Assembly (NCBI RefSeq): GCF_012034205.1 | Contig: NZ_JAATEM010000007.1 | Coordinates: 124,001 to 188,000, forward strand | Direction of reading: 5' to 3' | Length of the DNA stretch: 64,000 bases | Source of the DNA: Streptomyces composti | GTDB lineage: Bacteria > Actinomycetota > Actinomycetes > Streptomycetales > Streptomycetaceae | In this document: positions 1 through 64,000 of the stretch, one piece after another | How positions within the stretch are numbered: position 1 is the stretch's first letter | Layout: every line of letters starts with the position of its first letter | Made by a program: the position numbers and the translations under genes | The notes under the pieces: generated by a model | What the model was told of the DNA's origin: nothing | The model's input: the letters and a program-made list of their open reading frames with translations, nothing else | Database searches by the model: none

Positions 1-245
1 GTGGAGTCCCCCAGCATGGTCAGTCGCAGCGCGGGTACCCCCGGCACCGTGTAGGCGGCCCCGTACAGCCCGTCCGCGTTCGGCACGAAGGGAGTCGCGC
101 CGTTGCTCACCCGGCGCCGCGCCAGCTGCGCCTCGGCGACCAGCAGGCCGACCGCGGCCGCACCGGCCAGGCCCACGCCGCCCCCGCCGTACGCCGCGCC
201 GGCCGCGATCCGCCGGGCCACCCTCGCCCTCGACATCCGCGTCAT
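1..245 (-). CDS. SGNH/GDSL-family lipase or esterase, N-terminal part (runs off left edge)
   Basis: Reading leftward from an ATG at 245, the frame gives a basic, membrane-anchor-like N terminus (MTRMSRARVARR followed by a Gly/Ala-rich hydrophobic stretch at about residues 12-38). It ends at the window edge in LRLTMLGDST, the block I motif of SGNH hydrolases, whose Ser is the catalytic nucleophile. Only about 81 residues are present and the other catalytic blocks lie outside. A second in-frame ATG at 236 is possible. The family hydrolyses lipids or other esters at or outside the membrane; the substrate is unknown. It is divergent from the cystathionine beta-synthase gene, with 164 bp between the two starts. 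Confidence 0.75.
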   Translation of the reverse strand, partial: MTRMSRARVARRIAAGAAYGGGGVGLAGAAAVGLLVAEAQLARRRVSNGATPFVPNADGLYGAAYTVPGVPALRLTMLGDS

Positions 246-409
246 GCCTCCCCGCCACCTCCTCGAACCCTCACACCCAGTGCTTGCCCCGTACCGACCG
301 TCGCCCAATCGCGACAGCGGGTGAACGACCCGGCCGGGTACCGCAGCCGGGAGGGCCTAGGCTGGCTGAACCACTACGACCACACCTTTTGCAGCATCCG
401 GAGACAACG

Positions 410-1795
<1,386 letters not shown>

Positions 1796-2235
1796 GCGGA
1801 CCGGTACGCGAGCGGGCGACCGCCCGTGGCGGCAGGGAGCGGGCGTCGCACAGGTGAACGACCGCCGGGCGCGGGGCCGTTGAGCCGCACGAGGTCCGCG
1901 TGGACTTCGCGCAAGTGGTACGAGGGCGTCACGTCCGCGCAGCACTCGGTTAACACGCGTCCGGCAGATTGAGATGCGTCGGCGGGACGGGGACGCCTCC
2001 CAGGCCCTTCGGGCACGAGGGGAGCCTCTCCGCTCCGGCCGACGGTGAGAAACGGCGTCACGGACCTCCGGAGCGGCTCCCGGACCTCCACCGACGCCAT
2101 GGACGCGCCACCGGCTCAGTCCCGGTCCCGCGTCCCTCGCGGGGACCGCCGTCGTCCCGCCCCCCGGGTCCACCGGGGGTGTGGCGGTCCCCGCGCACAC
2201 CTCTGCCGCCGGGAAGCGGCGGGGAAGCGGCGGGG
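1796..2235. other. Intergenic region between convergent genes, no gene seen
   Basis: Four hundred and forty bases between the ends of cystathionine beta-synthase and the membrane protein gene. Frames open here are GC-driven and show no protein family. A small hairpin (CGGGCG/CGCCCG, 1813-1826) just after the upstream stop may aid termination but lacks a T-tract. Nothing else is recognisable. Confidence 0.5.
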
Positions 2236-2676
2236 TCAGTCCTCGCGGCCGGCGCCCCGGTCCCGGTGGCCGTGCCCGCGATTGCTGAACAGTCCCGGGT
2301 TGGTGCGGGCGAGCTGGGCGACGTTCACGCCCACGATGCCCAGCCAGGCTGCCAGCAGGCCGGGCAGACCGGCCTGGGTTCCGCCGATCGCGGACAGCGG
2401 CACCGCGAGGACCAGGGAGACGATCGCGAAGCCGAACCGGTCTCCCCAGCTGTCCATGGCCCTCGGCGCCCGCGACTCCCGGGCCACCGTCATCTGCCGC
2501 TCGGCCAGTTGCCGGCGCACCCGGCGCTCCACCGCGCCGTCGATGCGCTGGTCCACCTTCTCCAGGAACGAGTCGATCAGCGCCGTCTCGAACTCCTCAC
2601 CCAGCTCCCTGCGCGCCCGCAGGGTGGCGTCGAGCTCCTTCTTCAGCTCGGCGTCCCGCGCGTCCATTCCGCTCAT
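2236..2676 (-). CDS. Small membrane protein with basic/acidic helical N terminus
   Basis: 146 residues from ATG 2676 (ATG 2667 is an alternative with a GAGCGGA-like site just upstream). Residues 1-75 are highly charged and helical, with no signal peptide. Two hydrophobic segments follow at about 85-103 (FGFAIVSLVLAVPLSAIGG) and 110-128, then a basic tail rich in Arg, Gly and His. This suggests a cytoplasmic helical domain anchored by two membrane spans. I know no function; similar proteins occur widely in Streptomyces as hypothetical integral membrane proteins. It is transcribed toward the cystathionine beta-synthase gene and divergently from the sugar transporter operon. Confidence 0.7.
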   Translation of the reverse strand: MSGMDARDAELKKELDATLRARRELGEEFETALIDSFLEKVDQRIDGAVERRVRRQLAERQMTVARESRAPRAMDSWGDRFGFAIVSLVLAVPLSAIGGTQAGLPGLLAAWLGIVGVNVAQLARTNPGLFSNRGHGHRDRGAGRED

Positions 2677-3052
2677 ACGGCTCACGGTAGGCAGGGCACG
2701 GCCCGCGCGCACTGGGGCTAACCCCCGTTCCCGGCTCGGGACGGCCGGGGGTGCGGAGAGCGGCTCGACCACCTCGTTTGCGCAAGAAGCGGATCTGTCG
2801 ATGAAAACGAATGATCAGCAGCTGTCGGGTGCGTCGGCGCGCTGCCGGGCTCTCATCGCCGGGACGCGGCATCGCATGAGCCACTCTCGGCGGCTACCGG
2901 CCCTCTGGCTGCTGACTGTCGAACAATTGCAAAGATGGCGCGACATCTTGCGTTCATCTGTCGCCGGTGGTTGAGTGTGCCGCGCCCCCACATCTGCACC
3001 GCCCCGCCCCGACGGCGGGGCCTCCTGCCGCACTTGCCCGAAGGGGACCACC
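2677..3052 (+). promoter_or_regulatory. Control region of the alpha-glucoside ABC operon with operator-like repeats
   Basis: No gene fits in these 376 bases. TTGCGCAAG (2778-2786) is the exact reverse complement of the CTTGCGCAA found at 8231-8239 in front of the LacI-type regulator gene. An imperfect inverted repeat GCAAAGATG (2929-2937) / CATCTTGC (2944-2951) lies about 100 bp before the binding-protein start. LacI-family sugar regulators of Streptomyces (MalR type) are known to work through CTTGC-type repeats, so these are good operator candidates. AAGGGGA (3041-3047) is the ribosome binding site. Promoter boxes are not obvious. Confidence 0.55.
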
Positions 3053-4459
3053 ATGCCCAGTGCCCGTCGCGTCCGCCGTTCCGGCGCGGCCGCCCTCGTC
3101 TGCGCACTCACGCTGACCGCCCTCGCCGCCTGCGGCACGAGCAGCAGCAGCGGCGACGGCGGCTCCGGCGGCAGCGGATCGACCGACCCCGCAGCGCCGC
3201 TGGATCCGAAGACCAAGGTGTCGATCACCATCGACTGCATGCCCCCGGCGGCGAAGAAGGCCGAGCTGAAGCAGTGGAAGGAGGACGTCGCCGCCTTCAA
3301 CAAGATCTACCCGAACGTCAGGATCGAGGGCCGCTCCACGCCCGGCCAGTGCCTGGAGCCGCCGCGCTTCACCGCGATGCTGAAGGCCAAGTCGCAGCCG
3401 GACGTCTTCTACACCTACTTCACCGACCTGCCGCAGGTCCTCTCCGAGGACGGCGCCGAGGACATCACCGCCTACGTCAACGATAAGACCGTCCCGGCGC
3501 TGAAGGACATCGACCCGGACGTCCTCGGCATGCTCAAGCGGGGCGACAAGCTCTACGGCCTGCCCACCAGCAACTACACCATGGGCCTGATGATCAACCG
3601 CAAGCTGTTCCAGCGGGCCGGCCTCGACCCCGACAGCCCGCCGCGCACCTGGGCCGAGGTGCGCACCGCGGCCAAGAAGATCGCAGACCTCGGCAACGGC
3701 ATCGCCGGATACGGCGACTACAGCGCGGGCAACAACGGCGGCTGGCACTTCACCGCGCAGATGTACAGCCGCGGCGGCGACATCGTGGACGCGAGCGGCA
3801 AGAAGGCCGCCTTCAACAACGAGATCGGCCGGCAGCTGGCGAAGGACCTCCACGCCATGCGCTGGGAGGACGGAAGCATGGGCAAGACCCAGCTGCTGAA
3901 GTGGGGCGACCTGCAGAAGCAGATCGCCTCCGACAAGCTCGGCATGTTCCTCGCCGCCCCCGACAACATCGCCTACATGGTCCAGCAACTCGGCGCGGAC
4001 TACGACAACTTCGGCATGGGCCCGATCCCGGGCGGCAAGCACACCCTGGCCGGCGGCAACGGCTACATGATCAAGAAGGGTATCTCGCCGGACAAGATCA
4101 AGGCCGGCATCGCCTGGCTCAACTTCAAGTTCACCACCGTCGGCAAGGGCCAGTTCGACTGGGCCCGCACCAAGGCCGACGGACTGCCGGTCGGTCTGCC
4201 GCAGCCCAACTTCTGGCAGGGCGACTCCAAGCGCAAGGACGACGCCGAGCGCGCCAGGAACGCCACCATGAACGTCGAGGCCTTCAGGACCTTCACGGAC
4301 AACCCCGTTCCCAGCAAGCCGGAACCGCCCAAGGCGCAGGAGATCTACAAGATCCTCGACAACGTGATGTCCGGCATCCTCACCAACGAGGACGCGGACG
4401 TCGACAAGCTCCTCGACACCGCCGAGCAGCAGGTCGACCAGGTGCTGGCCAAGCCATGA
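3053..4459 (+). CDS. Sugar ABC transporter substrate-binding lipoprotein (alpha-glucoside type)
   Basis: Captures the sugar outside the membrane and delivers it to the two permeases downstream. The 468-residue protein starts at ATG 3053 with AAGGGGA upstream. Residues 1-27 are a lipoprotein signal peptide (basic start, hydrophobic core, lipobox LAAC with Cys27), followed by a Ser/Gly-rich linker of about 15 residues. The rest looks like a family 1 extracellular solute-binding protein of carbohydrate transporters. The adjacent GH13 glucosidase and LacI-type regulator point to maltose-, nigerose- or isomaltose-like oligosaccharides. It is first in an operon of four genes. Substrate is inference. 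Confidence 0.85.
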   Translation: MPSARRVRRSGAAALVCALTLTALAACGTSSSSGDGGSGGSGSTDPAAPLDPKTKVSITIDCMPPAAKKAELKQWKEDVAAFNKIYPNVRIEGRSTPGQCLEPPRFTAMLKAKSQPDVFYTYFTDLPQVLSEDGAEDITAYVNDKTVPALKDIDPDVLGMLKRGDKLYGLPTSNYTMGLMINRKLFQRAGLDPDSPPRTWAEVRTAAKKIADLGNGIAGYGDYSAGNNGGWHFTAQMYSRGGDIVDASGKKAAFNNEIGRQLAKDLHAMRWEDGSMGKTQLLKWGDLQKQIASDKLGMFLAAPDNIAYMVQQLGADYDNFGMGPIPGGKHTLAGGNGYMIKKGISPDKIKAGIAWLNFKFTTVGKGQFDWARTKADGLPVGLPQPNFWQGDSKRKDDAERARNATMNVEAFRTFTDNPVPSKPEPPKAQEIYKILDNVMSGILTNEDADVDKLLDTAEQQVDQVLAKP

Positions 4460-4574
4460 CCGCCCCCCGGTGAACGGCACCGGGCGGGGCCGGGAGCCCT
4501 CCCTGTCCCGCCGCCCCGCCCGGCGCACCGCACCCGGCAGCAGTCACCGCCACGACCAGCAGCGAGGAGCGACC

Positions 4575-5534
4575 ATGGCGGCCCCGAGCCTCACCCCGAG
4601 CAAGGCGGGACCACCCCGCACCCCGGCGCCGCGCCGGACGGAGACACCCCCCGGCGGCGGCCGGTTCACCCTGGCCCTGCGGCGCCATCTGACCGCCCAC
4701 GCCTTCCTGATCGGCGCGGTGCTGTGCTTCGCGGTCTTCTCCTGGTACCCGATGATCCGTGAGTTCTTCCTGGCCTTCCAGAGCACCGAGAACGGCCGGA
4801 CCGTCTGGGTGGGCCTGGACAACTTCACCACCGTGATCAACGACCCGGCGTTCTGGCAGGCCTGGCGCAACACCCTCTGGTTCACCGTCCTGGCGCTGCT
4901 TCTCGGCTTCGTGGTGCCCTTCGTCCTGGCCCTCGTCATCAACGAGTTCCGCCACGGCCAGGGCTATCTGCGGCTGCTGGTCTATCTGCCGGTGATGCTC
5001 CCGCCGGTCGCGGCCGTGCTGCTCTTCCAGTACCTCTACGACCCCGGCTACGGCCTGCTCAACGAGCTGCTCGGCCTGCTCCACCTGCCCGAGCAGCAGT
5101 GGCTGCAGGACGCGGACATCGCGATGGTCTCCCTGGTCATCGCCTCGACCTGGATGAACATGGGCGGCGCCACCCTGATCTACCTCGCCGCGCTGAAGAA
5201 CATCCCCGGCGAGCTGTACGAGGCGGCCGAACTCGACGGCGCCGGGCTGCTGCGCAAGATCTGGCACGTCACCGTCCCGCAGACCCGGCTGGTGCTCTCC
5301 CTGATGCTGCTGATGCAGATCATCGCCACCATGCAGGTCTTCGTGGAGCCCTTCCTGCTCACCGGCGGCGCCGGCCCCGAGGGGTCCACCACGACGGTCG
5401 TCCACCTGATCTACCAGTACGCCTTCAACTTCAACGACTACGGTGCCGCGGCGGCCCTCGGCCTGATGCTGCTCGTCCTGCTGGCCGGATTCTCGGCCGC
5501 GTACGTCCGGCTCAGCCGCACCGAGGACGCCTAG
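4575..5534 (+). CDS. Sugar ABC transporter permease (MalF type)
   Basis: 319 residues from ATG 4575 behind GAGGAG. A Pro/Arg-rich cytoplasmic N terminus of about 35 residues is followed by six predicted membrane spans. The EAA loop that docks the ATPase is visible as ELYEAAELDG (residues 213-222) followed by a KIWHVTVP-like segment. It pairs with the second permease 20 bp downstream. No ATPase gene is present anywhere in the locus; in Streptomyces many sugar importers of this class share the ATPase MsiK encoded elsewhere, and that is the likely explanation here. Confidence 0.88.
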   Translation: MAAPSLTPSKAGPPRTPAPRRTETPPGGGRFTLALRRHLTAHAFLIGAVLCFAVFSWYPMIREFFLAFQSTENGRTVWVGLDNFTTVINDPAFWQAWRNTLWFTVLALLLGFVVPFVLALVINEFRHGQGYLRLLVYLPVMLPPVAAVLLFQYLYDPGYGLLNELLGLLHLPEQQWLQDADIAMVSLVIASTWMNMGGATLIYLAALKNIPGELYEAAELDGAGLLRKIWHVTVPQTRLVLSLMLLMQIIATMQVFVEPFLLTGGAGPEGSTTTVVHLIYQYAFNFNDYGAAAALGLMLLVLLAGFSAAYVRLSRTEDA

Positions 5535-5554
5535 GGGAGCGGGGGAGACCCACC

Positions 5555-6430
5555 ATGTCCACGCGCACGCTCATCTCACCGGCCCAGCTCGCCAGGCCCC
5601 GCGGGAAGCGCCTGTACCGGGCGGTCTTCGCCCTGGTCACCGGCGGCTTCACCCTGGCCTTCCTCGGGCCCCTGTACTGGCTGATCTCCAGCGGGTTCAA
5701 GGACGCCCAGGAGGTGATCAGGACGCCGCCGACCCTGGTGCCCGAGTCCTTCACCCCCGGCAACTACAGCCAGGCCTGGGACGTCATGGACCTGTCCACC
5801 CTGCTCCTGAACACCCTCTACTACGCCTTCGGCGCGCTCGCCTTCCAGCTGGTGCTCGACGTGGCCGCCGCCTACTCGCTGTCCCGGCTGCGCCCGCTGT
5901 TCGGCAAGGCGATCCTCGGCATGATGCTGGCCACGCTGATGATTCCGGCGACCGTGCTGGTGGTGCCCCAGTACCTGACGGTCCTCGATGTGCCGGTCGT
6001 CGAGCGGAACCTGCTCAACACGCCCTGGGCGATCTGGCTGCCCTCGGTCACCAACGCCTTCAACATCTTCCTGCTGAAGCGCTTCTTCGACTCCGTGCCC
6101 AAGGAACTGCTGGACGCCGCCGCCATGGACGGAGCCTCCCCGCTCAGGGTGCTGTGGTCGATCGTGCTGCCGATCTCGCGGCCCGTGCTCGGCGTGGTGT
6201 CGATCTTCGCGGTGGTCGGCGTCTGGAAGGACTTCCTCTGGCCCATGCTCACCCTGCCCGACCCCGCCAAGCAGACCCTCAACGTCGGCATCTACTCGCT
6301 CTCCAACGGCGTCCCGGTGAACGTCCTCATCGCGGCGCTCACCATCGCCTCCCTGCCGGCGCTGATCATCTTCCTGATCTTCCAGCGCAACATCATGAGC
6401 GGCCTGACCGCCGGCAGCCTCAAGGGCTGA
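5555..6430 (+). CDS. Sugar ABC transporter permease (MalG type)
   Basis: 291 residues from ATG 5555, with GGGGGAG just upstream and only 20 bp after the previous stop. Six predicted membrane spans; the EAA motif reads ELLDAAAMDGASP from residue 184, followed by VLWSIVLP. The C terminus ends SGLTAGSLKG, which resembles MalG-type permeases. It forms the heteromeric channel with the MalF-type subunit. The alpha-glucosidase follows after about 100 bp, so the imported sugar is probably cut inside the cell. Confidence 0.88.
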   Translation: MSTRTLISPAQLARPRGKRLYRAVFALVTGGFTLAFLGPLYWLISSGFKDAQEVIRTPPTLVPESFTPGNYSQAWDVMDLSTLLLNTLYYAFGALAFQLVLDVAAAYSLSRLRPLFGKAILGMMLATLMIPATVLVVPQYLTVLDVPVVERNLLNTPWAIWLPSVTNAFNIFLLKRFFDSVPKELLDAAAMDGASPLRVLWSIVLPISRPVLGVVSIFAVVGVWKDFLWPMLTLPDPAKQTLNVGIYSLSNGVPVNVLIAALTIASLPALIIFLIFQRNIMSGLTAGSLKG

Positions 6431-6531
6431 CGGCTCCCTCCCGCCCCGAGCCTCCGCCGCCGTCCCGGGTACCCGGCATCCAGCCGCCCTGGACGACGGC
6501 GGAGTACCACCCCTGCCCGAAAGGAACGCCC

Positions 6532-8139
6532 GTGGCAGCCCCTCATCCGTCCCGCCGTGCCGCCGACTGGTGGCGCGACGCCGTGATCTACCAGGTGTAT
6601 CCCCGCAGCTTCGCCGACGGTGACGGCGACGGCACCGGTGACCTCGCCGGATTCCGGGCGCGGCTGCCCCACCTCGCCGGCCTGGGCGTGGACGCCGTGT
6701 GGTTCACGCCCTGGTACGCCTCCCCGATGGTCGACGGCGGCTACGACGTCGCCGACTACCGCGCCGTCGATCCGCTTTTCGGCACTCTCGACGAGGCGGA
6801 GAAGCTGATCGCCGAGGCCGCCGAGCTCGGCATCGGAGTGATCGTCGACATCGTCCCCAACCACGTCTCCGACCGGCACCCGTGGTTCCGGGCCGCGCTG
6901 GAGGCCGGGCCCGGCAGTCCCGAGCGGGAGCGGTTCCACTTCCGTCCCGGCCGCGGCGCGCACGGGGAGCTCCCGCCCAACGACTGGCCCTCGCAGTTCG
7001 CCGGCGGCACCTGGACCCGGGTGCCCGACGGCGAGTGGTACCTGCACCTGTTCGCCCCCGAGCAGCCCGACCTCAACTGGGCCCACCCGGACGTCCGCAG
7101 GGAGCACGAGGAGGTGCTGCGCTTCTGGTTCTCCCGCGGGGTCGCAGGCGTCCGCATCGACTCCGCCGCGCTCCTCGTGAAGGACCCCGAGCTGCCCGAC
7201 TACGTGGAAGGCACCGATCCCTGCCCGTTCATCGACCAGGACGGGCTGCACGACATCTACCGCTCCTGGCGGGCGATCGCCGACGAGTACGGCGCCGTGT
7301 TCGTCGGCGAGGTCTGGCTGCCCGACGCCGAGCGCTTCGCCCGTTACCTGCGCCCCGACGAACTGCACACCGCCTTCAACTTCACCTTCCTCACCTGCCC
7401 CTGGGAACCGGGCCGGCTGCGCCGCGCCATCGACGACACCCTCGCCGAGCACGCCCCCGTCGGGGCGCCCGCGACCTGGGTGCTCAGCAACCACGACATC
7501 ACCCGCACCGTCACCCGCTACGGCCGCGAGGACACCGGGTTCGACTTCGCCGCCAAGCGCTTCGGCGTCCCGGCCGATCTGGAGCTGGGCACCCGCCGCG
7601 CCCGCGCCGCCGCCCTGCTCACCCTGGCCCTGCCCGGCTCGGTGTACCTGTACCAGGGAGAGGAACTGGGACTGCCGGAGGCCGACATCCCGCGCGAGCG
7701 CATCCAGGACCCCATGCACTTCCGCTCCGGCGGCACCGACCCCGGCCGCGACGGCTGCCGGGTGCCGCTGCCCTGGGAGGCGGAGGCGCGGTGGTACGGC
7801 TTCGGCTCCGGCGCCGAGCCCTGGCTGCCCCAGCCGGCCGACTGGGCGCGCTACGCCGTCGACCGCCAGAGCGCCGACCCGCACTCGATGCTCACCCTCT
7901 ACCGCCGGGCACTGCGGCTGCGCCGGTCCGAGAAGGGGTTCGGCGACGGCACCCTGACCTGGCTCCCGGCGGCCGAGGGCGTCCTGGCCTTCGCCCGCGA
8001 GGAGGGACTGCTGTGCGTGGTCAACCTCGCCGGGCGTCCGATCGCGCTTCCGCCGCACCGGGAGCTGCTGCTGTCCAGCGGGCCGCTCACCTCCGACGGT
8101 GGCCTGCCGGCCGACACGGCGGTGTGGCTGCGTGCCTGA
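6532..8139 (+). CDS. Intracellular GH13 alpha-glucosidase
   Basis: 535 residues from GTG 6532 with AAGGAAC upstream; no signal peptide, so cytoplasmic. It starts with the GH13 signature WWRDAVIYQVYPRSFADGDG. The conserved regions carry the nucleophile Asp210 (GVRIDSAALL), acid/base Glu260 (VGEVWL) and third carboxylate Asp322 (SNHDITR). The (beta/alpha)8 barrel is followed by a short C-terminal beta domain. The family hydrolyses terminal alpha-glucosidic bonds in maltose, isomaltose and similar oligosaccharides to glucose. It is the last gene of the importer operon, so it probably digests the imported sugar. Linkage preference cannot be read safely from the sequence. Confidence 0.9.
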   Translation: MAAPHPSRRAADWWRDAVIYQVYPRSFADGDGDGTGDLAGFRARLPHLAGLGVDAVWFTPWYASPMVDGGYDVADYRAVDPLFGTLDEAEKLIAEAAELGIGVIVDIVPNHVSDRHPWFRAALEAGPGSPERERFHFRPGRGAHGELPPNDWPSQFAGGTWTRVPDGEWYLHLFAPEQPDLNWAHPDVRREHEEVLRFWFSRGVAGVRIDSAALLVKDPELPDYVEGTDPCPFIDQDGLHDIYRSWRAIADEYGAVFVGEVWLPDAERFARYLRPDELHTAFNFTFLTCPWEPGRLRRAIDDTLAEHAPVGAPATWVLSNHDITRTVTRYGREDTGFDFAAKRFGVPADLELGTRRARAAALLTLALPGSVYLYQGEELGLPEADIPRERIQDPMHFRSGGTDPGRDGCRVPLPWEAEARWYGFGSGAEPWLPQPADWARYAVDRQSADPHSMLTLYRRALRLRRSEKGFGDGTLTWLPAAEGVLAFAREEGLLCVVNLAGRPIALPPHRELLLSSGPLTSDGGLPADTAVWLRA

Positions 8140-8173
8140 GACCTCCCGTACCCCTGCGGTACGCCCGTCGTCT

Positions 8174-8255
8174 CTTGCAACGCGCTTGCGCCAGGCGGAG
8201 GCCCCAGCCGACGCGAACGACCGCAATCCTCTTGCGCAATTTGCGCTAGCCTTGC
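8174..8255 (+). promoter_or_regulatory. CTTGC repeat operator array before the LacI-type regulator
   Basis: CTTGC occurs at 8174-8178, 8185-8189, 8231-8235 and 8251-8255, with TTTGC at 8240-8244. Spacings are about 10-11 bp within each cluster, one helical turn. The last copy sits five bases before the ATG at 8260, and there is no clear ribosome binding site, so the transcript may have a very short leader. TAGCCT (8247-8252) could be a -10 element inside the array. This pattern predicts autoregulation and resembles the direct repeats described for MalR-controlled promoters in Streptomyces. Confidence 0.6.
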
Positions 8256-8259
8256 GTCC

Positions 8260-9270
8260 ATGACGCGACGACTTGCTCAGGTGGCGAAGAAGGTCGGGGT
8301 CAGCGAGGCCACGGTCAGCCGGGTGCTCAACGGCAAGCCCGGGGTGTCCGAGGCGACGCGCCAGTCCGTGCTCACCGCGCTCGACGTCCTCGGGTACGAG
8401 CGGCCGACCCAGCTGCGCGGCGAGCGCGCCCGGCTGGTCGGCCTGGTGCTGCCGGAGCTGCAGAACCCGATCTTCCCGGCGTTCGCCGAGGTCATCGGGG
8501 GCGCGCTGGCGCAGCAGGGGCTGACCCCCGTGCTGTGCACCCAGACCAAGGGCGGTGTCTCCGAGCCCGACTACGTGGATCTGCTGCTCCAGCAGCAGGT
8601 CTCCGGAGTGGTCTTCGCCGGCGGTCTGTTCGCCCAGGCCGACGCGCCGCACGAGCACTACCACCGGCTGGCGGAGCGCAAGATCCCGGTGGTCCTGGTC
8701 AACGCCTCCATCGAGGGGCTGGACTTCCCCTGTGTGGCCTGCGACGACGCGGTCGCGGTGGAGCAGGCCTGGCGGCATCTGGCCTCGCTGGGCCACGAGC
8801 GGATCGGGATGGTGCTCGGCCCCGCCGACCATGTGCCCTCCCGCCGCAAGCTCGAGGCCGCACGGGCGGCGGCGAAGGAGTCGGGCGGGGAGCTGCCCGA
8901 GGAGCGCGTGGAGCGGTCGATCTTCTCGCTGGAGGGCGGGCAGGCCGCGGCCACGCGGCTGCTGTCCCGGGGCGTCACCGGCATCGTCTGCGCCAGCGAT
9001 CCGCTGGCCCTGGGGGCGATCAGGGCCGCCCGCCGCGGCGGGCTCAAGGTGCCGGCGGACGTGTCGGTGGTCGGCTTCGACGACTCCGCCTTCATGACCT
9101 GCACCGAGCCTCCGCTGACCACCGTCCGCCAGCCCATCGAGGCGATGGGCCGGGCCGTGGTCGATCTGCTCGGTGCCCAGATCCAGGGCACCCAGGCCAA
9201 CCCCGGTGAGCTGCTGTTCGAGCCCGAACTGGTGGTCCGCGGCTCGACCGCGCCGCCGCCGTCCCGCTGA
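8260..9270 (+). CDS. LacI-family transcriptional regulator (MalR/AglR-like)
   Basis: 336 residues. The N terminus (residues 1-60) is a LacI helix-turn-helix with hinge, seen in LAQVAKKVGVSEATVSRVLN, followed by a periplasmic-binding-protein-like effector domain (VGLVLPELQNPIF through LTTVRQPIEAMG). It closely resembles the maltose repressor MalR of Streptomyces as I recall it, though here it lies downstream of its transporter genes rather than divergent from them. It probably represses the importer-glucosidase operon, itself and possibly the GH87 gene until an alpha-glucoside binds. A strong terminator follows. Confidence 0.9.
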   Translation: MTRRLAQVAKKVGVSEATVSRVLNGKPGVSEATRQSVLTALDVLGYERPTQLRGERARLVGLVLPELQNPIFPAFAEVIGGALAQQGLTPVLCTQTKGGVSEPDYVDLLLQQQVSGVVFAGGLFAQADAPHEHYHRLAERKIPVVLVNASIEGLDFPCVACDDAVAVEQAWRHLASLGHERIGMVLGPADHVPSRRKLEAARAAAKESGGELPEERVERSIFSLEGGQAAATRLLSRGVTGIVCASDPLALGAIRAARRGGLKVPADVSVVGFDDSAFMTCTEPPLTTVRQPIEAMGRAVVDLLGAQIQGTQANPGELLFEPELVVRGSTAPPPSR

Positions 9271-9346
9271 TCCGCCGCCGTCCCGCCGTTCTCCCGGCCG
9301 GACCGCGCGCTGCCGCCTTCCGCCGGCCCCTCCCGGTCCGCGCGAG

Positions 9347-9380
9347 CCCCGGAACGCCTTTGGTGTTCCGGGGTTTTCTT
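9347..9380 (+). terminator. Intrinsic terminator after the LacI-type regulator
   Basis: A 12-bp perfect stem (CCCCGGAACGCC at 9347-9358, GGTGTTCCGGGG at 9362-9373) with a TTT loop is followed by TTTTCTT. It separates the regulator from the GH87 gene, which must have its own promoter. Confidence 0.85.
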
Positions 9381-9401
9381 GTTGCGGCACTGACAGAACC
9401 G

Positions 9402-9451
9402 TTGACAACACCTTCACGCGGTAGAAACCTGTGGCGCCAGTAACGCAAATT
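9402..9451 (+). promoter_or_regulatory. Candidate promoter and operator of the GH87 gene
   Basis: TTGACA (9402-9407) is a perfect -35 hexamer just after the terminator; the -10 is poorly conserved (around 9422-9430). TAACGCAAATT (9441-9451) reads AATTTGCGTTA on the other strand and matches AATTTGCGCTA at 8238-8248 in the regulator's own operator array at 10 of 11 positions. This would place a regulator site near the start of transcription. The match is visible; the regulation is inference. Confidence 0.45.
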
Positions 9452-9555
9452 CAGAACAGAATCACTCAAGAACGTGTCGTGTCATCACTGTCCAACCGGC
9501 ATGCGGAGCCGGTCGCGGCCCGCGCCCGGAACGTGGAGAGGCTGGAGAGGCCACC

Positions 9556-12500
9556 ATGAAAGGCACACACCCGAGCAGACGGCTGGGGGCGGGACTGCTG
9601 ACAGCGGGCCTGATCGCCCTCGGCCTGATGCCCGCCCCCGCGCACGCGGCGGCGGAAGAGACCAATCTCGCCCTCGGCCGCACGGCCACCGCCCAGGGAG
9701 CGCACGGCGCTCACCCGGCGCTCAATGTCACGGACGGCAGCCAGCAGACCTACTGGGAGGGCCCGGCCGGCGCCTTCCCGCAGTGGATCGAGGTGGACCT
9801 CGGCCGCTCGGCCGAACTGGACCGCGTCACCCTGAAACTGCCCGCCACCTGGGAGGCGCGCGACCAGACGCTCGCCGTGCTCGGCAGCGCTGACGGCGAG
9901 TCCTTCAGCACCCTGGCGTCCGGCCGCGCCCACGCCTTCACCCCCTCCGAGGCCAACGCCGTCACCCTCGACCTGCCGTCCGCCGAGGCCCGCTACGTCC
10001 GTATCCAGGTGACCGCCAACACCGGCTGGAACGCCGCCCAGCTGTCCGAGCTGGAGGTCTACGGCGACGGCGGACCCGCCGCACCCCCGGCCGACGGGAC
10101 CGACCTGGCGCGCGGCAAGCCGGTCGAGGCCACCTCGGCCGCCCAGAACTACGTGGCGACCAACGCCAATGACGGCGACACCGGCACCTACTGGGAGTCG
10201 GCGGGCTTCCCGGCGAGCCTGACCGTGAAGCTCGGCGCCGACGCGGACGTCTCCGCGGTCGTGCTGAAACTGAACCCGGACGAGATCTGGGGCCCGCGCA
10301 CCCAGTCCCTGCAGATCCTCGGACGGGCCCAGGGCGCCGACGAGTTCAGCACCCTGAAGGCCCGCGCCGACTACGCCTTCAGCCCGGCCGAGGACAGCAA
10401 CACCGTCACCGTCCCGGTGACCGGCCGGGTGTCCGACCTGCGGCTGACCGGCTTCGCCAACTCCGGTGCGCCCGGCGTGCAGGTCGCCGAGATCCAGGTG
10501 ATCGGCACCGCGGCGCCCGCCCCGGACCTCGTCGTCACCGGCCTGACCTGGACACCGGAGAAGCCGTCGGAGAAGGACGAGATCACGGCCGAGGTCACCG
10601 TCCGCAACGCGGGCAGCGAACCCGCACCCGCGACCACGGTGGACGTCAGCGTCGAGGGCACCGTCGCGGGCTCCGCCCCCGTCCCGGCGCTCGACGCCGG
10701 GGCCTCCCACACGGCGGACGTCCCCCTCGGCAAGCGGCCCGCGGGCTCCTACACCGTCTCCGCGGTCGCCGACCCCGGTGACACCGTCGCCGAGTCGGAC
10801 AACAGCAACAACAGCCGCACCGCGGACGGCGAACTGACCGTCACCCGGAGCCCCGGCCCCGACCTGCGCGTCACCGGCATCACCAGCAACCCGTCCGCCC
10901 CCGCCACCGGAGCCCTGGTCTCCTTCACCGTGGCGGTGCACAACCGCGGCACCACCTCCGTCCCGGCAGGCACCGTCACCCGGCTGACCGCGGGCGAGAC
11001 CACTCTCGAGGGCAGGGCCCCGTCGATCGCCGCGGGCGAGACGGCCGACGTCGCCCTCGACGGCACCTGGAAGGCGACCGACGGCGGCGCCACGCTCACC
11101 GCCACCGCCGACGCCACCGACGTCGTGGCGGAGACCGACGAGGACAACAACGTCTTCTCCCGCTCGATCGTCGTCGGCCGGGGCGCCGCCGTGCCGTACA
11201 CCGAGTACGAGGCCGAGGACGGCCGCTACGAGGGCACGCTGCTGACCGCCGACAAGAAGCGCACCTTCGGGCACACCAACTTCGGCACCGAGTCCTCGGG
11301 CCGCAGGTCGGTCCGCCTCGACGACACCGGCGACCACGTCGAGTTCACCTCGGTGAACGCCGCCAACTCCATCGTGGTCCGCAACTCCATCCCGGACGCG
11401 CCGGGCGGCGGCGGCCAGGAGGCCACCCTCAGCCTCTACGCCGACGGCACATTCGTACGGAAGCTGACCCTGTCCTCCAAGCACAGCTGGCTGTACGGCA
11501 ACACCGACCTGCCCGAGGGCCTGACCAACCGGCCGGGGGGCGACGCCCGGCGCCTGTTCGACGAGGCGCACGCGCTGCTCAGCCGCACCTACCCGGCGGG
11601 CACCACCTTCCGGCTGCAGCGCGACGCCGACGACCGGGCCGGCTTCTACGTCGTCGACCTGATCGACCTGGAGCAGGTGGCACCCCCGGCCGAGAAGCCC
11701 GCCTCCTGCACCTCGATCACCGAGTACGGCGCCGTGCCGAACGACGGGATCGACGACACCGACGCCATCCAGCGGGCGGTCACCGCCGACCAGAGGGGCG
11801 ACATCGACTGCGTGTGGATCCCCGCCGGGCAGTGGCGGCAGGAGCAGAAGATCCTCACCGACGACCCGCTCGACCGCGGCGAGTACAACCAGGTCGGCAT
11901 CCGGGACGTCACCATCCGCGGCGCCGGCATGTGGCACAGCCAGCTCTACACCCTCACCCCGCCGCACGAGGCGGGCGGCATCAACCACCCGCACGAGGGC
12001 AACTTCGGCTTCGACATCGACGACAACACCACAATCTCCGACATCGCCATCTTCGGCTCCGGCACCATCCGCGGCGGCGACGGCAACGCCGAGGGCGGAG
12101 TGGGGCTCAACGGCCGCTTCGGCAAGAACACGAAGATCAGCAATGTGTGGATCGAGCACGCCAACGTCGGGGTCTGGGTCGGCCGCGACTACGCCAACAT
12201 CCCCGAGCTGTGGAACCCCGGCGACGGACTGGAGTTCACCGGCATGCGGATCCGCAACACCTACGCCGACGGCATCAACTTCACCAACGGCACCCGCAAC
12301 TCCACCGTCTACAACTCCTCCTTCCGCAACACCGGAGACGACGCCCTCGCGGTCTGGGCCAACCGGTACGTGAAGGACCCCTCGGTGGACATCGGCCACG
12401 ACAACCACTTCCGCAACAACACCGTCCAGCTGCCCTGGCGGGCCAACGGCATCGCGATCTACGGCGGCTACGGCAACACCGTCGAGAACAACGTCGTCGC

Positions 12501-12924
12501 GGACACCATGACCTACCCCGGGATCATGCTGGCCACCGACCACGACCCGCTGCCCTTCTCCGGCCAGACCCTGATCGCGGGCAACGTCCTCCACCGCACG
12601 GGCGGCGCGTTCTGGAACGAGGAGCAGGAGTTCGGCGCCATCACCCTGTTCGCGCAGGGGCCGGACATCCCGGGCGTCACCATCCGGGACACCGAGATCC
12701 ACGACTCCACCTACGACGGCATCCAGTTCAAGACGGGCAGCGGCACCACCCCGGACGTGCAGATCTCCGGCGTCCGCATCGACGGCTGCGTCAACGGCGC
12801 CGGCGTCCTCGCCATGGGCGGCGCCCGCGGCAACGCCACCCTCACCGACGTGTCCATCACCGGCTGCGCCGAGGGGGAGGTGGTGACCGAACCCGGCTCG
12901 CAGTTCGTCATCGACCGCACCTGA
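9556..12924 (+). CDS. Secreted multidomain GH87 alpha-1,3-glucanase/mycodextranase
   Basis: 1122 residues from ATG 9556 (GGAGAGG upstream). A signal peptide (about 1-32, ending APAHA) precedes two F5/8 type C (discoidin/CBM32-like) domains (about 34-170 and 185-322), two CARDB-like domains (about 325-545), and a CBM6/35-like segment beginning YTEYEAEDG (about 550-710). A right-handed beta-helix catalytic domain runs from about 716 to the end. Candidate catalytic acids are Asp905 (TYADGIN) and Asp928/Asp929 (NTGDDALAVW), the Asp trio typical of GH87. The family attacks alpha-1,3-glucan or nigeran of fungal walls. It would feed the importer and glucosidase encoded upstream. Whether it prefers alpha-1,3-glucan or alternating alpha-1,3/1,4-glucan is open. 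Confidence 0.85.
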   Translation: MKGTHPSRRLGAGLLTAGLIALGLMPAPAHAAAEETNLALGRTATAQGAHGAHPALNVTDGSQQTYWEGPAGAFPQWIEVDLGRSAELDRVTLKLPATWEARDQTLAVLGSADGESFSTLASGRAHAFTPSEANAVTLDLPSAEARYVRIQVTANTGWNAAQLSELEVYGDGGPAAPPADGTDLARGKPVEATSAAQNYVATNANDGDTGTYWESAGFPASLTVKLGADADVSAVVLKLNPDEIWGPRTQSLQILGRAQGADEFSTLKARADYAFSPAEDSNTVTVPVTGRVSDLRLTGFANSGAPGVQVAEIQVIGTAAPAPDLVVTGLTWTPEKPSEKDEITAEVTVRNAGSEPAPATTVDVSVEGTVAGSAPVPALDAGASHTADVPLGKRPAGSYTVSAVADPGDTVAESDNSNNSRTADGELTVTRSPGPDLRVTGITSNPSAPATGALVSFTVAVHNRGTTSVPAGTVTRLTAGETTLEGRAPSIAAGETADVALDGTWKATDGGATLTATADATDVVAETDEDNNVFSRSIVVGRGAAVPYTEYEAEDGRYEGTLLTADKKRTFGHTNFGTESSGRRSVRLDDTGDHVEFTSVNAANSIVVRNSIPDAPGGGGQEATLSLYADGTFVRKLTLSSKHSWLYGNTDLPEGLTNRPGGDARRLFDEAHALLSRTYPAGTTFRLQRDADDRAGFYVVDLIDLEQVAPPAEKPASCTSITEYGAVPNDGIDDTDAIQRAVTADQRGDIDCVWIPAGQWRQEQKILTDDPLDRGEYNQVGIRDVTIRGAGMWHSQLYTLTPPHEAGGINHPHEGNFGFDIDDNTTISDIAIFGSGTIRGGDGNAEGGVGLNGRFGKNTKISNVWIEHANVGVWVGRDYANIPELWNPGDGLEFTGMRIRNTYADGINFTNGTRNSTVYNSSFRNTGDDALAVWANRYVKDPSVDIGHDNHFRNNTVQLPWRANGIAIYGGYGNTVENNVVADTMTYPGIMLATDHDPLPFSGQTLIAGNVLHRTGGAFWNEEQEFGAITLFAQGPDIPGVTIRDTEIHDSTYDGIQFKTGSGTTPDVQISGVRIDGCVNGAGVLAMGGARGNATLTDVSITGCAEGEVVTEPGSQFVIDRT

Positions 12925-13035
12925 AGCCCCTCGCATCCGAGGCGCCCGCCGAACCAGGTCGTGCGGCGGGCGCCGCGGCTGTATAACGGCATGCAAGAGT
13001 TGCGGAGAGTGAATAGTTCCGAGGGGGAGCACGTC

Positions 13036-13878
13036 ATGAGCGCCGCCGACAGCCCTGCCGCGCGCCTTCAGGCGCTGTTCGAGGGGCACCGGCTGACGCC
13101 GACCCAGCGGCGCATCGCCCACAGCATGGTGCGCCGCGCCGCCGACGTGCCGTTCCTGTCCAGCGTCGAACTGGCCGAGCTGGCCGGGGTCAGCCAGCCC
13201 TCGGTGACCCGCTTCGCCGTCGCCCTCGGCTTCGACGGCTACCCGGCCCTGCGCCGCCATCTGCGGGAGGTCGCCCCGGCCGAGCCCGTGCCCGACGACG
13301 GCACCGTCAACGAGTACCAGCAGGCCGTCGAGGCGGAGATCCAGAATCTGCGGCATCTCGCGGAGGCGCTGGGCGACCCCGTGCCCGTGCAGCGGGCGGG
13401 CCGCCTGCTGGCCCAGAGCCGTCCGCTGCCGGTGCTCGGGCTGCGCGCGGCCGCCGCCCAGGCGCACGGCTTCGCCTACTTCGCCGCCAAGGTCCACCCG
13501 GACGTGCGGCTGCTGGACGAGGGCGGCTCCGTGCTGCACGACCGCATCGACGCCGCCGTGCGCGCCGGTGCCGGTGCCCTGCTCTGCTTCGCGCTGCCCC
13601 GGCACCCCCGGGAGGTCGTGGACACCCTCGCGTACGCCAAGGAGTCGGGCCTGACCGTGGTCACCGTCGCCGACTCCGCCTTCGCGCCGGTCGCCAAGGT
13701 GTCCGATCTGCTGCTGCCCGCCCCCGTCGGCACCGGGCTCGTCTTCGACACCGCGTGCGCGCCGATGCTGCTGGGCCGGGTGCTGCTGGAGGCCATGTGC
13801 GACGAGCTGCCGGACGCCCAGGCGCGGCTGGAGGAGTTCGACGCCAAGGCGGCGGCCCGCGGGCTGTTCGTGGAGTGA
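13036..13878 (+). CDS. MurR/RpiR-family transcriptional regulator
   Basis: 280 residues from ATG 13036, chosen because GAGGGGGAG lies upstream; the frame is open further back. An N-terminal HTH_6 domain (about 15-90, with LAELAGVSQPSVTRFAVALG) precedes a SIS domain (about 110-265) of the type that senses phosphosugars or other small ligands. It stands alone, about 110 bp after the GH87 gene and about 2.4 kb before the hut operon. Regulators of this type are found near hut genes in other actinobacteria, so it may control histidine catabolism, but a link to the glucan genes is equally open from position alone. Confidence 0.85.
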   Translation: MSAADSPAARLQALFEGHRLTPTQRRIAHSMVRRAADVPFLSSVELAELAGVSQPSVTRFAVALGFDGYPALRRHLREVAPAEPVPDDGTVNEYQQAVEAEIQNLRHLAEALGDPVPVQRAGRLLAQSRPLPVLGLRAAAAQAHGFAYFAAKVHPDVRLLDEGGSVLHDRIDAAVRAGAGALLCFALPRHPREVVDTLAYAKESGLTVVTVADSAFAPVAKVSDLLLPAPVGTGLVFDTACAPMLLGRVLLEAMCDELPDAQARLEEFDAKAAARGLFVE

Positions 13879-13946
13879 GGCCCGCGCCGGCTCCCGCCCG
13901 GCGTTCTCAGACTCGTCTCAGCTTCTGTCGCTAACGTGCCGCAGTT

Positions 13947-13990
13947 GGTACTTCTTCTGGTACCGCTTCTTCAGGGTTCCTCAGGGTTCC
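13947..13990 (+). repeat. Short tandem repeats upstream of the membrane protein gene
   Basis: Two 12-mers in tandem (GGTACTTCTTCT, GGTACCGCTTCT; 13947-13970) are followed directly by two identical 10-mers (TCAGGGTTCC at 13971-13980 and 13981-13990). They sit about 75 bp before the next start codon. Purpose unknown. Confidence 0.7.
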
Positions 13991-14062
13991 TCGGCTTTCA
14001 CCGGGGACCGCTGTCGGACCGTGCGTCGGACGTGCATCGGATGTGAGACGGGAGGCTGGAAG

Positions 14063-14647
14063 GTGTCGCGCGGAGGTCAGGGGCTGGCTCGGGTGGCCGT
14101 CGTGGTACGGGCCGGGGCCGCGCCGCTGTGGTGGCTGGGAGTCTTCGCCGCGGGCGTCGGTCTGTCGGTGCCGGGACTGACCGGGCGCCGGATCGGCGTG
14201 CTCGCGGGTGCCGCCCTGTTCATCGTGGCGGCCGCCGTGGTCGCCCTCCTGCGGCGCGGACGCTACCGCGAGCTGGCCCGCGGGGCGGCCCGTGCGGGCA
14301 GGCACGACGTGCTCCAGGACCGCGCGGTGACCGCCCGCAACTGGCGGCGCGGGCACCGCTGGTGGCTGCTGCTCGCCTTCCTCGCCGCGCTGGGCAGCGC
14401 GCTCGCGGCCCCGGCCGCCGGCGGTCTGCTGCTCGCCGGGTGCGGGGTGGGCCTGTGGCTGAAGGCCTCCTGGATCGGCCGCCTGGAGAAGGCCGGCGAC
14501 CACCTGCTGTGGGTGCGGGTCGACTGGCTCGGCCGCGCCGCGGGCAACCCGGCCGGCAAGGCGGTCAAGGCCTACCGCACCACGGGCATCGCGGCCGGCG
14601 ACGCCAAGCCGGGCGGCTCCCGCCGCAAGACCCCGGCGATGGCCTGA
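14063..14647 (+). CDS. Integral membrane protein of unknown function
   Basis: 194 residues from GTG 14063, chosen for the well-placed GGGAGG at 14050-14055. Three to four hydrophobic segments are visible at about residues 14-36, 42-62 and 100-140, with the last stretch long enough for two spans. Loops and tail are rich in Arg and Lys, and the C terminus is basic (GGSRRKTPAMA). I do not recognise a family. It is convergent with the PLP decarboxylase-like gene and the two share a strong bidirectional terminator. Confidence 0.7.
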   Translation: MSRGGQGLARVAVVVRAGAAPLWWLGVFAAGVGLSVPGLTGRRIGVLAGAALFIVAAAVVALLRRGRYRELARGAARAGRHDVLQDRAVTARNWRRGHRWWLLLAFLAALGSALAAPAAGGLLLAGCGVGLWLKASWIGRLEKAGDHLLWVRVDWLGRAAGNPAGKAVKAYRTTGIAAGDAKPGGSRRKTPAMA

Positions 14648-14721
14648 CCGGGACGCCCGGTCACCGGGCGGGGACCCGGGGGCACGCCATCACCGGGCGA
14701 GGGCCCGGGGCACACACGCAT

Positions 14722-14760
14722 CGGGCGAGGGCCCGCCGCACGCCGGCGGGCCCTCGCCCG
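14722..14760. terminator. Bidirectional hairpin between convergent genes
   Basis: A perfect 17-bp stem (14722-14738 with 14744-14760) closes a 5-nt loop. There is no T-tract on either side, as is common in Streptomyces. Part of the left arm (CGGGCGAGGGCCCG) also appears as a direct repeat about 28 bp upstream. Confidence 0.75.
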
Positions 14761-14786
14761 TGCTCAGGACCCCGGTTCCCGCGCTC

Positions 14787-16136
14787 TCAGCCCCCCAGCC
14801 CTTCCACCAGCGCGTCCGCGTGGTCGCCGCCCGACTCCCGGACGATCTCCTCCGTCGTCTGGGCGGGGCGGACCAGGGCGAAGGAGACCTCACCCGACTC
14901 GTCCGCGACGAAGCCGTGGACGGCCGGGCGGGGCAGCGAGTTGTAGGCGTAGTGGTGGGCGAAGTAGTACGCGCCGGTGTCCAGGGCCGCCGCGTAGTCG
15001 CCCTGCTCCAGCAGCGGCAGCGGGTACTCCCGGGCCAGCAGGTCGCCCGCGAAGCAGGCGGGGCCCGCGATGTCCTGTTCCACCGCGGGCCCCTGCTTCG
15101 GCAGCCCCTTGGCGTCGTAGGCGGCGATCCTGAGCGGCCACTCCTGGGGCGCGTAGACGGTGCGCGTGGCCACCTGCACGCCCGCGTGCGTCACCGCCAC
15201 CGGCCGGCCGCCCGCCCGCTTGGCGTACTCCACCCGGGCGAGGAGCGTGCCGTGCTTGGCCAGCAGGGACCGCCCGAACTCGGTGACGATCCCGTACCGC
15301 CCGTCGAACAGCCCCGGCACCGTGTCCCGCAGCACCCGCGCATACGCCCCGTACGTCGGGGTGATCGCCTCCGAGGCGAAGTTCACCGGCAGCCCACCGC
15401 CGATGTCGAGGGTGTCCACCTGCCGCCGGCCCGCCCGCCGGTTGATCTCCTCCGCGAGCTCGTAGGTCTCCGCGACCCCGCGTGCCATCAGCTCGAGCGC
15501 CACGCCCTGCGAGCCGGTGTGCGCGTGCAGCCGGGTCAGCCAGGGCCGCTCCAGATACGCCCGCACGACCCACTCCCGCGCCCCCTCGTCGCGCAGCGCC
15601 ACCCCGAACTTGCTGGTCGCGGTGGCGGTGGACAGCGCTTCGATGGCACCGGACCCGAGCTGCGGATTCACCCGCAGCCCGAGCGGTGAGCGGGGCGTGC
15701 CGGCGCCCACCAGGGCGTCGATGCGGGCCAGCTCCTGCGGATTGTCGGCGTTGACGGCGATGCCCAGCGCCAGCGCCTCGCGCAGCTCCGCCGGGGTCTT
15801 GGCGGGCGAGTCGAGCACCGTCCGCTCCGGTGCGATCCCCGCAGCCCGGGCCAGCGCCAGCTCGCCCGGGCTCGCCACCTCGGCGCCGACGCCCTCGTCC
15901 CGCAGCAGCCGCAGCACCGGCACCAGCGGTGCCGCCTTCACGGCGAACGCGTGCAGGATCCGCGTGCCGGGTGCCGCCACCGCCTCGAACGCGGCGCGCA
16001 GCCCTGCCGCGGACTGCCGGATGCCGGTGACGTCGAGCAGCGCCACGATGGGCCGGTCCGGGCCGAGCAGCCCCTGCTCCACGGCCTGCCGCACGGCCCG
16101 GTCCCGTCGTGCCGACCGGCTTTCCTCATGGCTCAC
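14787..16136 (-). CDS. PLP-dependent decarboxylase of the diaminopimelate/ornithine decarboxylase fold III family
   Basis: 449 residues from GTG 16136, preceded by GGGAGGGG; an upstream in-frame ATG has no such site. The alanine-racemase-like barrel holds the PLP lysine in HAFAVKAAP. HTGSQG, DIGGGLP and EFGRSL motifs follow, and the C-terminal beta domain carries GPACFAGD where diaminopimelate decarboxylases usually have a CESGD-type motif. The active-site Cys and Asp are kept but the two residues between differ. This suggests an amino-acid decarboxylase acting on something other than meso-diaminopimelate. It is divergent from hutU across 164 bp, so co-regulation with histidine catabolism is possible. 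The substrate is unknown. Confidence 0.8.
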   Translation of the reverse strand: MSHEESRSARRDRAVRQAVEQGLLGPDRPIVALLDVTGIRQSAAGLRAAFEAVAAPGTRILHAFAVKAAPLVPVLRLLRDEGVGAEVASPGELALARAAGIAPERTVLDSPAKTPAELREALALGIAVNADNPQELARIDALVGAGTPRSPLGLRVNPQLGSGAIEALSTATATSKFGVALRDEGAREWVVRAYLERPWLTRLHAHTGSQGVALELMARGVAETYELAEEINRRAGRRQVDTLDIGGGLPVNFASEAITPTYGAYARVLRDTVPGLFDGRYGIVTEFGRSLLAKHGTLLARVEYAKRAGGRPVAVTHAGVQVATRTVYAPQEWPLRIAAYDAKGLPKQGPAVEQDIAGPACFAGDLLAREYPLPLLEQGDYAAALDTGAYYFAHHYAYNSLPRPAVHGFVADESGEVSFALVRPAQTTEEIVRESGGDHADALVEGLGG

Positions 16137-16234
16137 CGTTCGCCCCTCCCGTCGCAGCTGTTCGTCTCCTGGCTCTCCTGACCCATGCATCCAGCCAAAC
16201 ACCCGACCCGCCCGTACGGCGGCACCCCCATGTA

Positions 16235-16263
16235 TTGACTAGCTCTATTCAGGAGCTGAGTAT
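16235..16263 (+). promoter_or_regulatory. Candidate promoter/operator of the hut operon
   Basis: TTGACT (16235-16240) and GAGTAT (16258-16263) are spaced 17 bp as -35 and -10. Between them lies an inverted repeat AGCTC (16241-16245) / GAGCT (16253-16257), placed where a repressor would block polymerase. GAGGAGG (16289-16295) is the ribosome binding site of hutU. Confidence 0.5.
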
Positions 16264-16300
16264 GTGAATATCTGCAGTAACACGCGATGAGGAGGCAGAC

Positions 16301-17965
16301 ATGTCAGGACCCCGCACCGTCCGGGCACCGCGCGGCACGCAGCCGAGCGCCCTGGGCTGGCAGCAGGAGGCCGCCCTGCGGATGCTGCAGAACAACCTCG
16401 ACCCGGAGGTCGCCGAGCACCCCGACAAGCTCGTCGTCTACGGCGGCACCGGCAAGGCCGCCCGGGACTGGCGCTCCTTCGACGCCATGGTCCGCACGCT
16501 GAAGACCCTCAAGCAGGACGAGACGATGCTCGTCCAGTCCGGCCGCCCCGTCGGCGTCATGCAGACCCACGAGTGGGCGCCGCGCGTCCTCATCGCCAAC
16601 TCCAACCTCGTCGGCGACTGGGCCACCTGGGAGGAGTTCCGCCGCCTGGAGGCCCTCGGCCTGACCATGTACGGGCAGATGACGGCGGGATCCTGGATCT
16701 ACATCGGCACCCAGGGCATCCTCCAGGGCACCTACGAGACCTTCGCCGCCGTCGCCGCGAAGCGGTTCGGCGGCAGCCTCGCCGGGACCATCACCCTCAC
16801 CGCCGGCCTCGGCGGCATGGGCGGCGCCCAGCCGCTCGCCGTGACCATGAACGACGGCGTCGCGATCTGCATCGACTGCGACCCGCGGGCCATCGACCGG
16901 CGGATCGAGCACCGCTACCTCGATGTGAAGGCCGACAGCCCGGACCACGCGCTGCAGCTCGCCGTCGAGGCCCGCGACGCCCGCCGCCCGCTGTCCGTCG
17001 GCGTCCTCGGCAACGCCGCCGAACTGGTGCCGCAGCTGCTGGCGATGGGCGCCCCGATCGACGTCGTGACCGACCAGACCTCCGCCCACGACCCGCTGAC
17101 CTACCTGCCGCTCGGCATGGCCTTCGAGGACATGGCGGAGGAGGCCGGGAAGGACCCGGCGGGCTTCACCGCCCGCGCCCGCGAGTCCATGGCCAAGCAC
17201 GTCGAGGCCATGGTCGGCTTCCAGGACGCCGGCGCCGAGGTCTTCGACTACGGCAACTCCATCCGCGGCGAGGCGAAACTCGCCGGATACGAGCGGGCGT
17301 TCGCCTTCCCCGGCTTCGTCCCCGCCTACATCCGGCCGCTGTTCTGCGAGGGCAAGGGCCCCTTCCGCTGGGCCGCGCTCTCCGGGGACCCGGCCGACAT
17401 CGCCAGGACCGACCGCGCCATCCTCGACCTCTTCCCGGAGAACGAGTCCCTCGCCCGCTGGATCCGCATGGCGGGGGAGCGGGTGCACTTCCAGGGGCTG
17501 CCCGCCCGCATCTGCTGGCTCGGCTACGGCGAGCGCGACAAGGCCGGCGAGCGCTTCAACGACATGGTCGCGAGCGGCGAGCTGGCCGCACCGGTCGTCA
17601 TCGGCCGCGACCACCTGGACTGCGGTTCCGTCGCCTCCCCCTACCGGGAGACCGAGGCGATGCTGGACGGCTCCGACGCCATCGCCGACTGGCCGCTGCT
17701 GAACGCCATGGTGAACGTCGCCTCCGGCGCCTCCTGGGTCTCCATCCACCACGGCGGCGGCGTCGGCATGGGCCGCTCCCTGCACGCCGGCCAGGTGACG
17801 GTCGCCGACGGCACGGCGCTGGCCGGGGAGAAGATCCGCCGGGTGCTCACCAACGACCCCGGCATGGGGGTCATCCGGCACGTCGACGCGGGCTACGAGA
17901 TCGCCGAGTCCGTGGCCGAGCAGCGGGGTGTGCGGGTGCCGATGCGCGAGGGCGGCCCGCAGTGA
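16301..17965 (+). CDS. hutU: Urocanate hydratase
   Basis: Converts urocanate to 4-imidazolone-5-propanoate, the second step of histidine degradation, in the cytoplasm with tightly bound NAD. 554 residues, the usual family length. Motifs include the N-terminal [13 protein letters not shown], the NAD-binding [14 protein letters not shown], and the Cys-containing [14 protein letters not shown] near residue 435. Start ATG 16301 follows GAGGAGG. It heads the operon; its stop overlaps the next start by four bases. Histidine ammonia-lyase (hutH) is not in the window. Confidence 0.97.
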
Positions 17966-19254
17966 GCGGCACCGGGACCGAGCACGAGACCCTCGGCGGC
18001 GACGGGGCCGGGCGTCCGGCGGCGCCCGGACCGGCCGGCTCGTTCCACGCCATGTGGCGCGAGCTGCTCCCCGTCGGGCGCCACCCCGGCACCGGCGGCT
18101 ACCGGCGCTACGCCTGGACCCCCGCCGACGCCGAGTGCCGGGCCTGGTTCCGGGAGCAGGCCCGCGCCCGCGGCCTGACCTACGAGACCGACCGCAACGG
18201 CAACCAGTGGGCCTGGGCCGGTGATCCCGCCGCCGGCGACGCCGTGGTCACCGGGTCGCACCTGGACTCCGTGCCCGACGGCGGCGCCTTCGACGGACCT
18301 CTCGGGGTGGTCTCCGCCTTCGCCGCGCTCGACGAACTGCGCGCACGCGGCGCGCGGTTGACCCGCCCGCTCGGCATCGTCAACTTCGGCGACGAGGAGG
18401 GCGCCCGCTTCGGGCTCGCCTGCGTCGGTTCCCGGCTCACCGCCGGACGGCTCACCCGCGAGCAGGCGCACCGGCTCACCGACGGCGACGGCATCACCCT
18501 GCCGAAGGCCATGGAGGCCGCGGGACATGACCCCGACGCCATCGGGCCCGACCCGGAACGGCTGGCCCGGATCGGCGCGTTCGTCGAGCTGCATGTCGAA
18601 CAGGGGCGCGCCCTCGACCTGACCGGCGACCCGGTGGGCGTGGCCGGCGCCATCTGGCCGCACGGCCGCTGGCGCTTCGACTTCCGCGGCGAGGCCAACC
18701 ACGCCGGCACCACCCGCCTTCAGGACCGGCGCGACCCCATGCTGCCCTACGCCGAGACGGTCCTCGCCGCCCGCCGCGAGGCCCGGCTCGCCGGTGCGGT
18801 CGCCACCTTCGGCAAGATCGCGGTGGAGCCCAACGGCGTCAACGCCATCCCCGCCCTGGTGCGCGGCTGGCTCGACTCCCGCGCTCCCGAGCAGGGCAGC
18901 CTGGACACGGTGATCGAGGGCATCGAGGCGGCGGCCCGCGAGCACGCCGCCGCCCATGGCGTCGGCCTGGACGTCACCCGTGAGTCCTTCACCCCCGTCG
19001 TCGAGTTCGACCACGCCCTGCGCGACGAACTCGCCCGCATCCTCGGCACAAACCGGGAGCTGAAGGTGCCCGTGCTCGGCACCGGCGCCGGACACGACGC
19101 CGGAATCCTCGCCGACGCCGTCCCCACCGCCATGCTGTTCGTGCGCAACCCGACCGGCGTCTCGCACTCCCCGGCGGAACGGGCCGAGGAGGACGACTGC
19201 GTGGCCGGGGTGCTGGCCCTCGCCGACGTACTGGAAGGACTGGCCTGCCGGTGA
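17962..19254 (+). CDS. M20-family amidohydrolase (allantoate/N-carbamoyl amino acid type) in the hut operon
   Basis: 430 residues from GTG 17962, which overlaps the hutU stop (GTGA). Metal-binding motifs of the AllC/HyuC branch are present: [19 protein letters not shown] (His100), [11 protein letters not shown] and [10 protein letters not shown], with a dimerisation lid between. The family removes carbamoyl or formyl-like groups from N-substituted amino acids. The gene sits between hutU and hutF and is translationally coupled to both. No hutG-type deformylase is seen in the window, so a likely role is hydrolysis of N-formylglutamate to glutamate and formate. Allantoate amidohydrolase, the usual automatic label, does not fit the context. 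Role is inference. Confidence 0.85.
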
Positions 19255-20591
19255 CCGCGACGACGACGTACTGGCTCGAGCACGCCTGGCTCGGCGACCG
19301 CGTCGAGCCGGGCGTGCGGCTCGACGTCCGCGACGGACGCATCCACACCCTCACCCCGGACAGCCCCCTGCCGCCGCCAGGAGCCGTGGTGCTGCGGGGC
19401 CTGACCCTGCCCGGACTCGCCAACGCCCACAGCCACGCCTTCCACCGGGCGCTGCGCTGCTTCGTCCAGGTCGGCTCCGGCACCTTCTGGACCTGGCGGG
19501 AGGTCATGTACGCGATGGCCCACCGCCTCACCCCGGAGAGCTACTACCGGCTGGCCCGCGCGGTGTACGCGGAGATGGCCCTCGCCGGCATCACCTGCGT
19601 CGGCGAGTTCCACTACGTACACCACGCGCCCGGCGGGACCCGCTACGACGACCCCAACGCGATGGGGGAGGCGCTGATCGAGGCCGCCGCCGACGCCGGG
19701 ATCCGCATCACCCTCCTCGACACCGCCTACCTCTCCTCCGGCTTCGGAGCGCCGCCCACCACCCACCAGCTGCGCTTCTCCGACGGCACCGCCGAGGCCT
19801 GGGCCGCCCGCTGCTCCCTCCTCAAGGAGCGCGAGCACGCCAGGATCGGGGCGGCCGTCCACTCCGTGCGGGCCGTGCCGGCCGACCAGTTGGCGACCGT
19901 GGCGGGCTGGGCCGAGGAGCGGCGGGCCCCGCTGCATGTGCACCTGTCCGAGCAGACCGCCGAGAACGACGCCTGCCTCCAGGCCCACGGATGCACCCCC
20001 ACCCGGCTGCTCGCCGACCACGGAGTGCTCGGCCCGCGCACCACCGGCGTGCACAACACCCACCTCACCGGCGAGGACATCGCCCTGATCGGCGGCAGCG
20101 GCACCGGCACCTGCATGTGCCCCACCACCGAACGCGACCTCGCCGACGGCATCGGGCCCGCCGCCGAACTCCAGCGGCAGGGCTCCTCGCTCTCCCTCGG
20201 CTCCGACAGCCACGCCGTGATCGACATGTTCGAAGAAGCCCGGGCCATGGAGCTGAACGAGCGGCTGCGCACCCGCACCCGCGGCCACTGGACGGCGAAC
20301 GCCCTGCTGCGCGCCGCCACCGCCGACGGCCACGCCGCCCTCGGCTGGGACCGGGCGGGCAGCATCGAACCCGGCGCCCTCGCCGACCTCACCACCATCA
20401 CCCTGGACTCGGTCAGAACAGCGGGGCCGCTGCCCCGACTCGGCGCCGAGACGGCCGTATTCGCCGCGACCGCGGCCGACGTACGGCACACCGTCGTGGG
20501 CGGCCGGCACGTCGTACGCGACGGGACGCACACCCGGGTGCCCGACGTACCGCACGCCCTCGCACAGGCCGTCGAGGCCCTGCGCGCCTGA
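19251..20591 (+). CDS. hutF: Formimidoylglutamate deiminase
   Basis: Converts N-formimidoyl-L-glutamate to N-formyl-L-glutamate and ammonia in the five-step histidine pathway. 446 residues of the amidohydrolase superfamily: metal motif NAHSHAFHR (His60, His62), [15 protein letters not shown] and the Asp-bearing [11 protein letters not shown]. Start GTG 19251 overlaps the upstream stop by four bases, a sign of translational coupling. [11 protein letters not shown]-like sequence near residue 80 is typical of HutF rather than other deaminases. The choice of HutF means histidine is degraded through formylglutamate rather than directly to formamide. Confidence 0.92.
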
Positions 20592-20611
20592 CGACCCCCC
20601 ACGAGGACGCC

Positions 20612-21787
20612 ATGAGCAGCAGCACCGTCATCACCAATATCGCCACACTGGTCACCAACGACCCCTCCCGCCACGGCGATTCACCCCTGGGCCTGGTCCG
20701 GGACGCGGCTGTCGTCATCGAGGGCGACCGCATCGCCTGGACCGGTGCATCCAGCAAAGCACCCGCCACCGACAAGCGGGTCGACGCCGGCGGCCGCGCG
20801 GTCCTGCCGGGCTTCGTCGACTCGCACTCCCACCTGGTCTTCGCCGGCGACCGCACCGAGGAGTTCAACGCCCGCATGTCCGGCCGCCCCTACAGCGCGG
20901 GCGGCATCCGTACCACCGTCGCGGCCACCCGGGCCGCCACCGACGCGGAACTCGAGGCGAACCTCACCCGCCTGCTCGCCGAGGCACTCCGCCAGGGCAC
21001 CACCACCTTCGAGACCAAGTCCGGCTACGGCCTGACCGTCGGCGACGAGGCCCGCGCCCTGCGCCTGGCCGCCCGCCACACCGACGAGGTGACCTTCCTC
21101 GGCGCGCACATCGTCGCCCCCGAGTACGCCGAGGACCCGGCCGGCTATGTCGCCCTGGTCACTGGCGAGATGCTGGACGCCTGCGCCCCGCACGCCCGGT
21201 GGATCGACGTCTTCTGCGAGCAGGGCGCCTTCGACGGCGACCAGGCCCGGGCGATCCTCACCGCCGGGAAGGAGAGGGGCCTGCACCCCCGCGTCCACGC
21301 CAACCAGCTCTCCTACGGTCCCGGTGTGCAGCTGGCCGTCGAGCTGGACGCGGCCAGCGCCGACCACTGCACCCACCTCACCGACGCCGATGTGGACGCC
21401 CTGGCCGGCGGCCGCACCGTCGCCACCCTGCTGCCCGGCGCCGAGTTCTCCACCCGTGCCCAGTGGCCCGACGCCCGCCGCCTGCTGGACGCGGGCGCCA
21501 CCGTGGCGTTGTCCACGGACTGCAACCCCGGCTCGTCCTTCACCTCCTCGATGCCGTTCTGCATCGCGCTCGCCGTGCGGGAGATGGGCATGACACCGGA
21601 CGAGGCGGTGTGGTCCGCCACCGCGGGCGGCGCCAGGGCCCTGCGCCGGACCGACATCGGCCACCTCGCCGTGGGTGCCCGCGCCGACCTGACCCTGCTC
21701 GACGCCCCCAGCCACGTCCACCTGGCCTACCGCCCGGGCGTGCCCCTGGTCAGCGGCGTGTGGCGGGCCGGCGTACGGGTGGTGTGA
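20612..21787 (+). CDS. hutI: Imidazolonepropionase
   Basis: Opens the ring of 4-imidazolone-5-propanoate to give N-formimidoyl-L-glutamate, the third step of histidine degradation and the substrate of HutF encoded just upstream. 391 residues, amidohydrolase superfamily. Metal site [12 protein letters not shown] (His72, His74), ETKSGYGL substrate loop, HANQLSYG and STDCNPGSS with the catalytic-site Asp are visible. Start ATG 20612 with ACGAGGA upstream, 20 bp after hutF. Gene order hutU-M20-hutF-hutI puts the enzymes out of pathway order but in one transcript. Confidence 0.96.
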
Positions 21788-21922
21788 GCATCAGCACAGC
21801 ACGCGGGCCCGCGGAGAGCTGAGTGGCGGCGCCAGGGCGCCGGGAGGGGGGAGGCGACCGCGGGTCCGCAGGGCACGCGCAGCCCGGCGGGGGAGGGGGA
21901 GCCGGAACAGGGGAGAACGCGG

Positions 21923-22003
21923 CGCGCCCCGCGCCCGGACGGCACCCGGTGCCCCCGGCCGGTACGGCCAGGGACATCCGGCGCCGACAGGGCGCGGGGC
22001 GCG
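21923..22003. repeat. 14-bp perfect inverted repeat between convergent hutI and sigma factor genes
   Basis: CGCGCCCCGCGCCC (21923-21936) and its exact complement GGGCGCGGGGCGCG (21990-22003) flank 53 bases. It may serve as a shared transcription end for the two convergent genes, although the loop is long and there is no T-tract. The remaining intergenic sequence is purine-rich with runs of G and shows nothing else. Confidence 0.6.
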
Positions 22004-22064
22004 GTCGGTCGATCACGGTGGCCGGCTGCTGCCGGCCTGCTCCGGGCCTGCGCCCGGGCGCCGC

Positions 22065-22979
22065 TCATTCCTCCACGGTCAGTGCCTTGCGCAGCCGCAT
22101 CAGGGTGCGCGACAGCAGCCGGGAGACGTGCATCTGGGAGATGCCCAGCTCCTCGCCGATCTCCGACTGGGTCATCCCGGCCACGAAACGCAGCGACAGG
22201 ATCTTCCGGTCCCTCGGCGCCAGTTCGGCGATCAGCGGCTTGAGCGACTCGATGTACTCGATGCCTTCGAGGCCGTGGTCCTCGTAGCCGATCCGGTCGG
22301 CCAGGGCGCCCTCGGCGTCGTCCTCCTCGGGCTGGGCGTCCAGCGAGGAGGCGGTGTAGGCGTTCGACGCCGCCATGCCCTCGACGACCTCGTCGTCGGA
22401 GATGCCGAGGCGCTCGGCCAGTTCGGTCACGGTGGGCGCGCGGTCGAGCTTCTGTGCCAGTTCGTCACCGGCCTTGGCCAGGTCGAGGCGCAGCTCCTGG
22501 AGGCGGCGCGGCACCCGCACGGACCACGAGGTGTCGCGGAAGAAGCGCTTGATCTCGCCGATGATGGTCGGCATCGCGAACGTGGGGAACTCCACACCGC
22601 GCGACAGCTCGAACCGGTCGATGGCCTTGATCAGGCCGATGGTGCCGACCTGGATGATGTCCTCCATCGGCTCGCTGCGGGAGCGGAAGCGGGAGGCGGC
22701 GAACTTGACCAGGGCGAGGTTGAGTTCGACGAGGGTGTTGCGGACGTAGGAGTACTCGTGGGTGCCTTCCTCGAGCGACTCCAGGCGTTCGAAGAGAGTG
22801 CGGGACAGGGCCCGTGCGTCGACCGCCTCGACCGTGTCGTACGGGGGGATCTCCGGGAGTCCGGCGAGTAGATCGTCCTGGACGACACTCATGTCGTCCT
22901 GCTCGATGGGATCCAGATGTTCCTCAGGGAGTGTCGACGTCGCTTTCGGGGTACGCGATGCGTCGAGCCGGGGTGACAT
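22065..22979 (-). CDS. SigB/SigF-family alternative RNA polymerase sigma factor
   Basis: 304 residues from ATG 22979, with GGAGG six bases upstream. Regions 2 to 4 are complete: RSEPMEDIIQVGTIGLIKAI and FPTFAMPTIIGEIKRFFRD in region 2, LAERLGISDDEVVEGM in region 3, and FVAGMTQSEIGEELGISQMH as the region 4 helix-turn-helix. There is an acidic N-terminal extension of about 60 residues. The group directs stress and developmental genes in Streptomyces and is controlled by partner switching. The probable antagonist and anti-sigma genes are divergent next door. By position it probably corresponds to the sigma factor called SigI in S. coelicolor, from memory. Confidence 0.92.
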   Translation of the reverse strand: MSPRLDASRTPKATSTLPEEHLDPIEQDDMSVVQDDLLAGLPEIPPYDTVEAVDARALSRTLFERLESLEEGTHEYSYVRNTLVELNLALVKFAASRFRSRSEPMEDIIQVGTIGLIKAIDRFELSRGVEFPTFAMPTIIGEIKRFFRDTSWSVRVPRRLQELRLDLAKAGDELAQKLDRAPTVTELAERLGISDDEVVEGMAASNAYTASSLDAQPEEDDAEGALADRIGYEDHGLEGIEYIESLKPLIAELAPRDRKILSLRFVAGMTQSEIGEELGISQMHVSRLLSRTLMRLRKALTVEE

Positions 22980-23232
22980 GGGTGTCCTCCATCGTTCTCG
23001 GCATATGGCTGCCGAAGCCAGAACGTGCACTGCGGTGTGCGGCGCCTCCAAAGCCGGCCGTGTCGGGTACGTGTTCTTACTAGCCCTACCCGCTCCGACA
23101 AGCCGGTCGCAAGTGCGTTCTGTTCGGGTATGTCCGTTTCTGCGTGATTGTTATGGTGCCGGACCACCGCCGGAGGGCGTAGTGTTCGAGGGCGTCAGCA
23201 AAGCAGACACGAGGTCGGGAGAGAGAGACGGC

Positions 23233-23610
23233 ATGGACCGCGGGACGGTCGGCAGCGCACAGTCGGGCCGGCTTCTGGTCGAGGTGCGACAAGAGGGCCC
23301 CAGTGCCGTCGTGACTCCGGCGGGTGAGTTGGATCACCACACCGCCGATCTGTTGCGTGAGCCACTGGAGGACTGCCTCGCCAAGGGATTGAACCGGCTT
23401 GTCATCGACTGCTCCCGGCTGGAGTTCTGCGACTCCACCGGGCTCAACGTGCTGCTCGGGGCCCGGCTGAAGGCCGAGGCCGCCGGGGGCGGAGTGCATC
23501 TCGTCGGGATGCAGCCCGTCGTCGCGAGGGTGTTCGAGATCACGGGGGCGGACGCCGTCTTCGCGGTCCACGACACCCTCGAGGCCGCCCTGGCCGACGA
23601 CTCCGGATGA
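23233..23610 (+). CDS. STAS-domain anti-sigma factor antagonist
   Basis: 125 residues from ATG 23233 (GGGAGAGAG upstream). A single STAS domain: VTPAGELDHHTADLLR, the core LVIDCSRLEFCDSTGLNVLL with Ser68 at the position phosphorylated in SpoIIAA/RsbV, and VHLVGMQPVVARVFEITG. In partner switching the unphosphorylated form binds the anti-sigma kinase and frees the sigma factor. The divergent sigma gene and the HATPase gene downstream supply the other two partners. The 253-bp divergent region contains GGGTAT (23126-23131), a SigB-type -10 look-alike, but no convincing -35. Confidence 0.9.
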   Translation: MDRGTVGSAQSGRLLVEVRQEGPSAVVTPAGELDHHTADLLREPLEDCLAKGLNRLVIDCSRLEFCDSTGLNVLLGARLKAEAAGGGVHLVGMQPVVARVFEITGADAVFAVHDTLEAALADDSG

Positions 23611-23619
23611 CCCGCGCGG

Positions 23620-23641
23620 CCGGGGCGGGGCACCGCCCCGG
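23620..23641 (+). terminator. Hairpin after the anti-sigma antagonist
   Basis: CCGGGGCGG (23620-23628) pairs with CCGCCCCGG (23633-23641) around a 4-nt loop, ten bases after the stop. There is no T-tract. About 200 bp separate it from the next gene, suggesting separate or attenuated transcription of the anti-sigma gene. That gap also has an A/T-rich ATTTTTTAAT, rare in this genome, about 30 bp before the next start. Confidence 0.55.
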
Positions 23642-23843
23642 GTTCCGCGGTCCGGAGCCCAGGCGCGTCTTTTCGTATGAATACGGGGGTGTCCCCTCGG
23701 GTCCCCCGGGCAGGAGACATCCTGAACGTGTCGGCCGCCGTGGTCGCAGGGGTGCAGTGAACCGAACGCGCCGCGCACTGCGTGACTGACTGAGATACGG
23801 ATTTTTTAATCGTGAACCGGTGAATCGGTGAGGTGAAGCGCTG

Positions 23844-24404
23844 ATGAGCACCACCCGGCCCTACTCGCCGGGCGACCGCGGTCCGGAGCCCGGCGGCGCT
23901 TCCGGCGCGTCCGGGGGCGGCGCGGTGGCGGACGCCGCCGACGGGGGCGTCGCGGCGCCCGCCGGCGCGCCGGGGTCGTCCGGGGCCGCCACGGGCCGGC
24001 AGGTCCGTCGGCTGAGTTTCGAAGGCCAGAGCGGTGTGGTGCCGCTCGCGCGCGACTTCACCCGCCAGGCGCTGCACGCCTGGGGCTGGCTGCCCGCGGC
24101 CACCGCCGACCAGCGGGCCGCCGCCGAGGACGTCCTGCTCGTCGTCTCCGAACTGGTCACCAACGCCTGCCTGCATGCCGAGGGTCCGGACCGGCTCACC
24201 CTCACCTGTGACAACAAGGTGATCCGCCTGGAGGTCACCGACCGCGGCACGGGCCAGCCTGCCCCGCGCACCCCGCACCGCGCAGGCCGCCCCGGCGGTC
24301 ACGGCATGTTCATCGTCCAGCGCCTCTGCCTGGACTGGGGCGTCGTCCGCACACCGGGCGTCGCCGGCAAGACGGTCTGGGCGGAGCTGGGCGCCCCCGC
24401 GTAG
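23844..24404 (+). CDS. HATPase-domain anti-sigma factor (RsbW/SpoIIAB type)
   Basis: 186 residues from ATG 23844 with GAGGTGAAG upstream. The first 50 or so residues are a low-complexity Gly/Ala/Ser tail. The kinase fold follows: N box EDVLLVVSELVTNACLHA, G1-like VTDRGTGQPAP and G2-like PGGHGMFIVQRL. Such proteins bind a SigB-type sigma factor and phosphorylate the STAS antagonist. The partners are both adjacent. The long disordered N terminus is more than the minimal RsbW has. A terminator with a T-tract follows. Confidence 0.88.
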   Translation: MSTTRPYSPGDRGPEPGGASGASGGGAVADAADGGVAAPAGAPGSSGAATGRQVRRLSFEGQSGVVPLARDFTRQALHAWGWLPAATADQRAAAEDVLLVVSELVTNACLHAEGPDRLTLTCDNKVIRLEVTDRGTGQPAPRTPHRAGRPGGHGMFIVQRLCLDWGVVRTPGVAGKTVWAELGAPA

Positions 24405-24438
24405 CCCGCCGCCCCGACCGACGCACCGCACACCCCGC

Positions 24439-24470
24439 GCGCCGCCCCGCAAGCGGCGCCCTTCCTTTTC
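24439..24470 (+). terminator. Intrinsic terminator followed by a long pyrimidine tract
   Basis: GCGCCGC (24439-24445) pairs with GCGGCGC (24453-24459), followed by CCTTCCTTTTCC. The T/C-rich stretch continues to about 24526 with no A between 24453 and 24526. Confidence 0.7.
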
Positions 24471-24647
24471 CTCGTCTTCTCCTTTCTCCTTCCCGCGTCT
24501 TTCCTGCGCCTTCCTCGCCTCCGCCCTGATCGCCTCGGCGCGCGGCCGCACCCGACCGGGCGTGTCACGTCTCTTCCCTCCTCGAGGTCCCCGGCGCACC
24601 GTGACCGCCATCTGGCGAGGCGTCAGAAGCCAGGAAGGCAGGGGACC

Positions 24648-24960
24648 GTGTCGTACCGGAACCGGACCGCCGCCCTCGCGTCCGCCGTCGTTCTGGCCGG
24701 GTCCACGGTGCTGCTGACCGCTCCCGCCGTGCAGGCGGAGGTCGTCGACGTCGACCACCCGCGCAAGACGCCGATCGGAGACAAGAGCGCGGTCTCTCCC
24801 ATCGAACGTCGAGGCGGGACGCAGCGGCAGCGGTCACCGCGTCACCATGTCCTGGCAGAAGGGCGTCTCCTCCGGCCCCTTGGGACTGGGCGGGGGCGCG
24901 CGGACCCTCGCTCTCCTGACGGTCCCCGTCGCCCTCTGCCGGGCGGCCATGGCCGTGCTG
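24648..24960 (+). pseudogene. Frameshifted, truncated secreted protein gene
   Basis: A GTG at 24648 starts a clean signal peptide (MSYRNRTAALASAVVLAG, then an LTAPAVQA cleavage region) and mature sequence EVVDVDHPRKTPIGDKSAVSPI. At about 24801-24805 the sensible reading jumps by one base: the other frame continues NVEAGRSGSGHRVTMSWQKG, beta-strand-like and fitting the same domain. After about 24900 the sequence becomes a meaningless Gly/Ala/Arg-rich run, and a terminator hairpin follows. Thus one extra base (or two lost) plus loss of the 3' part have broken the gene. The family is unknown; I recall intact Streptomyces secreted proteins beginning similarly, which is memory rather than a search. 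Confidence 0.65.
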
Positions 24961-24983
24961 GAGCGGGGCCGGCCGCACAGGAA

Positions 24984-25014
24984 GGGCCCTCGCACCCGGT
25001 GGGTGCGAGGGCCC
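24984..25014 (-). terminator. Terminator of the peptide transporter gene
   Basis: A perfect 14-bp stem (24984-24997 with 25001-25014) around a 3-nt loop lies about 20 bp beyond the transporter stop. Read on the minus strand it is followed by TTCCTGT. Confidence 0.8.
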
Positions 25015-25035
25015 CGCGTCACAGCGCGTGCGGCG

Positions 25036-26532
25036 TCAGCGGACGTCGCCCATCAGCGCCTTGACCTTCTTGCGGTACATCCACACCGCGGCACCGGCGA
25101 CCACGGCCAGCGTCGCCTCCAGGGCGACGATGCCCATCTTGTTCAGGTCGACGCCGGCGATGGACAGCAGACCCGTGGTGGCGTCACCGGCGGTGACCGC
25201 CAGGAACCAGACGCCCATCATCTGCGAGGCGTACTTCACCGGGGCCATCTTCGTGGTGACCGACAGGCCGACCGGCGACAGCAGCAGCTCACCGACGGTC
25301 TGGGTGAAGTAGATCGCCACCAGCCACATCGCCGCGGCCTTGTGGCCGCCGTCCGCGATGGACAGCGGAGCGAGGAACAGGAAGAAGGACGCACCGACCA
25401 GCACCAGACCGGAGGCGAACTTCACGATGGTGCTCGGCTCCTTGCCCCGCCGGTTCAGCGCCAGCCAGAACCAGGCGAAGACCGGGGCCAGCGCCATGAT
25501 CAGGACCGGGTTGACCGACTGGTACCAGGAGACCGGGAACTCCCAGCCCAGGACGCTGTTCTCGGCCGAGGAGTCGGCGAAGATCGACAGGGTCGAGCCG
25601 CCCTGGTCGTAGATCATCCAGAACACGGCGGCGGCGACGAAGAACCAGATGTACGCGGACATCTTCGACTGCTCGGCGGTGTCCAGGGACTTGTCGCGCT
25701 TGATGCGGGTGAGCACCATCACCGGCACGATCACGCCGAGCAGCGTCAGCGGGACCAGCACCCAGTTCAGCGTGTAGTGGCCGGTGAAGCCGACGATCGC
25801 GTAGAACACGGCGGCGACGACGGCCCAGAAGGCGGCCTTGCGCAGCGTGGTGCTCTTCTCCTCGGCCGACAGCGGCTTCGGCACGACGCTGGACTGCGCG
25901 GCCAGGTGACGGCTGCCGAGCAGGAACTGGGCGACACCCAGACCCATGCCGAGCGCGGCCAGGGCGAAGCCCAGGTGCCAGTTCACGTTCTCGCCGACGG
26001 TGCCGATGATCAGCGGCGCGCCGAAGGCACCGAGGTTGATGCCCATGTAGAAGACGGTGAAGCCACCGTCGCGGCGCGGGTCGTCCGGACCGTGGTAGAG
26101 CTGGCCGACCATCGTGGAGATGTTGGCCTTCAGCAGACCCGAGCCGATGGCGACCAGGCCGAGACCGGCGTAGAAGGTGCCGGAGGAGGGCAGGGCCAGC
26201 GTGAGGTGGCCCAGCATGATGATGCCGCCCGCGACGGCGACGGTCTTGCGCGGACCCCACACGCGGTCGCCGAACCAGCCGCCCGGCATCGTGAGCAGGT
26301 ACACCAGCGACAGGTACACCGAGTAGATCGCGGTCGCCGTGCCGGCGCTGAGACCCAGGCCGCCCGGAGCGACGAGGTACAGCGGGAGCAGGGCGCGCAT
26401 GCCGTAGTAGGAGAAGCGCTCCCACATCTCGGTCATGAAGAGGGTGGCCAGTCCGCGGGGGTGGCCGAAGAAGGTCTTCTCGGAGCCGGGGGTGCCCGGG
26501 GTGACCGAGTCCTTCGTCAGGCTGGACGCCAT
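25036..26532 (-). CDS. POT/PTR family proton-coupled di/tripeptide transporter
   Basis: 498 residues from ATG 26532 with AAGGAAC upstream. Twelve or more membrane spans. The N terminus carries EMWERFSYYGMRALLPLYL, the proton-binding ExxER motif with the following Tyr pair, and the second PTR signature is FYMGINLGAF near residue 165. It imports short peptides with protons. Residue WEFPVSWYQSVNPVLI in the second half is a family hallmark for peptide binding. It is a single gene divergent from a two-component system, with a long leader of up to 540 bp. Confidence 0.93.
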   Translation of the reverse strand: MASSLTKDSVTPGTPGSEKTFFGHPRGLATLFMTEMWERFSYYGMRALLPLYLVAPGGLGLSAGTATAIYSVYLSLVYLLTMPGGWFGDRVWGPRKTVAVAGGIIMLGHLTLALPSSGTFYAGLGLVAIGSGLLKANISTMVGQLYHGPDDPRRDGGFTVFYMGINLGAFGAPLIIGTVGENVNWHLGFALAALGMGLGVAQFLLGSRHLAAQSSVVPKPLSAEEKSTTLRKAAFWAVVAAVFYAIVGFTGHYTLNWVLVPLTLLGVIVPVMVLTRIKRDKSLDTAEQSKMSAYIWFFVAAAVFWMIYDQGGSTLSIFADSSAENSVLGWEFPVSWYQSVNPVLIMALAPVFAWFWLALNRRGKEPSTIVKFASGLVLVGASFFLFLAPLSIADGGHKAAAMWLVAIYFTQTVGELLLSPVGLSVTTKMAPVKYASQMMGVWFLAVTAGDATTGLLSIAGVDLNKMGIVALEATLAVVAGAAVWMYRKKVKALMGDVR

Positions 26533-27073
26533 GGTGGTTCCTTGTTGGTCGGGACGCGTCGCGCGAGCGTGTACGCGCCCGGTGGGGGGCGGCGGCCGGC
26601 ACCGGCGGGCCCTGCCGTCCCATCCCACGCCCGAGGGAGGTCCGCTCCGGATCGCGGAGCGGCGGACGGCGACCACCGGGATCCACGCCCTTCCCGCGCG
26701 GCGATGCGCGGACCGGGCCCGGCCACAGGTCATTCCTTCCGGGGCCGGCCGGAAGCCGGCCCGCACACAAAAGAGACCTTCAGCGATGAATTCCGCCAAA
26801 GGTCCCCGCGGTGCAACAGGCGTTGACTCACCATACGTCAGGACACTGCCTGGTATGGAAGGGTTTGAGACACGGATCACAGGTTTCCCCGGAACCGCGC
26901 TCGCGTGTTCGAAGGTCCTCCCAGGATTGCACCCCCGTCTCGAAGGCGGAACGGAGGGGTCCAGACCACTCGTCGTCCTGTGCCGCCGAGGTGAGAATCC
27001 GGTGAGCAAGCGGTAAGAAGCGAGCCCGCCGATCACACCCCGGGCCGCATCGCGGCGGGACTACCATCACTGC
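26533..27073. promoter_or_regulatory. Divergent control region of the peptide transporter and two-component genes
   Basis: 541 bases with no credible gene. On the transporter side, two overlapping hairpins are mutually exclusive: CTTCCGG/CCGGAAG (26736-26742 with 26749-26755) and GGGCCGGC/GCCGGCCC (26742-26749 with 26755-26762), which could act as a switch in the leader RNA. Further right, TTGACT (26823-26828) is a lone -35-like box on the plus strand. The last 60 bases before the response regulator show no strong promoter or ribosome binding site. Confidence 0.4.
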
Positions 27074-27751
27074 ATGACCCGTGTACTGCTCGCCGAGGAC
27101 GACGCCTCCATCTCGGAACCGCTGGCCCGGGCCCTGCGCCGCGAGGGCTACGAGGTCGAGGTGCGCGAGGACGGCCCCAGCACGCTCGACGCCGGAATGC
27201 AGGGCGGCGTCGACCTGGTGGTGCTGGACCTGGGACTGCCCGGCATGGACGGCCTGGAGGTCGCCCGGCGCCTGCGCTCCGACGGACACACGGTTCCCAT
27301 CCTGATCCTGACCGCCCGCGCCGACGAGGTGGACACCGTCGTCGGCCTGGACGCGGGAGCCGACGACTACGTCACCAAGCCGTTCCGGCTCGCCGAGCTG
27401 CTGGCCCGGGTGCGGGCCCTGCTGCGCCGCGGCGCGGCCGAGCCGCAGCAGCCGCCCGCCACGCACGGCGTGCGCATCGACGTGGAGTCGCACCGGGCGT
27501 GGATGGGCGACGAGGAGCTGCAGCTCACCGCCAAGGAGTTCGACCTGCTGCGGGTGCTGGTCCGGGACGCCGGCCGGGTGGTCACCCGCGACCAGCTGAT
27601 GCGCGAGGTGTGGGACACCACCTGGTGGTCGTCGACCAAGACCCTCGACATGCACATCTCCTGGCTCCGCAAGAAGCTCGGCGACGACGCGGCCAACCCC
27701 CGCTACATCGCCACCGTGCGCGGCGTGGGCTTCCGCTTCGAGAAGAACTGA
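27074..27751 (+). CDS. OmpR/PhoB-family response regulator
   Basis: 225 residues from ATG 27074. Receiver domain residues 1-115: acidic pair in LLAEDDASI, phospho-acceptor Asp52 in VVLDLGLPGMDG, Thr in LILTARADE and Lys in DYVTKPF. A winged-helix DNA-binding domain follows (about 130-225), ending TVRGVGFRFEKN. It is the partner of the histidine kinase gene 47 bp downstream, from which it is separated by an intercistronic hairpin. Targets unknown; the divergent peptide transporter is one candidate. Confidence 0.95.
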   Translation: MTRVLLAEDDASISEPLARALRREGYEVEVREDGPSTLDAGMQGGVDLVVLDLGLPGMDGLEVARRLRSDGHTVPILILTARADEVDTVVGLDAGADDYVTKPFRLAELLARVRALLRRGAAEPQQPPATHGVRIDVESHRAWMGDEELQLTAKEFDLLRVLVRDAGRVVTRDQLMREVWDTTWWSSTKTLDMHISWLRKKLGDDAANPRYIATVRGVGFRFEKN

Positions 27752-27760
27752 CCGAGAGGA

Positions 27761-27785
27761 CTGCCGGCCCCGCGAGGGCCGGCAG
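27761..27785 (+). other. Intercistronic hairpin between response regulator and kinase
   Basis: CTGCCGGCCC (27761-27770) and GGGCCGGCAG (27776-27785) form a perfect 10-bp stem with a 5-nt loop, directly between the stop at 27751 and the kinase start at 27799. Without a T-tract it may lower kinase expression relative to the regulator or stabilise the upstream mRNA. Confidence 0.7.
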
Positions 27786-27798
27786 TGGGTAAGAGGAC

Positions 27799-29070
27799 AT
27801 GCGCCGCCGCCTGATCCAGTCCACGCTCGCCGTGGTGCTCGTCGTGATCGCCGTGTTCGGGGTCTCCCTGGTGATCGTCGAGACGCGCACCATCAGCGAG
27901 AGCGCCCGCGAGCGGGTGCGCTCCGAGGCGGTCCGGCTGGCCAGCATCGTCGACAGCCGGCTGATCGTGGACGAGCAGGTCACGGCCGAGATCCTCAGCG
28001 GCCAGATCACCGGTGACCGCTACGCCGTCATCAAGATCCCCGGCCGGCCGGCCATAGAGGTCGGCGACAAGCCGGAGGGCGACGTGATCAGCGCCACCGC
28101 TCCCGGCGAGGAGGGCGAGACGGTCACCGTGCAGGAGCCGCGCTCCTCGGTGACCCAGGAGGTCGCCCGCACGCTGCTGATCATCGGCCTGGTGGCGCTG
28201 CTCGCGGTGATCGCCGCGGTGCTCCTCGCCGTCCGCCAGGCCAACCGGCTCGCCTCCCCGCTGACCGACCTCGCCGAGACCGCCGAACGGCTGGGCTCCG
28301 GCGACCCGCGCCCGCGCCACCGCCGCTACGGGGTGCCCGAGCTGGACCGGGTCGCCGATGTGCTGGACTCCTCCGCCGAACGCATCGCCCGCATGCTCAC
28401 CGCCGAGCGGCGCCTGGCCGCCGACGCCTCCCACCAGCTGCGCACCCCGCTGACCGCGCTGTCCATGCGGCTGGAGGAGATCACCCTCACCGACGACCTG
28501 GCGACGGTGAAGGAGGAGGCCACCATCGCGCTGACCCAGGTGGAGCGGCTGACGGACGTGGTGGAGCGGCTGCTGACCAACTCCCGGGACCCGCGCACCG
28601 GCTCCGCGGTCACCTTCGAGCTCGACGAGGTGATCCAGCAGCAGCTCGCCGAGTGGCGCCCCGCCTACCGCAGCGCGGGCCGCGCGATCGTCAGCTCGGG
28701 CAAGCGCAATCTGCGGGCGGTCGGAACCCCGGGCGCGGTGGCGCAGGTGCTGGCCGCGCTGATCGAGAACTCGCTGATGCACGGCGGCGGCACGGTCGCC
28801 CTGCGCACCCGGGTCACCGGCAACCAGGTCGTCGTCGAGGTCACCGACGAGGGCCCCGGCGTCCCCGAGGAACTCGGCGCCCGCATCTTCGAGCGGGCGA
28901 TCAGCGGCCGCAACTCCACCGGCATCGGCCTGGCGGTCGCCAGGGATCTGGCGGAGGCGGACGGTGGCCGGCTCGAGATGCTCCAGGCCAAGCCCCCGGT
29001 CTTCGGTCTGTTCCTCTCCCGCACCCCGCCGCAGAAGTCCGATGACGCGGACCGGCAGACGGTCCGCTGA
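27799..29070 (+). CDS. Sensor histidine kinase
   Basis: 423 residues from ATG 27799 (GTAAGAGGA upstream). A membrane span at about 6-28, an extracellular loop of about 85 residues, and a second span at about 118-142 are followed by a HAMP region. The phospho-acceptor His212 is in ADASHQLRTPLTAL. The ATPase domain has N-box LAALIENSLMHGGG, G1 VTDEGPGVP and G2 STGIGLAVARDLAEADGG. It would sense an extracytoplasmic signal and phosphorylate Asp52 of the upstream regulator. The short sensor loop shows no known ligand domain. Confidence 0.93.
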   Translation: MRRRLIQSTLAVVLVVIAVFGVSLVIVETRTISESARERVRSEAVRLASIVDSRLIVDEQVTAEILSGQITGDRYAVIKIPGRPAIEVGDKPEGDVISATAPGEEGETVTVQEPRSSVTQEVARTLLIIGLVALLAVIAAVLLAVRQANRLASPLTDLAETAERLGSGDPRPRHRRYGVPELDRVADVLDSSAERIARMLTAERRLAADASHQLRTPLTALSMRLEEITLTDDLATVKEEATIALTQVERLTDVVERLLTNSRDPRTGSAVTFELDEVIQQQLAEWRPAYRSAGRAIVSSGKRNLRAVGTPGAVAQVLAALIENSLMHGGGTVALRTRVTGNQVVVEVTDEGPGVPEELGARIFERAISGRNSTGIGLAVARDLAEADGGRLEMLQAKPPVFGLFLSRTPPQKSDDADRQTVR

Positions 29071-29112
29071 GCCGGCACCGGACTTCGCTGAGCCGGAAGG
29101 AGAGGCGGGCGC

Positions 29113-29613
29113 CTACGGAACGCGCTGCTCCGCGCGGCCGGGCCGTCCCGCTCCGTGTACGACCGGAGGCCCGGTCACCGGCTCACGCACCGGCAGGGCG
29201 CGGAACACCCAGGTGCGGTAGGACCAGAAGCGGAACAGGGTGGCGATGCCGATGCCGAGGAACTTGAAGATGTTGCTCTGCAGCCGGCTGTCCCAGCCGA
29301 AGCCGTAGGTCGCCGTGTAGAGGACACCGTTCTCGATCACCAGGCCGATCACGCTGAACACCAGGAACAGCGACATCTCCCGGGTCCGCCCGGACTTGTC
29401 CCGGTCGCGGTAGGTGAAGTAGCGGAAGCCCAGGTAGTTGAAGATGATCGCGACGACGGTGGCGATCACGCTCGCCCGCACCACCTGCAGGTCGGTGACC
29501 GCACGGACCAGGTTGAACACACCCAGGTTCACCAGCAGGCCGGCGCCGCCGACCGCGCCGAACCGGGCGACCTCCTGAAAGAGCCGCCGGAGCCCCGAGG
29601 AGCCGAGTTCCAT
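29113..29613 (-). CDS. GtrA-like family membrane protein
   Basis: 166 residues from ATG 29613. Four membrane spans (about 20-40, 44-64, 82-102, 112-134) with the GtrA hallmarks RFGAVGGAGLLVNLGVFNL near the start, FNYLGFRYFTYRD after the second span and FRFWSYRTWVF near the end. GtrA-type proteins are thought to flip polyprenol-linked sugars or help cell-surface polysaccharide synthesis. It is convergent with the kinase gene and divergent from purK. Confidence 0.88.
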   Translation of the reverse strand: MELGSSGLRRLFQEVARFGAVGGAGLLVNLGVFNLVRAVTDLQVVRASVIATVVAIIFNYLGFRYFTYRDRDKSGRTREMSLFLVFSVIGLVIENGVLYTATYGFGWDSRLQSNIFKFLGIGIATLFRFWSYRTWVFRALPVREPVTGPPVVHGAGRPGRAEQRVP

Positions 29614-29766
29614 CGCCTAGAGGCTCCTGTCCGTCGGTGTCCGTCAACCCAGCCATGCTAACCACCCGTCCTCGCGATCTTCCTGCGGACGGCTGCCGGG
29701 GCCGCAAGGCGTCCCGCGGGGCGGGCGGGAAATCGGCCACCCTGCCGCGGCCGATACCCTGGGGGC

Positions 29767-30906
29767 GTGACGTTCCCGGTAGTCGGCATGGTCGGCGGTG
29801 GCCAGCTCGCTCGTATGACCCACGAGGCGGGCATCCCGCTCGGCATCAGATTCAAGCTCCTCAGTGACACCCCGCAGGACTCGGCGGCGCAGGTGGTCGG
29901 TGATGTCGTCGTCGGCGACTACCGCGACCTGGACACGCTGCGCGACTTCGCGCGCGGCTGCGACGTGATCACCTTCGACCACGAGCACGTGCCCACCGAG
30001 CACCTCAGAGCCCTGGAGGCCGAGGGCATCCCCGTCCGGCCCGGCCCCGACGCGCTGGTGCACGCCCAGGACAAGGGCGTGATGCGGGCGAGGCTCGACG
30101 CCATCGGCATCCCCTGCCCGCGGCACCGCATCGTCTCCGACCCCGCCGACGTGGCCGCCTTCGCGGCGGAGGGCGAGGGCTTCCCCGTCGTCCTCAAGAC
30201 CGTCCGCGGAGGCTACGACGGCAAGGGCGTGTGGGTGGTCGGCTCCGCCGAGGAGGCCGCCGAGCCGTTCCGGGCCGGCGTGCCGGTGCTCGCCGAGGAG
30301 AAGGTCGACTTCGTGCGCGAGCTGGCCGCCAACGTGGTCCGCTCCCCGCACGGGCAGGCCGTCGCCTACCCGGTGGTGGAGTCCCGGCAGGTCGACGGCG
30401 TCTGCGACACCGTGATCGCCCCGGCTCCCGGCCTGGACGAGGCACTGGCGCTTCAGGCCGAGCGGATGGCGCTGACCATCGCCAAGGAACTGGGCGTCGT
30501 CGGACACCTCGCGGTGGAGCTGTTCCAGACCCGCGACGGCCGCGTCCTCGTCAACGAGCTGGCGATGCGCCCGCACAACTCCGGTCACTGGACCATGGAC
30601 GGCGCGATCACCAGCCAGTTCGCCAACCATGTCCGCGCCGTGCTCGACCTTCCGCTCGGCGACCCCCGGCCGCGCGCCAGGTGGACGGTGATGGTCAACG
30701 TCCTCGGCGGCGACTTCCCGGACATGTACTCCGCGTACCTGCACTGCATGGCCCGCGACCCCGAGCTGCAGATCCACATGTACGGCAAGGACGTGAAGCC
30801 GGGCCGCAAGGTGGGCCACGTCAACACCTACGGCGACGACCTGGACGAGGTGCTGGAGCGCGCCCGTCACGCAGCCGGTTATCTGAGAGGGACGATCACC
30901 GAATGA
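29767..30906 (+). CDS. purK: N5-carboxyaminoimidazole ribonucleotide synthase
   Basis: Uses ATP and bicarbonate to carboxylate aminoimidazole ribonucleotide in purine synthesis. 379 residues from GTG 29767. [14 protein letters not shown] is the typical N terminus; the ATP-grasp fold shows [27 protein letters not shown] and [16 protein letters not shown]. Its last codons overlap the start of purE (ATGA), so the two enzymes of this step are translated together. Confidence 0.96.
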
Positions 30907-31481
30907 GCCCTGCCCACCCGTCGCCCGATCACGACCCCGCAACGGGCGCCGACGCGCGCCCCCTTCCCCGGGTGGGCGTCGTCATGGGGTCGGACTCCGA
31001 CTGGCCCGTGATGGAGGCGGCCGCCCAGGCCCTCGACGAGTTCGAGATCGAGTACGAGGTCGACGTCGTCTCCGCGCACCGCATGCCCCGCGAGATGATC
31101 GCCTACGGGGAGCAGGCGGCCGATTGCGGACTGAAGGTGATCATCGCCGGCGCCGGCGGTGCCGCCCACCTGCCCGGCATGCTCGCCTCGGTCACCCCGC
31201 TGCCGGTCATCGGCGTTCCGGTGCCGCTGAAGCACCTCGACGGCATGGACAGCCTGCTGTCCATCGTGCAGATGCCGGCCGGTGTCCCCGTCGCCACCGT
31301 CTCCGTGGGCGGCGCCCGCAACGCCGGACTGCTCGCGGCCCGCATCCTCGCCGCGCACGACGAGGACCTCCTCGGCCGCATGCGGGAGTTCCAGCAGGAG
31401 CTGAACGACCAGGCCACCGAGAAGGGCAAGCGCCTGCGCGCCCGGACCGAGGGCACCGCCGGCTTCGGCTTCGGGAAGTGA
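30903..31481 (+). CDS. purE: N5-carboxyaminoimidazole ribonucleotide mutase
   Basis: Moves the carboxyl group of N5-CAIR to C4, the step after PurK. 192 residues from ATG 30903, overlapping the purK stop. Class I PurE motifs: [27 protein letters not shown] with the catalytic His, [13 protein letters not shown] and [11 protein letters not shown] 22-residue Pro/Asp-rich N-terminal extension precedes the core. A dipeptidase gene follows after only five bases, so all may be one transcript. Confidence 0.96.
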
Positions 31482-31486
31482 GGCGC

Positions 31487-32668
31487 GTGACCGCCCTGGA
31501 CGACGCCCGCGCCCTGCTCGCCGAGTTCCCCGTGGCCGACGGGCACAACGACCTGCCGTGGGCGCTGCGCCACACCGGCTACGACCTCGACGCCCGCGAC
31601 CTCACCGCCGACCAGTCCGCCCACCAGCACACGGACCTGCCCCGGCTGCGCTCGGGCGGGGTCGGCGCCCAGTTCTGGTCGGTGTACGTCCCCTCCGACC
31701 TGCCGGACCCGGTGCCCGCGACGCTGGAGCAGATCGACTGCGTACGGCAGTTGATCGAGCGGTATCCGAAGGAGCTGGCGCCCGCGCTGACCGCCGCCGA
31801 CATGGAGGCCGCACGCGGCGAGGGCCGCATCGCCTCCCTGATGGGCGCGGAGGGCGGCCACTGCATCGCCAACTCCCTCGGCACGCTGCGCGGCCTGTAC
31901 GCCCTGGGCGTCCGCTATCTGACGCTCACCCACAACCACAACGTGGACTGGGCGGACTCGGCGACCGACGAGCCCCGCGCGGGCGGCCTGACCGCCTTCG
32001 GGCGCGAGGTGGTGCGGGAGATGAACCGGCTCGGCATGCTGGTCGACCTCTCGCACGTCGCGGCGACGACCATGCGGGACGCGCTCGACGCCAGCGAGGC
32101 GCCGGTGCTCTTCTCGCACTCCTCCGCCCGCGCCGTCTGCGACCATCCGCGCAACATCCCCGACGACGTGCTGGAGCGGCTGCCCGCCAACGGCGGTGTC
32201 GCCATGGTGACGTTCGTGCCGAAGTTCGTCCTGCAGGCGGCCGTCGACTGGACCGCCGCGGCCGACGAGAACCTGCGCGCCCACGGCTTCCACCACCTCG
32301 ACACCAGCCCCGAGGCGATGAAGGTGCACGCGGCGTTCGAGGAACGCAACCCGCGCCCGGTCGCCACCGCGGCCACGGTCGCCGACCACCTGGACCACAT
32401 GCGCGAGGTCGCAGGCATCGACCACCTCGGCATCGGCGGCGACTACGACGGCACCGCCTTCACCCCCGACGGACTGCGTGACGTCTCCGGCTACCCGAAC
32501 CTCATCGCCGAGCTTCTCCAGCGGGGCTGGTCGAAGGCCGATCTCGCCAAGCTGACCTGGAAGAACGCGGTCCGGGTGCTGGGCGACGCGGAGGACGTGG
32601 CCCGCTCCCTGCGGGCGGTGCGCCCACCGTCCAACGCCACCCTGGAGGCTCTCGACGGCGGGCGGTGA
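31487..32668 (+). CDS. M19-family zinc dipeptidase (membrane/renal dipeptidase type)
   Basis: 393 residues from GTG 31487, five bases after purE. All binuclear zinc-site residues of the renal dipeptidase family are present: His20 and Asp22 (DGHNDLPW), bridging Glu122 (GAEGGH), His190 (DLSHVA), His211 (FSHSSAR) and Asp319 (GGDYDG). No signal peptide, so cytoplasmic, unlike the mammalian enzyme. The family hydrolyses dipeptides, often with a C-terminal D-residue. I recall that the equivalent S. coelicolor protein next to purE has been structurally characterised. A catalytically dead-looking paralogue follows. Confidence 0.93.
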
Positions 32669-32794
32669 GACGGGGCGGCCCGGTCCGTCCGGGTGGTACC
32701 CCGAACGCGCCGTCCACCAGGAAGCGACCCGGCACTCCGTGCGACGGTGACCCTGTTTGGATCACCACCGAGGTCACCACGTACGGAGCCCGCC

Positions 32795-33940
32795 ATGGCC
32801 GATCTCCAGGACGACCTGTACCCGGCCGGCGAGGTCGGCCGCGTCGACGAGCTGACCGAGCCGTACCCCGCCGAGGCCGTCGTCGTCCCGTCCGAGCCGT
32901 ACCAGCCGGTCTCCGACCCCGACGACGCGCCCCTGACCCGGGCCCGCGCCGTTCTGGCCGCGCACCCGGTGGCCGACGGCTACAGCGGACTGCCCTCGGC
33001 GCTGCGGCGGCTGCCCTACTACGACCTCGACCTGGGGGAGAGCGCCGTCGACACGGACGTCCCCCGGCTGCGCGAGGGGCAGGTCGGCGCGGTGTTCTGG
33101 TCGCTGCACCTGCCCGAGGGACCCGGCGCGCCGCGGGGCGATGACGCGGTCACCGCGACGCTGGACCAGCTGGACCTGGCGAAGGGCGTGGTCGCCGCGC
33201 ACGCGGACGGGCTGCGCCCGGCCCGCACCGCGGGGCAGGTCACCGACGCCCGCAACTGCGGCCGGGTCGCCGTGCTGTTCGGGCCCGCCCCGGCGGCCGC
33301 GCTCGGCGACTCCCTCGGCGTGCTGCGCTCCCTGCACACCCTCGGCCTGCGCGTGCTCACCCTGACCGGCACCAGCTGGGCGAGCGCGGCCGGTCTCACC
33401 CGGTTCGGCGAGGAGGTGGTGCGCGAGATGAACCGCGTCGGCATGATCGCCGACCTCTCCTACGCCTCCAGCGAGACCGTCCGGCGGGTGCTGACCGTGT
33501 CCAAGGCACCGGTGCTGTTCAGTCGCTCCGCCGCCCGCACCCTGCGCCCCCACCCGGCCAACCTGACGGACGACCTGCTGGCCGCCGTCGGCGAGGCGCG
33601 GGGCCTGGTGGCGGTGCCGCTGACCGCCGAGCAGACCGGACCGACGGTACGGGACGTCGCCGACCACCTGGACCATGTGCGCTCCCTCGCCGGCCCCGAG
33701 TGCGTCGGCCTCTCCGGCACCTACGACACCGGCAGTGCCCACCCCCAGGAGCTCAACGACACCTCCTGCTATCCGAGGCTCATCGCCGAACTGCTGCGCC
33801 GCGGCTGGGAGGAGTCCGAGGTGGCCCTGCTGACCTGGGGCAACGTCCAGCGCCTTCTGCGCGGCGCCGACTTCACGGCCCGCGCGGCGCAGCAGCGCCG
33901 CCCCCCGTCCACGGCCACCATCACCGACCTGGACGGGTGA
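32795..33940 (+). CDS. Dipeptidase-like pseudoenzyme (M19 fold without metal ligands)
   Basis: 381 residues from ATG 32795. It aligns throughout with the M19 dipeptidase just upstream but has an extra acidic/Pro N terminus of about 45 residues. Every metal-site residue is replaced: the His/Asp pair by Tyr63 and Gly65 (DGYSG), Glu by Ala165 (FGPAPA), the two later His by Tyr223 (LSYAS) and Arg244 (FSRSAAR), and Asp by Thr309 (SGTYDT). Spacings between these positions equal those in the active paralogue (102, 58, 21), so this is substitution without breakage. The frame is intact and codon use normal, so the gene is likely kept for a non-catalytic role such as binding or regulating the active enzyme. 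Confidence 0.85.
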   Translation: MADLQDDLYPAGEVGRVDELTEPYPAEAVVVPSEPYQPVSDPDDAPLTRARAVLAAHPVADGYSGLPSALRRLPYYDLDLGESAVDTDVPRLREGQVGAVFWSLHLPEGPGAPRGDDAVTATLDQLDLAKGVVAAHADGLRPARTAGQVTDARNCGRVAVLFGPAPAAALGDSLGVLRSLHTLGLRVLTLTGTSWASAAGLTRFGEEVVREMNRVGMIADLSYASSETVRRVLTVSKAPVLFSRSAARTLRPHPANLTDDLLAAVGEARGLVAVPLTAEQTGPTVRDVADHLDHVRSLAGPECVGLSGTYDTGSAHPQELNDTSCYPRLIAELLRRGWEESEVALLTWGNVQRLLRGADFTARAAQQRRPPSTATITDLDG

Positions 33941-33961
33941 GGCGCCCGAGGCGCCCGCCGG

Positions 33962-34354
33962 TCACGGCTCCTCGATCCGGCACAGACAGAAGGGGTGTCC
34001 CGCCGGGTCGGCGTAGACCCGGAAGCCCTTGCGCTCGTCGTCCTCCCGGTCGAGCACTCGCGCCCCCAGCGCCAGGACCTGCTCCTCGGCCGCGTCCACC
34101 TCGGCCCAGGTGCCCCCGGCATCGAAGTCGAGGTGGAACTGCTGCGAGTCGTGGTCGGCATGCGGCCACTGGGGCGGGGCGTACCCCGGTGCCCGCTGGA
34201 AGGCGAGCCGCGGACCGTCCGGCACCTTCAGCACCACCCAGTCCGGGCTCTCCTCCACCGGTGTGCCACCGGCGACGGCCGCGTAGAAGCGGGCCAGCTC
34301 ACCCGGCTCGGGGCAGTCGAGCACGACGGAACGCACTGCGGCGACGGCGGTCAT
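33962..34354 (-). CDS. VOC/glyoxalase-fold protein (copy 1)
   Basis: 130 residues from ATG 34354 with GGGAGG upstream. A single bleomycin-resistance/glyoxalase-like domain: SVVLDCPEPGELARFYAAV at the start, SQQFHLDFD in the middle and GFRVYADPAGHPFCLCRIEEP at the end. The His and the terminal acidic residues could bind a metal, but the substrate cannot be told. It is about half identical to the gene 24 bp upstream, clearly a tandem duplicate, and the two are co-transcribed. Confidence 0.85.
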   Translation of the reverse strand: MTAVAAVRSVVLDCPEPGELARFYAAVAGGTPVEESPDWVVLKVPDGPRLAFQRAPGYAPPQWPHADHDSQQFHLDFDAGGTWAEVDAAEEQVLALGARVLDREDDERKGFRVYADPAGHPFCLCRIEEP

Positions 34355-34378
34355 GGTGCCTCCCTGGAACGGGTGCGG

Positions 34379-34738
34379 TCAGCAGGCGCAGAGGCAGAAC
34401 GGGTGCCCGGCCGGGTCGGCGTAAACCCGCCAGCCGCGCGAGCGGTCCTCCGTCTCCAGCGGCTTCGCGCCGAGCGCCAGCACCCGCTTCTCGGCCGTGT
34501 CCAGGTCCTCCACGCTCAGGTCCAGGTGGAACTGCTGCGAGTGCTCGGGCGACGGCCATTGCGGCGGCACATGGCCAGGGGCCGCCTGGAAGGCGAGGGC
34601 CGGGCCGCCGGGCACCTCCAGATCCACCCAGTCCTCCTCCTGCTGCGGCGTGCCGCCCAGCACCTCGGCGTAGAAGCGGGCCAGTGCCATCGGGTCGGGA
34701 CAGTCCAGGACGACGGAACCCACCTTGGCCACGGACAT
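34379..34738 (-). CDS. VOC/glyoxalase-fold protein (copy 2)
   Basis: 119 residues from ATG 34738 with GAGGAGG upstream. The same domain as the following gene: SVVLDCPDPMALARFYAEVL, SQQFHLDL and WRVYADPAGHPFCLCAC. It ends in CLCAC, three Cys close together, where the paralogue has CLCRIEEP. It is first of the pair and starts about 95 bp from a divergent CGNR-finger gene, across a palindrome that could control both directions. Confidence 0.85.
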   Translation of the reverse strand: MSVAKVGSVVLDCPDPMALARFYAEVLGGTPQQEEDWVDLEVPGGPALAFQAAPGHVPPQWPSPEHSQQFHLDLSVEDLDTAEKRVLALGAKPLETEDRSRGWRVYADPAGHPFCLCAC

Positions 34739-34761
34739 GGATCCTCCTCGGTCACCCGCAT

Positions 34762-34798
34762 GGTTACCTGTTCAATCCGTTAACCGGTAACGGTTACC
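34762..34798. promoter_or_regulatory. Palindromic operator candidate between VOC and CGNR genes
   Basis: Two overlapping palindromes are visible: CCGTTA-ACCGG-TAACGG (34777-34793) and GGTAAC-G-GTTACC (34786-34798). A further GGTTACC lies at 34762-34768. The site lies midway between the divergent starts at 34738 and 34833. It is probably bound by the CGNR-finger protein next to it, or by another regulator of both units. Confidence 0.6.
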
Positions 34799-34832
34799 CC
34801 ATGCTGCCCCATGGGGGGGTAACGTCGCAACC

Positions 34833-35375
34833 ATGAGTGAGAGATCGCCCGCACCCGGGGGTCTGGCCCTGATCGAGGCCCTGGTCAACACGGTCGACCT
34901 GGAGAGCGGTGCCGACTCGCTCGACACGGAGGAGGGCCGCACCCGCTTCGGGCTGACCGAGGACGCGCTGCCCGCGGCCCGCCGGCTGCGGGAGTCGCTG
35001 CGCGCCACCCTGCTCGCCCACGCCGGGCATCCGCCGCACCGCCCGGTGACTCCGCTCGGCGAGCTGCTCGCCGAGGCGCCCCTGGTGGTCACCGTCGATC
35101 CGGCCGACGGCGCCGCCGCCCTCGCCCCGGTGGAGGGCGGCTCGCTGCTCTCCCGGGTGGCCGCGGCCGTGGCCGAGGCGGTCACCGCGGGCACCTGGTC
35201 CCGGCTGAAGGCCTGTGAGGCCGCCGACTGCCACTGGGCCTACTACGACCGCAGCCCCGCCGGGCGCGGCCGGTGGTGCTCGATGCAGGTCTGCGGAGCC
35301 CGCGCCAAGATGCGCCGCTACCGGGCGAACACGGCCGGGCAAAAGGGTTCCGCAGGGAGCAGGAAGGGGCCGTGA
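34833..35375 (+). CDS. ABATE/CGNR zinc-finger protein, probable transcription factor
   Basis: 180 residues from ATG 34833. An N-terminal ABATE-like domain (about 1-125) precedes a C-terminal zinc-binding CGNR-type finger: KACEAADCHWAYYDRSPAGR then RWCSMQVCGARAKMRRYR, four Cys in a C-x4-C...C-x4-C arrangement with a basic tail. Such proteins are predicted stress-related transcription regulators. It faces the two VOC genes across a palindrome and probably regulates them and itself. Confidence 0.88.
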   Translation: MSERSPAPGGLALIEALVNTVDLESGADSLDTEEGRTRFGLTEDALPAARRLRESLRATLLAHAGHPPHRPVTPLGELLAEAPLVVTVDPADGAAALAPVEGGSLLSRVAAAVAEAVTAGTWSRLKACEAADCHWAYYDRSPAGRGRWCSMQVCGARAKMRRYRANTAGQKGSAGSRKGP

Positions 35376-35450
35376 GGGGCGCGAGCGGGGCGGGGAAGTC
35401 CCCGGGAGCCTTCACCCGATCCGCGGGGCGTGGTGCAGAATGCAACAAGA

Positions 35451-35487
35451 CGCCGGTTCGGCCGACTGAGCCTCGGCCGAACCGGCG
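35451..35487 (-). terminator. Strong hairpin, terminator of the UDP-glucose dehydrogenase transcript
   Basis: A perfect 15-bp stem (35451-35465 with 35473-35487) and 7-nt loop. On the minus strand it is followed by TCTTGTTGC, a T-rich end, so it mainly serves the leftward gene; it may also stop the rightward CGNR transcript. Confidence 0.8.
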
Positions 35488-35520
35488 TCACCCGGTCCCG
35501 GGAGTCCGCGGGGTCGTCCC

Positions 35521-35586
35521 GCGGGAGTCCGGGGGAGCCCGCGGGGGCCTCACGCGGGAGTCCGGGGGAGCCCGCGGGGGCCTCAC
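35521..35586. repeat. Two perfect 33-bp tandem repeats downstream of UDP-glucose dehydrogenase
   Basis: The 33-bp unit beginning GCGGGAGTCCGGGGGAGCCC at 35521 is repeated without change at 35554-35586. Partial copies lie on both sides (GGGAGTCCGCGGGG at 35510 and GCGGGTGCGGCCCGCGGGGG from 35587). It lies between the dehydrogenase stop and its terminator. A likely site of copy-number change between strains. Confidence 0.85.
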
Positions 35587-35617
35587 GCGGGTGCGGCCCG
35601 CGGGGGCTCAGCCGCCT

Positions 35618-36961
35618 TCAGGCGGTGGGCCGCCCCATCGCCCGGTAGCGCCAGCCCGCCTTGCGCCACACCTCCGGGTCCAGCGCATTGCGCCCGTCGA
35701 GGATCAGCCGCTCGGCCACCACCTCGCCCAGCTGCGCCGGGTCCAGCTCGCGGAACTCGCGCCACTCCGTCAGATGCAGCACCACATCGGCGCCCCGCAC
35801 CGCCTCGAGCGCCGAGCCGGCGTACCCGAGGGTGGGGAAGATGCGCCGGGCGTTGTCCATGCCCTTCGGGTCGTAGACCGTGACCTGGCCGCCCTGCAGA
35901 TGGATCTGCCCGGCCACGTTCAGGGCCGGCGAGTCCCGGACGTCGTCCGAGTCGGGCTTGAAGGTCGCGCCGAGCACCGCCACCCGCTTGCCCAGGAAGG
36001 GACCGCCGCCCAGCGCCTGGCGGGTCAGCTCCACCATCCGGCCGCGCTGGCGCATGTTGATCGAGTCGATCTCCCGCAGAAAGGTCAGCGCCTGATCCGC
36101 GCCCAGCTCACCGGCGCGCGCCATGAAGGCCCTGATGTCCTTCGGCAGGCAGCCGCCGCCGAAGCCGATGCCGGCGCGCAGGAACTTCCTGCCGATCCGG
36201 TCGTCGTAGCCGATGGCCTCCGCCAGCTTGGCCACGTCGCCGCCCGCGGTCTCGCACACCTCGGCCATGGCGTTGATGAAGGAGATCTTGGTGGCCAGGA
36301 AGGAGTTCGCCGAGGTCTTGACCAGTTCGGCGGTGGGGAAGTCGGTGACGACGAACGGCGAGCCCTCCGCGATCGGCGTGGCGTACACCTCGCGCAGCAG
36401 CTTCTCGGCCCGCTCGCTCCGCACGCCCACCACGATCCGGTCCGGGTGGAGGGTGTCCTCGACGGCGAAGCCCTCGCGCAGGAACTCCGGGTTCCAGGCC
36501 AGTTCGGCGTCCTCGCCGGCCGGGGCGTGCTCCGCCAGATAGGCGGCCAGCCGGTCGGCCGAGCCGACCGGCACCGTCGACTTGCCCACCACCAGCGCCG
36601 GCCGCTTCAGATGCGGGGCCAGCGAGGCGATCGCGGAGTCGACGTAGGACATGTCGCAGGCGTACTCGCCGTGCCGCTGCGGCGTGTTCACGCACACGAA
36701 GTGCACGTCACCGAACTCGCCGGCCTCGGCGAAGTCCATGGTGAAGCGCAGCCGCCCGGTGGAGCCCTCCAGCCCGGCGACGTGCCGGCGCAGCAGCTCC
36801 TCCAGCCCCGGCTCGTACATGGGCACCTCGCCCCGGCGCAGCTTGTCGATCTTCTCCGGGACGACGTCGAGGCCCAGCACCTCGAAGCCCAGCTCCGCCA
36901 TGGCCGCCGCGTGCGTCGCGCCGAGATAACCGGTGCCGATCACGGTGATCTTGAGGGCCAT
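35618..36961 (-). CDS. UDP-glucose 6-dehydrogenase
   Basis: Oxidises UDP-glucose to UDP-glucuronate with two NAD, a precursor for cell-surface polysaccharides. 447 residues from ATG 36961; the frame extends further upstream but KITVIGTGYLGATHAAAMAE is the canonical Rossmann start. The NAD domain, the WNPEFLREGFAVEDTLHPDR segment and the catalytic Cys271 in GIGFGGGCLPKD are all present, followed by the C-terminal UDP-binding domain. A GDP-mannose-type dehydrogenase is a less likely alternative. Confidence 0.9.
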   Translation of the reverse strand: MALKITVIGTGYLGATHAAAMAELGFEVLGLDVVPEKIDKLRRGEVPMYEPGLEELLRRHVAGLEGSTGRLRFTMDFAEAGEFGDVHFVCVNTPQRHGEYACDMSYVDSAIASLAPHLKRPALVVGKSTVPVGSADRLAAYLAEHAPAGEDAELAWNPEFLREGFAVEDTLHPDRIVVGVRSERAEKLLREVYATPIAEGSPFVVTDFPTAELVKTSANSFLATKISFINAMAEVCETAGGDVAKLAEAIGYDDRIGRKFLRAGIGFGGGCLPKDIRAFMARAGELGADQALTFLREIDSINMRQRGRMVELTRQALGGGPFLGKRVAVLGATFKPDSDDVRDSPALNVAGQIHLQGGQVTVYDPKGMDNARRIFPTLGYAGSALEAVRGADVVLHLTEWREFRELDPAQLGEVVAERLILDGRNALDPEVWRKAGWRYRAMGRPTA

Positions 36962-37103
36962 GGGGGTGCTCCAGGGGTATACGGCAAGAAGTGCGGGCCC
37001 GAGCATAACCGGGGCACCCGTGCGGTCCGTGCGGCCGCTGCGGGGCGCTGTCGTCAAGCTCACCTATCCACGCACGCGGTCCGAGCTTAAAATTTGAGTT
37101 ACT

Positions 37104-37115
37104 TAACGGTAGTTA
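37104..37115 (+). promoter_or_regulatory. Inverted repeat in the acyl-CoA dehydrogenase promoter region
   Basis: TAAC-GGTA-GTTA lies 36 bp before the TTG start, in the only A/T-rich stretch of this divergent region. It may be an operator for a fatty-acid-responsive regulator; promoter boxes are unclear. Confidence 0.35.
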
Positions 37116-37151
37116 GCGCCAGCATCACAGCGTTTTGGAGCGTGAGAGACC

Positions 37152-38309
37152 TTGGCCGGATCGGCTGACTTCGACCTGTACCGCCCGTCCGAGGAGCACG
37201 ACATGCTCCGCGACGCCGTCCGCGCACTGGCCGAGGCGAAGATCGCGCCGCACGCCGCCGCCGTGGACGAGGAGGCCCGCTTCCCGCAGGAGGCCCTCGA
37301 CGCGCTGGTCGCCAATGACCTGCACGCCGTCCACGTCCCCGAGCAGTACGGCGGCGCCGGCGCCGACGCGCTCGCCACCGTCATCGTGATCGAGGAGGTC
37401 GCCCGCGTCTGCGCCTCCTCCTCGCTGATCCCCGCGGTGAACAAGCTCGGCTCCCTGCCGGTGCTCCTGTCCGGCTCCGAGGAGCTGAAGAAGCGGTACA
37501 TGACCCCGCTCGCCAAGGGCGACGCGATGTTCTCCTACTGCCTCTCCGAGCCCGACGCCGGCTCGGACGCGGCCGGCATGAAGACCCGCGCCGTCCGCGA
37601 CGGCGACCACTACGTGCTCAACGGCGTCAAGCGCTGGATCACCAACGCGGGCGTCTCCGAGTACTACACGGTCATGGCGGTCACCGACCCGGACAAGCGC
37701 TCCAAGGGCATCTCCGCCTTCGTCGTGGAGAAGTCCGACGAGGGCGTCTCCTTCGGCGCCCCGGAGAAGAAGCTCGGCATCAAGGGCTCCCCGACCCGCG
37801 AGGTCTATCTGGACAACGTCCGCATCCCCGCCGACCGCATGATCGGCGAGGAGGGCACCGGCTTCGCCACGGCGATGAAGACGCTGGACCACACCCGCAT
37901 CACCATCGCCGCCCAGGCCCTCGGCATCGCCCAGGGCGCCCTCGACTACGCCAAGGGCTACGTCAAGGAGCGCAAGCAGTTCGGCAAGCCGATCGCCGAC
38001 TTCCAGGGCATCCAGTTCATGCTCGCGGACATGTCGATGAAGATCTCGGCGGCCCGTGCCCTGACCTACCAGGCCGCCGCGGCCTCCGAGCGCGGCGACG
38101 CCGACCTCACCTACCTCGGCGCCGCCGCCAAGTGCTTCGCCTCCGACGTGGCCATGGAGGTCACCACCGACGCGGTCCAGCTCCTCGGCGGCTACGGCTA
38201 CACCCGCGACTACCCGGTGGAGCGCATGATGCGCGACGCCAAGATCACCCAGATCTACGAGGGCACCAACCAGGTCCAGCGGATCGTCATGGCCCGCAAC
38301 CTGCCGTAA
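37152..38309 (+). CDS. Acyl-CoA dehydrogenase
   Basis: First step of fatty-acid beta-oxidation, FAD-dependent. 385 residues from TTG 37152, supported by the conserved AGSADFDLYRPSEEHDMLR N terminus and GAGAG upstream. Motifs: FSYCLSEPDAGSDAAGMKT, KRWITNAGVSEYYTVMA, GIKGSPTREVYLDNVRIP, and the C-terminal QLLGGYGYTRDYPVERMMRD and ITQIYEGTNQVQR with the catalytic-base Glu. A close match to FadE-type short/medium-chain enzymes of Streptomyces as I recall them. Monocistronic, ending in a strong terminator. Confidence 0.95.
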   Translation: MAGSADFDLYRPSEEHDMLRDAVRALAEAKIAPHAAAVDEEARFPQEALDALVANDLHAVHVPEQYGGAGADALATVIVIEEVARVCASSSLIPAVNKLGSLPVLLSGSEELKKRYMTPLAKGDAMFSYCLSEPDAGSDAAGMKTRAVRDGDHYVLNGVKRWITNAGVSEYYTVMAVTDPDKRSKGISAFVVEKSDEGVSFGAPEKKLGIKGSPTREVYLDNVRIPADRMIGEEGTGFATAMKTLDHTRITIAAQALGIAQGALDYAKGYVKERKQFGKPIADFQGIQFMLADMSMKISAARALTYQAAAASERGDADLTYLGAAAKCFASDVAMEVTTDAVQLLGGYGYTRDYPVERMMRDAKITQIYEGTNQVQRIVMARNLP

Positions 38310-38330
38310 CACCGGGGGGCACACGACACG

Positions 38331-38366
38331 GAAGAAGGGCGCTCGGAGCACCGAGCGCCCTTCTTC
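38331..38366. terminator. Bidirectional terminator between acyl-CoA dehydrogenase and glycosyltransferase
   Basis: A perfect 16-bp stem (38331-38346 with 38351-38366) and 4-nt loop. The right arm ends CCTTCTTC, and both strands end in a T/C-rich arm, serving both convergent genes. Confidence 0.88.
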
Positions 38367-38412
38367 GCCGTCTCGTCCGTCCCGCGTCCGTCCCGCGTCC
38401 GTCGCGCGCGGC

Positions 38413-39453
38413 TCAGGCAGCCTGGGCGCGGTCCGGCTTGACCGCCGGGCGGCGGGAGGCGATGACCTTCCTCGCCAGGGAGCGCGGGCTGGTCAGGAAG
38501 CCCCAGCCCCACGACATGTGCATGGTCGCCAGCGCCACCGGGATCTGCAGCCGCGCCTTCAGCGGCAAGCCCTTCCCGGCCGGGATCGAGCCCAGCACGA
38601 TCGCCGCGAGATAGCCGCCGGGCACCACGAACCCCCACGGGGTGAGCAGCGCGCCCAGCAGGGTCCCGGCCGCGATCGCGCACACGGCGGCCGGCGGGGC
38701 CAGGTAGCGCAGGTTGATGGACCCGGAGTGGTAGCGGGCCACCACGTGCCGCCAGCGCCCGTAGTCCTTGTACTGCTTGGCCAGTGCCCGCACGTTCGGC
38801 CGGGGCCGGTAGGACACCTTCAGCTCCGGCGAGAACCAGATCAGCCCGCCCGCCTCACGGATGCGGTAGTTCAGCTCCCAGTCCTGGGCGCGGATGAACT
38901 CCTCGTTGTAGCCGCCCTGCTGCTCCAGCGCCTCGCGCCGGAACACACCCAGATACACCGTCTCGGCCGGACCGGCCTCGCCGCCGGTGTGGAAGGCGGC
39001 GTTGCCGACCCCTATCCGCGAGGTCATGGCGGCGGCGACCGCGTGCTCCCAGTCGTTCTCGCCCTCGGCGTGCATGATGCCGCCGACGTTCTGCGCGCCG
39101 GTCTCCTCGAGCAGCCGGACCGCGGTGGCGATGTAGTTCGGCGAGAGCATCCCGTGCCCGTCGACGCGGACCACGATCGGATGGCGCGAGGCCCTGATCG
39201 CCGCGTTGAGGGCCGCCGGGGTGCGGCCGGTCGGGTTGGGCACGGTACGCACCCGCGGATCCTCGGCGGCGAGCTCGGCGGCGATCTCGTCCGTGCGGTC
39301 CCTGGACGGACCGAGGGCGATCACGACCTCCATCTCGCCGGCGTACTCCTGGGCGAGGATCGCGCGGACCGCGCCACGCAGATGCCGCTCCTCGTTGAGG
39401 ACGGGCATGATCACGGAAACGGCCGGGGGCCGCACGTCGGGATTGGCGTTCAT
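38413..39453 (-). CDS. GT2-family glycosyltransferase with C-terminal membrane spans
   Basis: 346 residues from ATG 39453. GT2 fold: VSVIMPVLNEERHLRGAV, the nucleotide-sugar site with RVDGHGMLSPNYI (DxG-like metal region), and EEFIRAQDWELNYRIREAGG as the ED/catalytic region. Two hydrophobic segments near 255-300 anchor it to the membrane. It resembles succinoglycan-type and other exopolysaccharide transferases. It is divergent from the first LCP gene across about 130 bp, and both probably act on the same surface polymer. Confidence 0.88.
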   Translation of the reverse strand: MNANPDVRPPAVSVIMPVLNEERHLRGAVRAILAQEYAGEMEVVIALGPSRDRTDEIAAELAAEDPRVRTVPNPTGRTPAALNAAIRASRHPIVVRVDGHGMLSPNYIATAVRLLEETGAQNVGGIMHAEGENDWEHAVAAAMTSRIGVGNAAFHTGGEAGPAETVYLGVFRREALEQQGGYNEEFIRAQDWELNYRIREAGGLIWFSPELKVSYRPRPNVRALAKQYKDYGRWRHVVARYHSGSINLRYLAPPAAVCAIAAGTLLGALLTPWGFVVPGGYLAAIVLGSIPAGKGLPLKARLQIPVALATMHMSWGWGFLTSPRSLARKVIASRRPAVKPDRAQAA

Positions 39454-39582
39454 AGGGGCATCACGTTACCGCGAACGGGGGACACCTCCGCGCGCGCCGG
39501 GGGCGATATCCCGGGCCGGAGATCGTATCGGCCTACCGTGCTCACGATCCCGCGTACGGCCGTCGTCCGGAGGTGTTCCCCC

Positions 39583-41055
39583 TTGCCCACGCCGCCGCGC
39601 TCCCCCCGGCCCCGCCCCGCCCCGCAGCGCCGCCCCCAGCCGCAGCGCCGGGCCGCGCGGCCGCCCGCGCGCCGCCGGCCGCGCTGGGCGATGCGGGCGG
39701 TGACCACGCTCTCCGTGGTGGTACTGGCCTCCGCGGGCATCGGCCACACGGTGGTGACCAGCCTGGACGCGGAGATCGACCGGGTGGACCCGTTCCGCGA
39801 CATGAAGAACCGGCCCGAGGCCGGGCACGGCATGAACCTGCTGCTGGTCGGCACCGACGGCCGGGACAAGCTCGGCGCGGAGGAACGGCGCAAGTACCGG
39901 CTGGGCGGGGCGCCCTGCAACTGCACCGACACCATCATGATCGTGCACATCTCGGAGGACCGGGAGCGGGCCAGCGTGGTGAGCCTGCCGCGCGACTCCT
40001 ACGCCGTGACGCCGCCCCACCACGACCGGGTCAGCGGCAAGCAGCACCACGGCCATCCGATCAAGCTGAACGCCGCCTACGCCGAGGGCGGACCCCAGCT
40101 GACCGTGCGCACCGTCGAGCGGATGACCGGGGTGAAGATCGACCACTATCTGGAGGTCGACTTCACCAGCTTCATGAAGACCGTCGACGTGGTCGGCGGC
40201 GTCGAGGTCTGCACCGACCGGCACCTCAAGGACAGCCACTCCGGCCTCGACCTGCCGCCCGGCCGGCACACCCTGCGCGGCGGCCAGGCCCTCCAGTACG
40301 TCCGGGCCCGCCACGTCGACGGCGCCTCCGACCTGGGCCGGATGCAGCGCCAGCAGCGCTTCATGGCCGCCCTGGTGGACCGGGTCACCTCCTCCGGGAT
40401 CCTGCTGAACCCGATGAAGTTCCGCGATGTGATCCGCGCCGTCCTCGGCTCGGTCCGCGCCGACAAGGGCTTCGGCACCGACGAGCTGCTGGACCTGGGC
40501 CGGGCGATGCGGAACTTCTCACCCTCCTCCTCGGAGTTCATCACCGTGCCGATCGGGACGATGGGCTACCCCGTGAAGGGCGTCGGCTCGACCCTGAAGT
40601 GGGACGCGGAGAAGTCCGCCGAGATCTTCGAGGCGCTGCGCCGGGACCAGCCGCTGTCCGTGCACCACCCGCGCGACGCCGCCAAGCGCGTTCCGGTGGA
40701 CCCGAAGCAGATCCGGGTCCAGGTGGAGAACGGCACCGGCACCCCGGGGCTGGGCCGCCGCGTCGACGCGGCCCTGGCCGCGACCGGCTTCGCCACCACC
40801 AAGGCCCCTGTCAACGCCGCGCAGCGTGACGTGAAACGCACCGTCGTCGCCTACGACCCACGCTGGGACCGCTCCGCGAAGTCCCTGGCGGCGGCCCTGC
40901 CCGGCAGCGAGCTGCGCCCGGTCGAGGGCCAGGGCGCCACCCTGAAGGTCATCGCCGGCGCGGACTTCGAGAAGGTCCACAAGGTCCGCGCCGAGGACCC
41001 CGGCCGCGGGGAGGTCGGCGTGGTCCGCGGCGACGAGGTGGGCTGCGGGTCATAG
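39583..41055 (+). CDS. LytR-CpsA-Psr (LCP) family protein 1, with LytR C-terminal domain
   Basis: LCP enzymes transfer teichoic acids or other phospho-linked glycopolymers from a lipid carrier to peptidoglycan outside the membrane. 490 residues from TTG 39583, chosen for GGAGG at 39569-39573. A Pro/Arg-rich cytoplasmic tail (1-35), one span (about 37-59), then the LCP domain: MNLLLVGTDGRD, DTIMIVHISEDRERASVVSL, PRDSYA, KLNAAYAEGGPQLTVRTVE, GALQYVRARH-like segment and QRQQRF. A LytR_C domain begins about IRVQVENGTGTPGLG. It has one Cys pair in APCNCTD. First of six LCP genes in 11 kb. Confidence 0.92.
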   Translation: MPTPPRSPRPRPAPQRRPQPQRRAARPPARRRPRWAMRAVTTLSVVVLASAGIGHTVVTSLDAEIDRVDPFRDMKNRPEAGHGMNLLLVGTDGRDKLGAEERRKYRLGGAPCNCTDTIMIVHISEDRERASVVSLPRDSYAVTPPHHDRVSGKQHHGHPIKLNAAYAEGGPQLTVRTVERMTGVKIDHYLEVDFTSFMKTVDVVGGVEVCTDRHLKDSHSGLDLPPGRHTLRGGQALQYVRARHVDGASDLGRMQRQQRFMAALVDRVTSSGILLNPMKFRDVIRAVLGSVRADKGFGTDELLDLGRAMRNFSPSSSEFITVPIGTMGYPVKGVGSTLKWDAEKSAEIFEALRRDQPLSVHHPRDAAKRVPVDPKQIRVQVENGTGTPGLGRRVDAALAATGFATTKAPVNAAQRDVKRTVVAYDPRWDRSAKSLAAALPGSELRPVEGQGATLKVIAGADFEKVHKVRAEDPGRGEVGVVRGDEVGCGS

Positions 41056-41377
41056 GAGCCCGGCTCCGGTGGCCGCCCGGGATGCGGGCGCCGGCCCGGC
41101 AGGCCCGCGTGCCGGGCGGCCGGCCACCGGGCCCGGCCGAGCTCCGTACCGGGCTGTGGCTCGTAGGGCCGGTGCCGGCCCCCCTGGCCTAGCCGCGGGC
41201 ACAAGGGCCCGGTCCGTCAGGCGTGCCGGGCGGCGCAGCGCCTGGTTCAGGCGCTCGTGCCGGGCAGCGGCAGGGGCCCGGCCCCGTGGCCGCGCGGGCG
41301 GCGGGGCGCAGGCCCGGTCCGCGGGGCGAACCGGGCTGCGGGGCCCCTGGGGCCAGGTTCGGCGCCGTGCCGGGGCG
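41056..41377. other. GC-rich intergenic region with degenerate GTGCCGGGC repeats
   Basis: 322 bases between convergent genes with no credible coding frame. GTGCCGGGC or a close variant recurs four times (near 41109, 41223, 41258 and 41369). A small hairpin AGCGCCTG/CAGGCGCT (41237-41244 with 41248-41255) is the best terminator candidate. Confidence 0.5.
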
Positions 41378-41935
41378 TCAGTCGTCGTAGCCCTCAGCGG
41401 CGCGCTTCTCGCGGAGTTCCATGATGGCGCGGCGGCGGGCGAGGCGGTGGGTGCGGCGGATCTGGGCCTCCTGGTAGCGGCGCCGGTCGCGGTCGGTCTC
41501 CGGTATCACCGGGGGCACCCGGCGGGGCTTGCCGTCGGCGTCCACGGCGGCGAACACCAGGTAGGCGGAGCCGACCTGGGTGGGCGGCGCGGACTCGTTC
41601 CAGCGTTCGGCAAGGACGCGCACGCCGACCTCCATCGAGGTCCGGCCGGTCCAGTTGACCTGTGCCTTCACGTGGACCAGATCGCCGACGCGGACCGGCT
41701 CCAGGAAGGCCATCTCGTCCATGGAGGCGGTGACCGCCGGCCCGCCGGAGTGCCGCCCGGCGACCGCGCCTGCCGCGTCGTCCACCAGTTTCATGATCAC
41801 ACCGCCGTGCACCGTGCCCAGAAGGTTGGTGTCGTTGTGGGTCATGATGTGGCTGAGCGTCGTCCGGGACGCCGAAGTGGGCTTGCCCGGGATGTCCGGA
41901 CTCTCCGTCTGTGCGGCTGGGGCCTGGTCTGTCAT
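41378..41935 (-). CDS. Acyl-CoA thioesterase, hotdog fold (YciA/BACH type)
   Basis: 185 residues from ATG 41935 with GGTGGAGG upstream (ATG at 41962 is an alternative). A hotdog domain (about 20-140): LSHIMTHNDTNLLGTVHGGV with the catalytic Asn/Asp region, KLVDDAAGAVAGRHSGG and VKAQVNWTGRTSMEVGVRV. A basic helical C terminus rich in Arg follows. The family hydrolyses acyl-CoA to fatty acid and CoA in the cytoplasm. It sits between two LCP genes on the other strand, probably without functional link. Confidence 0.9.
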   Translation of the reverse strand: MTDQAPAAQTESPDIPGKPTSASRTTLSHIMTHNDTNLLGTVHGGVIMKLVDDAAGAVAGRHSGGPAVTASMDEMAFLEPVRVGDLVHVKAQVNWTGRTSMEVGVRVLAERWNESAPPTQVGSAYLVFAAVDADGKPRRVPPVIPETDRDRRRYQEAQIRRTHRLARRRAIMELREKRAAEGYDD

Positions 41936-42054
41936 GGCCTCCACCTTATGCCGAGGTGACATGCGTGTGATTTGTGTCAGCTTCGCAACAGCGCCGCCCC
42001 TATTTTCCGACGACCCTTGTATGGCGCGGCCGCCGGACCTGCACACTGGGGCGC

Positions 42055-43314
42055 ATGAACGACTGGCCCGAGGCATGGGACGACAACCGCGGCGGCCGCT
42101 ACGGACGCGGGAGCGCGAGCGCGCAGCCCGAGAGCGCCCGCGTGATGCGGCAGGTGCGCCGGGGTCCGGCGGCCCCGCCCGGGCAGGGCTACGGCGGTGT
42201 GCCGCGGCAGCCGTCGTACACCGACGGCGGCTATGACGACGGGTACGACAGCGGCTACAACACCGGCCAGGTCTACGGCCGTCCCGGCGGCGGTGCCCCC
42301 GGCGACCCCGGCGACCGGTACGCGGGGCGTCCCGCGCCCGACTGGCGCCGGCGCATCAAGTGGACCGCGCTGACGCTCGTCACTGTGCTGATCGTCACCA
42401 TGGTCGGCACGTACTTCTGGGCCGACTCCAAGCTCAACCGCGACGTCGATCTGTCGACGGTGATCGACCGGCCGGAGAAGGGCGAGGGCACCAACTACCT
42501 GATCGTCGGCTCCGACAGCCGCGAAGGGCTGAGCGACGAGCAGAAGAAGAAGCTGCACACCGGCTCCGCCGAGGGCAAGCGCACGGACTCGATGATGATC
42601 CTGCACACCGGCGACAACGGGCCGACGCTGATCTCGCTGCCCCGCGACTCCAACGTCACCATCCCCAAGTTCAAGGGCTCGGAGTCCGGCAAGATCCGCG
42701 CCGGGATGGGCGCCAACAAGCTGAACGCCTCCTACGCGATCGACGGCCCGACGCTGCTGGTGCGCACCGTGGAGTTCAACACCGGGCTGCACATCGACCA
42801 CTACGTGGAGATCGGCTTCGCCGGCTTCGCCAACATCGTGGACGCGGTCGGCGGCGTGGAGATGGACATCCCGCAGGACATCAAGGACCCCAAGTCCGGC
42901 GCCGACTTCAAGAAGGGCAAGCAGACCCTGAACGGTGAGGAGGCCCTGGCCTTCGTCCGCACCCGGTACGCGCTGGCCGGCTCCGACCTGGACCGCACCA
43001 AGAACCAGCAGAAGTTCCTCTCCGCCCTGGCCAACCAGGTGGCCACGCCCGGCACCGTGCTGAACCCGTTCAAGCTCTACCCGACGATGGGCGCGGGGCT
43101 CGACTCGCTGATCGTCGACAAGGACATGAGCCTGTTCGACCTGGCCGAGATGTTCTGGGCGATGAAGGGCGTCAGCGGCGGCGAGGGCAAGTCCATGAAC
43201 ATGCCGATCTCGGGCAGCGCCGGCAACGGCAATCTGCAGTGGGACATGCCCAAGGTGAAGCAGCTGGTCAACGAGCTGAAGAACGACGAGAAGGTCACCG
43301 TCTCCGGCAACTGA
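42055..43314 (+). CDS. LCP family protein 2, without LytR C-terminal domain
   Basis: 419 residues from ATG 42055. A long cytoplasmic N terminus (about 100 residues) rich in Gly, Tyr, Asp and Arg, with DGGYDDGYDSGYNTG-like repeats; one span (about 102-121); and an LCP domain with NYLIVGSDSREG, TDSMMILHTGDNG, LPRDSNVTIP, KLNASYAIDGP, FVRTRYALAGSDLDRTKNQQ. It ends soon after the domain. Transfers glycopolymers to the wall by family analogy. It reads toward the copper-storage-type gene, and the two share a nested inverted repeat at their ends. Confidence 0.92.
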   Translation: MNDWPEAWDDNRGGRYGRGSASAQPESARVMRQVRRGPAAPPGQGYGGVPRQPSYTDGGYDDGYDSGYNTGQVYGRPGGGAPGDPGDRYAGRPAPDWRRRIKWTALTLVTVLIVTMVGTYFWADSKLNRDVDLSTVIDRPEKGEGTNYLIVGSDSREGLSDEQKKKLHTGSAEGKRTDSMMILHTGDNGPTLISLPRDSNVTIPKFKGSESGKIRAGMGANKLNASYAIDGPTLLVRTVEFNTGLHIDHYVEIGFAGFANIVDAVGGVEMDIPQDIKDPKSGADFKKGKQTLNGEEALAFVRTRYALAGSDLDRTKNQQKFLSALANQVATPGTVLNPFKLYPTMGAGLDSLIVDKDMSLFDLAEMFWAMKGVSGGEGKSMNMPISGSAGNGNLQWDMPKVKQLVNELKNDEKVTVSGN

Positions 43315-43333
43315 GCCGGCCCGCGGCCGAGCC

Positions 43334-43409
43334 GCGCCACGATGTGACGAGGGCACCCCGTGACGGGGTGCCCTCGCTCGTGTCCGGTGCCGACGTCACA
43401 TCGTGGCGC
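43334..43409. terminator. Nested inverted repeats: terminator within a 16-bp outer repeat
   Basis: An inner perfect 13-bp hairpin (43348-43360 with 43364-43376, loop TGA) is a typical bidirectional terminator. Outside it, GCGCCACGATGTGACG (43334-43349) pairs exactly with 43394-43409. The right outer arm is the last coding bases and stop codon of the Cys-rich protein gene, so the 3' end of that gene exists as an inverted copy next to the LCP 2 gene. Confidence 0.8.
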
Positions 43410-43758
43410 CCGCCATCGAACGGCACATCTCCGCGCAGGAGCGACAGGACTCGGCGCAGCGCATCATCTGCTGGTCGTCCGGCATGGACATACACGCCTC
43501 GGCGCACATGTCGCATGCCTTGGCGCACATCGCGCACATCTCGCCGGACAGCGGCGAGCGCCGCATCATCATGTCCGCGCACATGCGGGTCATCTCGGCG
43601 CAGTCCATGAGCGCGCGCATGATCTGCTGCGGGGTCTGTCCGGTCATCTGCAGGCAGGAGCTCATGGTCTCCTCGCAGATGCCGTGGCAGGACATGCAGG
43701 CGTTGACGCAGTCCTGCATCTCCTTGCTCATCGGGGTGGCGGCAGCGGACTGGGTCAT
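43396..43758 (-). CDS. Cys-rich four-helix-bundle copper-storage-type protein (Csp family)
   Basis: 120 residues from ATG 43758 with GGGAGG upstream and no signal peptide, so cytosolic like Csp3. Sixteen Cys (17, 21, 24, 28, 35, 53, 60, 75, 78, 82, 85, 89, 101, 105, 108, 112) are spaced i, i+3/i+4 along predicted helices, with many Met, so they would line the inside of a helical bundle able to hold many Cu(I) ions. The pattern CVNACMSCHGICEETMSSC is typical. It stores or buffers copper by family analogy. No copper-responsive regulator or chaperone is adjacent. Confidence 0.9.
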   Translation of the reverse strand: MTQSAAATPMSKEMQDCVNACMSCHGICEETMSSCLQMTGQTPQQIMRALMDCAEMTRMCADMMMRRSPLSGEMCAMCAKACDMCAEACMSMPDDQQMMRCAESCRSCAEMCRSMAGATM

Positions 43759-43886
43759 GGCTTCCTCCCAGGGGACGAGAGGGGGCCGGGGGTCGGCCCC
43801 CGCTCCTCCGTCCTACGCCCGTTGCTCCAAGACCACCACACGACGGACAGAACCGGGCTTTCTGTCACCGGCGCGGGCGCTCTGCG

Positions 43887-45515
43887 CTACCAGCTGAAGG
43901 CCGGGTCCACGTGCATGCAGGCCGTGTCGTCCGCACCGTTGAGCGGCTGGGCCGACTCCGGTGTGGTGTCGTCCTCCTCGGGCGCCCGGTACGCCGTGCC
44001 CTCCCGCCAGTCGGCGCCGACGACCAGGGTGACCCCGGAGACCTCGGTGGAGCGCTCCACCGACGACTCCGGCAGACCGAGCACCTCGGCGACGCGGTGG
44101 GCGTCGCCCTCCAGGTCGGCGCTCGGGTAGCGCACCACCGTCCGCTGCTCGCTCAGGGAGCTCGCGGTGTCGGCGGTCGCGGCGGTGAAACCTTTGTCCT
44201 CGAGCAGGGAGCGCACCGCGCCCGCCCGGCCCGGCACCGCGGCCTCGGTGTCCGTGCGGGTGCCGTTGCGCACCTGGACGGCGATCTCCTCGTCCGGGGC
44301 GGCCGGGTCCGACGGTACGGACCGCTCCGGCTCTCCGGACGGCTTCACGCCCTTGCCGTCCAGCGGGATGTCCTCGCGCACCAGCCGGAACAGCTTCTCG
44401 GCGTCCTCGGTGGGCTCGACCCGGGCGCCCACATAGCGGTTGGGCATGGTGGTCATGGTGATGCGCTCCGGCTTCACCTTGCGCAGCTCGACGCTGAGGT
44501 CGTACAGCTTCTTGACCGTGTCCAGGCCGGGGTCCACGGTGAGCGCCTCGGTGGCCCGCTCGGCCAGCCGGCGCAGCTTGTTGGGGCTGGACAGGGTGGC
44601 GTTCTCGCGCAGCTGCCGCACCAGCGCGGTCATGTACATGTGCTGGGCCTTTGCGCGGGCCAGGTCGCTGCCGTCCTCGAAGCCGTAGCGGGTGCGCAGC
44701 CACTGAAGAGCCTGCTTGCCCTGGATGTAGGTGGTGCCCTTCTCCAGCTTCAGCCCGGAGCCGCGGCCGGTGCTGGTGCGGGAGTGGATGTTGGCGTCCA
44801 CGCAGACGGGGACGCCGCCGACCGCGTCCGCCAAGGAGACCACACCGGCGAAGTCGACCATCAGGAAGTGGTCGATGTGGATGCCGGTCAGCTCCTGCCA
44901 GGTCGCCACCGTGCAGCCGGGGCCGCCGCGCCCCAGGCTCTGGTTGGTCATCACCCGGCCCTGGGTGGCCGGGTAGACGGTGCCGTCCTCCGGATCGGTG
45001 CACCTGGGGATCTTCAGCAGGGTGTCGCGCGGCATGCTGATCACGGACATGTTGGTCCGGTCCGCCGACAGATGCACCAGCATCTGCACATCGGCCAGCG
45101 GCGTGGAGCCGAACGTCTCGCGGGCGCCGCCGAGTTTCTGGTTCTCCTCGGTGTCCCGGGCGTCGGAGCCGATGAGCAGGATGTTCAGCGGGGTCTGCCC
45201 GGCGGCGTTCGGGGTGGGCGCGGCGACCTTGTTGTCTCCCAGGTTCAGCGGCTGCTTGTCGATGTTGTCGTTCAGCCGCTGGTAGTAGAGGTAACCGGCC
45301 GCCGCGGAGCCGGCTATCAGCAGCGCCAGGACGGCCGCGGACCACTTGAGCAGGCGGCGTCCGCGGCGGGGGCGGGTGCCGTCCCCGCCGTTCCGCTCGC
45401 CGGTGCTCCCGGTGCCCTCCTGGCCGTCGCCTCCGGTGCCGGTGGCGTTCTCGTCCGGGGGCGGGTCGGTCCGGTCGTCGTCACGGAGCGTTCCCCGCGC
45501 GGCGTTCTGGGTCAC
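43887..45515 (-). CDS. LCP family protein 3, with LytR C-terminal domain
   Basis: 542 residues from GTG 45515 (GGGGAGG upstream). A hydrophilic Asp/Gly/Arg-rich tail of about 60 residues, one span (about 58-78, LKWSAAVLALLIAGSAAAGY), the LCP domain (LNILLIGSDARD, SVISMPRDTLLKIPRCTDP, FLMVDFAGVVSLADAVGG, ALQWLRTRYGFEDGSDLARAKAQH) and a LytR_C domain from about 420 (IAVQVRNGT). Three Cys in the LCP core (PRCTDP, GPGCTVATW, VPVCVDAN) also occur in LCP 4 and 5, suggesting a conserved disulfide. It is followed upstream in the same direction by LCP 4. Confidence 0.92.
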   Translation of the reverse strand: MTQNAARGTLRDDDRTDPPPDENATGTGGDGQEGTGSTGERNGGDGTRPRRGRRLLKWSAAVLALLIAGSAAAGYLYYQRLNDNIDKQPLNLGDNKVAAPTPNAAGQTPLNILLIGSDARDTEENQKLGGARETFGSTPLADVQMLVHLSADRTNMSVISMPRDTLLKIPRCTDPEDGTVYPATQGRVMTNQSLGRGGPGCTVATWQELTGIHIDHFLMVDFAGVVSLADAVGGVPVCVDANIHSRTSTGRGSGLKLEKGTTYIQGKQALQWLRTRYGFEDGSDLARAKAQHMYMTALVRQLRENATLSSPNKLRRLAERATEALTVDPGLDTVKKLYDLSVELRKVKPERITMTTMPNRYVGARVEPTEDAEKLFRLVREDIPLDGKGVKPSGEPERSVPSDPAAPDEEIAVQVRNGTRTDTEAAVPGRAGAVRSLLEDKGFTAATADTASSLSEQRTVVRYPSADLEGDAHRVAEVLGLPESSVERSTEVSGVTLVVGADWREGTAYRAPEEDDTTPESAQPLNGADDTACMHVDPAFSW

Positions 45516-45650
45516 TGCCGCCGTCCTCCCCACCCCTGGCACTCCTCGGGTCGTGAAGCAGGGCCGTCCTGCGTCCTGTTAGACGCATGAGGCGCCCGTC
45601 AGTTGCCCCTTGGAAACAACTGGTTTCAACGAATGTTCGGACGGGACCGC

Positions 45651-47258
45651 CTACCAGCGGTAGGGCTTGTACACATCCATGCACTTGCCCTTCTCCGAGG
45701 CCTTCAGCGCGTCGCTGTTCTCCGGCAGGTCGCCGGCCGACGGGGACTTCTGCCGCGGATAGGCAGTGCCCTCCCGCCAGTCCGCGCCCACCACCACGGT
45801 CACCTGGGAGGTGTCCTCGTACGGCTTGACCGAACTCAGCGGTATCCCGAGCGCCTTGGCGACCCGCTGGGCGTCGCCCTTGAGGTCCCCGCTCGGGTAC
45901 CGCACGACCGTCCGCTTCTCCGACCCGGCCCCGGCGGGGTCGGCTGCCGCCTTGACGAAGCCCTTGCCGGCCAGGATCTGCGCGACGGCGCCCGCCCGGC
46001 CGCTGACCGGGCCCTGGGTGGCGGTGGCGGTGGCGTTCTGCACCTGGACCGCGATCTCGCCGTCCGGCGCCGCGGGGTCCTTGGCGGGCTCGGCGTCCGC
46101 GGCCTTCGCGGCCTCGGGCTTGCCGCCCTTGTCGTCGAAGGGGATGTCGTCGCGGAGCATCGTCCACACCTGCTCGGCGCCGGCGCCGTCCGGGAGCAGG
46201 TGGTTCCGGTCCTGTGGGTCCTCGACCGTGGGCAAGGTGGTCATGGTGATCCGGTCGGGCGGCACCGTCTTCAACTGCATGGCCAGATCGAAGAGTTTCT
46301 TCACCGACCCGATCTCCTCCGACACCGTCAGCGACTTGGTGGCGGCCTCGGCGAGGTCGGTCAGCCGGCCGGTGTCGGTGAAGACGTTCTGCTGCCGCAG
46401 GGTGCGGATCATCGAGTTCATGTACATGTGCTGCGCCCGGGCGCGCAGCTGGTCGCTGCCCCAGGCGTGGCGGGTGCGCAGCCACTGCAGGGCCCGCTCG
46501 CCCTTGACCTTGTGGGAGCCCGCCGTCATCTTCAGGCCGGAACCGCCGGGCATGGTGGGCAGCGGGCGGTCCCAGACGTTCTGGTTGACGCACACCTCGA
46601 CGCCGCCGATGGCGTCGGCCATCCGCACCACGCCGGCGAAGTCGATCGTCATCCAGTGGTCGATGTAGACGCCGGTGAGGTTCTGCCAGGTGGCCAGGGT
46701 GCAGCCGGCCCCGCCCCGGCCCAGGCTGGAGGTGATGATGTCGTTGGTCGCCGGGTAGACCTTCCCGCTCTCCGGGTCGGTGCAGCGGGGGATGTCGACC
46801 CGGGTGTCGCGCGGGATGCTCACCACAGCGGCGCTCTGGCGGTCGGCGGCCAGGTGGATCAGCATCTGCACGTCGCCGCGCGGCGGTTCGTCCCGGCTGT
46901 CGCGGCTGCCGCCCAGCCTGACGTTCTCGTCGGAGGCGCGGCTGTCGGAGCCGATCAGCAGAATGTTCAGCGGTGTCTGCCCGTCGGCGTTCGGCTGCCC
47001 CTTGCCCACCTTGGAGTCGCCGCTGCTGCGTTCGCCCTTGCCGAGGTTGCCGTTGAGGTGCTCGTAGTAGAGGTATCCGGCCCCGGCCGTGCCCAGTATC
47101 AGCACCGCCAGCGTGGTCGCCGACCAGCGCAGGGCGCGCCGCCCCCGCCGCGGCCCGCCCGTGCCGTGCCGTCCGGAGGCGGCGCGGCGTCTGCCCGGCC
47201 CCTCTCCGCCCTCCGAGGACGGCCGTGTCCGCTCCCCGTGCACGCTGCTTCGCGTCAT
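45651..47258 (-). CDS. LCP family protein 4, with LytR C-terminal domain
   Basis: 535 residues from ATG 47258 (GGGGGAC upstream; the frame is open to 47300). A basic tail of about 40 residues with Gly/Arg, one span (about 43-63), LCP domain (LNILLIGSDSRA, VVSIPRDTRVDIPRCTDP, WMTIDFAGVVRMADAIGG, ALQWLRTRHAWGSDQLRARAQH) and LytR_C domain (IAVQVQNAT). It is the closest paralogue of LCP 3: the order of motifs, the three Cys and the C-terminal DWREGTAYP region all match, so the two look like a recent duplication. It ends with KGKCMDVYKPYRW, compared with ACMHVDPAFSW in LCP 3. Confidence 0.92.
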   Translation of the reverse strand: MTRSSVHGERTRPSSEGGEGPGRRRAASGRHGTGGPRRGRRALRWSATTLAVLILGTAGAGYLYYEHLNGNLGKGERSSGDSKVGKGQPNADGQTPLNILLIGSDSRASDENVRLGGSRDSRDEPPRGDVQMLIHLAADRQSAAVVSIPRDTRVDIPRCTDPESGKVYPATNDIITSSLGRGGAGCTLATWQNLTGVYIDHWMTIDFAGVVRMADAIGGVEVCVNQNVWDRPLPTMPGGSGLKMTAGSHKVKGERALQWLRTRHAWGSDQLRARAQHMYMNSMIRTLRQQNVFTDTGRLTDLAEAATKSLTVSEEIGSVKKLFDLAMQLKTVPPDRITMTTLPTVEDPQDRNHLLPDGAGAEQVWTMLRDDIPFDDKGGKPEAAKAADAEPAKDPAAPDGEIAVQVQNATATATQGPVSGRAGAVAQILAGKGFVKAAADPAGAGSEKRTVVRYPSGDLKGDAQRVAKALGIPLSSVKPYEDTSQVTVVVGADWREGTAYPRQKSPSAGDLPENSDALKASEKGKCMDVYKPYRW

Positions 47259-47360
47259 CGTCGTACGTCCCCCACCTTCGGTCTCCCCACCGCCGCGCAC
47301 CCCCGCGCAGTCGTACCAGGGCCTGTGCCCGCCCTCCAGGACGCGGCACAGGCCCTCAGC

Positions 47361-49091
47361 TCACTTGGCGCACTTGACCTTGTCCGCCGTGGCCTTCTGG
47401 ATGCCCTCCGGCGCCTTGGACGTGCCCGAGACCGGCACCCCGGCGCCCTTGAAGTCCTTGCCCAGGGTCAGCGTCATCGCGGGCAGACCCTGCGAGTTGG
47501 TCACGCTCTTGCCGGGCTTCAGCGCCGAGCCGGACAGGCCCATGATGTCGGCGAGCCGGCGCGCCTGGTCGGCCTGGTCCGGCGCGTACTCCAGCGTGGT
47601 CCTGCTGAGCGCCTCGGGCGCGTTGCCGGCGTTCTCCGACTTGGTGACGCCCTGCTGCACCTGCAGCCAGCTCAGCGTGGACTGCGCCGCGCCGGACTGG
47701 GCACCGCCGTTGAGGATGCGCACCCGCACCTCGGAGGCCGGGGCCTTGGGGCCCTTGAGCCGGGCGGCGGCGGCCGCCTTCTCCTTCTTCTTCTGCTTCT
47801 TGACCTCGGTGAACGACACATCGTTCCTGATCATGTCGAACACCTGCGGGGCCTTGGACTCGTCCAGGACGACGGTCGTCGGCACCTTCTCGGCCGGGTT
47901 GTCCTTCACCGGCAGCGTGGCGAAGGTCAGGTTCTTCACATTGAGCTTGCCGAGCTCCAGGCCGAGGTCCTTGAGCTTGTTGATGCTGTCCAGCTGCGAG
48001 TCGACGGTGAGTGCCTCGGTACCCGCCTCGGCCAGTTTGATCATCTTGGAGGGGCTGGTGAGCGTGTCGTTGGACTTCAGTTTCCGCATCAGCGCGCTCA
48101 GGAACTGCTGCTGCAGCTCGATCCGGCTCAAGTCGCCGCCGAAGCCCACCGAATGACGGGTGCGGACGAAGGCGAGCGCCGTCTCGCCCTCGATGGTGTG
48201 CGTGCCCTTGGACAGCTTCAGATGCGAGTCCGGGTCGTCGATGTCCTTCGCCAGACAGACCTCGACGCCGCCGACCGCGGTGGTCAGCGTCTTGACCGCG
48301 TTGAAGTCGGCCACCATGAAGTTGTCCGGCGTGATCCCGGTCAGCTCGGTCACCGTCCGCGCGGTGCAGCTCGGGGTACGGCCGCCCTGTCCCAGGCTGG
48401 TGTTGAAGCGGACGCCCTGCGAGCCCGGGATGACCTTCTGCGAGCCGTCCTCCTGGGTGGTCGGGCAGTCGGGGATGTCCACGATCAGGTCGCGCGGGAT
48501 GCTCAGCGCGGTCGCGTTGGAGCGGTCCCTGGCGACGTGCAGCAGGATCGTGGTGTCGGCGTGCCCCTCGCTGCCCTTGTCGCCGTAGCCCTCGTTGCCC
48601 GCCCCGGTGCGCTTGTCGGTGCCGATCAGCAGGATGTTGATCGCCTTGTCCTTGCTGAAGCCACCGGTGCTCGCGCCGTCGTCGGAGACGGAGGTGATGT
48701 TGTCGTTGAGGTGCTTCAGATACAGATAGCCGGCCGTGCCGGCGGCGAGCACCACGAACGCCATCGTTCCGCCGGTCCACAGCAGGGCTTTCTTCGCCTT
48801 GCCCTTCTTCACCGGCCGGCGGCCGCGCCGTCCCGGCGGCGGTTCCTGCGGCGCGGCGCGGCGCCTGCGCGGCGGCGGCACCTCGCGCTCGGGCACCGTC
48901 CGCCCGGGGCGGTCCGGGGCCGCCGTGCGTCCCCGAGCACCGCCGGGGGCGTGCGGTCTGCGCGGCGAGGGGACGGTCGACTGCGGTGCGGAAGGGCTCA
49001 GTCGCAGTTCGTATTCACCGGTGGTGGGGTTGAACACCCATTGGTCTGCGGGGTCGATGTTCTCCGCCCGCCCACGGCCTTGCGCGTCCAC
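47361..49091 (-). CDS. LCP family protein 5, with long N-terminal tail and LytR C-terminal domain
   Basis: 576 residues from GTG 49091; the frame is open to 49175, but GGAGG overlaps the ATG at 49103 and is better placed for the GTG. The cytoplasmic tail contains DPADQWVFNPTTGEYEL, a sequence I have seen in Streptomyces LCP proteins, and a very basic stretch before one span (about 125-148). LCP motifs: INILLIGTDKR, TALSIPRDLIVDIPDCP, FMVADFNAVKTLTTAVGG, ALAFVRTRHSVGFGGDLSRIELQQQF. LytR_C begins VRVRILNGG. A charged KKQKKKEKAAAAARLKG linker lies before it. Confidence 0.92.
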   Translation of the reverse strand: MDAQGRGRAENIDPADQWVFNPTTGEYELRLSPSAPQSTVPSPRRPHAPGGARGRTAAPDRPGRTVPEREVPPPRRRRAAPQEPPPGRRGRRPVKKGKAKKALLWTGGTMAFVVLAAGTAGYLYLKHLNDNITSVSDDGASTGGFSKDKAINILLIGTDKRTGAGNEGYGDKGSEGHADTTILLHVARDRSNATALSIPRDLIVDIPDCPTTQEDGSQKVIPGSQGVRFNTSLGQGGRTPSCTARTVTELTGITPDNFMVADFNAVKTLTTAVGGVEVCLAKDIDDPDSHLKLSKGTHTIEGETALAFVRTRHSVGFGGDLSRIELQQQFLSALMRKLKSNDTLTSPSKMIKLAEAGTEALTVDSQLDSINKLKDLGLELGKLNVKNLTFATLPVKDNPAEKVPTTVVLDESKAPQVFDMIRNDVSFTEVKKQKKKEKAAAAARLKGPKAPASEVRVRILNGGAQSGAAQSTLSWLQVQQGVTKSENAGNAPEALSRTTLEYAPDQADQARRLADIMGLSGSALKPGKSVTNSQGLPAMTLTLGKDFKGAGVPVSGTSKAPEGIQKATADKVKCAK

Positions 49092-49348
49092 GGTCGCTTG
49101 CATCCTCCGTCGGGGCCACGCGGCGCCTTTCCCCTCCCAAGGCGCTCGGGTCTCGGTTTCGCAGTGCGCTCCCACGGGCCGACCTGACGGACTGGACCTG
49201 AAGGAACTGACGCACCGGATCGCTCACACTAACCGCCCGAAACAGTCCGCGGCGACGCCGGTGACAAATTCCACGCTCCTACAAGCGGGCAATTCGCCCA
49301 TTTCTCTGGACAAGTGTGCGCACTCTTGGAGTTGCCTGTGCGTCACCT

Positions 49349-50563
49349 TTACGTGCAGGCGTCCTCGGCGGCGGTGTTGCCGGAGAAGGTCGGCGCCGGG
49401 GAAGCCGCCCCCGAAGGCTCCGTCGGTGCCTTTTCCGTGCCCTTTCCGTCACTGTCCGTACGGCTGTCGCCCAGGGCGACGGTCAAGGGCGCGTCGGTGC
49501 GCAGCCGCTCGAACAGTTCCGCCGCCGCGGGCTGGGAGAGCTGGTCCCGATTGGCGTCGCGGGCATACGGCTCCCGCGGGACGGTCAGGAATTGCACACG
49601 TTCCGTGGGGATGTCCCGCACGCCGCGCACGAGTTCGTACAAACCGCGCAAGCTCGCCAGTTCCGGATCCGTGGTCAGCGACGAGGTGGCCGCGTCCAGA
49701 ACGGGATAGAGCTTCACCGGATTCAGCAGCACGCCATTGCTGCGCACCTTGTTGACGAGCGCGCCGAGGAACCGCTGCTGCCGCTCCATCCGTTCGGTGT
49801 CGCTGCCGTTCCCGAGCGACTTGCGGGCGCGCACGAAGCCGAGCGCCTGCTCCCCGTTCAGCGTCACCCGGCCCGCCGGCAGCTTCAGCCGGGCGTCCTT
49901 GTCGTCGATCGGCCGGCGCAGGCACACCTCGACCCCGTCGACCGCGTCCACCATCTCCTTGAAGCCGTGGAAGTCGACCACGACATGATGGTCGATGCGG
50001 ACATTCGTGAGCTTCTCCACGGTACGGATGGTGCAGGCGGAACCGCCCACCTGGAAGGCGTAGTTGAACATCGCGAACACCGGCGCCGAGCGGGTGCCGT
50101 CCCGGCGCAGGCAGGCGGGCACCCGCACCATCAGGTCCCGCGGTATCGACACCGCGGTGGCGCTGTGCCGGCCCGCCGCCAGATGCAGCAGGATCGCCGT
50201 GTCGGAGCGTTCGGTGCCCGAGTCCCGCCCGTAGCGGCCGTTCTCCTCGCCGGAGCGCGAGTCCGAGCCGATCAGCAGGATGTTCCGGGCGTCTTTCACC
50301 AGCGAGGTGGGCCGCTCCTTCTCGAACCGCTCCAGCTCGGCCATCGCCGCCTGGTCCGGGGTGAGGTTTGCCTCCAGCTTCCGGTACACCAGCCAGCCCG
50401 CCCCCGCGGCCAGCACCAGCACCGAGACCATGCCGATCCCGGTGCCGCGCAGCCACCGCCGCCGCCTGCGGCGGGCCAGGCCCCGCCCGCTGGCGGTGGC
50501 GCCCGCAAGCGGCTCCGGTCTGTCGCCCGAGGGTGGGTCCGCATCCCGCTGCGGTTCGCTCAT
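49349..50563 (-). CDS. LCP family protein 6, without LytR C-terminal domain
   Basis: 404 residues from ATG 50563 (GTG at 50575 also possible). A tail ending in eight Arg within RGLARRRRRRWLRG, one span (about 42-62), and the LCP domain: RNILLIGSDSRSGEENG, TAVSIPRDLMVRVPAC, VVVDFHGFKEMVDAVDG, ALGFVRARKSLGNGSDTERM and ERQQRFLGALVNKV. A short Ser/Pro/Thr tail ends the protein in DACT. Its LCP core is nearest LCP 5. Last of the six; genes 3 to 6 all read leftward and may be partly co-transcribed. Confidence 0.92.
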   Translation of the reverse strand: MSEPQRDADPPSGDRPEPLAGATASGRGLARRRRRRWLRGTGIGMVSVLVLAAGAGWLVYRKLEANLTPDQAAMAELERFEKERPTSLVKDARNILLIGSDSRSGEENGRYGRDSGTERSDTAILLHLAAGRHSATAVSIPRDLMVRVPACLRRDGTRSAPVFAMFNYAFQVGGSACTIRTVEKLTNVRIDHHVVVDFHGFKEMVDAVDGVEVCLRRPIDDKDARLKLPAGRVTLNGEQALGFVRARKSLGNGSDTERMERQQRFLGALVNKVRSNGVLLNPVKLYPVLDAATSSLTTDPELASLRGLYELVRGVRDIPTERVQFLTVPREPYARDANRDQLSQPAAAELFERLRTDAPLTVALGDSRTDSDGKGTEKAPTEPSGAASPAPTFSGNTAAEDACT

Positions 50564-50832
50564 GACCGGGTCCACCCCTCACTGCACGCCGGGGACCCGC
50601 GCCGCGCGCGGCGCCCCGGGGCCGGTGCGACGGCCCGTGGAACGGTGTGGTGCGTCCCTTCGACCATGGCCCAGGCGGGCGGCGGGGGCGGTGCGTTGTT
50701 ACGCCGAACGGGGGACCCCGGGGGCGTGGTGCGGGCAGGACCCGAGGGGCCTCGAGGCCGCGTCGTGCACCCGGAGGACCGGGGCGGCCGGCCGCCGGCC
50801 CGCCGTGTGAACGACCCTGCGGGTCCCTGGAG

Positions 50833-51588
50833 CTAGCGGGCGATGACGGTCACGCGTTCGCTCTCCACGCGCTTGTCGAGGGCGTCCTCGTCGAGCCGGT
50901 CGAGGTTGCGGCACAGCACTACGGAGCCGCCGGTCGCCAGCGGTGCGTACAGACCCGCGTTCAGGCCCTCCCAGGTGTCGTACGGCAGCCCGGACAGGAC
51001 ACGGGAGCCGGGGCCGGTCAGCCCGATCTCCGGCGCCTCGGCACGTGCCCGCTCGACCACCTCGGCCCCGGTGAACTCCCTTCCCGCCACGATCAGCGCC
51101 GGCTCCTCGGGGTCCACCGGCGTGTACGGCACAAAACGGTCGCCCTGACCCGGGACCTCCACCGCGAAGTCGGCGAACCCTTCCGGCGGCTGCGGGAAGC
51201 GTGCCCCGAGCGGCCGCAGCGACAGGGCGATGCGGGCGCCCCGGCAGGCCCGCGCCTGCTCCAGCGTGTCCGGGCCGCTCACCACGATGTCGGCCGCCGC
51301 CGGATCGCCCGCCATGTCGGCGATCGTGCCGGTGGAGGCGCATGCCAGCAGCCACACCGCCGTCTGCCAGTGCGCGGGCAGCAGCAACGCCACCCGGTCG
51401 CCCGGTTCGGCGGACAGCTCGTCCTGGAGGAGGTTGGCCGTCTTGGCCACCCAATTGGCGAAGGTGGCCACGGACAATTCGACCCGCTCGCCCGTGGCGT
51501 CGTCGTAGAAGGTCACCAGGGGGCGTCCCGGGTCCGAGGACAGTGCGGAACTCAGCAGGTCGGCAGGGGTGCGATCGGTGGCGTTCAC
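50833..51588 (-). CDS. TIGR03089-like protein, N-terminal half of an adenylating enzyme
   Basis: 251 residues from GTG 51588; no strong ribosome binding site. It aligns with the first part of the ANL superfamily (acyl-CoA synthetases and adenylation domains): PLVTFYDDATGERVELSVAT, LSAEPGDRVALLLPAHW and a LEQARACRGARIAL region, but has neither the P-loop-like SGTTGxPK nor the C-terminal subdomain. It is a complete gene of a family conserved in actinobacteria (TIGR03089, from memory), so it is not a decayed gene. Role unknown; catalysis of adenylation by itself is unlikely. Confidence 0.75.
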   Translation of the reverse strand: MNATDRTPADLLSSALSSDPGRPLVTFYDDATGERVELSVATFANWVAKTANLLQDELSAEPGDRVALLLPAHWQTAVWLLACASTGTIADMAGDPAAADIVVSGPDTLEQARACRGARIALSLRPLGARFPQPPEGFADFAVEVPGQGDRFVPYTPVDPEEPALIVAGREFTGAEVVERARAEAPEIGLTGPGSRVLSGLPYDTWEGLNAGLYAPLATGGSVVLCRNLDRLDEDALDKRVESERVTVIAR

Positions 51589-51716
51589 CCGGGCTAGCGT
51601 ACGCGCGCCCGGGGCCGGCCGCCGAGCGGGCGGGACACCGGTTCGGGGGAACCGACGCCTGCCGCACGGAACTTCCCCGATGGCAGATTCATACGGGTCT
51701 GTCCAAGCTCGGGGGC

Positions 51717-53198
51717 ATGCGTCGAATTCTTGCATCTTCCATCGGAGTCACCTGTGCCGCCGCCCTCGCTCTTCCGCTCGCCCCGCCCGCCGCCGCGGCG
51801 GTCCGGGGGGCGCCCGCGGCAGCGGCGGGCACCAACGCGAGTGCCCCGGCGGCCGAGCCGGGCGGCGTCCCCGGCAGCACCCAGTCGCTGCCCCTGAACC
51901 CCCTCACCCGGGACCGCGCCACCGGGGCCGTCGTCTTCGGGCTCGCCCCCCGGACGGTCCGTCACTTCTCCATGCTCGGCGTGGTCTGGGACGACGCGGA
52001 CGCGGAACTCCACGGCCGGGTCCAGGTCCGCACCCGCGCGGCCGGCACGGGCACCTGGTCCGGCTGGCGGGACGTCGAGACCCACAACGCGGACCACGCG
52101 GCCGACCCGGGGAGCGAGGAGCGCGTCTCGGGGCGGGTGCGGGGCGCCACCGCGCCGCTGTGGGTGGGGGAGTCGGACGGGGTGGAGGTCCGGGTGCGGG
52201 CGTCGGGGGCGGGGACGACGGCGACGGCCCGGGGCGGGGACGAGGACGCGTCCGGTGCGGAGGGCAGCGGGGGCGACGTGGCGGGTCTTCCGGCCGGGCT
52301 GCGGCTGGAGCTCATCGACCCCGGTGAGGGACCCGCCGAGACCGGGACTTCGGCTCCGGATGCCGCGGACGAGGGTGCCGCGGCTCCGCCGCCGGCCGCG
52401 GAGGAGTCCCGTACCGCGACTCTGACCGCCGCTGAGAAGGCCGTCTCCCGTGCCAACGCCGGGCTCGCGCCGCTCGGCGCCACCGAGATTCCCGCGCTGA
52501 ACCGGGCCCGGACGGAGGAGGAACTGCTGGCGCTGCGCCGCGCGGAGTCCGGCACCGCCGGGGAGGCGGCGGAGCTGAAGCAGGCCAAGCCGTACATCGG
52601 GCCGCGGCCCGCCATCAAGACCCGCAAGGGCTGGGGTGCCAACGAGAGCCTGCGCAAGGGCGGGTTCGTCTACACCAAGAAGGTCAAGGTGGCCTTCGTG
52701 CACCACACCGCCTCCGGCAACAACTACAAGTGCTCGCAGGCGCCCGCCCTGATCCGCGGCTTCTACCGCTACCACGTGGTGAGCCTCGGCTGGCGGGACA
52801 TCGGCTACAACTTCCTCATCGACAAGTGCGGCCGCATCTACGAGGGCCGGGCCGGCGGTGTGGCCAAGCCGGTCATGGGCGCCCACACCCTCGGCTTCAA
52901 CACCAACAGCACCGGCATCGCGGTGATCGGTTCCTACGGCTCCAAGAAGCCGTCGTCCTCCGCGGTGAAGGCCGTCTCGCAGCTCACCGCCTGGAAGCTG
53001 GGGCTGCACGGGATGAATCCCAAGGGCAAGACATATCTGACGTCCGGGGGTGGCAACCTGTACGCAAAAGGCAAGAAGGTGCGACTGAACGTGATCTCCG
53101 GTCATCGGGACGGGTTCAACACCTCGTGCCCAGGGGGGAAGCTGTATGGGAAACTCACATCCACCCGCAAGACCGCGGCCCGTTACCAGGGCCGCTGA
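51717..53198 (+). CDS. Secreted N-acetylmuramoyl-L-alanine amidase (PGRP/amidase 2 domain)
   Basis: 493 residues from ATG 51717. Signal peptide about 1-28 (ALALPLAPPAAAA). A beta-rich N-terminal region (about 60-165, with SGWRDVETHNADHA) and an acidic, low-complexity linker (about 165-300) precede the amidase domain from about 305: zinc ligands His329 (VAFVHHTASGN), His463 and Cys471 (SGHRDGFNTSCPG), plus YNFLIDKCGRIYEGRAGG. It cleaves the bond between muramic acid and L-Ala in peptidoglycan. Its gene faces away from the TIGR03089-like gene. Confidence 0.92.
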   Translation: MRRILASSIGVTCAAALALPLAPPAAAAVRGAPAAAAGTNASAPAAEPGGVPGSTQSLPLNPLTRDRATGAVVFGLAPRTVRHFSMLGVVWDDADAELHGRVQVRTRAAGTGTWSGWRDVETHNADHAADPGSEERVSGRVRGATAPLWVGESDGVEVRVRASGAGTTATARGGDEDASGAEGSGGDVAGLPAGLRLELIDPGEGPAETGTSAPDAADEGAAAPPPAAEESRTATLTAAEKAVSRANAGLAPLGATEIPALNRARTEEELLALRRAESGTAGEAAELKQAKPYIGPRPAIKTRKGWGANESLRKGGFVYTKKVKVAFVHHTASGNNYKCSQAPALIRGFYRYHVVSLGWRDIGYNFLIDKCGRIYEGRAGGVAKPVMGAHTLGFNTNSTGIAVIGSYGSKKPSSSAVKAVSQLTAWKLGLHGMNPKGKTYLTSGGGNLYAKGKKVRLNVISGHRDGFNTSCPGGKLYGKLTSTRKTAARYQGR

Positions 53199-53250
53199 GG
53201 CTCGGGGCACCTCGGGTTCGTCTCTCCCTGCCGGAGGGTCTGCATACACT

Positions 53251-53278
53251 GACCGGCCGAAACACAGTTCGGCCGGTC
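53251..53278 (+). other. Hairpin between amidase and nucleotidyltransferase genes
   Basis: GACCGGCCGAA (53251-53261) pairs with TTCGGCCGGTC (53268-53278), an 11-bp stem with 6-nt loop, 52 bp after the amidase stop. It may be a terminator. TACACT just before it (53244-53249) could equally be a -10 element that would place the hairpin in the next leader. Confidence 0.5.
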
Positions 53279-53301
53279 CCGGCAGGAAGCAGAGGCCACA
53301 G

Positions 53302-54384
53302 GTGACAGAAGCGATCCTCCTGGTCGGCGGCAAAGGCACGCGGCTGCGGCCGCTGACGGTCCACACACCCAAGCCCATGGTGCCGGCGGCCGGGGTGCCC
53401 TTCCTCACACATCAGCTGGCCAGAGCGAGAGCGGCGGGCGTGGAGCACATCGTGCTGGCCACGTCGTATCTGGCCGAGGTCTTCGAGCCGTACTTCGGCG
53501 ACGGGTCGTCGATGGGGCTGCACATCGAGTACGTCACGGAGGAGGAGCCGCTCGGCACGGGCGGGGCCATCAGGAACGTGGCGTCCCGGCTGCACTCCGG
53601 GCCCGACGAGCCGGTGCTCGTGTTCAACGGGGACATCCTCACCGGGCTGGACATCAACGCGCTGGTGCGGACGCACGAGACGACGGGGGCGGACGTCTCG
53701 CTCCACCTGACCAGGGTGACGGACCCCCGGGCCTACGGTCTGGTGCCGACGGACGAGACGGGCCGGGTGCAGGCGTTCCTGGAGAAGCCGCAGACCCCGG
53801 AGGAGATCGTCACCGACCAGATCAACGCGGGGGCGTACGTCTTCCGGCGCTCGGTCATCGACACGATCCCGCTGGGCCGGCCGGTGTCCGTGGAGCGCGA
53901 GACGTTCCCCGGACTGCTGGCGGCGGGGGCCCATCTGCAAGGCATGGTCGACTCCACGTACTGGCTGGACCTGGGTACCCCCGCGGCGTTCGTCCGCGGC
54001 TCCGCCGACCTCGTTCTGGGCCGCGCCCCGTCCCCGGCCGTGCCCGGCCGCTGCGGCGACCGGCTCATCCTGCCCACGGCACGGGTCGCCCCCGACGCCA
54101 AGCTCGCCGGCGGCACGGTGGTCGGCGAGGGCGCGTTCGTGGCGGAGGGCGCACGGGTCTTCGGCAGCACCATCCTGCCGGGCGCGGTCATCGAACCGGG
54201 CGCGGTCATCACCGACTCCCTCATCGGCACGCGGGCGAGGGTCGGCGAGCGCTCCGTACTCACCGGCACGGTCATAGGCGACGGTGCGGTCATCGGCCCC
54301 AACAACGAACTCCGGGACGGCGCCCGGGTCTGGTGCGACGCAAAGATCCCGGCGGGCGCCGTCCGCTTCTCCTCGGACCAGTAG
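53302..54384 (+). CDS. Mannose-1-phosphate guanylyltransferase-like NDP-sugar pyrophosphorylase
   Basis: 360 residues from GTG 53302. Nucleotidyltransferase domain: MTEAILLVGGKGTRLRPLT (G-x-GT-x-R signature), PKPMVPAAGVPFL, FNGDILTGLDINAL and EKPQTPEE. A left-handed beta-helix of hexapeptide repeats follows (GTVVGEGAFVAEGARVFGS, VIGDGAVIGPNNELRDGARV). It makes an activated sugar, probably GDP-mannose, from the hexose 1-phosphate. GDP-mannose feeds glycoprotein and cell-envelope mannan synthesis, in keeping with its neighbours. Sugar specificity is not certain from sequence. Confidence 0.88.
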   Translation: MTEAILLVGGKGTRLRPLTVHTPKPMVPAAGVPFLTHQLARARAAGVEHIVLATSYLAEVFEPYFGDGSSMGLHIEYVTEEEPLGTGGAIRNVASRLHSGPDEPVLVFNGDILTGLDINALVRTHETTGADVSLHLTRVTDPRAYGLVPTDETGRVQAFLEKPQTPEEIVTDQINAGAYVFRRSVIDTIPLGRPVSVERETFPGLLAAGAHLQGMVDSTYWLDLGTPAAFVRGSADLVLGRAPSPAVPGRCGDRLILPTARVAPDAKLAGGTVVGEGAFVAEGARVFGSTILPGAVIEPGAVITDSLIGTRARVGERSVLTGTVIGDGAVIGPNNELRDGARVWCDAKIPAGAVRFSSDQ

Positions 54385-54435
54385 CCGCACAGCCGCGGTC
54401 CGGCGGGGCTGCGCGCAGCGCCCACGGCGGGCGGG

Positions 54436-54462
54436 TGGCCGGGCACCCGAGGTGCCCGGCCA
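54436..54462. terminator. Bidirectional hairpin between convergent genes
   Basis: TGGCCGGGCACC (54436-54447) pairs exactly with 54451-54462 around a CGA loop, between the guanylyltransferase and AlkA-type genes. No T-tract. Confidence 0.75.
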
Positions 54463-54522
54463 ACCCGGTGCGCGACCCGGCCCGCAGCGCGGCGACTTCA
54501 CGCGACGTCAGGTGAAAGCCGC

Positions 54523-55524
54523 TCAAAGCCGCCCGATGTCGCCCAGCGGCATGCGCGGCGCCCGGCGTTCCGGGACGCGGCCGCTGAGGAGGATGAGACG
54601 AGCCGCCCGATGCCGCTGCCCGGCATACGGCTCCAGCAGCTCCAGCATCACCGCGTCATCCGCATGCCGGTCCCCGGCCAGCGCCCACCCCACGATCCCC
54701 GGCAGATGAAGATCCCCCACGGTCACCGCATCCGCCGCCCCATGACTGCGCTGCACCGTCTCCGCCGACGTCCACGGCCCCACCCCCGGCACCAGCTCCA
54801 GCCTCTTCCGCGCGGCCTCCGGCTCCATCCCCACCGACTCCTCCAACCGCGCGGCGACCCGCACCGCCCGCAGAATCGCCGACGCCCGCTTGTCGTCGAC
54901 CCCGGCCCGGTGCCACTCCCAGGAGGGGATCAGCGCCCAGGTCCGCGGCGCCGGCATCACCGACATCCGCTCCGGCGCGGGCCCCGGCGCAGGCTCCCCG
55001 TACTTGCGCACCAGCAGCCGCCACGCCCGGTACGCCTCACGGGTGGTGACCTTCTGCTCCAGAATCGAGGGGATCAGCGACTCCAGCACCAGCCCGGTCC
55101 GCGTCAGCCGCAGCCCCGGCCTCCGGTGCTGAGCCAGCGCCAGCAGCCGGTGCCTCGGCACGAACGCCGAGGGATCGTCCTGCGCCCCGAGCAGCTCGGG
55201 CAGGGTCTCCAGCAGCCATTCCGCGCCCGCCCCCCACGCCTCGCCCCGGATCCGCTCGCCCTGCCGGGTGACCCGCAGTGTCCCGGGCCCGGCGGGCGTC
55301 AGGCTCGCCCGCCACACCGCGCCGTCCGGAGTCGCCCGGAAGGTGGGGTCCCCGGGGCCGCGCCGCAGCGGCCCGAGGACCAGCCCGAGGTCCAGCGGCC
55401 CGTCCGGCACATACGTGCGCACCTGCGCGGGCGCGGCCGCCTGGCGGGGGACCGCGGCGGGCACGGCCACATGGCCGCCGCGCACGGTCGTACGCGTCGG
55501 GCGGGGGGCGAAGCGTCCTGCCAC
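54523..55524 (-). CDS. DNA-3-methyladenine glycosylase 2 family protein (AlkA type)
   Basis: Removes alkylated bases in base-excision repair. 333 residues from ATG 55524. The C-terminal HhH-GPD domain (about 145-333) carries the helix-hairpin-helix VPGVGPWTSAETVQRSHG (245 onward) and the catalytic Asp271 in TVGDLHLPGIVGWAL. The Gly/Pro-rich N-terminal half (about 1-110) is divergent. It is convergent with the guanylyltransferase and not grouped with other repair genes. Confidence 0.85.
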   Translation of the reverse strand: MAGRFAPRPTRTTVRGGHVAVPAAVPRQAAAPAQVRTYVPDGPLDLGLVLGPLRRGPGDPTFRATPDGAVWRASLTPAGPGTLRVTRQGERIRGEAWGAGAEWLLETLPELLGAQDDPSAFVPRHRLLALAQHRRPGLRLTRTGLVLESLIPSILEQKVTTREAYRAWRLLVRKYGEPAPGPAPERMSVMPAPRTWALIPSWEWHRAGVDDKRASAILRAVRVAARLEESVGMEPEAARKRLELVPGVGPWTSAETVQRSHGAADAVTVGDLHLPGIVGWALAGDRHADDAVMLELLEPYAGQRHRAARLILLSGRVPERRAPRMPLGDIGRL

Positions 55525-55623
55525 GAGTGATGTCCCAGGGTGGAAGTGCGAGTTCTGCGAGGTGCCGCGCGGCCCTGCGCGGTCCCGCGCGGTCCTACGA
55601 GGGTAGGCGCCCGGGCGTCCGGC

Positions 55624-56937
55624 TCAGCGCACTTCGATGAAGGCCGCCGGGTCACGCTCGGGGCGCGGCCGGGGTTCCTCCGCGGGGTGTCCGATGGCCA
55701 CCGCGCCCATCGGATCCCAGTCCGCCGGCAGGTCGAGGACCTGGCGGACCACGTCGCGGCAGAACATCGTCGAGGACACCCAGGCCGAGCCGAGCCGCTC
55801 CCCGGCCAGCGCGACCAGGAAGTTCTGCACTCCGGCACCCGCGGCGACCACGAACATCTCCCGCTCGGCCCCGTCACGCCGCGCGTCCCCGTAGGTGTGC
55901 GAGCCGTCCATGACGAGGCAGGGGACGGCCAGGTAGGGCGCGTTGCGCAGGACGTCGCCGCGGCGGACGCGCCGGGCGATGGACTCCTCGGACTTGCCGT
56001 CCCGGCGCAGGTCGGCGACCCAGGCCTCGCGCATGGCGTCCAGCAGGCGGGTGCGGACCTCGGCGGATTCGAGGAGGACGAAGCGCCACGGGGTGGTGTG
56101 GTGCGGCGCGGGCGCGGTCACGGCCGCGGCGACCGCGCGGCGCACCGCGGCGGGGTCGACCGGTTCGCCGGTGAAGGAGCGGACCGTGCGGCGCTGGGTC
56201 ACGGCCAGGCGTACGGCCTCGGAGGTGCCCAGGCGGAACATGTCGTCGCGTGCGTCACGGACCATGGCGCGGGCTCCCTCCCCGTCGTCCTCGGCCACGG
56301 TGTGCGGCAGCCCGCGGACCACCGCCACCGGCAGGCCGGCCGCCTTGCCCTTGACCAGGTCGCCCGCCGCGGCCAGCTCGTCGGCCGTGGCGACGACGGT
56401 GGCGCCGAGCGGGTTGCCGTGGCCGTCGGTGCCGCCGCGCAGGTCGTCCAGGACGCGCACGCCGGCCGCGCCGATCGCCACATCGGTCAGCCCGGCCCGC
56501 CAGGGCCGGCCGAAGGTGTCGGTGACGATCACGCCGACCGTGACGCCGAGGGCGGAGCGCAGGCCCTCGCGGACGGCGCGGGCGGAGGCGTCCGGGTCCT
56601 CGGGGAGCAGCAGTACGGTGCCGGGCTCGGTGTTGGAGGCGTCGACGCCGGCCGCGGCCATCACCAGACCCTGCCGGTTCTCCACGATGCGCAGCGGGCC
56701 GCGCCGGGCCACCACCCGTACGGTCTCCGCGTCGATCGCCGCCTCCCGGTCGGCGGCGCGCACGATCCTGCCCTCGGCCTTGGACACGATCTTCGAGGTG
56801 ATCAGCAGCACATCGCCGTCGGCGAGGCCCGGCTCGGCGGCGGCGATGAGCTTGGCGAGGTCGTCGCCCGGCCGGATCTCGGGCAGGCCGGGGACGGCCC
56901 AGACCTGGTAGGCGGGCGTCCTGTCGGTGCCGCTCAC
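55624..56937 (-). CDS. cofE: Coenzyme F420:L-glutamate ligase with C-terminal nitroreductase domain
   Basis: Adds gamma-linked glutamates to F420-0; the two-domain form also matures the dehydro precursor. 437 residues from GTG 56937, which overlaps the cofD stop (GTGA). N-terminal F420 ligase domain: [32 protein letters not shown] and [16 protein letters not shown]. From about residue 250 an FMN-binding nitroreductase-like domain ([46 protein letters not shown]), as in FbiB of mycobacteria. Both domains are complete. Confidence 0.95.
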
Positions 56938-57893
56938 GCCGCCCGCACCGCCTCGGCCAGGTCGAGGGCCTCGCGGGCCATGCGCGCGGCGGCGTCGGCG
57001 TCGGTCATCATCAGCGGCACGGCCCGGCAGCGGATGCCCGCCGCCTCGACCCGCTCCACGGAGCCGGCATCGACCGTGTCGACCAGCCAGCCGTCCAGCA
57101 GACCCGAGCCGTAGTGCTCGGCGACCGCCGCCGCCGTGGCCTCCACGCCGACCGCCGCCAGGACCTTGTCGGCCATGCCGCGCACCGGCTTGTCGCCGAC
57201 GATCGGCGACAGCCCGACCACGGGCACGCCCGCGTCGGCGATGGCCTCCCGGATGCCGGGGACGGCGAGGATGGTGCCGATGGAGACGACCGGGTTGGAC
57301 GGCGGGAAGAGGATCACATCGGCCTCGGAGATGGCCTCCAGCACGCCTGGGGCGGGCTTGGCCTGCTCCGCGCCGACCGGGACGACCGCCTCGGCCGGCA
57401 CCGAGGCCCGCAGCCGCACCCAGTACTCCTGGAAATGGATCGCCTTGCGCTGGCCGTCCAGCTCGACGGCGACATGGGTCTCCACCCGGTCGTCGGTCAT
57501 CGGGATCAGCCGCACGCCCGGCTGCCAGCGGTCGCACAGGGCCTCGGTGACCGCGCTGAGCGGGTACCCGGCGCCGATCATCTGGGTGCGGACGATGTGC
57601 GTGGCGAAGTCCCGGTCGCCCAGGCCGAACCAGTCGGGGCCGACGCCGTAGGCCGCGAGCTCCTCCTTCACGTGGAAGGTCTCGTCGGCCCGTCCCCAGC
57701 CCTGCTCCTCGTTGATGCCGCCGCCGAGCGTGTACATCACCGTGTCGAGGTCCGGGCAGACCTTCAGCCCGAAGAGGTGGATGTCGTCCCCGGTGTTGCC
57801 GATGACCGTGATGTCCGCGTCCGGCACGGCCCGCTTCAGACCGCGCAGGAAACGGGCACCGCCGATGCCGCCTGCCAGAACCACAATGCGCAT
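56934..57893 (-). CDS. cofD: 2-phospho-L-lactate (phosphoenolpyruvyl) transferase
   Basis: Joins the activated phospholactate or phosphoenolpyruvate unit to the deazaflavin FO, giving F420-0 or its dehydro form. 319 residues from ATG 57893. [19 protein letters not shown] is the FbiA/CofD nucleotide-binding start, followed by [29 protein letters not shown]-type motif (residues 31-59), and [19 protein letters not shown] near the substrate site. Translated as a pair with cofE. F420 serves redox enzymes in secondary metabolism. Confidence 0.96.
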
Positions 57894-57927
57894 GACGCCC
57901 AGTCTTGCAGGCGGGGACGGCAGCGCG

Positions 57928-58422
57928 TCAGGCAGTCAGGGAGCGCGCCTCGCAGTGCGGGGCGGTGTGCATCGGCATCTCGGTCAGGCCCGGGTGGTAG
58001 ATGTGCAGGCTGACCGCGGGCTCGAGGGTGTCGTTGACGACCTCGTGCACGTAGCCGGGTGCGAAGACGCGCTGCGCGCCGGGCGTGAGCGAGCGGGTGC
58101 CCCGGTCGGTGCGCTCGGTGAGGGTGCCCTCGAGGACGGTGAGCACGCCCGAGGAGCGGCCGTGGTCGTGCAGCCCGCTGCCCTGGCCGGGCACCCAGGA
58201 CAGCAGCCAGACCTCGTAGCCGGGGCCGGTGCGCAGCCGGTGGTACCAGCGGGTGGTGGCGTCGTACTGCACCAGGTGCGCCCACTGGGCGCGGTCGGCG
58301 GCGATGGAGCGGGCCAGACCGGCGAACTCGGCGACGGTCACCGGGTGCTCGCGCGGTGCCTGGAGCAGATGGGGGACTTCGAGGATGTCGCCTGCGATCT
58401 GCAGGTCGCTGTCGCTGTTCAT
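57928..58422 (-). CDS. Cysteine dioxygenase
   Basis: Oxidises cysteine to cysteine sulfinate with Fe(II) and O2. 164 residues from ATG 58422. Cupin fold; the three iron-binding His are His85 and His87 (GLHDHGRSSG) and His126 (YVHEVVND), and the LHIYHP segment near 139-144 contains a Tyr at the active-site position. Bacterial enzymes of this size are common in Streptomyces. It lies 34 bp upstream of cofD in the same direction and may be co-transcribed. A gap of 677 bp separates it from whiB. Confidence 0.9.
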   Translation of the reverse strand: MNSDSDLQIAGDILEVPHLLQAPREHPVTVAEFAGLARSIAADRAQWAHLVQYDATTRWYHRLRTGPGYEVWLLSWVPGQGSGLHDHGRSSGVLTVLEGTLTERTDRGTRSLTPGAQRVFAPGYVHEVVNDTLEPAVSLHIYHPGLTEMPMHTAPHCEARSLTA

Positions 58423-59099
58423 GTGAGTGCGGTGGTTCCTGGGCGTGAGAAGCGAAAAGGGCTCGCCCTGCCGGGCGCGGAGGAATCAACGGCCGAGTCG
58501 GATGCGAGGTGACTCGGCGGCGGCCGGAGACGGATGGCTCAACAGCCGGAACAACAACAGCTACAGCGAGCGCGGGCAGCACCGAGGATCCCGCCGGTGC
58601 GGGTCCGGGTGAGCGCCGAGTACGCGAGCATGCCCACAAGGACAGCGGTTCACACCTCCACTGTCAACTCGGCGCCCGGATCGTGGGACCGGGTTCACCT
58701 CATCAGGTTCATCTGACTGGCGAAAGGTTTGCTCACCCGATTCCGGGGACACATGCTGCGCACGACCGGGTGCCGAGCGCCGTTGCCGTCCTGTGATCTG
58801 GCTGTGATCAGGTTCGCTTCGCCTCGGTGTCGGAACGAGATCGACGCGCCGGACGTTCTCACCCGCAGAGGCTCTGCGCGGGGCGGAAAAGCCCGGACGG
58901 GCCCCGTCTGCATGTCAAGGTTTAGGGCGATTTGAACACTTTCCGCTTGACCTTGGTTCCGCAGAGTGAATAAGGGGCTCAATAGCAGATCTCGGCTTGA
59001 CTCTCCCGGAGCAGCGCAATTGTAATTTCACTCGTGTCGTTCGACCGGAAACGGTAACGACGGCATCACGGGGACGCGAAAGACTGACGAGGGGCGCAC
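58423..59099. promoter_or_regulatory. Divergent regulatory region of cysteine dioxygenase and whiB
   Basis: 677 bases with no credible gene. GGTTCACAC (58647-58655), GGTTCACCT (58692-58700) and GGTTCATCT (58706-58714) form a group of like-oriented motifs near the middle, the last two 14 bp apart. Approaching whiB the sequence is unusually A/T-rich for this genome (58916-59055), with TTGAAC (58932-58937) and TTGACC (58948-58953) as -35-like boxes, fitting the multiple developmental promoters known for whiB. GAGGGG lies before its start. Confidence 0.5.
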
Positions 59100-59363
59100 A
59101 TGACCGAGCTGGTGCAGCAACTGCTGGTCGACGACGCGGACGAGGAACTCGGCTGGCAGGAGCGCGCGCTGTGCGCCCAGACCGACCCCGAGTCCTTCTT
59201 CCCCGAGAAGGGCGGCTCCACCCGGGAGGCCAAGAAGGTCTGCCTCGCCTGCGAGGTCCGTTCCGAGTGCCTCGAATACGCCCTCGCCAATGACGAGCGC
59301 TTCGGTATCTGGGGCGGCCTGTCCGAGCGGGAACGCCGCCGGCTGAAGAAGGCCGCCGTCTGA
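59100..59363 (+). CDS. whiB: WhiB sporulation regulator, iron-sulfur protein
   Basis: 87 residues from ATG 59100. The four cluster-binding Cys are Cys25, Cys48, Cys51 and Cys57 (C-x22-C-x2-C-x5-C), followed by the GIWGGLSERERR turn and basic tail KKAAV. Length and MTELVQQLLVDDADEEL N terminus match WhiB itself, which with WhiA controls the switch from aerial growth to sporulation septation. Followed downstream by a glycosyltransferase, as I recall from S. coelicolor. Confidence 0.95.
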   Translation: MTELVQQLLVDDADEELGWQERALCAQTDPESFFPEKGGSTREAKKVCLACEVRSECLEYALANDERFGIWGGLSERERRRLKKAAV

Positions 59364-59566
59364 CGGACGGTGCTCCGCACACGTACCGCATACGTGTACA
59401 AAATCGCGTAGACGTGTCACATACGGCCCGGTGCAGGTGGGTTGTCCACAGGCGGCGGGCCGCCTTGCTGTGCAGCCAGTAGTGTGGTCGCTCGTCCGAG
59501 ACGCCCCGCTGCCCCCACGGGGCACAGGCGTCCACCGCAGTCCACCGAACCGGGGCCCGTACCTCG

Positions 59567-62500
59567 ATGTCCGTGCACAGCCACCCGGCAGCCCACGACG
59601 TTGCCGCCATCCCTGAGTTCCCGCGTCACGTGGTGACGGCGGTCCTCGTCTCGCACGACGGCGCCCGCTGGCTGCCCGACACACTCACCGGACTGCTGGG
59701 TCAGGAACGCCCGGTCCAGTACGCACTCGCCGCCGACACCGGCAGCGCGGACGACTCCGCCCGGCTGGTCACCGAGGCCCTCGGCGACGACCAGGTGCTG
59801 CACCTCGCCCGGCGCACCGGATTCGGCCAGGCCGTCGACGAGTGCCACCGCACGGCACCCCGGCTCACCCCGGACGACCTGCCCTATCTGAAGCGGCCCA
59901 GCGGCTGGGACCCGGTCACCCGCACCTGGCGCGACGACGCCTACGACCTGCCCGAACTCCCCTACGGCGAGCCGGTGCAGTGGCTGTGGCTGCTGCACGA
60001 CGACTGCGCCCCCGAACCCGACGCCCTGGCCCAGCTGCTGCGCGTCGTCGACACCGAGTACGAGCTCGGCCGCGAGGACGTGGCCGTCGTCGGCCCCAAG
60101 CTGCGCGGCTGGTACGACCGCAGGCAGCTGCTCGAGGTCGGCGTCTCCATCGCCAACTCCGGTCGCCGGTGGACCGGCCTGGACCGCCGCGAACAGGACC
60201 AGGGCCAGCACGACCATGTGCGGGCCGTGCTGTCGGTGTCCACCGCGGGCATGCTGATCCGCCGTGACGTCTTCGAGCAGCTCGGCGGTTTCGACCGGCA
60301 TCTGCCGCTGATGCGCGACGACGTCGACCTGTGCTGGCGCGCGCACCAGGCCGGCTACCGGGTCCTGGTCGCCCCCGACGCGGTGGTGCGGCACGCCGAG
60401 GCGGCCTCCCGCGAACGCCGCACCGTCGACTGCGTGGGCCGCACCGCGGCCTCCCCGCACAGGGTCGACAAGGCCGGCGCCGTCTACACCCTCCTCGTCA
60501 ACACCCGTACCGCGGCGCTGCCCTGGGTGCTGCTGCGGGTGGTCCTCGGCACCCTGCTGCGCACCCTCGCCTACCTCGTCGGCAAGGTGCCGGGACAGGC
60601 CGTGGACGAGATCCGCGGCCTGATGAGCGTCCTGCTGCGCCCCGAACGCATCCTCGCCGGGCGGCGCCGCCGCGGCAGCCCGCAGATCGACAAGGCGGAA
60701 CTGCGGGCGCTGTTCCCGCCGCCCGGCGCCACCGTCCGGGCCACCGTCGAGCAGGTCGCGGGCAACCTTGCCGGGCGCTCCGACCCCGAGGTGGCCTCCG
60801 GCGCCGGACGGCACGGCGGCGCCATCGAGTCCGGCCCCGGCGGCGACGACGCCGACTTCCTCGAGATCGAGCAGTTCGCCCGCCTCAAGCGCATCGCCCG
60901 CAAACCGGGCCCGGTGCTCTTCCTCGTCCTGCTCGTCGTCTCCCTCACCGCCTGCCGCTCCCTGCTCGGCGGCGGCGCGCTCGCCGGCGGCGCCCTGCTC
61001 CCGGTGCCCGCAGGCGCGGGCGAGCTGTGGGCGCGCTACACGGACGCCTGGCACGCGGTCGGCGCCGGCGGCACCGGCTCCGCACCGCCCTACCTGGCGA
61101 TCGTGGCAACCCTCGCCTCCCTGCTGCTCGGCTCCACCGGACTGGCCGTCACCGTCCTGCTGGTGTGCTCGGTCCCGCTGGCCGGCCTCACCGCCTACTT
61201 CGCCTCCCGCCCGCTGGTCCCCTCCCGGCTGCTGCGCGCCTGGGCGGCCGTCGCCTACGCCTTCCTGCCGGCCGCCACCGGCGCCCTCGCCGGCGGCCGG
61301 ATCGGCACCGCCGTCCTCGCCGTGCTGCTTCCCCTCCTCGCCCGCGCCGCCATCGCCGCCGGCGGCCTCGCCGACAGCACCGGCGGGCCCGGCAGCTGGC
61401 GGGCCACCTGGGCGTACGCGCTGCTGCTCACCATCACCACCGCCTTCACCCCGATCGTGTGGCCGATCGCGCTGGTCCTCGGCCTCGGCGTCCTGGCCCT
61501 GCGCCGCAGGGAGCTCACCGCGCACGCCCCGCGCCTGCTCGCCCAGCTCGGCACCCCGCTGCTGGTCCTGGCCCCCTGGTCGCTGTCCCTGCTGCCGTTC
61601 GGCTTCTTCCGGGAGGCCGGCCTGGAGTACGGCAGCGGCGCCGCCTCCGCCCTCGATCTGCTCGGCGCCGTCCCGGGCGGACCGGCCACCTTCAGCGGGC
61701 TGATGCTGATCGGCCTGGTCCTGGCCGCGCTGGCCGCCCTGCTGCGTTCCGAGCGGCAGACGGCCGTCCGCGTCGCCTGGGCGAGCGCCCTGACGGGCCT
61801 CGTCTTCGCCGCGCTGTCCAACGCCTCCACCTGGGCGGGCCCCGCCACCCTCGTCTACGGCATCTCCCTGCTGGCCGCCGCCGTGGTCGGCGCCGACGGG
61901 GCCCGCGCCCGGGTCGCCGAGAAGGAGTTCGGCTGGCGCCAGCCGGTCGCCGCGCTGATCGCCCTGGCCTGCGCCGCCGGGCCGCTGCTGCTCGCCGCCG
62001 GCTGGATGCTCCGTGGCGCCGACGGACCCCTCCAGCGCCGTGACCCCGTCCAGGTGCCCGCCTTCGTCGCCGAGGAGAGCGGTACCCGCGACCAGGCCCG
62101 CACCCTGGTGCTGGACAGCGACTCCGCCGCGGAGGTCCGCTACATGCTGGTCCGCGGTTCCGGCGCCCGCATGGGCGACGCCGAACTGGCCGCGGCCGGC
62201 GGCGAGAACGGCAGGCTCGACAAGGTCGTCGGCAACCTGGTCGCCGGCTCCGGCGCCGACCAGGCCGCCCAGCTCGGCACCTTCGCCGTCCGCTACGTCT
62301 TGGTCCACCAGGGCGCCCCCCGCGAGGTCACCCGCGTCCTGGACGCCACCCCCGGGCTGACCCGGCTCTCCCAGCAGGCCGGCGGCGCCCTGTGGCGGGT
62401 GGACCGCCAGGTGTCCCGGGCGACGATCGTCTCCGGCAAGGAGACCAAGGCGGTCGCGGCCGGCCCGGTGGACATCCACACCGACATCCCCGCCGGACCC

Positions 62501-63211
62501 GAGGGTCGCGTGCTGCGTCTCGCCGACACCGCCGACGACGGCTGGGCGGCCACCCTGGACGGCGCCCCGCTGCCCCGCACCACCGTGGACGGCTGGGCCC
62601 AGGGCTTCAAGCTGCCCGCCTCCGGCGGCCGCCTGGACGTCACCTACGACACCCCGCTCACCCACACCGCCTGGCTGTGGGCCCAGGGTTTCCTCGCGAT
62701 CGTCCTGGTCGTCCTCGCCCTGCCCGGCCGCCGGCGTCACATCGACGACGACCTGCCCGACGAGCCGGCGGTCGTCCCCGCAGGGGACGGGCGCCGCGCC
62801 CGCCGTCTGCGCGCCCAGGCCGAGCAGGCGGGCCAGGCGGGAGAGCCGGCCGGGGCGGACCAGGCCGGGGAGGCCGGTCGGCAGGGTGCGCCGCAAGCCC
62901 CCGCTCCGATCCCCCCGCAGCCCGCCCACGACCCCTGGCGGCAGGAGCCGCAGCCCGACCCGGCGGCGCAGCAGTACCAGCAGCAGTACGCGGCCTACGC
63001 GCAGCCGGCGCAGCAGCCCCAGCAGTACCCGGGGCAGTACCCCGAGCAGCCGTACCCGTACCAGGGCGCCTCCTACGACCCGTACGCCTACGACCAGTAC
63101 GAGCAGGCGCAGTACCAGCAGACCCCGACCTACGACCAGAGCTACCCGAACGGCTACGACATGCCGTACGACCCCATGGGCAGTGAGCGTCCCGACGGGA
63201 GCCAGCAGTGA
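59567..63211 (+). CDS. Very large GT2 glycosyltransferase with multi-span membrane domain
   Basis: 1214 residues from ATG 59567. The GT2 domain (about 20-300) shows VVTAVLVSHDGARWLPDTLT, LWLLHDDCAPEPDALAQLL and GMLIRRDVFEQLGG with RDDVDLCWRAHQAG. About ten membrane spans occupy 310-830, followed by a soluble region (about 830-1050), a last span (about 1055-1075), and a tail of about 110 residues rich in Gln, Pro and Tyr (QQYQQQYAAYAQPAQQPQQY from about 1138). Probably adds sugars to a cell-envelope glycan from a lipid donor. Its stop overlaps the next start, so the two are coupled. Confidence 0.85.
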   Translation: MSVHSHPAAHDVAAIPEFPRHVVTAVLVSHDGARWLPDTLTGLLGQERPVQYALAADTGSADDSARLVTEALGDDQVLHLARRTGFGQAVDECHRTAPRLTPDDLPYLKRPSGWDPVTRTWRDDAYDLPELPYGEPVQWLWLLHDDCAPEPDALAQLLRVVDTEYELGREDVAVVGPKLRGWYDRRQLLEVGVSIANSGRRWTGLDRREQDQGQHDHVRAVLSVSTAGMLIRRDVFEQLGGFDRHLPLMRDDVDLCWRAHQAGYRVLVAPDAVVRHAEAASRERRTVDCVGRTAASPHRVDKAGAVYTLLVNTRTAALPWVLLRVVLGTLLRTLAYLVGKVPGQAVDEIRGLMSVLLRPERILAGRRRRGSPQIDKAELRALFPPPGATVRATVEQVAGNLAGRSDPEVASGAGRHGGAIESGPGGDDADFLEIEQFARLKRIARKPGPVLFLVLLVVSLTACRSLLGGGALAGGALLPVPAGAGELWARYTDAWHAVGAGGTGSAPPYLAIVATLASLLLGSTGLAVTVLLVCSVPLAGLTAYFASRPLVPSRLLRAWAAVAYAFLPAATGALAGGRIGTAVLAVLLPLLARAAIAAGGLADSTGGPGSWRATWAYALLLTITTAFTPIVWPIALVLGLGVLALRRRELTAHAPRLLAQLGTPLLVLAPWSLSLLPFGFFREAGLEYGSGAASALDLLGAVPGGPATFSGLMLIGLVLAALAALLRSERQTAVRVAWASALTGLVFAALSNASTWAGPATLVYGISLLAAAVVGADGARARVAEKEFGWRQPVAALIALACAAGPLLLAAGWMLRGADGPLQRRDPVQVPAFVAEESGTRDQARTLVLDSDSAAEVRYMLVRGSGARMGDAELAAAGGENGRLDKVVGNLVAGSGADQAAQLGTFAVRYVLVHQGAPREVTRVLDATPGLTRLSQQAGGALWRVDRQVSRATIVSGKETKAVAAGPVDIHTDIPAGPEGRVLRLADTADDGWAATLDGAPLPRTTVDGWAQGFKLPASGGRLDVTYDTPLTHTAWLWAQGFLAIVLVVLALPGRRRHIDDDLPDEPAVVPAGDGRRARRLRAQAEQAGQAGEPAGADQAGEAGRQGAPQAPAPIPPQPAHDPWRQEPQPDPAAQQYQQQYAAYAQPAQQPQQYPGQYPEQPYPYQGASYDPYAYDQYEQAQYQQTPTYDQSYPNGYDMPYDPMGSERPDGSQQ

Positions 63212-64000
63212 ACCGCACGACCCTGTCCCTGATCGCGGCGGCCACCGCCCTCGCCGCCGTGACCGGCTTCGCCGCGCTGACCGCGCCCGAGTCGCCGGCC
63301 GCGGACGACTCGGCACGCGCCGCGGCCCGGCTCCCGGTGGAGCGCACCAGCCTGCTCTGCCCCTCGCCCAGCACCTCCGACCTGGCCGAGACGACCTATT
63401 CCTCCTTCACCCCGGTCACCGAGGGGACGGAGAACAGGGGCTCGGCCGAGCTGCTCCCGGCCCGGGCCGACGGCGACGAAAAGGACGGGGACGGCAAGGA
63501 CGGGGACGGCGACGAGGACGAAAGGGACGGGGAGTCCGAGAAGCCGGACGCCGGCGGGGCGAAGCCCGTCCTGAAGCCCGGGGAGCCGGGCCGGCAGGCC
63601 ACCGGTGACGTCTCGGGCGGCGAGGCCCCGGCCCTCATCGGTACCGCCGACGGCCGCTACGCCCCCGGCTGGACCGTGCAGCAGACCACCGAGGTCACCG
63701 CGGGCACCGGCCGTGGCCTGCAGGGCGTCACCTGCGGGGCGCCGGACACCGAGTTCTGGTTCCCCGGCACCAGCACGGCCGGCGACCGCACCGACTATGT
63801 GCATCTGACCAACCCGGACGACTCGGCCGCCGTGGTGGACATCGAGCTCTACGGCAAGGACGGCGCCCTGGAGTCCACCGTGGGCGAGGGCATCACCGTC
63901 CGGGGGCGGTCCAGCGAGCCGATCCTGCTCTCCACGCTCACCGAGGAGCGCCAGTCCGATGTGACGGTGCATGTGGTCGTCCGCAGCGGCCGGGTCGGCG
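63208..64000 (+). CDS. Secreted DUF5719-like protein, N-terminal part (runs off right edge)
   Basis: GTG 63208 overlaps the glycosyltransferase stop (GTGA). Visible: 264 residues. A signal peptide or anchor (LSLIAAATALAAVTGFAAL), then a mature domain beginning SLLCPSPSTSD. It is interrupted at about residues 90-112 by an acidic, repetitive insert (DGDEKDGDGKDGDGDEDERD). Beta-rich sequence follows. The family, as I recall it, is found next to this glycosyltransferase in Streptomyces; function unknown, probably envelope-related. The 3' end is outside the window. Confidence 0.7.
   Translation, partial: MNRTTLSLIAAATALAAVTGFAALTAPESPAADDSARAAARLPVERTSLLCPSPSTSDLAETTYSSFTPVTEGTENRGSAELLPARADGDEKDGDGKDGDGDEDERDGESEKPDAGGAKPVLKPGEPGRQATGDVSGGEAPALIGTADGRYAPGWTVQQTTEVTAGTGRGLQGVTCGAPDTEFWFPGTSTAGDRTDYVHLTNPDDSAAVVDIELYGKDGALESTVGEGITVRGRSSEPILLSTLTEERQSDVTVHVVVRSGRVG

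Follow-up and report, generated by a model that had tools for sequence, protein, structure and literature searches.

Gene B (positions 32795 to 33940, forward strand) of the window, the whole 64,000-nucleotide stretch of Streptomyces composti DNA analysed here, encodes a metal-less protein of the M19 fold, 381 amino acids in length, which we read from its translation, its match to PF01244, its codon-model omega and its AlphaFold2 model as an old, selected and non-catalytic pseudo-dipeptidase. Most likely, although we hold this part of the reading at somewhat under even confidence, the protein would have as its partner, to bind or to regulate, the product of gene A, the M19 dipeptidase gene that precedes it.

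The frame of B runs from an ATG at 32795 to a TGA at 33940 and its translation contains no internal stop; a ribosome-binding site, GGAG (32785 to 32788, forward strand), lies ahead of it in the sequence, at columns -10 to -7 of the aligned upstream regions, which are G/A-rich. The Peptidase_M19 profile (PF01244) recognized residues 54-356 of B with 280.7 bits, against a cut-off of 26, and A with 392.2 bits, which places B in the M19 family as a homologue. An AlphaFold2 model of B had a mean pLDDT of 81.8, with weak stretches at residues 1-32 (below 50) and 311-321. On structure comparison this predicted model was closest to Sco3058 (3itc; Z 45.4, rmsd 1.8 across 331 residues), the human dipeptidases DPEP1 (1itq) and DPEP3 gave Z scores of 43.9 and 42.9, and the top barrel from outside M19 reached a Z of 15.9. 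Retention of the M19 barrel by B is supported by the model.

Gene A (31487 to 32668, forward strand, GTG start) encodes an intact M19 dipeptidase that is a close homologue of Sco3058 (721 bits to PDB 3id7) and retains all six metal and catalytic residues: H20, D22, E122, H190, H211 and D319. A and B are 48% identical, and in the B protein of the window these six positions align with Tyr63, Gly65, Ala165, Tyr223, Arg244 and Thr309. An earlier note on this DNA had described B as a gene free of stops and with its fold intact, lying just after an active enzyme, with these six residues replaced and the spacing between them exactly that of the enzyme; the frame, the fold (as far as the predicted model goes) and the location all stand, and each of the six replacements was confirmed to the exact position by translation and alignment with A, but the claim about spacing does not hold. 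The intervals 63-65, 65-165 and 223-244 (B numbering) are the same in the two proteins, whereas from the Glu position to that of the first His it is 58 residues in B and 68 in A, and from the last His to the last Asp 65 in B and 108 in A, B being shorter in two loops, by about 10 residues (among them the substrate-loop His149 of A) and about 43 residues. At the column of the substrate-loop His, all 145 B copies have a gap.

Loss of the metal site extends to the whole B lineage. Alignments were built from M19 proteins of at least 300 amino acids (n = 315; 20 duplicates removed), from which the one broken B copy was excluded and in which one further B copy is cut by a contig end. Among the 145 distinct B copies, the Asp of the second position, the Glu and the last Asp never occur; counting all six residues, 128 copies keep none, 13 keep one and 4 keep two, and B thus lacks the binuclear metal site of active M19 enzymes (H-x-D, E, H, H) together with the catalytic Asp, which we take, by human renal dipeptidase, to be the sixth position and no direct ligand. 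Every one of the 148 A rows, three of which are other M19 proteins of the family, has the Glu, the two His and the final Asp, and all 147 rows that cover H20 and D22 have these as well; the full set H-D-E-H-H-D also occurs in each of 10 further actinobacterial M19 proteins from outside the genus (the best matches in the phylum sample), so that within the sample the loss is peculiar to the B lineage. M19 enzymes work by a two-zinc mechanism; given this established chemistry, B cannot use it, and from its sequence B has almost certainly lost catalytic activity. Two copies of a sister type, C, found in two genomes, have lost the metal site and kept the substrate loop, so the metal site was probably lost first and the loop later; judged by their sequences, the C copies are an intermediate stage of the loss.

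The vacated site has for the most part been filled anew with fixed residues (all coordinates on the forward strand). Tyr63 and Gly65 (32981 to 32989) take the places of His20 and Asp22 in A; 115 of the 145 copies have the Tyr and 130 the Gly. Ala165 (33287 to 33289) occupies the position of the bridging Glu122, with Ala in 131 copies and Val in 14, and Thr309 (33719 to 33721) that of Asp319, with Thr in 126 of 145 and Asp in none. Two arginines, Arg244 and Arg248, which align with His211 and Arg215 of A, give the former metal pocket a pair of basic residues (33524 to 33538; Arg in 131 and 119 of 145 copies, respectively), and His105 (33107 to 33109), which directly follows strand 2, corresponds to Tyr67 of A and is His in 123 of 145, likely lies close to the pocket. 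Tyr223 (33461 to 33463), at the His190 position, is a different matter: the earlier note was right to place a Tyr there in the window, but as a residue of the lineage it does not stand, the 145 copies having Gly in 135, His in 4, Tyr in 3, Asp in 2 and Cys in 1, and by this alignment the Tyr of the window is a local variant. In the main B branch the site has accordingly been re-fixed as Tyr63, Gly65, Ala165, Gly223, Arg244, Arg248 and Thr309, with His105 nearby, and Tyr63, His105, Arg244, Arg248 and Thr309 occur jointly in 92 of the 145 copies. A deep branch of 13 copies differs at the site and is mostly CTV-GNAA-like; the residues common to both branches lie outside the old site (L104, P107, P164, G192, L250, V304, L306, R356, F360 and R368).

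Human DPEP3 (PDB 6vgo) is likewise an M19 homologue with active-site changes, and it has a Tyr at the same His as the B protein of the window. Read against DPEP1 (human numbering), its loop His has become Phe, its His198 Tyr and its Asp288 Asn. DPEP3 keeps the equivalents of His20, Asp22, Glu125 and His219, all of which B has lost, and B therefore does not show a partial loss of the DPEP3 kind; convergence of the two was considered and set aside, the shared Tyr looking coincidental given its rarity among B copies.

Copies of B were sought in 297 genomes of the family, 153 of Streptomyces and 144 of other genera. At least 79 of the 153 Streptomyces genomes have a second copy (at least 76 a B gene without internal stops, at least one a broken B and at least two a type C gene), and among the matches listed none was seen in the other 74. 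No B was recognized among the matches listed for the 144 genomes of other genera, where the best match (6.8e-57) is a metal-intact M19 protein and the best matches fetched (14 loci) have their metal ligands intact, nor in 15 further genomes from the order; in a phylum sample of 100 genomes, B was recognized in two Streptomyces and in none of the 98 genomes of other genera. No second M19 match turned up (E 1e-8; none below 0.01) in 22 loci that lack B (11 from Streptomyces, 11 from other genera). Three loci from two genomes of a related genus hold another M19 branch, with its ligands intact and, in two of the three, Trp at the loop His.

In a tree from a quick search (92 rows), B forms one clade (SH-aLRT 99), with the two metal-less C copies as its sister (99), and B and C together split from A at the base of the A proteins of the family. 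This split is deeper than the genus-only distribution suggests; its exact root is not to be trusted, because the B branches are long, and an earlier duplication with losses in other genera is possible.

Codon models that allow for base composition gave an omega of 0.092 for B and 0.054 for A on the same 30 genomes, and a model held to an omega of 1 (and a kappa of 2) fitted B worse by 1785 log-likelihood units. On 61 genomes the values were 0.099 for B and 0.063 for A (GY, gamma) or 0.146 and 0.081 (MG2K); the 30 and 61 were drawn from 123 loci with both genes. The NG86 count points the opposite way (1828 pairs; median 0.43 for B and 0.23 for A, single pairs up to 0.99), but its ratios are unreliable at about 95% GC in third positions, the value for B being 0.95. 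Of the 77 B copies found in the genus sample, only one has internal stops, three in number; apparent stops in four other genomes disappeared when their open reading frames were re-read from the DNA. B is thus well supported, at the level of sequence, as a metal-less homologue kept by purifying selection, that is, as a pseudoenzyme. The earlier note had proposed as much, and had named a dN/dS near 1 or occurrence in one strain only as grounds for giving it up; omega for B, at 0.092 to 0.146, is far below 1, one copy in 77 was found broken, and at least 76 open B copies exist among the 153 Streptomyces genomes.

B has two further features of note. The first is an N-terminal tail, residues 1-44 (32795 to 32926, forward strand), which starts with a conserved MADLQD-like tag (114 of 146 rows) and continues as a variable linker, pLDDT being low at residues 1-32. 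The motif is absent as such in 32 of the 146 rows, comprising the broken copy, the copy cut by a contig end and 30 variants (MADLH, MADLK and MAELK among others); although the tag is conserved, the residues after it vary freely in sequence and length. The two C copies likewise begin MADL.

The second is a bipartite DNA element upstream of B (32698 to 32760, forward strand), a putative promoter or operator recognized in aligned upstream regions, which reads CCGAACG...CCACCAGGAAG...CGTGCGACGGTGAC (also given as CCGAACG...CCACCAGGAAG...CGTGCGACGGTG). Of 143 distinct regions upstream of B, 138 contain CGAACG and 140 an ACGGTG-like block; the spacing between the two is 41 or 42 nt in 127, while the distance from the element to the ATG varies, mostly from 76 to 128. 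The element stays with B: it was present in 11 of 11 readable cases, of 12 examined, in which B occurs without A in the fetched stretch, and it was not found within 1.5 kb after A in 22 loci that have no B. In the genome of the window the first block has one exact match and, with up to two mismatches, 52 matches against 15 for a reversed control; the bipartite pattern has three matches, two of them elsewhere in the genome, against one for the control. A structured RNA was considered and is not well supported, Rfam giving nothing near the gathering score (best E 4.5) and the consensus folding at only -1.7 kcal/mol, yet with no more than 4 of 200 column shuffles reaching as low a value; the element is therefore treated as DNA, in which a small hairpin is possible. 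We know of no regulator motif that makes a defensible match to it.

The link of B to A was approached through gene order and rates of change. The named loci are the best 80 of 566 and lean toward close relatives (79 Streptomyces and one labelled Kitasatospora aureofaciens). Typically purK and purE come first, then A and B, then two small genes on the opposite strand, a third small gene and a putative sugar-nucleotide dehydrogenase gene, the last four names being putative readings of the gene sequences; this order is complete in 53 of the 80. The two VOC queries match each other's genes, which makes the VOC order unreliable. In each of the 135 fetched loci that contain the two genes, B follows A on the same strand, at 500 bp or less in 97, a count that includes some genomes twice and four distances distorted by over-run A ends. 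A further 22 loci have B without A in the fetched stretch, several merely because the stretch is short. Of 75 named loci (from the best 80 of 566), 26 have more than 500 bp between A and B, and 19 of these 26 have a MerR-like reading frame in that gap; that frame is often accompanied by other open reading frames, four loci providing examples. Three genomes have an open B with A on another contig, four have B on the strand opposite to A, some 5-7 kb away, and in one the broken B lies 4.4 Mb from A. Wide gaps and copies on another contig or strand indicate that neither co-transcription nor adjacency is required.

Distances of A and B were correlated at 0.53, and at 0.49 after removal of purE, purK, UGD, two VOC genes and CGNR (43 of the 80 named loci, themselves the best 80 of 566). 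This partial correlation is the highest of 28 gene pairs at the locus (0.35-0.58 on subsampling), the best other partner of B reaching 0.21; however, UGD and CGNR, a pair without known interaction, come next with 0.42, and the co-variation of A and B is therefore suggestive only. Gene conversion was rejected as its cause, since identity between A and B of the same genome exceeds that across genomes by a mean of just 0.0015 (119 genomes). A folds without B, its homologue Sco3058 having been solved as a single protein. The earlier note had suggested that B may bind or modulate something, or sense a peptide. Taken together, adjacency and co-variation favour a link of B to A, a link that we propose tentatively from these sequence comparisons.

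The scheme that we prefer would begin with duplication of an A-like M19 gene to give the ancestor of B, followed by a single loss of the two-metal site in the B lineage, the barrel then being kept. In the main branch, metals and ligands would have been exchanged for the basic and aromatic set Tyr63, His105, Arg244, Arg248 and Thr309, and two loops trimmed. The rebuilt pocket could hold an anionic ligand, for example the carboxylate of a dipeptide, without cleaving it, such that B would bind rather than cut. The arginines of the pocket point to such a ligand in the main branch; for B we regard an anionic ligand as conceivable though doubtful, and the deep branch, of CTV-GNAA type, counts against this view of the pocket because the pocket residues are not conserved there. 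B would be tied to A either by joining it in a hetero-oligomer or by capturing ligands common to the two and presenting them; the MADLQD tail would serve for docking or control, and the conserved element upstream of B would be its own promoter and drive its expression. Counting against a partnership are that same separate element, the inserted genes and the open copies unlinked from A, from which it follows that B can also stand alone, and likewise the 74 Streptomyces genomes with no second copy among the matches listed.

Four other explanations were weighed and are taken in descending order of probability. The first, which we judge possible but again doubtful, takes B for a stand-alone sensor or carrier that binds a peptide-like or other anionic ligand in the rebuilt pocket and passes a signal, by way of its N-terminal tag, to some protein that is not A, the tie to A being one of descent only. 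It would account for the upstream element, which unlinked open copies keep, for the conserved tag and for B-specific conserved residues off the metal site, such as L104, P107, P164, G192, R356, F360 and R368; it sits less well with B usually remaining beside A and with A giving the strongest distance correlation in the locus.

It is considerably less probable that B has become a metal-independent enzyme, its barrel catalysing another reaction with the Arg, His, Tyr and Thr of the old pocket. Amidohydrolase-like barrels are versatile and the pocket residues are strongly conserved in the main branch, but no metal ligand set remains, and the CTV-GNAA-type pocket of the deep branch means that no catalytic set is common to the B lineage. 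A cryptic metallo-enzyme, with a metal held by other residues of B, could call on the B-specific histidines H57, H105 and H316; we consider it very improbable, as none of the 145 copies retains the Asp, the Glu or the last Asp of the old site and H57, which precedes strand 1, should on the model sit at the end of the barrel opposite the old site. Last, a decaying duplicate without function, suggested by the broken copy with its three stops, by the 74 Streptomyces genomes in which no second copy was seen among the matches listed and by pairwise distances about twice those of A (with the NG86 values given above), is rejected as scarcely credible, because omega is well below 1 (0.09-0.15) in codon models that allow for 95% GC3, the other fetched copies have no internal stop, and the tag, the B-specific residues and the upstream element are conserved.

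Several known proteins come close to B or to the A/B pair. Sco3058, the M19 dipeptidase of S. coelicolor (PDB 3id7, 3itc, 3s2j), shares fold and family with B (Z 45) but not the N-terminal tail that B has added, and B is without its metal and catalytic residues, its loop His and two of its loop stretches. DPEP3 is reportedly devoid of dipeptidase activity, going by the title of a paper on its structure. A passage of one review cites a complex of DPEP3 with TEX101, a precedent for an M19 protein as binding partner (PMC7555588), although passages there and in a second source list DPEP3 as an enzyme, contrary to that report (PMC7555588; PMC12283963). Mitochondrial processing peptidase and the M16B proteins differ from M19 in both fold and family. 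A section of one review describes how active and metal-less paralogues cooperate in the alpha and beta subunits of the mitochondrial enzyme and in prokaryotic M16B proteins, in bacteria from a two-gene operon (PMC11266112). As with A and B, genes for an active and an inactive paralogue lie side by side, B being elsewhere in exceptions; those proteins form a hetero-oligomer, whereas the A/B pair is known here from genes and the homologue of A was solved alone. CspC and CspA are subtilisin-like and unrelated to M19. These bacterial pseudoproteases of Clostridioides difficile are used as signal transducers (PMC12880746). Their function is known, while for B a function is here only proposed.

Pseudopeptidases and pairs of active and inactive metallopeptidases are thus already on record, as sections of the review cited for M16B attest (PMC11266112); M19, dipeptidase and DPEP3 are absent from the main text of this review of inactive metallopeptidase homologues (PMC11266112). 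Our search of the open-access literature found no report of an inactive bacterial M19 protein, no paper on SCO3057, only off-topic ones for Sco3058 and none linking DPEP3 to the term pseudopeptidase. New here are the conserved MADLQD-like tag at the N-terminus, the bipartite DNA element upstream of B and the co-variation in rate of A and B. Going further, B might be a genus-specific regulatory pseudo-dipeptidase whose pocket, once a catalytic site for two zinc ions and now arginine-based, senses L,D-dipeptides of cell-wall or other type, which modulates A or a further target through its tag, and which has its own transcription factor on the element with the 41/42 spacing; we consider this full picture unlikely as it stands. 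A label of 'dipeptidase' given on the basis of family would misstate the chemistry of B. With this lineage, 145 distinct natural sequences become available in which one and the same binuclear site has been lost, next to an active paralogue whose structure is solved and in genetically tractable bacteria, and, if it is true that B regulates A, the two would provide a simple model of an enzyme and pseudoenzyme pair born by duplication.
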